Below are positions 1-36,309 of a stretch of DNA of 36,309 bases, one piece after another (position 1 is the first letter of the stretch; every line of letters begins with the position of its first letter). The translations under genes and the position numbers were made by a program. A model generated the notes under the pieces. The model had not been told where the DNA came from. It saw only the letters and a list, made by a program, of their open reading frames with translations, and ran no database searches. The stretch is from Candidatus Aenigmatarchaeota archaeon (GTDB lineage: Archaea; Aenigmatarchaeota; Aenigmatarchaeia; CG10238-14), in assembly GCA_038999265.1 (NCBI GenBank), contig JAWAAR010000005.1, positions 1 through 36,309 on the forward strand, in the 5' to 3' direction.

Positions 1-513
1 GACCAATATCTGGTTTTATTAAGAGTGCTTGACTATAAAATAGAAGAAACATCTAAACAGATATCAATGCTTAAGGAAGAGAACCCTCAAGCAAAACTTT
101 TAACAACAATCCCAGGGATAAGTGAATATTCTGCGTTGCTGATAATGGCAGAGATAGGAGATATAAGAAGATTCAAGAATGCCGAGTGCTTGTGCAGTTA
201 TGCCGGATTAGTTCCATCAACCTATCAATCAGGAAACAAACAATACCATGGTAAAATAACCAAACAAGGATCCAAGTGGCTTAGATGGATATTAATTCAA
301 GCTGCCAATAAAGCAATAACAAGAGACAATGCACTTCAAAGATTTTACAAAAGATTAGAACAAAAGAAGGGAAGAAAAATAGCAATAGTTGCAACAGCAA
401 GAAAGATGCTCACTTACATATATGCAATGCTTACCTTGAATTTGGAATTCAACCAACTTCAAGTAAATAAGGGGAGGGTAGCTCGAGCTTTCATTAACCG
501 AAACGGTTGTTAG
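1..513 (+). CDS. IS110-family transposase, C-terminal part (5' end outside window)
   Basis: The reading frame is open from base 1, so this is the 3' part of a longer gene; the first internal start-like codon (GTG at 25) is probably not the true start. The residues match the C-terminal Transposase_20 half of IS110-family (DEDD) transposases: the helix-hairpin-helix-like 'TTIPGISEYSALLIMAEIGD', then 'FKNAECLCSYAGLVPS' and 'ITKQGSKWLRWILIQAA', ending in 'ARKMLTYIYAMLT'. The N-terminal RuvC-like catalytic domain lies outside the window, so integrity of the whole gene cannot be judged. The enzyme would catalyse insertion and excision of its element, guided in this family by an element-encoded bridge RNA. 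A perfect 5-bp hairpin (496-508) overlaps the last codons. The 3' non-coding tail is structured and ends against a fragment of a second transposase. Confidence 0.9.
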   Translation, partial: DQYLVLLRVLDYKIEETSKQISMLKEENPQAKLLTTIPGISEYSALLIMAEIGDIRRFKNAECLCSYAGLVPSTYQSGNKQYHGKITKQGSKWLRWILIQAANKAITRDNALQRFYKRLEQKKGRKIAIVATARKMLTYIYAMLTLNLEFNQLQVNKGRVARAFINRNGC

Positions 514-625
514 TCATGATTGAGTTCCCTGGATTTACGACGGTAATAGTGCGTTGTGACACGCGGATAGATGAATGTCGTAATACCCTTATAAGAAGTT
601 GGATGAAAAAATATTTAAGGAGGTT
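514..625 (+). other. Structured 3' non-coding end of the IS110-family element
   Basis: About 110 bases separate the transposase stop from the point where homology to the neighbouring transposase remnant begins. The stretch is visibly less AT-rich than its surroundings. TTACGAC (535-541) is inverted as GTCGTAA (577-583). Inside it, GCGT (551-554) pairs with ACGC (561-564) around a six-base loop. This resembles the structured non-coding end of IS110/IS1111 elements that encodes bridge RNA; that identity is inference. The exact element boundary is not visible and is estimated from the end of the remnant's homology. Confidence 0.4.
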
Positions 626-805
626 TTCATAGATGAAAGCCAGGAATTTTATAAATGATTGTGGATATTGATAAGGTCTGCTGGCCTTCTTTTCATTCAT
701 TTTTTCTAATTCTACACCCCATCCCTTCAAGAAATCAAAATCAAGCAAAGCCTCTCCTCTTCGGACAAGCTGATCATTGTATTCTTTCCAATTTCTTGAA
801 GACAT
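626..805 (-). pseudogene. N-terminal fragment of a DDE (IS5-like) transposase
   Basis: Reading leftward from ATG 805, the first ~60 residues (beginning 'MSSRNWKEYNDQLVRRGEAL', then 'LLDFDFLKGWGVELEKMNEK' and 'RPYQYPQSFIKFLAFIY') look like the conserved N-terminus of archaeal IS5-type DDE transposases. After about base 626 the frame runs on to 494, but the residues stop resembling a transposase and lie in the IS110 tail. The DDE catalytic core is absent, so this is a dead remnant, probably interrupted by the IS110-family insertion. No terminal inverted repeat could be identified with confidence in 806-870. Confidence 0.6.
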
Positions 806-891
806 GTATATTAGTTGGGTTTCTAGTTATTAAGCGACACACTAGTTTCAGAAGAAAGATTTTTATAATAATGTAACTAATTGTATAATAT

Positions 892-920
892 AAATCACAA
901 AAAATCACAAGGGGATGTGA
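892..920 (+). promoter_or_regulatory. Operator-like direct and inverted TCACA repeats before the regulator gene
   Basis: AAATCACAA occurs twice in tandem (892-900 and 902-910). The second TCACA (905-909) forms a perfect inverted repeat with TGTGA (916-920) across six bases. TATA-like sequences lie just upstream (TATAATATAAA, 884-894; TTTTATAATAA near 861-871), so the repeats fall at or just after the expected transcription start and overlap the GTGA ribosome-binding core (917-920). This fits autoregulation by the ribbon-helix-helix-like protein encoded next. The repeat is seen; the regulatory role is inferred. Confidence 0.45.
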
Positions 921-924
921 AGAA

Positions 925-1080
925 ATGGCAACCGTGAGAATTGATGATGAACTTTTAAAAGAAATTAAAGATTGGATAAAAAGAAATGGGAATAAATATG
1001 AATTTCCAACAGTAACAGCATTTATAAACAATGCAATATACAAAAAATTAAAAGAAGTAAATAATGGTGTTAAAAAATGA
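925..1080 (+). CDS. Small ribbon-helix-helix-like DNA-binding protein
   Basis: A 51-residue ORF starts at ATG 925, four bases after a GTGA ribosome-binding core. It begins 'MATVRIDDELLKEIKDWIKR', a short basic beta strand followed by two helices, the pattern of CopG/Arc/ParD ribbon-helix-helix regulators that bind DNA as dimers. The second part ('FPTVTAFINNAIYKKL') fits the second and third helices. Its TGA overlaps the methyltransferase start as ATGA (1077-1080), so the two are almost certainly translationally coupled. A repeated TCACA/TGTGA site sits directly upstream. It may act as a controller of the restriction-modification module, in the role played by HTH C-proteins elsewhere. An antitoxin role is an alternative, but no toxin gene is adjacent. 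Confidence 0.7.
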   Translation: MATVRIDDELLKEIKDWIKRNGNKYEFPTVTAFINNAIYKKLKEVNNGVKK

Positions 1081-1856
1081 ACAACCCCTTTATCAATAAA
1101 ATAATTTGCGGGGATGTTTTAGAGGTTATGAATAAAATACCAGATAATTCTGTCCATTTAGCTATTACTTCTCCACCATACAATGTTGGAAAAAATTATG
1201 ACAATCACAACGATAAAATGGATTATCAGGAATATCTAAATTGGCTAGAAAAAGTTTGGATAGAAACAAAAAGGGTTTTAGTGCCTGGTGGAAGATTTGC
1301 TCTAAATATTGCACCCACAGGAATTAAAAATTTTATTCCAATACATCATGATTTTGCTAATCAGCTTAGAAAAATTGGTATGAAATTTAGAACTGAAATA
1401 ATATGGTATAAACAAACAATGTTAAAAAGGACTGCTTGGGGTAGTTTTAAAAGCCCTGCTAATCCTCATATCGTTCCTTCTTGGGAGTATATTTTGGTTT
1501 TCTCAAAAAATGAAGATAGATTAGAAGGATCTTATAAAAACGCTGATATTACAAAAGAAGAATTTATGAAATTCTCTGATGGGATGTGGTATATTTCCCC
1601 AGAAACTCAAAGAAATGGACATCCTGCACCATTTCCAGAAGAATTAATATATCGTCTTATAAAATTCTATTCTTATAAGGGAAATACTGTTTTAGATATG
1701 TTTGGTGGAACAGGAACAGTAGCTGTTGTTGCATTAAAAACAGGAAGGAATTTTATTCATATAGATATTTCACCAGAATATTGTAAAACTGCAGAAAATA
1801 GATTAGCAAAAGCTAAAAGGGAATTATCTCAATTGAAACTATCATCTCTTCATTGA
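1077..1856 (+). CDS. Type II DNA methyltransferase (N4-cytosine or N6-adenine), SPPY type
   Basis: This 259-residue protein carries the catalytic motif IV TSPPYN (residues 31-36) near the N-terminus and the AdoMet-binding motif I D-M-F-G-G-T-G (D207 to G213) near the C-terminus. That order is typical of beta-class amino-methyltransferases. An SPPY tetrapeptide is most often linked to N4-cytosine methylation, but some N6-adenine enzymes share it, so the target base is uncertain. The region between the motifs should contain the target-recognition part. The gene overlaps the upstream regulator by four bases and converges with a restriction-endonuclease-like gene, overlapping its 3' end by 15 bases. 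The role inferred from context is protection of host DNA from that nuclease. Full-length with no visible damage. Confidence 0.88.
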   Translation: MNNPFINKIICGDVLEVMNKIPDNSVHLAITSPPYNVGKNYDNHNDKMDYQEYLNWLEKVWIETKRVLVPGGRFALNIAPTGIKNFIPIHHDFANQLRKIGMKFRTEIIWYKQTMLKRTAWGSFKSPANPHIVPSWEYILVFSKNEDRLEGSYKNADITKEEFMKFSDGMWYISPETQRNGHPAPFPEELIYRLIKFYSYKGNTVLDMFGGTGTVAVVALKTGRNFIHIDISPEYCKTAENRLAKAKRELSQLKLSSLH

Positions 1857-2423
1857 TTTTTGCCAATTAATTAAATCCTTCGGTAGTTCATCTAAATGTT
1901 TTATCATGCTACCTAGCTTTGTTTTTGGATTCAGAACATAGACACCATCTAAATAATGGCTTCCCAACAATCTATCTTTTGTTGGTTTTTCTTCACTCCC
2001 CCATTCTGATTGCCATTCACTGCCTTTTTGTTGTCTTCCTTTATCTGAAGTGGCAAAAACAACTTTCAAATCTTCAACTATCTCTTTTAGAACAACTGCA
2101 TAGAAAAGAGTTTCTGAAAATCTGCCATGCAAGCTTGTCTTACAACTTATTACTGCAATAGGATTTTCCTGTTTATCTATAACTATCAAATCTATATCAC
2201 CCCAAATTTTTTGTGAGGTTTCGCCTTTACCAACAGGTATTGAAAGTTTATTCCAAAGAGCCGAACCCTTCTTAACACTTCTACCACTTATAACAACTAA
2301 ATCAGAACCTAATTTTTTGAGCTCTTGATTAACAAAATCCATTACCTTATTTTCCCATTCCTGGCCACTTTTTTGAACATAACTCTGTCTTTCATCAACA
2401 GTTTCATACTCTTTTTTAGACAT
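1842..2423 (-). CDS. Putative type II restriction endonuclease (PD-(D/E)XK-like)
   Basis: The 193-residue protein has 'WGDIDLIVID' (D76/D78) followed by a strand ending S93-C-K95, a D...SxK arrangement of the PD-(D/E)XK nuclease fold. R101 and E104 follow closely. A SxK motif with a displaced acidic residue is known from enzymes that recognise CCGG-containing sites (Cfr10I/NgoMIV/BsaWI type), and the overall look recalls BsaWI-like enzymes; this sub-assignment is tentative. The strongest support is its place beside a methyltransferase and a small regulator. It is transcribed toward the methyltransferase, from its own TATA-like box about 28 bases upstream of ATG 2423, which predicts a leaderless or nearly leaderless mRNA. 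It would cleave unmethylated invading DNA. Confidence 0.65.
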   Translation of the reverse strand: MSKKEYETVDERQSYVQKSGQEWENKVMDFVNQELKKLGSDLVVISGRSVKKGSALWNKLSIPVGKGETSQKIWGDIDLIVIDKQENPIAVISCKTSLHGRFSETLFYAVVLKEIVEDLKVVFATSDKGRQQKGSEWQSEWGSEEKPTKDRLLGSHYLDGVYVLNPKTKLGSMIKHLDELPKDLINWQKSMKR

Positions 2424-2447
2424 ATCACTTATGATTAAATTTTTTGC

Positions 2448-2454
2448 TTATAAA
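2448..2454 (-). promoter_or_regulatory. TATA-like box of the restriction endonuclease gene
   Basis: TTTATAA on the minus strand is centred about 28 bases before the start codon at 2423. By archaeal spacing, transcription would begin within a few bases of the ATG. The rest of the 283-base gap 2424-2706 holds only AT-rich sequence and one unconvincing 22-codon ORF. Confidence 0.35.
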
Positions 2455-2715
2455 TCTATTGAAAATAATTAGTTCCAAACAAATAGTTCTTAATTTGTCT
2501 TTTGAAAGTTGGGGTATGAAAAATAATAAAGAGGTTTTTACTTTCGGAAATCTTAAGCAAACCCTTCTTAATTACATTTTTTAAAATACCCGAATGAGAA
2601 TACAAATTAAACCTTTATCGTTAAATAAATCAATAATCCAATAAGAAACTTTGCAAAAAGTTCATAAATAGAATATGCAAGAAATTATTAAATATCTTGA
2701 ATTTAAGTGAGATTT

Positions 2716-3249
2716 ATGTTAAAAGGTGAATTAATAGAACATAGGGTTCTGGTTTTTGAAAAATCCGAGGATTTGGATAAATTAGTAGAATCTGGATATG
2801 GAAAATGGTTAGATGATAAGTTGGAATTGGCCCTAGTTGAGGCCATGTATCTTGTAAATAAAGGTAAACTTATTGTTGAAAAGGAAGGTGTTGCTTTAGA
2901 TAAAAAAGATTTTTTAAAATATTGTGAAGATAATGAGAGAAACTTCCATGCAAGGTTGATTGTTTACACGGATCTAAGGGAAAGAGGTTTTGTGGTAAAA
3001 ACAGGGTTTAAGTTTGGCTGCGATTTCCGTGTTTATGAAAGAGGTGTAAAGATAAAAAAAGGCCCTAAGGAAGCTTATGAGCACACCAAATGGGTTGTCC
3101 ATGCCATACCTGAGGAATTCAACTGCTCATTTCCAGAACTATCAAGAGCTGTTAGGCTGGCACAAAATATAAGGACAGAGATGATATGGGCTATAGTAGA
3201 CACCGAAGGTGATGTCACATATTATATGATAAAGAGGATAACACCTTAA
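2716..3249 (+). CDS. endA: tRNA-splicing endonuclease EndA, alpha4-type length, catalytic Lys replaced by Thr
   Basis: A short-form archaeal tRNA intron endonuclease (about 177 residues, close to the 179 of Methanocaldococcus jannaschii EndA). It cleaves the bulge-helix-bulge motif of intron-containing tRNAs. The C-terminal catalytic domain is clear: 'KTGFKFGCDFRVYERG' supplies the catalytic Tyr (Y107), 'YEHTKW' the His (H123), and the family's 'RxAHSVRKxL' helix appears as 'RLAQNIRTEM'. The residue aligning with catalytic Lys (K156 in M. jannaschii, recalled alignment) is therefore Thr154. ATG 2716 is preferred: GTGA at 2707-2710 fits a ribosome-binding core, and a TATA-like stretch is centred about 26 bases upstream. 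The longer reading from GTG 2707 would treat that GTGA as coding. The gene converges on the ATP-cone gene with a four-base overlap. Confidence 0.9.
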   Translation: MLKGELIEHRVLVFEKSEDLDKLVESGYGKWLDDKLELALVEAMYLVNKGKLIVEKEGVALDKKDFLKYCEDNERNFHARLIVYTDLRERGFVVKTGFKFGCDFRVYERGVKIKKGPKEAYEHTKWVVHAIPEEFNCSFPELSRAVRLAQNIRTEMIWAIVDTEGDVTYYMIKRITP

Positions 3250-3833
3250 CCCTTTAGCACATCGACCATAGCTGATACTGGCAAACCTACGGACATCGCA
3301 ACTATAATAGAACTTAAATTTTCCTGAAGTATTGATCCAATAATTGCAGAAAGTATGGTTACAACTACAAATCCAGATATCAAATGTTTCCACATCTCCT
3401 TTCCCTCAATCAACCAAAGTATCAGCATGTTTGTAAATATGCTAATAAAAAGGACAGAAAGGGCTTGCCATATCGGAACAGAAACACTTTCTATCACATA
3501 TATTTGAATGATCACAAAAAGTGAGGTTAGCATCTGGGCTATATCCTTTTTATTAAAAATTCTCTTTATTGGTTTTATTTTATTTCTACCATAAGCGAGG
3601 AAGGTTATTAGGACATCCTTGTGTTTCTCTCTAGTGTGTTCTACAACCTGTCTTTCTATCTCAACTGAATTTACAATTTTTCCAGGCTGTCTTTCTGCCC
3701 AATCTTTTATGGATGAAGCTATTTTTTCTGCGTCTTTCTCAGTGCATCCAGCTTTTATTAAAGATTTTTTTATTTTATCCTCATCAAAATCCTCTAAATA
3801 ACCGCCCCTTTTTCTTACAAGTATTCTTGGCAA
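3246..3833 (-). CDS. ATP-cone domain fused to a membrane domain
   Basis: Residues ~1-90 read as an ATP-cone: 'VRKRGGYLEDFDEDKIKKSL' opens with the typical strand-R-G-x-x-E-x-F-D-x-x-K-I-x-x-S-L pattern, followed by helices ending 'FLAYGRNKIKPIKR'. ATP-cones are nucleotide-sensing modules best known from ribonucleotide reductases and NrdR. From residue ~100 the protein is hydrophobic, with about four predicted membrane helices, perhaps related to DUF2391-type integral membrane proteins (uncertain). The likely arrangement is a cytoplasmic nucleotide sensor attached to a membrane anchor or channel-like part; the function is unknown. The gene sits between endA (convergent) and pelA (same strand, 26 bases upstream), so it may be cotranscribed with pelA. 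Confidence 0.7.
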   Translation of the reverse strand: MPRILVRKRGGYLEDFDEDKIKKSLIKAGCTEKDAEKIASSIKDWAERQPGKIVNSVEIERQVVEHTREKHKDVLITFLAYGRNKIKPIKRIFNKKDIAQMLTSLFVIIQIYVIESVSVPIWQALSVLFISIFTNMLILWLIEGKEMWKHLISGFVVVTILSAIIGSILQENLSSIIVAMSVGLPVSAMVDVLKG

Positions 3834-3859
3834 AAAAACACCTAAATTAAATTTATTTT

Positions 3860-4888
3860 TTACAATTTAAATCTCAAAAAAGCCCCTATACCACCAATCC
3901 TGTTGAATTGCTCACCGGAAGAATGACCTGTTGATATTATTTCTATCTTACCTCCTTTCTTTTCTATTGAATCAACTAGTTTTTCTATTTCTTTATCCTT
4001 TATTTTTTGATCAGAAATCAAAAGTGTATCCACAGCCCCAAAATCATCTGCTCTTCTGACCTCATTAAAACCGTATGTGACAAGTCCATCTTCCTTCCTT
4101 AAGTGTGTGAAAAACTCTTCCACAAGTTTGGTTTCTCTCAAAGCCTCACTTTCCTGAATTATTTTCTCAAAATTTCCTCTTTTAAGTATTTCATTTATTC
4201 CAGACCTCGTGGAAGAAGAAACTGAATCAACAATAATTTTTTGATTCAATTCTCTATATTTTTTTTCAATTATTTTCTTGATATGTTCTTTGGCAAATCC
4301 AGGACCGGCCAATATAACTTTTTTACAATCTTCTGAAAGTGTGTTTAATTCAGATGCAACTTTAAGGTAGAATTCCTCTATTTTATCTTCCTCATATTGC
4401 ATTGAATGATGATTCCTTAACTCTGAAACTATTCTAAGGCCTTTGCCATCCAAAACACCAAAAGTGGCTTCTGATGCATCGACAACTGCAAGAAGTATTT
4501 TTGGAGTTTTTAATTGTGATTTTTTTATTCTATCGAGGTGATGCTTCCTCCATTCCTTTGTTATTGTCAGTGTGGAACCAACTTCTATTTCTATTGTGTG
4601 ATAAGAACCTTTTTGTACATCCTCAGGACCTTCCAAGATTCTTCCAGTCAACCTAAGATTAAAGATGTTTTCATTGAATTCAAACTTTTCCAGTTCTATT
4701 TTTAGTGTCATTGGTGTTTTTCCTATTTTTATTTTTTGTCCATCCCTTTCTATGAATTTTGTCCTGATTGTTCTCGCAAGAATATTATCACCCCTTTCAA
4801 GAATATTTATTAGGTGCCAAAGATCGTCATCATTTTCCACCTTCAAAGTGAGAGTGGAGTGTTTAAGATCTGACTTAAGGACTCTCAT
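3860..4888 (-). CDS. pelA: Pelota homologue, mRNA surveillance and ribosome rescue factor
   Basis: The 342-residue length and sequence fit archaeal Pelota. The N-terminal Sm-like eRF1_1 domain starts 'MRVLKSDLKHSTLTLKVEND' and contains 'DDLWHLINILERGD' and 'GSYHTIEIE'. The central domain begins near 'KILLAVVDASEATFGVLDG' and lacks the GGQ motif of true release factors, as expected. The C-terminal eRF1_3 domain contains 'AVDTLLISD' and ends 'RIGGIGAFLRFKL'. Pelota binds the A site of stalled ribosomes, with aEF1A in archaea, and splits them with ABCE1 on truncated or stalled mRNAs. It is divergent from the secreted three-repeat protein at 4944, and the 55-base gap contains TATA-like sequence for both directions. 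Near the 3' side lies the ATP-cone gene on the same strand. Confidence 0.95.
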   Translation of the reverse strand: MRVLKSDLKHSTLTLKVENDDDLWHLINILERGDNILARTIRTKFIERDGQKIKIGKTPMTLKIELEKFEFNENIFNLRLTGRILEGPEDVQKGSYHTIEIEVGSTLTITKEWRKHHLDRIKKSQLKTPKILLAVVDASEATFGVLDGKGLRIVSELRNHHSMQYEEDKIEEFYLKVASELNTLSEDCKKVILAGPGFAKEHIKKIIEKKYRELNQKIIVDSVSSSTRSGINEILKRGNFEKIIQESEALRETKLVEEFFTHLRKEDGLVTYGFNEVRRADDFGAVDTLLISDQKIKDKEIEKLVDSIEKKGGKIEIISTGHSSGEQFNRIGGIGAFLRFKL

Positions 4889-4943
4889 TCAAAACACATA
4901 AAATATAATTACTTAAAAAGACAAAAGTTTTTAAGGTGTGGGA
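4889..4943. promoter_or_regulatory. Divergent promoter region, pelA / three-repeat protein
   Basis: The AT-rich gap contains ACTTAAAAAG (4911-4920), centred roughly 26 bases from both start codons (4888 minus, 4944 plus), so one element could serve as TATA box in each direction. AAGGTG (4933-4938) is a ribosome-binding site five bases before ATG 4944. Confidence 0.35.
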
Positions 4944-6062
4944 ATGGATGAGTTCATATTCGTCCTTTTAGCTGGATTATTGATGATAGGTGTGCTTCTT
5001 GTTGCATGGGGTACCCCAGGGCAGGAAGGTATAAATGGAACTCAAGTATTAATAGAAAACCCATTCTCAATCGGTGTTTTCCCAAAGGATGTGAGCAGAA
5101 TTGTTCCATTAGGTGATTTCAAGATAAGCCAAGCTGTTGGGTCAAATATCTTTGAAACTAAAAGGGACGCTTATATAACAAGCAAGGAAAAGTATACAAT
5201 GTCGGCAACAATCGACCAGGATCTTTCAATGGTAACAAGTGGTTTTATAAATATCTATGTCAGGGACACCAATAAGGAAGGAGGTCTGATAGTTATTGTT
5301 AACGGAAAAGAAATCTTCAACCAAATAGTAAATTTCGGGAAGATAGAAATACCAATAAACAAGGAAGATATGAGTAGTTATAATGTAGTTGAGATCACAT
5401 GCTCGAAGCCAGGATGGAAGTTCTGGGTCAAACCTTATTATAAGTTGGACAAGGTTGAAGTCGGGGCAAACTTTTACGGAAACCTTCAGAAGACAGAACA
5501 ATTCCAAGTTTTCCCAGAGGAACTTAGGAATTTTAGATCAGCAGAGGTTTTCTTTAAACTAGCACAATATTCAGGAGATGGTGAGATGACAATTTCAATA
5601 AATGGTTATAGGATATATAAAGGTCAACCCAGCCTAGATTTTCATCAGTCATTTGACCAATATCAAGTTGGGTTGAGGCAGGGTTTGAATACCATCTCCT
5701 TTACTGCCGATAGTGGTGCAACATTTGAGATTAGAGACGCTGGTATTTCTATAGTAAGGAGTGAGACTGCACAGACATCAAGATCATTTGAATTTACAGT
5801 AGGAAATTCCTGGGATGAGGAACTCAGAGGAACTATAAGTTTCAGGATTACTGATACTGATTATGGAGGAAATCTTTTAGTCACAATAACAGATGGAAAT
5901 GGGATGAAGCATCCAACAGAAGCCTTCCAATCTTATAGAGTGGGTGAGACAAAGACTATAGATATAGACAAAAATGTCGTAACAAGAGGTAAAAATATAA
6001 TAACCTTTGAAGCAAGCGGGGGGAATTTTGTTATAAGCAATCTGGAAATAAAACCAAAGTAA
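4944..6062 (+). CDS. Membrane-anchored extracytoplasmic protein with three similar beta-rich repeats
   Basis: No named family is recognised. The protein opens with one hydrophobic helix ('FIFVLLAGLLMIGVLLVAW'), and the rest is hydrophilic and predicted beta-rich, so it is probably anchored with its body outside the membrane. Three units of about 90-110 residues share a pattern. Each starts with a strand like 'FINIYVRDTNKEGGLIVIVN', 'AEVFFKLAQYSGDGEMTISI' or 'GTISFRITDTDYGGNLLVTI', followed by a G-rich turn, a middle with a N-x-I/V-x-F/I-strand ('LNTISFTADSG', 'KNIITFEASGG'), and a closing strand ('FEIRDAGISIV', 'FVISNLEIKPK'). This looks like tandem jelly-roll or Ig-like domains, perhaps ligand- or surface-binding. 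ATG 4944 follows AAGGTG by five bases; the in-frame GTG at 4938 overlaps that site and is unlikely to be the start. Confidence 0.75.
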   Translation: MDEFIFVLLAGLLMIGVLLVAWGTPGQEGINGTQVLIENPFSIGVFPKDVSRIVPLGDFKISQAVGSNIFETKRDAYITSKEKYTMSATIDQDLSMVTSGFINIYVRDTNKEGGLIVIVNGKEIFNQIVNFGKIEIPINKEDMSSYNVVEITCSKPGWKFWVKPYYKLDKVEVGANFYGNLQKTEQFQVFPEELRNFRSAEVFFKLAQYSGDGEMTISINGYRIYKGQPSLDFHQSFDQYQVGLRQGLNTISFTADSGATFEIRDAGISIVRSETAQTSRSFEFTVGNSWDEELRGTISFRITDTDYGGNLLVTITDGNGMKHPTEAFQSYRVGETKTIDIDKNVVTRGKNIITFEASGGNFVISNLEIKPK

Positions 6063-6063
6063 T

Positions 6064-6840
6064 TTATACAAGAAGTATCAATCTAAGTATATCTCTCGTG
6101 CCAGTTATAAATCCCAAAAGACCAATAACCAACTTCAAGTAATTTCTCAAATCCTTGTCATCTGAATATTTGTCCAACATCCTCAAAACAAATATCACAA
6201 CTGCAAGTTTTAATAAAAAAAAGGAAAAGGGGGTTCCCGTTATTTGAATTATAGATCTTGGTAGAACATGTTGCTCCATGTATCCAAAATATTGAATTGA
6301 AACAAAAGTGGCGGTGGCGTCATACATTTGAGAAAGAAATACGAGTTTGTTTTCCTTTGTCCAATTTATTATTTTAATTAAAATCAAGATTGGAAAAAAC
6401 CAAAATAAAAAATATAATATTCCTCTTGGATTTAGTATCTTAAAAAAAGGTAATGGAATTGCAGCAAAAATTATTCCGGAGATGAACATCAGTTTATAGT
6501 ATGGTATGCAAAATTTTCTTTCGATTATTTTGGTTATTGCCAAAAGTGAAGTTATCAGTAAGAAGAATATAAACCATATGTTTGGTGTAACTAAGAGATA
6601 GCTTCTTATAATTCCCATGTCTTCCAATAATCTTAAGAATATCCCAAAAATTATCCAAGGCGTTGTTGAAATTATAATTTCTTTCCCTATTTTTATTTTA
6701 AGTTTTTTTAGGATGAAAAAAAGTAAGTAGGAGAAAAAGACAAAAAAAACAGAATAAACAAGGGTGTTTATTGGATTGTAACCTTCCCCCGCTTTTATTG
6801 GTTTGATAAAATATTCAAATAAAAAATCGGTAATCGACAT
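6064..6840 (-). CDS. DUF63 family multi-spanning membrane protein
   Basis: The 258-residue protein starts with the characteristic DUF63 opening 'FLFEYFIKPIKAGEGYNPIN', followed by 'TLVYSVFF', then 'FGIFLRLLEDMGII' and 'LLVTPNIWFIFF'. These are recurrent features of this archaeal family of unknown function. About seven hydrophobic helices are spread along the length. The gene ends one base from the three-repeat protein gene, tail to tail. It is divergent from the DUF1461-like gene at 6874, with only 33 bases between start codons. A TATA-like AAATATAA (6858-6865) is about 22 bases upstream of ATG 6840. No biochemical role can be assigned. Confidence 0.85.
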   Translation of the reverse strand: MSITDFLFEYFIKPIKAGEGYNPINTLVYSVFFVFFSYLLFFILKKLKIKIGKEIIISTTPWIIFGIFLRLLEDMGIIRSYLLVTPNIWFIFFLLITSLLAITKIIERKFCIPYYKLMFISGIIFAAIPLPFFKILNPRGILYFLFWFFPILILIKIINWTKENKLVFLSQMYDATATFVSIQYFGYMEQHVLPRSIIQITGTPFSFFLLKLAVVIFVLRMLDKYSDDKDLRNYLKLVIGLLGFITGTRDILRLILLV

Positions 6841-6873
6841 AAATAATTATTCGATGGAAAATATAACTATTTT

Positions 6874-7470
6874 ATGATTGATTTCAGAAAGGTTTTGTTT
6901 GGTTTTAGTTTTCTAATTCTGTTTTTAACAAGCCCTATAATATTTATGACAAATTACTGGTATCTGGATTTTGAATATTCAAGAATTGGTTTTTCGGTTA
7001 AATTTTCTCCAGAAGAAACTTTGAAGATAAGTGGAGGGGTTCTTGATTTTATAAAAGGAAAGAGTGATTATTTGCCAATAGAAGCCCAATTTAACAAAAG
7101 GGAAATAATTCACTTAAATGACATCAGGAAAATTTTTAATAAAATAAAATCAGCTTGGGCAATTTCATTGGTATTTACCCTATCTTTTCTCTTGATTGAT
7201 TTTAAGTTATATATCAATTATATCAAAAGTTTGTCGTATGTTTTTATGGTGCTGGTTCTTTTGGTTTTCTTGGGTATCTCTTTTAATTTTAATTATTTTT
7301 TCATAAAATTTCATAAATTGGTTTTTCCTCATGGTTTCTGGTCTTTTGGTCCGGATGACATGTTAGTTAATCTTTTTCCGGAAAATTTTTGGCTTGATTC
7401 TACCATAATTTTTCTATTTCTTTGTTTAATTGAGTGTTTTTTATTAATGTTACTTTATTTGCTCAGATAA
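6874..7470 (+). CDS. DUF1461-like (TIGR01906-type) integral membrane protein
   Basis: The 198-residue protein has an N-terminal membrane helix (residues ~8-28), a loop containing 'IIHLNDIRKIFNKI', helices near 93-108 and 118-140, and a C-terminal helix (~175-197). The region 'FIKFHKLVFPHGFWSFGPDD' followed by 'NLFPENFW' matches the conserved 'FH..FF....W.F.p.d..i.lfP..FW' block of the DUF1461 family, known in bacteria and archaea but without an assigned function. Start ATG 6874 is the first codon of the frame, and a TATA-like TAAATAATTATT (6840-6851) lies at the expected distance for a leaderless mRNA. The lipoprotein gene follows on the same strand after a 52-base gap. Confidence 0.7.
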   Translation: MIDFRKVLFGFSFLILFLTSPIIFMTNYWYLDFEYSRIGFSVKFSPEETLKISGGVLDFIKGKSDYLPIEAQFNKREIIHLNDIRKIFNKIKSAWAISLVFTLSFLLIDFKLYINYIKSLSYVFMVLVLLVFLGISFNFNYFFIKFHKLVFPHGFWSFGPDDMLVNLFPENFWLDSTIIFLFLCLIECFLLMLLYLLR

Positions 7471-7522
7471 CCAACAGAAATTTAAAATAATAAATCAAAT
7501 AAGTAATATGGTAGGGATTAAA

Positions 7523-8347
7523 ATGAAGAAAATAGGTATTTTATTGCTGATTTTAAGTATTTTCTTGATCTCAGGTTGTACGCAGAAGGGGGGGGGTGGT
7601 GGGGGTTCTGGATCTGGTATTATAATTAGCAGTCTAATAGTTGACCCCCCAGAAATAGAAGGTGGGGAAGAAGTATATATTCTTATGGATTTGCAAAATG
7701 TCGGTGGAGCTTTAGCCCAAAACATAGAAACAAATTTAATTGGGTTACCATCTGGGTGGAATATTGTAGATCATTATGGCAATCCAGGTCAACTGTATCC
7801 CCCAGAAAAAAATATTCAAGGTGAGTTGGCAACTGTTCAATGGACTTTACTTGCTCCCCATTCAAACACTGATATAGATTATCCATTTGAGGTCCAGGTT
7901 AAATATTCTTACTCTACAAGAACTGAAACATTGATAAGAATGGTAAACAGGGACTGGTTAATGAAACTTCCATACAACCAAAGAGAGGAAGAAAGGAAGA
8001 AGCAGGGTACAATCACAAGCAATGTTCAAGGTGGACCTATTCAAGCAACCGTAAAAGCCGCCAGCACTACTGGAAATTCCGTGATTTTGGATATACAAAA
8101 CATTGGTGGTGGATATCCAAGAGATAATCGTGTTATTGTTCAATATGAGGGTATGAGATGTAATAATTTAGGAAATGGGCAAACAATTGAGCTTATTAGG
8201 GGTCAAAATAAACAGTTCAGATGCGATGTAACAGATCTACCAAATGGCGATTGGCAATGGCAGAATGTGAGAATTAATGTAGTCCTAACCTATGATTATA
8301 TAATAAAATCTTCCTCATCAATAAAAGTCTTAGGAACACCTGTTTAA
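7523..8347 (+). CDS. Lipoprotein with Gly-rich linker and CARDB-like beta domains
   Basis: The N-terminus is a lipoprotein signal: positive 'MKK', hydrophobic core 'IGILLLILSIFLIS' and a lipobox-like L-I-S-G-C, so the mature protein would start at a lipidated Cys outside the cell. It is followed at once by 'TQKGGGGGGSGSG', a flexible linker encoded by a nine-G tract. Two domains follow. The first contains 'EIEGGEEVYILMDLQNVGGA' and the second 'GNSVILDIQNIGGGYPRDNR', patterns of CARDB-like domains with the strand-N-x-G-x motif. Function unknown; possibly adhesion or a binding role. An upstream in-frame ATG at 7508 would add five residues; 7523 gives the more typical signal start. The stop codon abuts the tRNA-Val gene with no spacer. 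Confidence 0.75.
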   Translation: MKKIGILLLILSIFLISGCTQKGGGGGGSGSGIIISSLIVDPPEIEGGEEVYILMDLQNVGGALAQNIETNLIGLPSGWNIVDHYGNPGQLYPPEKNIQGELATVQWTLLAPHSNTDIDYPFEVQVKYSYSTRTETLIRMVNRDWLMKLPYNQREEERKKQGTITSNVQGGPIQATVKAASTTGNSVILDIQNIGGGYPRDNRVIVQYEGMRCNNLGNGQTIELIRGQNKQFRCDVTDLPNGDWQWQNVRINVVLTYDYIIKSSSSIKVLGTPV

Positions 8348-8419
8348 TGGGTTCGAGGAGAATCGAACTCCTTTCTTCGCCGTGTGAGGGCGACGTCCTG
8401 ACCGTTAGACTACGAACCC
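8348..8419 (-). tRNA. tRNA-Val (anticodon CAC)
   Basis: The minus strand folds as a complete 72-nt cloverleaf. The acceptor is GGGTTCG/CGAACCC, the D arm GTCT...GGAC, the anticodon stem TCGCC/GGCGA with loop CTCACAC (anticodon CAC, reading GUG), the variable loop AGAA, and the T arm AGGAG-TTCGATT-CTCCT. The discriminator is A and no CCA is encoded. No intron is present. The 5' ten bases overlap the end of the EndoQ gene on the same strand, including its stop codon. The 3' end directly touches the stop of the convergent lipoprotein gene. No separate promoter is evident, so the tRNA may be processed from the EndoQ transcript or use a promoter inside that gene. Confidence 0.97.
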
Positions 8420-9669
8420 CTGAAATCAAATATTGTTTTCTGCTCTGGTCTTTTTAACTTTTCCTTTTCCCCATTAAATATAGGTCTTCCATACACACCA
8501 TCATATCCAGGATTAATATAGACTTGATTGTTTCTTATTTTATTTATAAAATTGGCAAGCCTCTCATCAAAACTATTCAATTCCTCCAACTGGGTCTCAA
8601 ATAATATCCTGAATTCGTTTCCAAACTTTTCTATTAATTTCTGATATTCATTCCAAACTTTCTTTGAATTTGGGCTGGTCTTAAAATAAAAACCAATTAT
8701 TTCCAAAAGAGGTATTGTATGTTTGAATGGTATTGAGTTTTTTGGTATATACCCTTCTGGTCTATCCGCAAGTTCTTCCACCCTTTGAAGAACACCGACC
8801 GTTAACTTCTTTCTGCAAACAGGGCATGTGTTCCTAAATCTAATTGCCTCTCTTGGTGAAAGCACAACTCCACATTTTCTGTGTCCAGTATAATGATACT
8901 TCCCCTCCTCCGGAAAAAATTCAATTGTGTATAAAAATCTTCTTTTATCCTTCTTTTTTATTGCATCAACCAATTCCCAAAAAGTGAGTCTTTTTAGTTC
9001 AAAAACATTGCACTCTCTGCCTATTTTATCGGGATATGGGGAATGGCAATCAGAGTTGCTGACAAGTGTATATCTATCAATTTTACTAACCCTGAAGTTC
9101 ATGGGTGGATCAGAGCTAAGGCCGGTCTCTATTGAAAATATGTGTTTTGTTTGATCTTGATAGCACTCCTCTATACTGTTAAAACCCGATTTTGATCCAA
9201 ATATCGAAAACCAACTTGTCCATGCATGCGCTGGGGTTATCATACAATCCCGATCTATTTCTATTAATTTTTCAACAAGCTCCGGCGAGGGAATATTTAG
9301 TATTGGCCTCCCATCGGAAGAAAGATCGCCATATTTAGACAATTCCTCGTTTATCTGGTCCACTATTTCAAAGCTGCTTGCATGGATTATGTGATGTATT
9401 TTTCTAGTTTTTCCATCTTGTTCATAAATTGTGGATACCTCGGTTGTAAGCATAAAGTTCATGTCATCATAAACAAAAAGTCCTGTATCTTCAATAGGTT
9501 TAAGTGTCATCTTTAATTCCTTCAACCAATAAGGATGGGTAAAATCTCCTGTACCTATTAGGTTAAGCCCTTTCATCTTACCGTATCTTGACAAGTTTTG
9601 TATATTCATCTGTGAGCTTGTCCCTCTCGAATATTTACTGTGGATGTGAAAGTCACAGAAAAACTTCAT
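8410..9669 (-). CDS. Endonuclease Q (PHP-domain repair nuclease for deaminated bases)
   Basis: The 419-residue protein matches the TIGR00375/EndoQ family. It has an N-terminal PHP metal-binding domain with D6-F-H8-I-H10, then 'GTGDFTHPYW' and 'PAHAWTSWFSIFG', later 'SNSDCHSPYP', and a zinc-ribbon region ('GHRKCGVV' then 'NTCPVCRKKL'). Next comes 'RPEGYIPKNSIPFKHTIPLL', a strongly conserved EndoQ segment. EndoQ, characterised in Pyrococcus, nicks DNA 5' of uracil, hypoxanthine, xanthine and abasic sites. The start ATG 9669 overlaps the upstream HAD gene stop (ATGA). The C-terminus ends inside the tRNA-Val gene: the last codons GGT-TCG-TAG are tRNA positions 2-10. It lies downstream of RPA and RadA in a repair-oriented gene run. 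Confidence 0.92.
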   Translation of the reverse strand: MKFFCDFHIHSKYSRGTSSQMNIQNLSRYGKMKGLNLIGTGDFTHPYWLKELKMTLKPIEDTGLFVYDDMNFMLTTEVSTIYEQDGKTRKIHHIIHASSFEIVDQINEELSKYGDLSSDGRPILNIPSPELVEKLIEIDRDCMITPAHAWTSWFSIFGSKSGFNSIEECYQDQTKHIFSIETGLSSDPPMNFRVSKIDRYTLVSNSDCHSPYPDKIGRECNVFELKRLTFWELVDAIKKKDKRRFLYTIEFFPEEGKYHYTGHRKCGVVLSPREAIRFRNTCPVCRKKLTVGVLQRVEELADRPEGYIPKNSIPFKHTIPLLEIIGFYFKTSPNSKKVWNEYQKLIEKFGNEFRILFETQLEELNSFDERLANFINKIRNNQVYINPGYDGVYGRPIFNGEKEKLKRPEQKTIFDFRGS

Positions 9670-10301
9670 TCAATCATCTTTATTTCTTCAAGAGATCTCA
9701 CATACCATTCCTCATTCATATATTCAGGGTATTTTTGTCTTGTATCAACTAGAATTGCCCTAAAACCCAAGTATCTTGAAGGAACTATATCCTGTTCCAA
9801 ATTATCTCCTATATAAACAACCTCCTCTGGTTTGACTTTCATCCTATCTAATATTAGCTGAAAAATTCTTGGATCAGGTTTTGCTATTCCAACCTCCCCA
9901 GAAATTATAATCTCATCAAAATATTTTCCAAGACCAAATCTTTCTATTGTTTCTCTCCCTTCTCTTCCAGCTGTATTTGAGAGCAAAACAAGTTTATATT
10001 TTTTCTTTAGTTTTCTCAATGTTTTAATTGTTGAAGGAAATAGTTTGACATTATTCCTTGCTTCTTCCCAAAGTTCCTTTATTTCTTCCATTTTTTTCAA
10101 TGGAATTCCATTTTTTCTCAAGAACTCCTCCAAAAATTCATAAAAAGTCATCTTTCTACCGAAAAAATTCTTGTCACAATAATCCCAAAATTCCTGTCTG
10201 TTATTAAAACCCAAAATATTTGCTATTCTTTCGTGTATCTCACTTGAAGGATCATAAACCAATGTGTTCCATAGATCAAAGGCAACAACTTTTATAGGCA
10301 T
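9666..10301 (-). CDS. HAD-superfamily hydrolase with a DxW motif I
   Basis: A 211-residue HAD protein with a helical cap between motifs I and II (C1-type). Motif I is 'AFDLWNTLVYD' (D9-x-W11), motif II 'LVLLSNTAG', motif III lysine in 'GIAKPDPRIF', and motif IV 'VYIGDNLEQDI'. The nucleophile Asp is present, but the second Asp that acts as acid/base in HAD phosphatases is Trp. A non-Asp residue there also occurs in haloacid-dehalogenase-type members, so a standard phosphatase activity should not be assumed. The frame is open to 10364, but ATG 10301 starts directly before the conserved first strand, and the extra upstream residues have no HAD character. Its stop overlaps the EndoQ start by four bases, indicating coupling; RadA lies 23 bases upstream. 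Confidence 0.85.
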   Translation of the reverse strand: MPIKVVAFDLWNTLVYDPSSEIHERIANILGFNNRQEFWDYCDKNFFGRKMTFYEFLEEFLRKNGIPLKKMEEIKELWEEARNNVKLFPSTIKTLRKLKKKYKLVLLSNTAGREGRETIERFGLGKYFDEIIISGEVGIAKPDPRIFQLILDRMKVKPEEVVYIGDNLEQDIVPSRYLGFRAILVDTRQKYPEYMNEEWYVRSLEEIKMIE

Positions 10302-10324
10302 AAAAATTATTTTAAAAGTAAAAA

Positions 10325-11302
10325 TTAATCCCTGATTCCTTCTGGGAGAACTCTGAAAACACATTCTCCTGCCGGTAAATCTGGGGAATCCATAACTTTG
10401 GCTATCCTTTTTTCTCCAGTAGACTTTCTCAAATAAACTCTATAGGTTGACTGGTGGGCAACTATATGACCACCGGCAGGGCTTGTCGGGTCACCAAATA
10501 GTATAGCTGGATTTGCCTGAACTTGATTTGTGACATATACTGCAAGGTTGTAAGCATCAGCAAGTCTTTGCAAGGCGTGGAGATGCTTGTTTAATTTCTG
10601 CTGCCTTGGTGCCAACTCACCCCTCCCCGAAAAGTCCGCACGAAAATGGGATGTGAGGCTGTCTACAATTATAAGTTTTATGTTGTTTTCCTCTATCATC
10701 TCATTTGCCTTTTCTATTAAGAACATCTGATGGTCAGAATTGTAAGCTCTTGCTACAAATATGTTTTTCAATACCTTTGGTGGATCTAGGTTTAGTGCAT
10801 CTGCGATCTGGATTATCCTGTTTGGTCTAAAGGTATTTTCTGTATCTATGAATAGGCAATTTCCATTCAGACCACCCTTATCCTCGGGTAGTTGAACATT
10901 AACTGCAAGCTGGAAACCAAGCTGGGTTTTACCAGATCCAAACTGCCCATAAACCTCGGTTATTGCCTGTGTTTCTATTCCACCCCCAAGCAATTCATCC
11001 AGATTCTTGCTGCTAGTTGTTATCTTTGCCATCTGTTGCCTTTGTTTCCAGACCTCATCAGCCGTGGTGAAACCCATTTTAAGCATTTGCCTGGCATTGT
11101 TGATTATTTTTGTGGCCGTAGCCTGACCAATCTCAAGTATTGATGCTATTTCCCCGGGTGATGATACAGCAAGGGCCATCGGGTCGGTGAACCCAAGTTC
11201 GATCAACTTCTCGGCAAGTTTAGGTCCAACCCCAGGTATATCTTCTAGGGTTATCTTCCTTTTGATTTCATCTTTTTTCTCAATAACCTTTTCCTTTACC
11301 AT
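10325..11302 (-). CDS. radA: DNA repair and recombination protein RadA
   Basis: This is a full-length (325 residues) archaeal RecA/Rad51 homologue. The N-terminal helix-hairpin-helix region ('[20 protein letters not shown]', about residues 19-60) binds DNA. F-T-T-A (78-81) is the FxxA-type polymerisation motif. Walker A is G-Q-F-G-S-G-K-T (119-126), Walker B lies in '[14 protein letters not shown]', and the L2 region follows '[10 protein letters not shown]' with '[17 protein letters not shown]'. The C-terminus '[13 protein letters not shown]' is typical. RadA forms filaments on single-stranded DNA and drives strand exchange. The start ATG 11302 overlaps the end of the RPA gene by 23 bases, so the two are likely coupled. 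The HAD and EndoQ genes follow. Confidence 0.97.
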
Positions 11303-12299
11303 CCAAACAACCTTCTATTTGGGTTAACAAGTTTTTGCATTCTCCCTTGATATCCAAGTCTCTGATATCATTTACAACAAACTCCAACCTATCAAACATT
11401 TTATTATTCTTTATTCTACCTGAAAGTATAACTTCTTTTCCAAGTGTGTTTTCTTTTATCATTGAAAGAGCTTCATCTGGGGTTAAATTCAACAAAACAG
11501 ATGGATCAACCCCAGAAAATTTTTGAGCCTGTTCCCTAAAAAATACAGCTCTTATATTGGATGTTCCATCATCTATTATTCCAGATATTATCATGACAGT
11601 TTCCGGCGTAACTTTGCCATGTTCCTTGCAAATATAGTTTTTTTCCCTTTTTTCAACAGTTAATCTGCAGGTTGGGCAGAGATGAAAAATAGGGGAAGTG
11701 TTGAAAAGTTGCACAAAATTTCCAACCACCTCAAAAAAACCTTCTTGGGCATCCTTGATTTCTATCCTCTTTGATATATTTTCTGGGGCAGATGGAATAT
11801 TGCTGTCATCTTCTTCTTTTTTTATCAGAGAATATTTAGGCAATCTTATCTCCAATCCTCCATAAATATTCTTCTTTGCAACACCATCGGTTATTGTAAT
11901 CACATCTCCCTCTGAAAGTGAGCCTGACTCTATCATTTCAACCTGCTTGTCCCATAGGGGAACCCTTATTTGACCTGTGCCATCGGAGATAAAAATGTTG
12001 CAAACCTTTCCAGAAGAACCGTCCTTTCTCTTGAATTCCCTGATGGGGGTTATTTGAGTTATCCTACCTTTAACTCTCACACCTTTTAACCCTTCTGTGA
12101 TGGTTTCAATCTTAATAGGTTTTCTCTCTATTGTCAAAAGGTTTATGCCGAGGTCTCTTGCAACCAAATGGCCGGCCCCTTCCATTGAAACTAATCCTAC
12201 AAGTTCATCATATTTCTTTTCTATCATCTCCTTTATCTCTTCTTCTGAAAAATTTGTTTTTTCTTTTATCTCTTTTATTATTTCATCCAGACTCAACAT
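11280..12299 (-). CDS. Replication protein A, single-stranded DNA-binding, multi-OB with zinc finger
   Basis: The protein (about 339 residues) has an N-terminal helical segment, then an OB-fold with '[20 protein letters not shown]', '[15 protein letters not shown]' and '[10 protein letters not shown]'. A second OB region follows, containing a zinc-finger-like insertion '[20 protein letters not shown]' (Cys/Cys...Cys/His) and '[20 protein letters not shown]'. This architecture matches euryarchaeal RPA41-like proteins. It protects and presents single-stranded DNA in replication and recombination, consistent with its overlap with radA. The reading frame also contains an upstream TTG (12311), but GGAG sits about six bases before ATG 12299, so ATG 12299 is chosen. 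It follows the PRC-barrel-like gene with a one-base gap. Confidence 0.9.
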
Positions 12300-12300
12300 T

Positions 12301-12768
12301 CTATTCTCCAACTAATTTTTTAAGCCAACCTTTTTCTTTTTCCTGGGGTATCCCTGAGGGAAACACATCCTTTATGGCATCAATAGTTAGTTGGTATCTT
12401 TTGAAAACATCGGTTTTTCTTATAGCATTAGGGTTTATCTCAGGGACTTTTAATTCATTTTTCAAAAGTATTATCGATTCACCTATTGCATTAACATCGG
12501 TTATTGGGATGAACATCTTCCCAGCGGCAGTCTGGCACACAAGGACATCTGTGTCGAACTTGTTTATTTTCTCCTCCTCTTCCTTGGTATATTTGACACC
12601 CAAAAAGGATACTTTGGTACCATAGAAATTTGTTATCCTATCTATACATATACCCTTTTTCCCAGCGGTTGTGTCCACCACTTCCTTTCCTATACAAGTA
12701 TTTGTCTCACTCATTGAATTCTTGATTGCCTCGGATATTCTTCCTATGAAATCGACAACCGTTTCCAT
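12301..12768 (-). CDS. PRC-barrel-like protein of unknown function upstream of RPA
   Basis: This protein of about 155 residues has a segment 'IGKEVVDTTAGKKGICIDRI' followed by an acidic loop ('YTKEEEEKINKFDTD') and 'KMFIPITDVNAIGESIILLK'. The pattern 'GK.V.d..G...G.v.di...fIP...V..iG..iiL' resembles PRC-barrel domains, small beta-barrels found in ribosome-maturation, RNA-linked and photosynthetic proteins. The C-terminal helix ('RKTDVFKRYQLTIDAIKDVF') ends in a basic-aromatic tail. The role is unknown; its constant partner here is the RPA-RadA pair. GTG 12774 is in frame but lies in the ribosome-binding sequence AGGGGTG, which points to ATG 12768. Confidence 0.6.
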   Translation of the reverse strand: METVVDFIGRISEAIKNSMSETNTCIGKEVVDTTAGKKGICIDRITNFYGTKVSFLGVKYTKEEEEKINKFDTDVLVCQTAAGKMFIPITDVNAIGESIILLKNELKVPEINPNAIRKTDVFKRYQLTIDAIKDVFPSGIPQEKEKGWLKKLVGE

Positions 12769-12834
12769 TAGCACACCCCTGAAATTGTATGGTAAGTAAA
12801 GGTAAAATATGTTAGAGTTATATAAAATAGAAAA

Positions 12835-13056
12835 CTATCCAATCCTTTTTCTGACCATTTTTACATCTTTGTCGATAATTGTTTTCCTTCCGGCATGTTT
12901 TGCGAGAGCTGCTGCCTCGGCAGATATATCATAAACATAATCTGACAAAACCGAGGAAAACTCCCTTAAAGCCTCCTTGGAAACCCTCTTTGCACCGGCT
13001 TTTTTTAGTATACGTTCAAGTGGAGCCAAAGGTAGCTCTTTTTTTGTCTTGCCCAT
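12835..13056 (-). CDS. Archaeal histone
   Basis: A 73-residue single histone fold without tails, similar in length to HMfB. It begins 'MGKTKKELPLAPLERILKKA' and continues 'GAKRVSKEALREFSSVL' and 'YDISAEAAALAKHAGRKTII', ending 'DKDVKMVRKRIG'. The first loop and the central R/K-T pair, and the conserved Arg of 'HAGRKTI', are those that contact DNA in archaeal histones. It forms dimers that stack into wrapped chromatin. ATG 13056 is preferred over in-frame GTG 13065 because GAGGTG (13063-13068) is the ribosome-binding site, and the histone proper starts at M-G-K. The gene is separated from the PRC-RPA-RadA run by 66 bases, so it is probably a separate transcript. Confidence 0.96.
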   Translation of the reverse strand: MGKTKKELPLAPLERILKKAGAKRVSKEALREFSSVLSDYVYDISAEAAALAKHAGRKTIIDKDVKMVRKRIG

Positions 13057-13062
13057 CAAAAA

Positions 13063-13100
13063 CACCTCTATATATTTAAAAGATTGGGAAATATTTATTT
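13063..13100 (-). promoter_or_regulatory. Histone gene promoter and ribosome-binding site
   Basis: On the minus strand an AT-rich AATAAATATTT (about 13090-13100) is placed for transcription starting near 13068, and TTTAAATATA (13071-13080) is an alternative TATA-like match. GAGGTG (13063-13068) lies six bases before ATG 13056. The choice between the two TATA candidates cannot be made from sequence. Confidence 0.35.
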
Positions 13101-13104
13101 TTTC

Positions 13105-16100
13105 TTAATATCGGGATAAAAGCCCCAATTCTTCAATTTTCAACCTATAATTTTCGAGAATATTTTTCAATATTTCCATAAGTTTCTTTTCATCTCCGTT
13201 GAATTTCTGCTCTATTTCACCCTGTTGTTTTTTTATTAAAACTGAACCTTCTGGAGAAGATAGGTTATATTGAAGAAAATTAGATGATTGTTGAATTTCA
13301 AGATATCCTTCATTGGTTTTTATTTTTGATATTGTGGTTTCACCAAACTGTTCGGTGTGGATTGTTATATTAGGAGAGGAATAATCCATAATATATCTTC
13401 CATCCTTTGATTTTATTGAGAATTTTTCCTTAAAGTTCTTTTCTTCTTTCAGAAAATTTTTGGAGGATATTGTAAATATTTTTTTTATAGGATATAATAT
13501 TTTTGTGAGTCCTGAAGTATCATAAACAGAGAAGTATGTATATTTGGGTCCAGAAGAAGGTTGTAAAAGTGCTACTGATACTAAATATTGGCCTGTAGAG
13601 TTGGTATTATTATAAATTATTTGATATAAGTTTCTTCCAGGTTTTATTGAAATTTCATTGTAAATTATTTCATCTTTTATATCTGTCTGGATCCTCAAAA
13701 GAAGAGTTGTATTTATTTCTTGACTCAATGTGTTATATATATCAGTTGTTATAATGGCCTTGCTTCCTTTTGACACATCTGTGGAGTTGACCTTCAATAT
13801 TTCTAATGGTGATATATACTTCAACGTTAAATTTAGTGAAAGAACATCCACCGACCCATTGGAGTGGTATATTGTTGGGATAAAGAATATATCAAAGGTT
13901 GTAGCATTGTCTAAGGTTTTTATTTGGTAATTCCACAAAACATTATCCGGGTAAGAGCCAGTGAAATTTTCAAAAGGATAGTCCAGGTCATAGATTATTG
14001 GAATATCTATGTTGTCGTATGTTATTTTGTGGATTGAATATGTTAATGAAATTAATGTTGAGTTTTCAGGAAGTTGTATGGTTTTTTTATAAATTGGAAG
14101 GGCAGGTTTGTTTGGTTCTGTTATATAGTCATCTGGATTCTCGAATACCAAGTTTTTAGAATTATTCAAATAAACAATCTTATAGGTTGGTGAAAATGAG
14201 TAGTTGAAGATAAATTGGTTATTTTCAATAAAAATTTCATCAGACTGTAAAGGCTGTAAAGAAGGATCAAAAGAAATCGATGGATCCCCAATTAGAAGAG
14301 TGTCATAATACTCCTTTTCATAGGTTTTATTGCTACTCATTTCCATTCTAGAATTTTCATAATTTCTGTTTCTTGTTTCTAACATAGCCCTTCCAACAGT
14401 TTTGTCAAAGTTTTTGAAAAAGTGGTGAGAGGTTTCACCAGATTGCATATTGTAAACTTTCCCAGTTTTTACAACCATTGATATTGCGCCCCTATTCAAT
14501 ACTTTTTCTGATATTCCTGAGCTGTTTGTATATCTGAGATAATAAAATAGTGGATATATTATCAGATCTGACGGGTCAAATTCTTCATAGGTTACCGAAT
14601 GCCAACTTGAATTTATTGGCAAGAGCCAATGGGTTTCGTTTCCAGGTGAAAAGTATAAAATTACTTGGTTGTTCTCAATTTCATTCAAAAGATTTTCTCT
14701 GTTCAGCTGGGGAAGATGTTTTGGGTATTCTGGCCTCAGTTCAATTAAACTTCTCCATGCCAATCTCCAATCAAATTCATAGAAAGAATATAGAGCTATA
14801 TCTCCAGCTTTTGCAAGAAGAATTATTTTACCTATTTCCCCAAATAGGGACTTGAATAGAATTGGGTAGGAAGAAGCCCCAACCACACCAATTTCCTTTA
14901 CTATATCTTTTAATTCTCTCAGGACCGAGATGTCAACCTGATCAAAATCAGCCCTTCTTTCAACAAGTCTGGTAACTTCGAAATCCTTGAATAACAGTTC
15001 AACTTCAGAATCTATAACATGGGGCATTGTGCCTCCTGGTATTAATGCGTCCCAATATTTGTATGGGGTATTATAGGAGGCTAATATTAGTGCAGTCTTT
15101 TCAGGGTTAAAGATTTTTGAATATTCAAGTTGATAAGAAATTGATTCTGGTGAACCCATCAAACGACCACAAGAAAGATCCTGGTATCCATCGAAATTTA
15201 TATCACAGTAAGGGGAATCTGTTATAATTTTCTTCAAAGGAGATGTTGGGTCTTTTACAGAAAAGTGGGGATTTCCGACTAATAAAAGATAAATTTCTTT
15301 TTCGAAACGATACTTGTCTGGCAGATTGAATTTTTTGATTTCTTGGATGAGTTTGTTTTTTTGGGAGTCAGGATTACCCGTTGTTATAATTACAAAAGCA
15401 TTATTTTTTCTTGAAAAACCAAAAGAAAACATGGATTCCTCTTCAGATATATCTGTTAGAATGAAATAATTTGGTTTTGGATTTTTGTCTCTGAAAAGAT
15501 TGTTAATGTTTTCTGCCGTAAGATTTATTATTTTTTCTGGTTTCAGATATTCGATCGTCTCATGGGAAGGCTCGAATAAAATTGGTACATTTAAGAACGA
15601 AGATTTTAAGGCGGTTTCCTTATCAGTGGGGATTGCTATGTCCGTTTTTTCAAAAAAGATTTTTACTAAAGTTTCACCCGAATCGACAATATAGTTTTCA
15701 TTTGAAAAAGTCAAGTTTGTACCAAGTTGAAATATTACATCTGGTCCATAATCCTCTATAAATTTATCTATCAATTTTCTTGACGAATTGTAAACCAGGG
15801 TTGGTTGATTTAAACTTGAAGATGTTATGTAATTTTTCCAATTCGTGTTTGTTATTATCAAGTTTTTTTCCTTTGGAGATGTTAGTATGAAAATTTCTTT
15901 TTGATTATGGATACTTTGGTTTTCAAAAAATAGTTCTAAATTGAGTTTTGATTTTCCAAGTAATTTTTTATTTATGTTTAATGTTAATGAGTATGCTCCA
16001 TTATTAAGATTTTGGAATTTTTTTGGCTGGATTTCCGTTTGATCCAAAAATATTTTGAAATTTTGGGCTGAAAGGTTGGATATTGGTTCATTGTAAGAAC

Positions 16101-17307
16101 TTATATTTAATTTTATTTCAAAATCTTCTTTTATTTTTACATGAGTTGGTGTTGAAAATTCAATTTCCAAAGGTTGATATCTTTGCTCTGGGCCTATTTT
16201 TATATATTTTTCTAGAGGATAGTCTATGACAATGCTCCAATTCAAGGCTCTTTCATATGCTTTTTCCAAAGATTCATTGGTTATTGCAATCCAAAGTCTT
16301 TTCCAGTTAGAAGGTCTTACCAAAGAAGGAAGAGTTCCATAATTATCAGTAGAAATCGATGGGTTTTGTACCATAAACCAACTACTTTCTGTTGTCCAAA
16401 AAGAACTTCCATTTGTTAAAATTACTATAAAATTTGTTCCTCTGGTTGTATTTGCAACCCCGAATCTAAAGTTAATTTTTTTTGAGTTAAATGCTGTTAA
16501 ATCAGATTTTTTAAAATCTTCATCAATATTTGTTCTATAATACAAATCTTCAATATTTATTGGGTCGTAAAAAAGATCTCTTCTTATCGTGTTACTAAAA
16601 TGTACACCCGATGAACCTTTTAGATATTCACAATATATTATTTCAGATTTGTAGCAAACTCTACAAAAAACAGAATCCAAATCGCTAAATCTTTCGAACA
16701 TTATACATGAAGTATTATTATATATCCATCTAAAATTCGGTAATGGTTTTGGATTTATAATTGATTCAAGTCCAAATGTTCCTGATCCGGCGTAATTAAT
16801 ATTTTCATTATTTTTTTCCAAAAATATAAATTTTCTAAAACCTTCAATGTTCTCAATTGGATTATCAATATCATAATCCAAATCATACAAATTTGTTCTT
16901 ATTCTCCAATCGTATGTTGGATTTAACCAAATAATTCCAGAAGAATTTTTAATTTCGTGATCAAATTTATCATAATATAAAGAGTATGTTTGAGATGAAT
17001 TTAACTCTGAAACCAAATTAAAACTTTTAATTTCGTTATTTTCATAAGTAATATTCCATATTTGAAAATCTGTTTCGATTCCAGTTGAGTTACAACTTCC
17101 TATTACCAATCTTAAAGAGGATTCTTTGGGTTTATTTATCCACCCAGAGACATCAAAGAATAGATCTATAGGTTCATGTATTCTTGGGATATTAGTAGGT
17201 TCATGTATCTCTAAATTTCTACACATATTCCAAGAATTATTCCACCATGATAGTGATGGGGAAAAAATTAAATTTATTACTATTAAAATTAAAATTTTTT
17301 TATACAT
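13105..17307 (-). CDS. Large secreted C25/gingipain-like protein with lost catalytic residues
   Basis: The 1400-residue product starts with a signal peptide ('MYKKILILIVINLIFSPSLS') followed by 'WWNNSWNMCRNLEI', like the start of DUF2341-type surface proteins. The middle resembles the gingipain (C25) catalytic region: 'FDGYQDLSCGRLMGSPESIS', later 'GNETHW' (889-894) and 'LIGDPSISF' (GDPS 1007-1010). In active C25 enzymes these align with the GHGSETAW loop and FGDPSL. The catalytic His of GHG is Asn or Gly-Asn here, and the segment expected to hold the Cys reads 'IIYPLFYYLRYTNSSG', with no Cys. After it, 'KPALPIYKKTIQLPENSTLI' (about 1060-1085) resembles a C25 propeptide segment, here C-terminal. 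More than 30 N-x-S/T sequons are visible by eye. No C-terminal anchor helix was seen. It is next to aglB, so it may be a glycosylated surface protein. Confidence 0.7.
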   Translation of the reverse strand: MYKKILILIVINLIFSPSLSWWNNSWNMCRNLEIHEPTNIPRIHEPIDLFFDVSGWINKPKESSLRLVIGSCNSTGIETDFQIWNITYENNEIKSFNLVSELNSSQTYSLYYDKFDHEIKNSSGIIWLNPTYDWRIRTNLYDLDYDIDNPIENIEGFRKFIFLEKNNENINYAGSGTFGLESIINPKPLPNFRWIYNNTSCIMFERFSDLDSVFCRVCYKSEIIYCEYLKGSSGVHFSNTIRRDLFYDPINIEDLYYRTNIDEDFKKSDLTAFNSKKINFRFGVANTTRGTNFIVILTNGSSFWTTESSWFMVQNPSISTDNYGTLPSLVRPSNWKRLWIAITNESLEKAYERALNWSIVIDYPLEKYIKIGPEQRYQPLEIEFSTPTHVKIKEDFEIKLNISSYNEPISNLSAQNFKIFLDQTEIQPKKFQNLNNGAYSLTLNINKKLLGKSKLNLELFFENQSIHNQKEIFILTSPKEKNLIITNTNWKNYITSSSLNQPTLVYNSSRKLIDKFIEDYGPDVIFQLGTNLTFSNENYIVDSGETLVKIFFEKTDIAIPTDKETALKSSFLNVPILFEPSHETIEYLKPEKIINLTAENINNLFRDKNPKPNYFILTDISEEESMFSFGFSRKNNAFVIITTGNPDSQKNKLIQEIKKFNLPDKYRFEKEIYLLLVGNPHFSVKDPTSPLKKIITDSPYCDINFDGYQDLSCGRLMGSPESISYQLEYSKIFNPEKTALILASYNTPYKYWDALIPGGTMPHVIDSEVELLFKDFEVTRLVERRADFDQVDISVLRELKDIVKEIGVVGASSYPILFKSLFGEIGKIILLAKAGDIALYSFYEFDWRLAWRSLIELRPEYPKHLPQLNRENLLNEIENNQVILYFSPGNETHWLLPINSSWHSVTYEEFDPSDLIIYPLFYYLRYTNSSGISEKVLNRGAISMVVKTGKVYNMQSGETSHHFFKNFDKTVGRAMLETRNRNYENSRMEMSSNKTYEKEYYDTLLIGDPSISFDPSLQPLQSDEIFIENNQFIFNYSFSPTYKIVYLNNSKNLVFENPDDYITEPNKPALPIYKKTIQLPENSTLISLTYSIHKITYDNIDIPIIYDLDYPFENFTGSYPDNVLWNYQIKTLDNATTFDIFFIPTIYHSNGSVDVLSLNLTLKYISPLEILKVNSTDVSKGSKAIITTDIYNTLSQEINTTLLLRIQTDIKDEIIYNEISIKPGRNLYQIIYNNTNSTGQYLVSVALLQPSSGPKYTYFSVYDTSGLTKILYPIKKIFTISSKNFLKEEKNFKEKFSIKSKDGRYIMDYSSPNITIHTEQFGETTISKIKTNEGYLEIQQSSNFLQYNLSSPEGSVLIKKQQGEIEQKFNGDEKKLMEILKNILENYRLKIEELGLLSRY

Positions 17308-17369
17308 AATAGTAAATTTGATTCAAAAATTAATAATTTTTTCTTTTATTCCACAAAATAAAAATTATT

Positions 17370-19556
17370 CTAAAATTTAACCCTAAACAACCTAATCTCT
17401 CCATTAGAAAAAACAAGCTCAAAATGTTTCAACCCCTCCCCATCGAAGAAAAATAATTTTGTGAAAACGCTATCTTTTATAGAAGGCGAAAAATATATCA
17501 ATGATCTAAAATTCGGATCAACCCAAATTAATCCATCTATTTTTTGTAAACTTGTTGTTGAATTTGAAAGATTTATCCACATCTCCTTTCCTTGATTGTA
17601 AATTACCATATTGTTTATTATGTATTTGTTATTATAAACAGGAATTAGTTGATCCTCTTTTTGTATTATAGCCATTTTTAAACCAGAATAATCATAAACA
17701 TAAACTGGGTTCCCCTGCGTATCCTGTTGTATACCAGAAAAAGTGAAAATCCAGGGACACCAAACCCAAACACCCCTGCCTTGGTCGGCAAACTCTCCAC
17801 AAGACATCTGACCAGGTTCAGTTTTTGGTGTTGATGGGCAACAAACGCCTGGATTCCTTTCAAAATCTTGGGGTGAACTTATTGGGGCTCTAAATCCCCC
17901 AAAATAGTTCATCCAGGTAAATTTGCCTATCAAATCAGAGCTAGCTATAAAATACATTTCACTAGCAGGTTCACATGCCTCTTTTGGTACAATATCCCCG
18001 TATTTCTTCTTAACTTTCTGGCATTGTTCATCTGTTAAAACCATATACTTCTTTAATAATTCAACGGCTTCTGTCTCATTTGTAGTAGTCATAATTCTCC
18101 CCATATCCTGTATTCTTGTATCATGGGGATATGGTAGGCATTCATTGACACCGCAATGCGCTCCATCTGCATGAACTCTTAAACCTGTATAGCCGGCTAT
18201 TATATGACCTGGATCCCACCAAGTTGCGATTATAGCCTTTGAATCGGCATTCTTTTTTAACCATTCCAACATCTCTATCCAATTTTGGCTGACTTCCATA
18301 CCACTTGCCTGGTATGCGTAAACTAATGCATCTGAAACGAAAATAATTGTAAGCAGGAAGACCAATCCAAATATAGTTATACCTAAAATATCTCTCTTAA
18401 GCAATTTAACAAGATTCCCGACAACATATCCTGCTGCTGTTGTAGCCGCGCAAGAAAAGAGTAAGGAAAATCTGACACCATGAAGTATTAAATAAAATGT
18501 GAGGGCAGACCACATAAAAAGAAAAATCTCCACTGGCTCAACTTTTGTTTTTACAATAAGTTTATATATAACAAGAGAAGGCAGCCCAACCAAAAAAAGT
18601 ATTATCGGCCCCAAACCGATTCTTCCAGCTACAGATAGAAAGCCACTTTTAGTGAATATATTAATTGGCTGTAGCTCTGCCACAGAAACATTCACTATGC
18701 CCCCCTTTCCTTGCCCAGTAAAACCCAAACCTATCATAACAAAGTTGATCACTGTTCCAACTTTTAATATGAATCCCAAAAAATTCAAAGTTACTATAAA
18801 AACCAATAATGGTAATATTATATCTTTTGTTCCGATCCATGTTTTTTTAACATCAATCTTTTCTCCAAATATCAAATTTTCTATCAACCTATAAACAAAA
18901 AATGTTGGTATGAATAAAAGGAAGAAAAATGAAATGTACCATCCAAAATACCAGCTTAGAATGAAAATTATATTAGAAATAATAGCCAAGACATAGTATT
19001 GTATTTTCCTCTTCTTAAGGGCCAAGAATATTGTTGAAATGCAAATAAATGTATAAAATACAACAACAACATCAGTATCGCAATAACCAGCCATAGAAAC
19101 CCCAATAAATGTCGGTGTCATTGAAGCAAACAAACCTGTCATAAATCCTCCCCATTTGTTGGTGAGTGTTTTCCCCAAGAAAAATGCCGCTACACTTCCA
19201 AGCCCCACCATTATAGCAGGGGAAAGTTTTGCAACTTCCATAAATTCAGTTTTTGGAGAAAACAATGTTATTATTTTGTAGAAAAATATCATAGTGTATT
19301 CCCAACCAACAGGAGTCATGTTTGGTCTTCCAGGGGGAAAAAAACTCAAAATATCCCATTTTGGAGGTTTCATGTTGTTTTCCAGAATTGTTTTGGCGTA
19401 TCTATAAAACCACCAAGGATCATAATCTAAAATAGTCTCAGTTTTTATCGTTCCCAACCTTGACCACATAGAAAAAAAGAACAAGAATAATACCATTAAT
19501 GCTATTATAATAGAGTCCGATGAGATTTCTATTTTCTTCTTTTTCATTTTTTTCAT
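17370..19556 (-). CDS. aglB: Dolichyl-phosphooligosaccharide-protein glycosyltransferase AglB (STT3)
   Basis: The 728-residue oligosaccharyltransferase has a multi-spanning N-terminal half (about 13 hydrophobic helices) and a soluble C-terminal domain. Metal-binding acidic motifs are D44-Y-D46 in the first outer loop and D160-T-D162 in the second. The flexible external loop carries S-V-A-E (291-294), an SVSE/TIXE-type motif. The acceptor-binding motif is W-W-D-P-G (446-450), where most homologues have WWDYG. AglB transfers lipid-linked glycans to Asn in N-x-S/T sequons on the outer face of the membrane. A TATA-like AATTTAAA (19577-19584) is centred about 25 bases before ATG 19556, predicting a leaderless start. 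The neighbouring genes encode a sequon-rich secreted protein downstream and glycan-building enzymes upstream. Confidence 0.95.
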   Translation of the reverse strand: MKKMKKKKIEISSDSIIIALMVLFLFFFSMWSRLGTIKTETILDYDPWWFYRYAKTILENNMKPPKWDILSFFPPGRPNMTPVGWEYTMIFFYKIITLFSPKTEFMEVAKLSPAIMVGLGSVAAFFLGKTLTNKWGGFMTGLFASMTPTFIGVSMAGYCDTDVVVVFYTFICISTIFLALKKRKIQYYVLAIISNIIFILSWYFGWYISFFFLLFIPTFFVYRLIENLIFGEKIDVKKTWIGTKDIILPLLVFIVTLNFLGFILKVGTVINFVMIGLGFTGQGKGGIVNVSVAELQPINIFTKSGFLSVAGRIGLGPIILFLVGLPSLVIYKLIVKTKVEPVEIFLFMWSALTFYLILHGVRFSLLFSCAATTAAGYVVGNLVKLLKRDILGITIFGLVFLLTIIFVSDALVYAYQASGMEVSQNWIEMLEWLKKNADSKAIIATWWDPGHIIAGYTGLRVHADGAHCGVNECLPYPHDTRIQDMGRIMTTTNETEAVELLKKYMVLTDEQCQKVKKKYGDIVPKEACEPASEMYFIASSDLIGKFTWMNYFGGFRAPISSPQDFERNPGVCCPSTPKTEPGQMSCGEFADQGRGVWVWCPWIFTFSGIQQDTQGNPVYVYDYSGLKMAIIQKEDQLIPVYNNKYIINNMVIYNQGKEMWINLSNSTTSLQKIDGLIWVDPNFRSLIYFSPSIKDSVFTKLFFFDGEGLKHFELVFSNGEIRLFRVKF

Positions 19557-19652
19557 CTTTATTTTTTGTTAAATTAATTTAAAGTTCTTTTTGTTTTATT
19601 AATTCAAATGTTTTTTTAACAGAATGGGGATATTTGCAAATAATAATTATTC

Positions 19653-20684
19653 TTATTTGCGAAATCCTCTTGTCATATCACAACCAGAACAAATTTTTGG
19701 AATTTCTCCTCTCAAAAATTTTTCCCTCATATTTTTATGTATATCATCATTCCAAACCTCATCCAAATTTTGTTTAAGTATATTTCCAGTTGAAAAATTT
19801 ACTATACTGCAACATGGTGTCACATACCCATCCCATCTAATGTAAATTTTTTCCCAAAGCCAAATACAGGGTTTAAATGTTTTGTTGTAAATAAATTGTA
19901 ATTTTAATCCAACTTCCTTTGCTCTTTCCAAAGCACATGAAATATAGTAGTATGATTCTGGGTCAGACTCTTCAATTTTCTGTGGTTTATTAAAATCAAT
20001 TGGATATTCACCGCTTATAGCTATAGGTTGGAAGGTCAAACAATCAAAACCTATTTTGTGAGCAAATTCAACAAATTTTGGTAGCTCTTTTATATTATCT
20101 TTCATGAGAACACTAGTTAGATATATTGACATATCACTTTTCATTCTATTTCTTGTTCTAACTAAATTTTTAACATTATTTACAACAGATTCAAAATTTG
20201 ATCCAACTCTTATTTTTTCATATGTATTTTTATCAACACTATCAATTGAAATTGAAATACTACTCATTCCAGATTCGATGGTTTTTTTTATATTCCTATA
20301 ATTTAATAAAGTGCCGTTAGTGGTTGTTAAAACAATAATTCCTTTTTTATTGGCATATTGGGCCATTTTAAAAAAATCATTGTTTAGATAGGGTTCACCG
20401 AGGCCTTGAAGCATAATTATCATCAATTGGGGTATTTTATCAATTATTTCTCTGAAATTGTCAAAACTCATGTCTCCTATTTTTTTATCAAAAAAGGAGG
20501 AGTTACGAGCACACATTGGGCATCTAAGATTGCATTTTCTGGTTGGCTCTATTTGGGCAAAAAATGGTCTTGATCTGACCTTAACAGATCTATTATAAAA
20601 TTTTGAAATTACCAAATTCGGAACTTTTCTAGGTAAATTTAAACCTAATTTTAATAATTTTTTATATTGCCTCAAGGTGTACAT
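19653..20684 (-). CDS. Radical SAM protein with SPASM-type C-terminal cluster domain
   Basis: The 343-residue enzyme has the radical SAM cluster motif C51-N-L-R-C55-P-M-C58, followed by 'LQGLGEPYLNNDFFKMAQYA' and 'VLTTTNGTLL'. The C-terminal part has further Cys ('FKPCIWLW', 'VTPCCSIV', 'KICSGCDM') that would bind auxiliary iron-sulfur clusters, as in SPASM/Twitch proteins. Such enzymes use 5'-deoxyadenosyl radicals to modify peptides, sugars or other small molecules. The substrate here is unknown. It stands 96 bases upstream of aglB on the same strand and faces away from the FkbM methyltransferase, so a role in glycan or glycoprotein modification is a reasonable guess, not shown by sequence. 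Confidence 0.85.
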   Translation of the reverse strand: MYTLRQYKKLLKLGLNLPRKVPNLVISKFYNRSVKVRSRPFFAQIEPTRKCNLRCPMCARNSSFFDKKIGDMSFDNFREIIDKIPQLMIIMLQGLGEPYLNNDFFKMAQYANKKGIIVLTTTNGTLLNYRNIKKTIESGMSSISISIDSVDKNTYEKIRVGSNFESVVNNVKNLVRTRNRMKSDMSIYLTSVLMKDNIKELPKFVEFAHKIGFDCLTFQPIAISGEYPIDFNKPQKIEESDPESYYYISCALERAKEVGLKLQFIYNKTFKPCIWLWEKIYIRWDGYVTPCCSIVNFSTGNILKQNLDEVWNDDIHKNMREKFLRGEIPKICSGCDMTRGFRK

Positions 20685-20779
20685 TCAAAATACCTTTATA
20701 TTAATTATTTTTAGTCTCTTTCTCTATTAATAAAAAAAAGAATATTAATTGCCATATATTAAATTATGGGGGATTTATA

Positions 20780-21703
20780 TTGAAAAGAATATTTTTAATT
20801 ATATATAAAATAGTCAATTCAATAGTGGAAGAAAAGGGAATTGGAAAAATTTACCCTATCAGGAATATTGTAAAAATTATATTACAAGAACGTGGAATTG
20901 GAAAAATTTACCCTATCAGGAAGACTAGGGAATTTATATCGAAAAAACTAAAATCAAATTTCGCAATTATTTTGGGGCATAAAATGTTTTTAGATCAAAA
21001 AGATAATCTGGGATTATCAGTTTGCGGAATCTATGAAGAACTTCAAACTAATTTTTTAAAAAAAGAGATTAAAAAAGGGTTTGTTGTTTTAGACATAGGC
21101 GCTCATATTGGATATTACACATTAATTTTTGCAAAATTTGTTGGAAAAAGTGGGAAGGTTTACGCCTTCGAACCAGATCCAACAAACTTCAGTTTATTGA
21201 AAAAAAATATTGAAATAAATGGTTATGATAATGTGGTTTTAATTAAAAAAGCGGTGTCAAATAAAAACGGAAAAATAAAACTATTTTTATCAGAAAAAAA
21301 TACTGTTGATCATAGGATATATGAGTCTGGTGATGATAGGAAATTTATTGAAATAGAAAGTATAAAATTAGATGATTTTTTTGAAAATTATAAGGGAGAG
21401 GTTAATTTTATAAAGATGGATATTCAAGGGGCCGAGTGGATGGCAATTTCCGGGATGTTAAAATTATTAGAAAAAAATCCAAAAATTAAAATTATTTCTG
21501 AATTCTGGCCTTTTGGATTAAAAAATTCTGGAATAGAACCTTTTGATTATTTGAAATTTTTCATAAATTCAGGTTTTAAAATTTATGAAATAAATGAACA
21601 AAAAAATAAAATAGAACTCACAAACCCGGAAAAATTATTGAAATTATATACTCCAGAAAAAGAAAATTATAATAATTTGATTTTTACAAGAAGTGATTTA
21701 TAA
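20780..21703 (+). CDS. FkbM-family methyltransferase with an N-terminal 19-residue duplication
   Basis: The 307-residue protein has the class I AdoMet fold of FkbM methyltransferases: motif I 'VLDIGAHIGYYTLIFAKFVG', 'VYAFEPDPTNF', 'VVLIKKAVS', and the FkbM signature 'VNFIKMDIQGAEW'. FkbM enzymes generally O-methylate sugars or polyketides; here a sugar hydroxyl is likely given the flanking glycosyltransferases. The start is TTG at 20780, five bases after a GGGG run; the ATG at 20766 hits an immediate stop in another frame. Near the N-terminus, a 29-base direct repeat encodes 'GIGKIYPIR' twice, 19 residues apart. The gene lies head to head with the radical SAM gene and converges on a GT4 gene, abutting it. 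Confidence 0.88.
   Translation: MKRIFLIIYKIVNSIVEEKGIGKIYPIRNIVKIILQERGIGKIYPIRKTREFISKKLKSNFAIILGHKMFLDQKDNLGLSVCGIYEELQTNFLKKEIKKGFVVLDIGAHIGYYTLIFAKFVGKSGKVYAFEPDPTNFSLLKKNIEINGYDNVVLIKKAVSNKNGKIKLFLSEKNTVDHRIYESGDDRKFIEIESIKLDDFFENYKGEVNFIKMDIQGAEWMAISGMLKLLEKNPKIKIISEFWPFGLKNSGIEPFDYLKFFINSGFKIYEINEQKNKIELTNPEKLLKLYTPEKENYNNLIFTRSDL
20837..20922 (+). repeat. Two 29-base direct repeats within the FkbM gene
   Basis: The sequence starting GGAATTGGAAAA and ending CCCTATCAGGAA occurs at 20837-20865 and again at 20894-20922, identical by eye. The 57-base period equals 19 codons, so the frame is kept. Flanking codons between the copies differ, so this is either an old duplication under selection or a recent conversion of the core. 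Confidence 0.85.
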
Positions 21704-22756
21704 TTAATTTTGGGATATTGATTCATAAATTTTCAAGTAATTTTCTATAAATCTTTCCCAAGTAAATTTTCTGGCTATTTTTCTATTTTTATTACCTATT
21801 TCTTTGGCAACATTCTCATTCTCTATTAAGTATTTTATTGACCTTATCAATTGGTCAGTATCTTTAGGTTGTATTTTTGGACCTTCTTGACCTATATCTA
21901 CTGTTGAAATAGTCGCGCAACCAGATGCCATAGCCTCCAAAAGGGATATCCCAAAACCTTCAGTGAGCGAAGGTAAGCAAAAAATAAGGGCCCGATTATA
22001 TATCTCTATAAGTGTCTTTCCAACCAAAGGCCCTGTAAAAATGATGTTTTTTTCAAAATGCATCTTCATCTTATCTATTTCCCTTCCACCACCAACTATA
22101 AGAAAATTTATATAAGGAAGTTTTCTAGCCACATTCAAAAGATAATTTAGACCTTTTATTTTGGTCTGAGGTTTATCCATATTGAAACTTCCAACAAAAA
22201 GTACAAATGGTTCCTTTTTTATTTTCATCTGATATTTTTCCCAATCTATTCCTGGTTGAACCATGTGGATTCTTTTCTCATCTATACCAATTTTTAATCC
22301 TATGTTTTTTGAATTGTAATTTTGGAAGACAATTGCATCATAAGGTTTAGTTAGAATTATTTTTTCACCCAATTGAAAAAAAGGACCTAATATAGGACCC
22401 CTCACATCTCTCCAATAAGAGCCAAAAATATGATGGATATGACAACAAATTGGAATTTTAAGTTTCCTAGCAGCCTTCCAAGAAGGTAGTGCCATATTTC
22501 CACTGCTTGTCTGTATGATATCAACACCCGCGGCCTCCTCTAAAACTTTTTTAAATTCCAAATTCATTAAATATCTGTTTTTAGGTATTCTAATGGTTCT
22601 TATTCCATCATATTCTTTTATTGCTGGGTCACCAGAAGTTAGTACTTTTATTTCGTGTCCTCTTTCTCTCAGAAGATGAATCATCTTCAGTGTTAATTTT
22701 TCCCCCCCGCCAACTACATCTGGAGGAAATAATTCATGTGTAAAAAGGATTTTCAT
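21704..22756 (-). CDS. Glycosyltransferase family 4, GT-B fold
   Basis: A protein of about 350 residues with the two Rossmann-like domains of GT4 enzymes. The N-terminus 'MKILFTHELFPPDVVGGGEK' contains the acceptor-side Gly-rich loop. The C-terminal donor domain has 'FVLFVGSFNMDKPQTKIKGL', 'LIVGGGREIDK' and 'SLTEGFGISLLEAMASG', the last holding the E-x7-E motif that binds the nucleotide sugar. These are retaining transferases; the sugar and acceptor cannot be told from sequence. ATG 22756 is used, since the frame's earlier codon at 22762 is TTG. It lies 41 bases downstream of the small methyltransferase gene and belongs to a four-gene minus-strand group from 25327 to 21704. Confidence 0.9.
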   Translation of the reverse strand: MKILFTHELFPPDVVGGGEKLTLKMIHLLRERGHEIKVLTSGDPAIKEYDGIRTIRIPKNRYLMNLEFKKVLEEAAGVDIIQTSSGNMALPSWKAARKLKIPICCHIHHIFGSYWRDVRGPILGPFFQLGEKIILTKPYDAIVFQNYNSKNIGLKIGIDEKRIHMVQPGIDWEKYQMKIKKEPFVLFVGSFNMDKPQTKIKGLNYLLNVARKLPYINFLIVGGGREIDKMKMHFEKNIIFTGPLVGKTLIEIYNRALIFCLPSLTEGFGISLLEAMASGCATISTVDIGQEGPKIQPKDTDQLIRSIKYLIENENVAKEIGNKNRKIARKFTWERFIENYLKIYESISQN

Positions 22757-22797
22757 GTTCAACCTATTATAATATTAGAATTTTAATATATTTTGAT

Positions 22798-23355
22798 TTA
22801 ATCTATTTTTTCAAGTTCAAAAAACAGTTCCTGAGGTGGTATAAAAAAGTTAAATAAAAACACCTCACAAAATTCCTGAACCTTATATGATAGGTTTATT
22901 ATTGGGTTTAAAATATTAAGAAAATGTGTATATTTTGTTATTCCCATATTAAATTTCCTTTTTTTTATCAAAAACAATTTCTGATAATCCAAATTATGGC
23001 CGCTGTGGAAAGAATTTAATGAAAAAAATCTGACATGGTATGGATGTTTTGCTAGATAAGATTGCCCGTATGGAACTTTGATTATTAGTTTACCCTTTGT
23101 TTTTAATACTCTATGAATTTCTTTCATTAATTGATCAAAATTTTGTATATGTTCAAGTACATGTGAAGCATATACACCATCAAATACTTTGTCTTTGAAT
23201 GGTAGATTGCCATTTTCTAAATTATAGAAAATATCAACATTTCTTATTTTTTCTTTATCCAAAGTTAAAGAATTTTCAAATAATCTTTTTCCCCCACTCC
23301 CTATTTCTAGAAATACCTTTTTATTAGTCAAACTTTTGGATAACCTTTTTCCCAT
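22798..23355 (-). CDS. Class I SAM-dependent methyltransferase (Methyltransf_11-like)
   Basis: The 185-residue protein has an AdoMet-binding loop 'VFLEIGSGGKRLFENSLTLD', the post-I acidic region, motif II-like 'FDGVYASHVLEHIQNFDQLM', and 'IHRVLKTKGKLIIKVPYGQS'. This is the usual small methyltransferase found in surface-polysaccharide clusters. The sequence after the core contains 'YHVRFFSLNSFHSGH', common in these cluster enzymes. The start overlaps the upstream GT2 gene by 28 bases, indicating cotranscription and likely coupling. The acceptor is unknown; methylation of a glycan or a lipid head group is plausible. Confidence 0.82.
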   Translation of the reverse strand: MGKRLSKSLTNKKVFLEIGSGGKRLFENSLTLDKEKIRNVDIFYNLENGNLPFKDKVFDGVYASHVLEHIQNFDQLMKEIHRVLKTKGKLIIKVPYGQSYLAKHPYHVRFFSLNSFHSGHNLDYQKLFLIKKRKFNMGITKYTHFLNILNPIINLSYKVQEFCEVFLFNFFIPPQELFFELEKID

Positions 23356-24272
23356 ATTCCCATTCCCATTCCAACTAAATACATTAACATTGTAATTATA
23401 TCAAATATTGGTGTGAAAAAGGATTCCGGATATTTTGTAATTTTATACATTCGAAAACTTCTATATATTTCCATTAACAAAAACGGTATTAATAAAATTA
23501 TTCCCAATTTTTTAAAAATACCACTTCCAAAAAATAAAGACATGGAAACTATTGGCAACCAACATAAAAATGGAAAAATTAACTTTCTTAATGTTTCAAG
23601 TGGATAGTCAGGGAATAAATAAATTATTGATTTTCCCGCCCATTTATTCTGCCTCCACATTTGACCAATATTTTCAGGGTATTTATGGTAAACAATAGCA
23701 TTTCTGTATCTTATTATTTGACCCTTCTTATTGTATTTTTTGTAAGCCCTGTATGTGAATTCCCAATCATCGTAATAACCATATTTTGGATTTATAATAC
23801 CTATCTCTTTTATTATTTTTTTCTTGAATAACCTGAGAAAGGCAAAATCGTACTGGTAGGTTCCAAGATTAGATCTCAAAAAATGCATCTTGGCCCAGAA
23901 TTTGTTTTTATTCATTACTCTTTCCTGTGGATCAAGGCCAACCACAAAAGGATTCAAAATCACTGGGAGCATTTTTTTCAATAATTTCCTCTCGACTCTT
24001 TGATCCGCATCAACAAACAATATCAACTCCCCTTTACTTTTCTTTATTCCCAAATTTCTAGCGACGCCAACGCCCTTGTGGGGCCCTTTGATAATTTTTA
24101 TTTTAAACTTTTTTGCTTTTTCAACTGTTTTATCTGTTGAGCCATCATCTATCAGTATTATTTCCAATTTTTTCTTAGGATAATCTAAACTTGTGACTGA
24201 TTTTAAACAATCTTCTATAACATCCTCTTCATTATAAGCAGGAATTATCACAGAAACTTTTGGATATCTCAT
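23328..24272 (-). CDS. Family 2 glycosyltransferase with C-terminal membrane helices
   Basis: The N-terminal GT-A domain (residues ~5-220) has 'VSVIIPAYNEEDVIEDCLKS', 'IILIDDGSTDKT', and D-A-D in 'LILFVDADQRVE' that binds the metal and nucleotide sugar. Further on are 'YDDWEFTYRAYK' (acceptor-side catalytic acids) and a QNKW motif 'MWRQNKWAGKS', similar in place to the Q-x-x-R/K-W of processive enzymes. Two or more hydrophobic helices follow (residues ~235-310), so it is membrane-associated. The gene overlaps the preceding GT4 by ATGA (24269-24272) and the next methyltransferase by 28 bases, forming one transcription unit. Donor and acceptor are not determinable. Confidence 0.88.
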   Translation of the reverse strand: MRYPKVSVIIPAYNEEDVIEDCLKSVTSLDYPKKKLEIILIDDGSTDKTVEKAKKFKIKIIKGPHKGVGVARNLGIKKSKGELILFVDADQRVERKLLKKMLPVILNPFVVGLDPQERVMNKNKFWAKMHFLRSNLGTYQYDFAFLRLFKKKIIKEIGIINPKYGYYDDWEFTYRAYKKYNKKGQIIRYRNAIVYHKYPENIGQMWRQNKWAGKSIIYLFPDYPLETLRKLIFPFLCWLPIVSMSLFFGSGIFKKLGIILLIPFLLMEIYRSFRMYKITKYPESFFTPIFDIITMLMYLVGMGMGIWEKGYPKV

Positions 24273-25327
24273 AACAACTCCTCATAAACTTCTAATGTTT
24301 CCTTAGCGCACATCTCCCATGTAAATTTTTTCGAATATTCTAAAGCTTCCGAAATTACCTTATTCTTATAATTTTTGTTTGTAATTAACTCATTTATTTT
24401 TTCTGCAACATCATCCAAACTATTGCATACAATCGTTTTTTTCCTAACTTCCTCTGGTATTTTACCATCTTTTAGTGTGATGACAGGCACCCCGCATCTT
24501 TGGGCTTCCATTATCGGCATCCCAAATCCCTCATATTTGGTTGGAAATACAAAAACATCAAAAGAATTGTAAACTTCAGTTAATTTCCCATATTCAACAA
24601 AACCCTTGAAATAAACATTTTTAAGTCCAAGATCATTTGCCAATTTCAGGAGATTATTGTATTGATTTTTCAAAAATGGATTAAACAAAGGGCCATATAT
24701 GAACAATTCTGTATCAAAATCCTGAAACTTGTCGCAAAATATTTTGTAACTTTTTATTAGAAGATCTACCCTTTTTCTTGGGATTAAACTCCCTATATAT
24801 CCAATTCTTATCCTTTCTCCTTTCCTTCTCACTTTTAAAGGTTTGAATTGCTCATTTATACCAAAATTAACAACCTCTATTTTCTCTTTAGGTATTTTCA
24901 AAAATTTTATCAATTCATCTCTCACTAATGTGGAAATTGTTATTATTTTTGTGGTTCTCTTTGCCATATTATAAACATATTTCCCATAAATCGTAGCTAA
25001 AATTGGTGATGCCGAATCTCCTAATTTATGCTCAATAAGCGGTATTATGTCAGGTATTGTAACCACACATCTTTTTGTGAAAAGTGGTGTATAAATTGAT
25101 TGTCTCGCAGTTATTGCATGAAAGATTGTTTTATTTTTGAGTCTCTTCAGAACATTAACCGGTATGACAAAGTTATCATGAATTATTGGAGTTTTAATTT
25201 CAGATTTAACCACAATCTCTACATCTACACCAAGTTTTAATAATTCATCAAATAATTCAGCACCATATCTCGGCATTCCTTCTCCAGTTGATTTGGCTAT
25301 GTGATAAGCAAGGAGGCAAACCTTCAT
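24269..25327 (-). CDS. Glycosyltransferase family 4, GT-B fold (second copy)
   Basis: A protein of about 352 residues. The N-terminal domain has 'GEGMPRYGAELFDELLKLGV' (Gly-rich acceptor loop), and the donor-binding domain has 'RIGYIGSLIPRKRVDLLIKS', 'LKNVYFKGFVEYGKL' and 'FPTKYEGFGMPIMEAQRCGV', the last with the GT4 E-x7-E motif. It is different enough from the GT4 at 21704-22756 to be a separate specificity, not a recent duplicate. ATG 25327 gives a typical GT4 N-terminus; an in-frame ATG at 25339 adds four residues and cannot be ruled out. The gene leads the minus-strand group GT4-GT2-methyltransferase-GT4 and is divergent from the membrane transferase at 25410. Confidence 0.9.
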   Translation of the reverse strand: MKVCLLAYHIAKSTGEGMPRYGAELFDELLKLGVDVEIVVKSEIKTPIIHDNFVIPVNVLKRLKNKTIFHAITARQSIYTPLFTKRCVVTIPDIIPLIEHKLGDSASPILATIYGKYVYNMAKRTTKIITISTLVRDELIKFLKIPKEKIEVVNFGINEQFKPLKVRRKGERIRIGYIGSLIPRKRVDLLIKSYKIFCDKFQDFDTELFIYGPLFNPFLKNQYNNLLKLANDLGLKNVYFKGFVEYGKLTEVYNSFDVFVFPTKYEGFGMPIMEAQRCGVPVITLKDGKIPEEVRKKTIVCNSLDDVAEKINELITNKNYKNKVISEALEYSKKFTWEMCAKETLEVYEELL

Positions 25328-25409
25328 ACTAATCCCCATTCCTAATCACTTTAAAATTCTAAAAGATTAAAATTTATAATTCCATTTATTTCAACAATTG
25401 GTGTTTGGT

Positions 25410-27146
25410 TTGAGTAAGGAATTGACATTGGAGATAAAGAAAGTTGAAATATTATTTCTTTTAATAATTCTCTCTGTGGTTTTTTATTTAGATTTTAGAA
25501 CAACCTTGAAAACGCCAATAAACTTTGGTGATGAGGGATTTCATACAAGGATAGCCCAATGGATAGCTCAGGAAAAGGATTATTTTGCATGGTCTCCTTT
25601 GGGGGGAAAAAAACCAATAGATGGCTTTGATAGACCACCTCTTTGGAATCTCACAGAAGCTGCTTTCTTCTTTATTTTTGGTTTTAATGAGATAATAGCG
25701 AAAATTTTACCCCCACTTATTGCTTTTTTTACAGGAATTTTGATCTATTTGATGGTAAAACAATTATATAACAAAGAAACAGCCTTCCTCGCGAGTATAA
25801 TATCTGTAACTGTCCCGTCTTTTGTGACATATTCAGTTCTTCTTTATACTGATGTCCTCTTCACGTTTTATTTTAGTTTATTTGTTTTTTCATTAATGGT
25901 TTTTATGAAAAAGAATGATAAAAAATATTTGTTAATATCTTGCATATTCGCTGGATTTTCAATACTAACAAAATTACCTGGTATATCTAGTCTAACCATA
26001 CTATCAGTTATATTCTTATACGATCTATTTTCAAAAAAAACAAAATTAATTGATTTAGTTAAATTTTATATTCCATTTTTATTTTTAGTATTAATTATCA
26101 CTTCTGGTTTCCTGATAAGAAATATTTATTATTTCAAGACTCCGATGTGTGGACTCCCAATACCATTTATAGATGAGGAATGCGAAAAAGATCTGCCAAA
26201 GTTTGACAAAAGTTTTCCACAAAGAACCGAAGAAATAGGAACAGAAACTAATGTTTTAAAAATGGGTTTGATTAATTATCTATCATTTGCTTATGGTTAC
26301 ATATGGGTTGTTGTCTTTGGTTTCTGTGGCGGTATTTTATTAATTTTAGCAAAAAAAGAAAAAAGCGATATTATTTTACTTCTTGTTTTATTGGGAACAG
26401 CCCCTCTTTTATTCCAAAAAATATATCAAAGAGCAGAGGATACGGCAAGATATCTTCTTATGCTTGTTCCATTAGTTTCTCTTCTTGCTTCTAGGTATTT
26501 CTCGGAAATATATTTCTATATGAGAAAGTCTGATACGATTTTGGTAATAGTTACTTTAATTGTCATTCTAATTCCCATTTTCTCTAGGGAATTTAATATC
26601 AAATTGTATTTTGTCTATTTGGGTGTTTTTGGAATAATATTGTATTTTGGATATTCATCAAAAAATATAAGAGATTATGCAAGTTTAAGCATCTTCCTAT
26701 TTATAATTCTATTCAGTTTCATCCATCTCAAACAGAAAAACGATATTATGTTTCAGGTAAAACAATTCTCCCCAATGTATTTCAAAGCTTGTGAGTGGAT
26801 AAAGGAAAATACACCAAAAGACTCTGTGATAATGACAATATGGTCTAATAGGGCGATCTATAATTGTCAAAGAAATGTTATGGGAAATATCCCTGACATA
26901 TCTCTTAGTACAGATGTCAACTACACATTAAACAAAGCTAAGGAATTTGGAGTTACGCATATATTCCTCCATAAATTTAGTCTAAGCAATGAGCCAATGG
27001 CAGAAAAATACACGGTGGAATTTGCAAGTTTTCTTGAATCCCACCCAGAACACTTTGTAAATATTTTTGAGAATGGCCCCAAGTTGGATGAATGTTTGCA
27101 AATGGGTGGATGCGATGGAAATATTGTTTATGAGGTTAGGTATTAG
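25410..27146 (+). CDS. GT39-like (PMT_2) membrane glycosyltransferase
   Basis: A protein of about 578 residues with some ten or more hydrophobic helices. The first outer loop contains 'INFGDEGFHTRIAQWIAQEK', with the D-E pair typical of GT-C enzymes such as PMT/ArnT, and 'DRPPLWNLTEAAFFFIFG', typical of the PMT_2 family. These enzymes use polyprenyl-phosphate sugars as donors on the outer face of the membrane. A soluble C-terminal part follows ('YFKACEWIKENTPKDSVIMT', then several Cys). Start choice is uncertain: GGTG (25400-25403) six bases before TTG 25410 favours that codon, though the frame is open from TTG 25398. The 3' end overlaps rmlB by 11 bases in the opposite direction. Confidence 0.82.
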   Translation: MSKELTLEIKKVEILFLLIILSVVFYLDFRTTLKTPINFGDEGFHTRIAQWIAQEKDYFAWSPLGGKKPIDGFDRPPLWNLTEAAFFFIFGFNEIIAKILPPLIAFFTGILIYLMVKQLYNKETAFLASIISVTVPSFVTYSVLLYTDVLFTFYFSLFVFSLMVFMKKNDKKYLLISCIFAGFSILTKLPGISSLTILSVIFLYDLFSKKTKLIDLVKFYIPFLFLVLIITSGFLIRNIYYFKTPMCGLPIPFIDEECEKDLPKFDKSFPQRTEEIGTETNVLKMGLINYLSFAYGYIWVVVFGFCGGILLILAKKEKSDIILLLVLLGTAPLLFQKIYQRAEDTARYLLMLVPLVSLLASRYFSEIYFYMRKSDTILVIVTLIVILIPIFSREFNIKLYFVYLGVFGIILYFGYSSKNIRDYASLSIFLFIILFSFIHLKQKNDIMFQVKQFSPMYFKACEWIKENTPKDSVIMTIWSNRAIYNCQRNVMGNIPDISLSTDVNYTLNKAKEFGVTHIFLHKFSLSNEPMAEKYTVEFASFLESHPEHFVNIFENGPKLDECLQMGGCDGNIVYEVRY

Positions 27147-28101
27147 CTCTGATTAAAGATTCCCACCACCATTTATTATTTATATACCATTCAATTGTTC
27201 TTTCTAAACCATCATCAAAATTAATTTTAGGTTTCCAGCCCATTTTTCTAATTTTTTGACAGTTTAATGAATATCTGAAATCATGTCCAGGTCTATCTTC
27301 AACAAACTTTATCAAACTTTCAGGTTTATTTAAAATTTTAAGTATTTTTTTTACAATCTCGATGTTAGTTTTTTTAAAACCAGAAGCTATATTATAAATT
27401 TCGCCATTTTTTCCATTTTTGGAAACAAAATCTATGGCTTCACAATTATCATCAACAAACAACCAGTCCCTCACATTTTTTCCATCACCATATATTGGCA
27501 TTGGTTTATTTTTGATCGCATTTATGATCATAACTGGTATTAATTTTTCTGGAAACTGAAAGGGACCATAATTGTTTGAACTCCTTGTGATTACTATCGG
27601 GAGATTGTAAGTCTTATAATAAGATAAACATATTAAATCAGATCCGGCCTTGCTGGCTGAATAAGGAGAAGAGGGGTCTAGTCTATCAGATTCCTTAAAG
27701 GATCCTTTTTTTTTGGATCCATAAACTTCATCTGTCGAAATTTGAACATATTTTTCTAAATTTTTTATTCTTCTAGCAACCTCCAACAATGTATTAGTCC
27801 CAACAATATTTGTTTTAACAAAAATCTCCGGATTATTTATAGATCTATCAACATGTGTTTCTGCAGCAAAATTAAAAATGTAATCGCAATTCTTAGAAAC
27901 CCTTTCTACTAATTTTTTATCACAAATATCACCTTTAAAAAATTTTATTTTTTTTCTAACATCAATTAAGTTATTCATATTTCCAGCATATGTCAATTTG
28001 TCAAGTACCAGTATTTCTATTTTAGGGTACTTATTTATTAGATATCTAACAAAATTAGAGCCTATAAATCCAGCCCCCCCTGTAACGAGAACTCTTTTCA
28101 T
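27136..28101 (-). CDS. rmlB: dTDP-glucose 4,6-dehydratase
   Basis: A full-length (321 residues) extended short-chain dehydrogenase. The NAD-binding motif is 'VTGGAGFIGSNFVRYLI', 'TYAGNMNNL' follows the second strand as in RmlB, and the catalytic T-D-E lies in 'QISTDEVYG', with Y-x-x-x-K in 'SPYSASKAGSD'. 'SNNYGPFQFPEKLIPVMI' and 'VRDWLFVDDNCEAI' are also characteristic. It converts dTDP-glucose to dTDP-4-keto-6-deoxyglucose, the branch point for rhamnose and many 6-deoxy and amino sugars. The partner enzyme RmlA is divergently encoded 159 bases away. No RmlC or RmlD was seen in the window, so the final sugar is undetermined. Confidence 0.94.
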   Translation of the reverse strand: MKRVLVTGGAGFIGSNFVRYLINKYPKIEILVLDKLTYAGNMNNLIDVRKKIKFFKGDICDKKLVERVSKNCDYIFNFAAETHVDRSINNPEIFVKTNIVGTNTLLEVARRIKNLEKYVQISTDEVYGSKKKGSFKESDRLDPSSPYSASKAGSDLICLSYYKTYNLPIVITRSSNNYGPFQFPEKLIPVMIINAIKNKPMPIYGDGKNVRDWLFVDDNCEAIDFVSKNGKNGEIYNIASGFKKTNIEIVKKILKILNKPESLIKFVEDRPGHDFRYSLNCQKIRKMGWKPKINFDDGLERTIEWYINNKWWWESLIRANT

Positions 28102-28260
28102 AATATCTCTAGAAAAAAATGGAAAAAATAAAATAAAAAGTTAATCGATAATTTAAAGTTTATTCAATCTTTAAAAAATTGAATAACCTTACCAAAAATT
28201 AAAAAAGAAATGTTTTAACTTTTAAAATTAAGAAATATTCAAATAAGTGGAATGGTTTAA
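28102..28260. promoter_or_regulatory. rmlB / rmlA divergent intergenic region
   Basis: A 159-base AT-rich gap separates the two start codons. TTTTAAAATTA (28220-28230) lies about 35 bases before ATG 28261 and could be the rmlA TATA box with a short leader. No repeat or operator was noticed. Confidence 0.3.
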
Positions 28261-29340
28261 ATGAGGGGTTTAATATTACTTGGGGGTAAGGGGACAAGAC
28301 TAAGGCCTTTGACATATACTGGTCAAAAACAACTTCTCAAAATCGCTAATAAACCTATGTGTGTTTTTGCAATAGAAAGTTTAAAGAAAGCTGGCATTGA
28401 AGAAATAGGTTTAATAGTCGGCCACACAAAGGAAAGAATAGAAAATACCAAAAATGTTTTGGGTGATGGCTCAAAATGGGGAGTTAAATTTACATACATA
28501 GAACAAGATGAACCTCGAGGACTTGCCCATGCTGTGAGTATATCAAAGGATTTTTTGGGAAATGAACCATTTATTGTATTTCTTGGTGATAATTTACTAC
28601 AAGGCGGGATTAATAAATTTGTAAAAGATTTTGAAAATTCCAATCTAGATGCAAAAATACTTTTGACTAAACATAAAAATCCGAGTAGATTTGGAGTTGC
28701 TGAATTTGATAAAAATGGGGAACTTATTGGTCTCGTTGAAAAACCAGAAAAACCTCCATCTGACTATGTAATAATAGGAATATATTTTTTCAGAAGTTCG
28801 GTGTTTGATTTTATAAACAAATTAAAACCTTCCAAAAGAGGAGAATTGGAGATAACAGATACTTTGGACATGATGATCAAAGATAAAAACACAAAAGTTG
28901 GTTTTGATTTTGTTGAAGGTTGGTGGAAGGATACTGGTAGACCAGAAGATATATTGGAAGCTAACCATCTAGTTCTTTCAGATATCAAAGGTGAAATAAA
29001 AGGTGTTATTGAAGATGGAGTAAAAATAATTGGTGAAGTTGTAATTGGAAACGGTACAATAGTAAAGAAAGGTAGTACAATAAAAGGTCCAGTAATTATA
29101 GGAGAGAATTGTATTGTTGGACCAAAAACCTACATAGGACCCTATACATCATTGGGGGATAAAGTCGAAATAAAAAACACCGAAATAGAATCCTCAATTG
29201 TTCTGGACGAATGCAAAATTAAAAGTAAAAAAAGAATAATAGACTCTTTAATCGGGGAAATGAGTATTATAGAAGATGATGGACTCATACCAAAGGGAAT
29301 AAAATTAGTTGTTGGAGATAATTCCAAAATTAGTTTATAG
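28261..29340 (+). CDS. rmlA: Glucose-1-phosphate thymidylyltransferase, long form with beta-helix tail
   Basis: The 359-residue enzyme has the nucleotidyltransferase signature 'LGGKGTRLRPLTYTGQKQLL' (residues 7-26), 'FIVFLGDNLLQGG' (metal-binding D), 'RFGVAEFDKNGELIGLVEKP' and 'VEGWWKDTGRPEDILEAN'. The long form (TIGR01208-type) carries a C-terminal left-handed beta helix, visible as hexapeptide-like repeats ('IGNGTIVKKGSTIKGPVIIG', 'IVGPKTYIGPYTSLGDKVEI'). It makes dTDP-glucose from glucose-1-phosphate and dTTP, the substrate of the neighbouring dehydratase. It is divergent from rmlB and overlaps the convergent SDR gene by 11 bases. This fits dTDP-sugar supply for the surrounding glycosyltransferases. 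Confidence 0.94.
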   Translation: MRGLILLGGKGTRLRPLTYTGQKQLLKIANKPMCVFAIESLKKAGIEEIGLIVGHTKERIENTKNVLGDGSKWGVKFTYIEQDEPRGLAHAVSISKDFLGNEPFIVFLGDNLLQGGINKFVKDFENSNLDAKILLTKHKNPSRFGVAEFDKNGELIGLVEKPEKPPSDYVIIGIYFFRSSVFDFINKLKPSKRGELEITDTLDMMIKDKNTKVGFDFVEGWWKDTGRPEDILEANHLVLSDIKGEIKGVIEDGVKIIGEVVIGNGTIVKKGSTIKGPVIIGENCIVGPKTYIGPYTSLGDKVEIKNTEIESSIVLDECKIKSKKRIIDSLIGEMSIIEDDGLIPKGIKLVVGDNSKISL

Positions 29341-30187
29341 ATTTATACCAATTTATTGTCTTTTTTAAACCAACATTTATTGGAGTTTTTGGTTCCCACC
29401 CAAGTTTAATTTTTGTTTTAAAATTGTCAAACTTTTGAACAGATGAATCAAATGATTTTTTTGATATATATTTTATTTTTATTTTGGGGTTAATCATATT
29501 CCTTATAATTTCTGCAATTTCTAAAACACTTAAATGGTCCTTTCCAACTATATTGAAAATTTCACCCTCTACATTCTTTTTATTAGCTGCCATCCAAATA
29601 GCTTCTAAAGTATCATCAACATAAAGCCAAAACTTCTTTTTCTCCCCATCACCAAAAATCTTTAGAGGTTTTCCTTTAAGAGCATTTGTTATTAAATTCG
29701 GTATAAGTTTATTTGTTCCCTGCATGGGTCCATATTGATTAGAAAGTCTCAATATGACTACTGGTATCTTATATAGTTTGAAATAAGTTATTGCAAGGAT
29801 GTCTGCTGAAGCCTTACTTGAGGCATAAGGATTTTCCGGAATTAGTGGACTATTTTCATCAACCTTCAAACTATTGCCATATACCTCAACCGAAGATATT
29901 AATATTAATTTTTTAATGGGATATTTTCTTGCTAATTCAAGTAAATTGAATGTCCCAAAAATATTGGTTTCTATATATTTTTCTGGTAAAGAAACGCTTT
30001 CACTTATACTCGATGGACCAGCAAAATTAAAAATTAAATCAGCATACTTCATCTTAAATACATCATTATTATTTCTTATATCTCCCCTGAATTCGTTAAA
30101 TTTAATTTTATGTTTTTTGACCCAATTAATGAAATTGGAACCTATAAATCCTCTTGATCCAGTCACCCATATTTCAGGTTTATTCAT
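29330..30187 (-). CDS. NAD-dependent epimerase/dehydratase (extended SDR)
   Basis: The 285-residue protein has the Rossmann motif 'VTGSRGFIGSNFINWVKKHK', a catalytic region 'LILISSVEVYG' with Y-x-x-x-K in 'NPYASSKASAD', and the substrate-binding 'LRLSNQYGPMQGTNKLIPNL' and 'KFWLYVDDTLEAIWMA'. It is related to RmlB in fold, but the T-D-E triad of 4,6-dehydratases reads S-V-E, so it more likely acts as an epimerase or reductase on a nucleotide sugar. A plausible but unproven substrate is dTDP-4-keto-6-deoxyglucose or a product of it. The gene converges on rmlA and is divergent from the GT2 gene at 30238. Confidence 0.85.
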   Translation of the reverse strand: MNKPEIWVTGSRGFIGSNFINWVKKHKIKFNEFRGDIRNNNDVFKMKYADLIFNFAGPSSISESVSLPEKYIETNIFGTFNLLELARKYPIKKLILISSVEVYGNSLKVDENSPLIPENPYASSKASADILAITYFKLYKIPVVILRLSNQYGPMQGTNKLIPNLITNALKGKPLKIFGDGEKKKFWLYVDDTLEAIWMAANKKNVEGEIFNIVGKDHLSVLEIAEIIRNMINPKIKIKYISKKSFDSSVQKFDNFKTKIKLGWEPKTPINVGLKKTINWYKSIN

Positions 30188-30237
30188 AAGGTAGTTATTG
30201 AATTTATATTTTTAATTTATTATTATTTGTGAAAAGA

Positions 30238-31119
30238 ATGAAAGTTTCAATTATTACACCTTTTGTTGTGCCCAACAGAAAAGTTCTTAATATGCTTAAA
30301 TCTTGCAAGAAACAAACTTATAAAAATATAGAAATATTGGCCGTAAGTGAGAAGACTGATTTAAAAATGGATGGCATTAAGTCCATTTATGTCCCTCATG
30401 AAAAGGATGTTGGAAAAAAAAGAAATATAGGTGCCAAGGAAGCAAAAGGAGAAATCCTATTTTTTGTGGATTGTGATTGTGTACTGATGCCAGACACCGT
30501 ACAAAAATTAGTCGAAATTTTCAAAGAAAAAGGAACCGATGCTGTGACTGGTAAGCCAATTGCACCAATAAAAGGAAAAATATTGGGTATAGTCACGGGA
30601 TGGGAATATGAAGATAGATTTGATGAGATGGGTGAGAATTTTGTTGATGTTGCTGCAACCACATGTTTAGGTGTTAAAAGAAGTGCATTTCTAGATATTG
30701 GAGGTTTTGATGTTTATAGTGAAAAGGATTTGGCTGTTGGTGAGGATTGGGATTTCTCGGTTAGATTTAGAAAAAGGGGTTATAAAATATTCCATACAAA
30801 CAAAGTTATTGTTATCCATGATCATGGTGATGAAACTCTTAGGCACTGGTTAAAAAGAAGAATACAACATTCCAAATACAGGATAGTTCATTTGAAAAAA
30901 TATGGGAAAAGTTTTGACCAATATTCAAGTTTTAGGATGATGGTAGAAAGTACAATTTTCTTATCGGTCCCGATAATGTTTAGAATACTAAAAAAGAGGA
31001 GAGACTTTAGGGTGTTTATACTCCCATTCTTTGCATTTTTGAGAAACATTGCATGGAGCATAGGGGTTATCAGTGGATTTATAGAATTTAGAAGAAGAAG
31101 TATTATCTCTTCAAAATGA
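30238..31119 (+). CDS. Family 2 glycosyltransferase
   Basis: The protein has a GT-A fold: 'VSIITPFVVPNRKVLNMLKS' (first strand), 'KKRNIGAKEAKGEILFFVDC' followed by the D-C-D metal-binding motif, 'LDIGGFDVYSEKDLAVGEDW' with the E-D catalytic pair, and 'VIHDHGDETLRHWLKRR'. A hydrophobic C-terminal segment ('FFAFLRNIAWSIGVISGFIE') suggests membrane association. ATG 30238 is preferred because GTGA at 30229-30232 is a good ribosome-binding core; the in-frame GTG 30229 coincides with it. Its 3' end overlaps the convergent B12-type radical SAM gene by 17 bases. The sugar specificity is unknown. Confidence 0.87.
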   Translation: MKVSIITPFVVPNRKVLNMLKSCKKQTYKNIEILAVSEKTDLKMDGIKSIYVPHEKDVGKKRNIGAKEAKGEILFFVDCDCVLMPDTVQKLVEIFKEKGTDAVTGKPIAPIKGKILGIVTGWEYEDRFDEMGENFVDVAATTCLGVKRSAFLDIGGFDVYSEKDLAVGEDWDFSVRFRKRGYKIFHTNKVIVIHDHGDETLRHWLKRRIQHSKYRIVHLKKYGKSFDQYSSFRMMVESTIFLSVPIMFRILKKRRDFRVFILPFFAFLRNIAWSIGVISGFIEFRRRSIISSK

Positions 31120-32557
31120 TTTTCAATACAAATTTCATAAAAACTTTTCCAGCCTTTATTGTCCTTTTTGCTTCATCCTTATTTGAAAGCATCTTCTTAA
31201 AAGCTTTTATAAAAAATTTCGGCCTAAAATAGAATATAATTTTAGCCCTATGTGTCCATTCTAAAATCTCCTTAGCAGAAAGTTCTGGAGTAGAAATTAC
31301 ACAGTTATGCCAGCCTTCAATTGTAGACCATTTTCTGAAATCTTCCGTTACTAAATAATTATTTTTCTTTGCCCATTCATAAGCTTCTGTTTCTGGGTAT
31401 GGTATCAATGGGAAGAATTGTGCATCATCTGGATCTAGTTTCTTAGCAAATTCTATTGTTTTCTTTATTGTTTCTCTTGTTTCTCCTGGTAAACCAAGGA
31501 TAAAGCATCCGTGAACCATTAAACCAGCCTTCTTAGCATTTCTTGAAAATTCGAGAGATTGTTGAAGTGTAATTCCTTTATGAGAGTTGTTGAGTATTTC
31601 CTGAACCCCGCTCTCATAACCTGGTATTATTAAACGACAGCCAGCTTTTTTCATCAATTTCATTGTCCGGAGATCTAGATTTACCCTGACGTTGGCCCAC
31701 CATTTTATTTTCTTGTTGATGCCTTTTTCTATTAATAATCTACAAATCTTTCTAGTCCTTTCTAGATCAGCTGTTAATGTGTCATCCTCTATTCCTATTT
31801 CCCTAACTTCTGGGAGGTTTTCAAGTATATACTCAAATTCTGCAACAACATTTTCAGGGCTCCTGAGCCTATAATTTCTACCCAAGAAGACCTGAGGCCA
31901 ATTGCAGAAAAAACACTTAAATGGACATCCTCTTCCAGTCATTATCATGACCATCGGGTGGTTCGCAGAAGAATAGAAATAGTCATTTATATCGAGATAT
32001 TTTTTGTAAACTGACGAAACAAAAGGTAAATCATCGAGGTTTTGTATAAAAGGTCTTTCCTGGTTATGAATTATTTTTTTGTCTTTTTTAAATGAGAGAC
32101 CAAGAACTGAAGTCAAATCTCCGTTTTTTTCAAGAGTAAAAGCAAGATCTCTTATTGTATAGTCATATTCCTTTCTTGCAATCGCGTCAACATTAGAATT
32201 TTCAAGTGTCTCCTCGGGAAGAGCACTGACATGAGTCCCGACAAGTACGGTAAAAGCTTTGGTTTCCTCTTTAAGTTTTTCTGCAACTTTTATATCATTT
32301 TGTATACTTGGGGTTGAGGTATCACAAACAATAAGATCTGGTTTGAATTCTTTTGTTATTTTCAATACTTCTTCTATTGTAAGATTTTTTGCAGGAGCAT
32401 CCAAAAGTTTTACCTCAAAACCTTCTTTATCAAGGACACCAGTAGCATAAGAAAGCCAGATTGGATAATAAACTGTACCACCTTTGGTAACAGCTGGGGA
32501 TCTGGAATTGCGTGAGAAGTGTGGTAAAAAGGGTGGGTTTAGCATTAAGATTTTCAT
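31103..32557 (-). CDS. B12-binding-domain radical SAM protein
   Basis: The 484-residue enzyme begins with a B12-binding Rossmann domain ('MKILMLNPPFLPHFSR', 'DLIVCDTSTPSIQNDIKVAE', 'VLVGTHVSALPEET'). The cobalamin-ligand motif DxHxxG is not seen, as in several relatives. The radical SAM core has 'MTGRGCPFKCFFCNWPQ' (C-x3-C-x2-C) and 'IEDDTLTADLERTRKICR', then 'HGCFILGLPGETRETIKKTI'. Such proteins (BchE, HpnJ and many cluster members) catalyse methylations, ring formations or other radical chemistry on lipids and small molecules. The position among glycosyltransferases suggests modification of a lipid carrier or sugar, which is speculative. The gene is divergent from the GT2 gene at 32627. Confidence 0.88.
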   Translation of the reverse strand: MKILMLNPPFLPHFSRNSRSPAVTKGGTVYYPIWLSYATGVLDKEGFEVKLLDAPAKNLTIEEVLKITKEFKPDLIVCDTSTPSIQNDIKVAEKLKEETKAFTVLVGTHVSALPEETLENSNVDAIARKEYDYTIRDLAFTLEKNGDLTSVLGLSFKKDKKIIHNQERPFIQNLDDLPFVSSVYKKYLDINDYFYSSANHPMVMIMTGRGCPFKCFFCNWPQVFLGRNYRLRSPENVVAEFEYILENLPEVREIGIEDDTLTADLERTRKICRLLIEKGINKKIKWWANVRVNLDLRTMKLMKKAGCRLIIPGYESGVQEILNNSHKGITLQQSLEFSRNAKKAGLMVHGCFILGLPGETRETIKKTIEFAKKLDPDDAQFFPLIPYPETEAYEWAKKNNYLVTEDFRKWSTIEGWHNCVISTPELSAKEILEWTHRAKIIFYFRPKFFIKAFKKMLSNKDEAKRTIKAGKVFMKFVLKIILKR

Positions 32558-32626
32558 AGAATCATATATTTTTTCTTTTTAAAAAAATTAATAATATTAC
32601 AATAATTTTATTTTAAGATAGATATT

Positions 32627-33316
32627 ATGTCAGAAATACCAGAAATATCAGTTCTTGTACCAATTTATAACGAAGAAAAAAATATTGAAAAAGTTGTATA
32701 TTCTGTTATTTCGTCTCTTAATAGAAAAAAAATTGAAATAATATTGATAGACGACGGTTCAACAGATAAAACTTTAGAAATAATAGAAGGAATAACTAAT
32801 AAATATGATTATATAAAGTGTATTAAAAATGAAACAAATCTCGGTTATTCGGATGCCCTTAAAATTGGATTTAAAGAGGCGAAAGGTAGGTTCATAACTT
32901 TTATAGATGGAGATATGCAAAATGATCCTTCGGAAATTTTAAAACTTTCCAAATTTCTAGTAAATGGATATGATATGGCTATAGGATGGAGAAAATATAG
33001 AAAGGATCCTTTCCATAGGATAATAATTTCAAAGTTCTGGAATTCAATTTGTCACCTTTTGTTTTTTGTTAATTTGCCAGATATAAATGGTAAACCTAAA
33101 ATTTTCAAGAGAGAGATTTTAGAAAATTTAGAAATAGAAACGAAACATTGGGTCATCGATTTAGAGTTGGTTCATAAATCCTTAAAAAAAGGTTATAAAA
33201 TTATTCAAGTTCCAGTAAACCACAATGAAAGAGGGGATAAAAGAACCAAAGCAACAATTAAAAAGGGTTTAAAATCTTTAATTAGTTTGTTAAAGTACAG
33301 ATTAAAATCTATTTAG
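32627..33316 (+). CDS. GT2 glycosyltransferase, DPM1/polyprenyl-phosphate sugar synthase-like
   Basis: A short (229 residues) GT-A enzyme without clear membrane helices. It has 'ISVLVPIYNEEKNIEKVVYS', 'IILIDDGSTDKTLEII', 'NLGYSDALKIGFKEAKG', and 'FITFIDGDMQNDPSEI' with the D-G-D metal motif. The layout (D-G-D-x-Q-x-x-P) is that of dolichol-phosphate mannosyl or glucosyl transferases, which make polyprenyl-phosphate sugars used as donors by GT-C enzymes. Two or three GT-C-like genes lie nearby, so it could supply them. The 'FWNSICHLLFFVNLPDINGK' region resembles the acceptor loop in these proteins. The gene converges on the 659-residue membrane protein, one base apart. Confidence 0.85.
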   Translation: MSEIPEISVLVPIYNEEKNIEKVVYSVISSLNRKKIEIILIDDGSTDKTLEIIEGITNKYDYIKCIKNETNLGYSDALKIGFKEAKGRFITFIDGDMQNDPSEILKLSKFLVNGYDMAIGWRKYRKDPFHRIIISKFWNSICHLLFFVNLPDINGKPKIFKREILENLEIETKHWVIDLELVHKSLKKGYKIIQVPVNHNERGDKRTKATIKKGLKSLISLLKYRLKSI

Positions 33317-33317
33317 A

Positions 33318-35297
33318 TCAACAATTTACTTCCAATATTTCATTATTAGTTGAAATATAGAAAGTTTTGTATTTTTTAAGTTCAGGTTCAGAATTTATAA
33401 AATCACAAAAATCTATCAAAGATTCGAATTGATAAGTATTATTATAATATTTAGTTTCAAGATGAACTATTTCTTCATTATTAAAAAATTCTATTTTTTT
33501 GACTGAAAAACGATGGCCATAATTTGTTATATCCATAGAATTTTTATTTCCGGGATAAATTATGGAATTTAAGGGCACAAGTCTATCAATTTGTAAAAAT
33601 ATCAGATCTATAGTACTAGATTTATATATTTTATATAATCTTATAGAAAATTCCCAAATAGTTGGCAAAAGAGAAAATATAATAATTATAAAAATAATTA
33701 TCTTAAATTTATAATTTAATTTTTTATTATATTTTTTATCAAAGGAAATAATTGAAAGTATGTAAATCGATATCTGAGCTGGTATTATAAACCTCATTCC
33801 AAAATCATTGTTATTCTCTGATATTATTATCTTTGCCGGCGTGTCTCTAGATGAGATGAAAAATACTGGTAAAAAAAGTATAAGGAAACTGAGCCAAAAT
33901 TTACAGAAATCATTATTATAAATTTTATTTTTAATTCCAAGATAAAAAAATACTGTCACAATCAAACAAAATTCAATCAAAATTTGTAAAGGCAATGAAA
34001 TTAAAAAATCAAAAATTTGGTTAATAAAACTCTCTTTTATATTGAAGAAAAAATTTATTCTGGATAATTTAAAATAAATTATTCCACTCTTATCCATTAT
34101 TATAAAAATATTGGGAATTGACAGTATTAAAAATGTCGAATATAAAATTAAAAAATTAATCAAAACTTTTCTTTCTTTAAATATTTTTTTATTTACTACA
34201 AATTGAAGTAAAAAGTACCAACTCAAACCAAAAAAAATTCCTAAACCAACTATTGAACTATATCCTAATGAAGATGATAAGATAATGGAAATCAAAAGAT
34301 ATTTTATTTTACTTTCCTTTAATTCAAAAATAATCATAGAGATTGGAATTAATAGAAATGAGGAAAAAAGATGTTGTGGGGTATACAAAAATAAAGAATA
34401 GAAGGAAGATATTTGAAAATTTATTGTTTTTGTGAAATTAAACCACCGAAACCACCATTCAAGGTGACCATGAATTTCACCCTTTAAGAAGTAATTTATT
34501 ATCAACATAAGAAATTCTTGACCAGAAATTAATGTGAATAGGAGAATTCCCAAAATTTTGGAATAATAATTCTTGAAATAAGTATTAAAGAAATATGACA
34601 GTATTATAATCATAATAAAATTTTGTATAAGATTGGAAAAAAACCACGAAACTGACAAATTTATATTATTATTTGAAAATTTTACCAAAAGTCCAGGATG
34701 CACATAATTGTAAAAATAATATGTTAACTTAGACTTCTGAAAATTGTAATTAAGGGGTTTTGCCAAACTATTTGATATTGAAGTTATGATAGCCGTGTGT
34801 TTAAAATCATCACCTATAATTATTTTTTTATTTAAAAGATTATAGATTCTTGGTCCGCAAGTTATAATTAGTATAAATAAAATTATAAAAAGAGTATTCT
34901 TATCAATTTTCTCAAAATCAAATAAACTGTTTAAATCTACCTTGTTTTTGTCCTTTGAAAATAAGAAGAAAATAATAAAAATAAAAATGTATAAAAATAA
35001 GAAGTTAAACAAATTTACATCGAAAATTAAGGAAGAAAAATTATATATTATTGGCAAAAATATCAAACTCAAAAATATATATAAAATAAAATTTGGTTTG
35101 TTTTTTTTATTAAAAATTTTTGAAAAAATAAATCCAGGTAATATATAGACAAATATCAAAGAAAAAATAGTTATTGGTATGCCTAAAATTGCTTTTGGTA
35201 TTTTATCCTCAAAAATAAAAATTCTATATATAAAATTAATTATAGACAAAATAGAAAAGAATATGATTATTAAATTATTGCTTTTAATATTTTTCAT
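33318..35297 (-). CDS. Large multi-spanning membrane protein, possible GT-C glycosyltransferase
   Basis: No specific family is recognised. The 659-residue protein has about 14 hydrophobic helices and a C-terminal hydrophilic domain (residues ~555-659). After about five helices it has 'IIIGDDFKHTAIITSISNSL' (D163-D164, H167), which resembles the first-loop acidic motif plus helix of GT-C enzymes that use polyprenyl-phosphate sugars. 'YYFYNYVHPGLLVKF' follows, similar to the second-loop region of such proteins. The Lys, Asn, Ile and Phe content is very high, more so than in the housekeeping genes. Its start overlaps the end of the YfhO-like gene by ATGA (35294-35297), so both belong to one transcript. 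It could add a sugar to lipid-linked glycans on the outer face. Confidence 0.6.
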   Translation of the reverse strand: MKNIKSNNLIIIFFSILSIINFIYRIFIFEDKIPKAILGIPITIFSLIFVYILPGFIFSKIFNKKNKPNFILYIFLSLIFLPIIYNFSSLIFDVNLFNFLFLYIFIFIIFFLFSKDKNKVDLNSLFDFEKIDKNTLFIILFILIITCGPRIYNLLNKKIIIGDDFKHTAIITSISNSLAKPLNYNFQKSKLTYYFYNYVHPGLLVKFSNNNINLSVSWFFSNLIQNFIMIIILSYFFNTYFKNYYSKILGILLFTLISGQEFLMLIINYFLKGEIHGHLEWWFRWFNFTKTINFQISSFYSLFLYTPQHLFSSFLLIPISMIIFELKESKIKYLLISIILSSSLGYSSIVGLGIFFGLSWYFLLQFVVNKKIFKERKVLINFLILYSTFLILSIPNIFIIMDKSGIIYFKLSRINFFFNIKESFINQIFDFLISLPLQILIEFCLIVTVFFYLGIKNKIYNNDFCKFWLSFLILFLPVFFISSRDTPAKIIISENNNDFGMRFIIPAQISIYILSIISFDKKYNKKLNYKFKIIIFIIIIFSLLPTIWEFSIRLYKIYKSSTIDLIFLQIDRLVPLNSIIYPGNKNSMDITNYGHRFSVKKIEFFNNEEIVHLETKYYNNTYQFESLIDFCDFINSEPELKKYKTFYISTNNEILEVNC

Positions 35298-36309
35298 CTA
35301 GATCTGTAATATATTATATCATTTAATAAAAAAATAGAAACCAAAATTAAAGTTAATAATGTAATAAATAAACCAATTCTAAATGAAGAGGGGTCGAAAA
35401 TGAATAAAACTTCATGACTCCCCTCATCTAGACGTACAGCTCTAAGAATATAGTTAACTCTAATAACCTCTGTTTTATTTCCATTATCATAAGCTTTCCA
35501 GCCTGGGTACCAATTTTCAGATAATACAAGATATCCTGGTTCTTCCAAATCAATTTTTGTTATAATTTTGTTAGGAGAATAGAATGTTATATTCCCTTCT
35601 TTAAACTCTGAAGAATTTTTTGATATTAATTTATTATTTGTAATCAATACCTCTTTTGTTGGGTCAAAATCATTCGAAGAAATAAAATCTAAAATATCAT
35701 CTTCGTTAACTATTTTAGCATTATGAACCACAAAACTTCTAGGTAAATATTTCATATTTTCATAAACATATGTTTCATTTGATTCATATTTTGAAGCGGT
35801 TATAAAAGCTCTTGGCATCATTTTAATAGTTCTGTTTGTTTGATAAACCAGTCTCAAACCATCATCATAAATCTTTTCGTGGGAAATAATATATTTGGTA
35901 TTTAACAACCCTAAGCATTTTGAAAAACACGTATAATTTTTACTTTGGTAGCCAAAAAGTTTAGTTGAAAAGTTTTTATATTTACTCATAATAGATAGAT
36001 CATACCCATTAACTAATTCTATTCCATTTCTAATAGCAATATATTGAGGCAATGTCCAATCACTCGAGTCATACACTCTATATTTTTCACCATTTTCAAT
36101 TTGATTTTCGGAAACTATGTAAATTATATCGGAAATATTTGTCTCAGGTATTTTTTGTTTTTCATATATATCTTCTGGTCTGACTATCAAAAGATATTTC
36201 TGCCAAAAAAGCCAAAGATCCAAGATTAAAATTAAAAAAAGAATTATTTTCAATACTTTTAATTCAAATTTTTCTTTTAAAATTAAATCCAATGAAAAAA
36301 GAAACAAAA
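35294..36309 (-). CDS. YfhO-like membrane protein, C-terminal part (start outside window)
   Basis: The frame stays open to the window edge and the only start-like codon near the edge (TTG 36307) is unlikely to be the start, so the N-terminal membrane region is missing. The visible part begins with a membrane helix ('VLKIILFLILILDLWLFW'). A large outer domain follows, with 'KYRVYDSSDWTLPQYIAIRN', 'GLLNTKYIISHEK', 'MPRAFITASKYESNET', and the YfhO hallmark 'GYLVLSENWYPGWKAYDNGN'. A last membrane helix ('FRIGLFITLLTLILVSIFLL') closes it. YfhO proteins are GT-C-related and implicated in glycosylation of surface polymers in bacteria. The gene is coupled to the 659-residue membrane protein by a four-base overlap. 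Confidence 0.8.
   Translation of the reverse strand, partial: LFLFSLDLILKEKFELKVLKIILFLILILDLWLFWQKYLLIVRPEDIYEKQKIPETNISDIIYIVSENQIENGEKYRVYDSSDWTLPQYIAIRNGIELVNGYDLSIMSKYKNFSTKLFGYQSKNYTCFSKCLGLLNTKYIISHEKIYDDGLRLVYQTNRTIKMMPRAFITASKYESNETYVYENMKYLPRSFVVHNAKIVNEDDILDFISSNDFDPTKEVLITNNKLISKNSSEFKEGNITFYSPNKIITKIDLEEPGYLVLSENWYPGWKAYDNGNKTEVIRVNYILRAVRLDEGSHEVLFIFDPSSFRIGLFITLLTLILVSIFLLNDIIYYRSR

Follow-up and report, generated by a model that had tools for sequence, protein, structure and literature searches.

A family of C25-like proteins lacking the catalytic dyad, often encoded beside glycan assembly genes in archaea

Can a protein with the fold of a gingipain but without its catalytic residues have been retained by archaea, and if so, in what capacity? 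The question is raised by the window studied here, a stretch of 36,309 nucleotides from a Candidatus Aenigmatarchaeota genome (assembly GCA_038999265.1, contig JAWAAR010000005.1), which carries on its reverse strand a gene for a protein of 1400 amino acids (positions 13105..17307, ATG start, no internal stop). The original prediction described the product as a pseudoprotease of family C25, possibly recruited as a surface scaffold. The features of the protein and the upstream glycan genes located below lie on the same strand.

C25 ancestry and domain organization

The sequence landmarks of family C25 are present in the expected order, i.e., CGRLMGSPESIS at residues 713-724 (15171-15136), PGNETHW at residues 888-894 (14646-14626) and LIGDPSIS at residues 1005-1012 (14295-14272). 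The window protein scores against PF01364 (E = 1.6e-6, 28.1 bits vs. a curated cut-off of 23), and when the profile of its family was compared with that of the phylum's intact C25 domains, the match had a probability of 99.2% (E = 2.9e-19), with PGNETHW falling over the GHG loop. Scaffold residues common to intact C25 proteins are retained (D697, R715 and the GDP motif at 1007-1009). None of the NCBIfam models matches the window protein and sequence searches of the PDB returned zero matches. A model of the core (residues 388-1262, built from 29 sequences; mean pLDDT 90.6, pTM 0.89) exhibits a gingipain-like fold. Its top PDB match in Foldseek is gingipain K (Kgp, 4RBM; E = 2.2e-7, TM 0.51 by target), next come the RgpB propeptide chains 4IEF_A, G and C (5.6e-6 for 4IEF_A), and the Kgp propeptide 5MUN is also among the matches. 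Many glycoside hydrolase family GH2 structures were returned as well, presumably reflecting the beta-sandwich domains.

The protein starts with a predicted signal peptide (residues 1-20, MYKKILILIVINLIFSPSLS; 17248..17307), read by eye from the sequence, and an N-terminal DUF2341-like domain (about residues 21-118; 16954..17247) that was assigned by alignment to relatives; DUF2341 itself scores in four of 15 family members, the window protein not being one of them. A separate model of residues 21-470 was unreliable (pLDDT 49.6) and left uninterpreted. In the core model, a beta-sandwich domain (residues 388-475; 15883..16146; pLDDT about 90 or more) and a repeated beta-alpha domain (residues 481-612; 15472..15867) lie ahead of the peptidase fold. 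The profile positions of the latter domain are matched by several further C25 proteins from the phylum as well (E values from 4e-14 to 6.5e-6); its interpretation as a CWB2 cell-wall-binding repeat was dropped for lack of Pfam support. C25 subdomain A (residues 613-735; 15103..15471), delimited by profile-profile comparison and the core model, contains D697, Y700 and R715 as invariant residues in the family alignment. Subdomain B (residues 736-1012; 14272..15102), recognized by Pfam, profile-profile comparison, the core model and Foldseek alike, contains a helical insert peculiar to the family (residues 793-855). It is followed by a propeptide-like beta module (about residues 1026-1166; 13810..14232), an immunoglobulin-like beta domain evident from the core model (residues 1167-1262; 13522..13809) and a C-terminal module (residues 1265-1400; 13105..13515). 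The portion conserved throughout the family extends approximately from residue 460 to 1166. Elsewhere in the genome the C-terminal module recurs in a small protein of its own with a hydrophobic N-terminal segment (G000:C30:1627-1983), and related small proteins are present in other genomes of the phylum.

Loss of the catalytic dyad across a family under selection

The histidine of the GHG loop is replaced by Pro888 in the window protein (14644..14646), and in the 29 members of the family the position is never occupied by His, being filled instead by P, K, Y, I, L, F, W, M, V or N. His893 within PGNETHW is kept in only nine of the 29 relatives and is therefore not a relocated catalytic histidine. 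The position of the catalytic cysteine is taken by Tyr926 (14530..14532), with His in 13, Tyr in eight, Ser in five and other residues in three of the 29 sequences (H, Y, S, A, R and I overall) and Cys in none. This position was set by the preceding strand, PLFYYLRY being matched to PIVIIDAC of an intact relative, and hhalign alone shifts the stretch by a few residues; the conclusion that the cysteine is lost does not depend on this choice, because the window protein has no Cys at all after residue 713. An alternative Cys-His dyad was looked for and is neither present nor conserved among the 29 members. Together with the gingipain-like fold, this bears out the pseudoprotease reading.

A sequencing artifact or a lineage-specific oddity can be dismissed, as both residues are missing in all 29 sequences. 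Relatives with intact residues do exist, among other C25-like proteins of the phylum as well as in archaea outside it. Both residues are invariant in 19 other aligned C25 domains of the phylum, a selected set from which L040, L049, L051, L056 and L063 were left out (the dyad of L063 is ambiguous). One of the omitted proteins, L051 (G126:C76:5270-6100), seemingly also lacks both His and Cys (YESMACYDW, INAPNTC) while falling outside the clade described below, and this appears to be a second, independent loss. Within clan CD, pseudo-orthocaspases offer a parallel, their His-Cys dyad being replaced by Tyr and Ser (PMC6426788); they belong to another family, are bacterial and are not known as secreted giant glycoproteins.

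Searches at the level of family, order, class and phylum combined with gene retrieval recovered 29 related genes including that of the window. Of the 156 genomes covered in the phylum, 28 contain them, so that full or partial family members occur in 27 genomes besides the one studied. A contig scan with the whole window protein detected one close relative only. In a tree of 50 domains, the 28 usable members of the dyad-less family are located on one side of a branch with an SH-aLRT value of 98, i.e., on sequence grounds they form one clade. For three pairs of family members dN/dS was 0.35, 0.12 and 0.21, while two further pairs were saturated at synonymous sites; values of 0.12-0.35 indicate purifying selection on the family. 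The long open frame, the relatives in many genomes and these ratios led us to reject a decayed pseudogene. Members lacking the dyad are also found in another archaeal group (L145, L146 and L147), where the His position is occupied by I, R and I, respectively (SGIGNSREW, QGRGNSNNW, QGIGDGNNW), and the Cys position lacks Cys in all three; L148, a divergent member from the same order, is likewise devoid of the GHG histidine. In L147 the gene consists of two overlapping open frames (L147:2663-4582 and L147:4554-7070) within a single-contig genome, which may be due to a frameshift, a sequencing error or a real split. We found no description of a pseudo-C25 family in the open literature, most subscription journals being beyond the reach of the search.

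The propeptide-like module and its position

The segment downstream of the peptidase part had been likened to a C25 propeptide, and this resemblance is substantiated by an hhalign match to the N-terminal propeptide of L035 (E = 4.1e-8) and by the Foldseek matches to the RgpB and Kgp propeptides. The module of the window protein does not match PF08126 (Propeptide_C25) by itself. Unlike that domain, which by definition precedes the catalytic domain and is cut off during maturation, and which Pfam places ahead of C25 in the canonical relatives L035 and L036, it is situated after the peptidase fold.

The order is thus indeed the reverse of that in gingipains, as proposed originally, yet it is not tied to the loss of the active site. 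Three C25 proteins from archaea outside the phylum (L150, L151 and L153) differ from the window protein in having an intact GHG histidine and catalytic cysteine and share with it the sequence of C25 domain, propeptide-like module and immunoglobulin-like domain. In L151, PF01364 matches at residues 558-857 and PF08126 weakly at 894-1015; L153 can be aligned co-linearly with the window protein from subdomain B through the module to the Ig-like domain that follows. Because proteins with an intact dyad have the same order, a reversal as part of the change to a pseudoprotease was rejected; the arrangement is therefore an older archaeal architecture that exists also without active-site loss. Overall, the window family resembles Kgp and RgpB (family C25, clan CD; PF01364, PF08126) in the fold of the catalytic domain, the DxxY...GR and GDP landmarks, the beta-rich propeptide module and an Ig-like domain that follows the core on its C-terminal side. 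It differs from them in the family-wide loss of His and Cys, the module after the peptidase fold, the helical insert, its archaeal origin, its richness in sequons and its other N- and C-terminal parts.

Surface features, genomic context and possible function

The window protein contains 34 N-x-S/T sequons vs. 18.2 ± 3.8 in shuffled sequences and 15 for the reversed motif, and an excess is also seen in most relatives. One sequon, N890-E-T (14632..14640; alignment columns 890 and 892), adjoins the lost histidine, and a sequon at the N890 site was counted by hand in 16 of the 29 family members. The N-terminal heads vary among relatives (DUF2341, CBM96 and weak PQQ/FG-GAP-type matches), and some have a transmembrane segment at the C-terminal end. 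On the basis of its signal peptide and sequons, the protein is probably exported and heavily N-glycosylated.

An AglB/STT3 oligosaccharyltransferase (17370..19556; PF02516, E = 1.6e-23) is encoded 62 bp upstream of the gene on the same strand, and beyond it lies a cluster of genes for a GT4 glycosyltransferase, a methyltransferase, a GT2 and another GT4 glycosyltransferase (21704..25339). Where the immediately upstream gene was visible, it encoded GT4, GT2, STT3 or a flippase at 12 of 16 loci of the dyad-less family vs. none of 16 other C25 genes of the phylum (Fisher's p = 1.6e-5), in a test that ignores kinship among the genomes and with glycosyltransferase profiles seeded from neighbors of the family itself. 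A Pfam check of ten of the 16 control neighbors revealed no glycosyltransferase. In nine of the 12 pairs the two genes are oriented divergently, with 50-115 bp between them; at a thirteenth locus (L026) a polysaccharide deacetylase gene is immediately upstream. Outside the phylum, L145, L146 and L147, which did not serve as profile seeds, have a divergent glycosyltransferase cluster upstream as well; the predicted ends overlap in L146 and L147, and the distance is 38 bp in L145. Next to the intact L150, L151 and L153, no glycosyltransferase was found in the short stretches examined.

The most cautious statement compatible with these sequence-derived data is that of a family-wide pseudo-C25 protein under selection, predicted to be exported and connected with glycan assembly by its gene neighborhood. 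Beyond this, we consider it rather probable that the protein, a catalytically dead member of the C25 fold that is exported and probably heavily N-glycosylated, has a structural or ligand-holding role in the envelope and is tied to the neighboring surface-glycan machinery. That it acts as a surface scaffold carrying or holding glycans, as anticipated in part by the original prediction, is favored to a similar degree; the scaffold role would follow from the signal peptide, the excess of sequons, the exchangeable heads, the C-terminal membrane anchors of some relatives and the glycan-gene neighborhood. The picture suggests an old protease turned surface-coat protein. The dyad-less C25 domain would pack with the propeptide-like module into a single rigid stalk or binding unit, outward recognition would fall to the exchangeable N-terminal domains, and the glycans that the protein carries or holds would be built or attached by the glycosyltransferases or oligosaccharyltransferase encoded next to it. 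Adjacency alone is compatible with a protein that may carry, bind or modify glycans. More tentatively, and with somewhat less than even expectation, the clade could be a dedicated extracellular part of surface-glycan assembly in small-genome archaea, kept next to a glycosyltransferase operon in different archaeal groups, in which a protease fold was recruited to present, anchor or organize the glycan. A C25 fold linked to surface glycans is familiar from PorU, the C25 sortase of the type IX secretion system, which joins cargo to anionic lipopolysaccharide and needs its catalytic cysteine; the window family differs in lacking this residue.

Three other explanations were weighed. The conserved residues E844 (29 of 29 members), D846, R780, E783 and R785 (each of the latter two in 27 of 28) and K998 (27 of 29), or the histidine most common at the old Cys position (13 of 29), might have created a new active site for a different reaction, e.g., on glycans. 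Conservation of this strength in a family-specific set that also comprises Y745 and W847, with E844-F-D846-W847 forming a motif (14767..14778), fits such an enzyme, as does the glycan-gene neighborhood. On the other hand, the conserved residues could equally be structural, and the old catalytic positions differ by clade (Tyr, His, Ser, Ala, Arg, Ile), unlike a single conserved nucleophile, so that we regard a new enzyme as unlikely. An ordinary S-layer-like structural glycoprotein, with incidental C25 ancestry and a glycan neighborhood generic to envelope genes, seems equally improbable to us: secretion signal, sequon richness and modular beta domains agree with it, but glycan genes are not generically close to large secreted proteins, since none of the 16 other C25 genes has them as neighbors, and occurrence in 28 of 156 genomes, many of them incomplete, is a patchy distribution for a coat protein supposed to be universal. 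Least probable is a pseudopeptidase with a regulatory or inhibitory effect on an active C25 peptidase, via the propeptide-like module or as a decoy, for although the propeptides of gingipains act in trans as inhibitors of their cognate enzymes (PMC3677877) and genes with and without the dyad co-occur in some genomes (e.g., G078, G079, G082, G139 and G140), the window genome (97% complete) has no second match to PF01364, and neither do those of gene-bearing close relatives.

The glycan-associated scaffold is thus the reading we retain for what would be a family-wide archaeal pseudo-gingipain, present in more than one archaeal group and connected through gene order with the glycosylation of proteins and of the surface. 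If this link holds, the family would provide a concrete entry point into surface building by tiny, mostly uncultured archaea, and it would illustrate cleanly how a protease scaffold and its propeptide module can persist after catalysis is lost.

Two further features of the locus are recorded here. A gene for a radical SAM protein with a SPASM domain (19653-20684) adjoins that of the oligosaccharyltransferase. Downstream of the pseudo-C25 gene, genes for an RPA-like protein, RadA and a HAD phosphatase (8410-12774) follow, and these are conserved in the same downstream position in close relatives.
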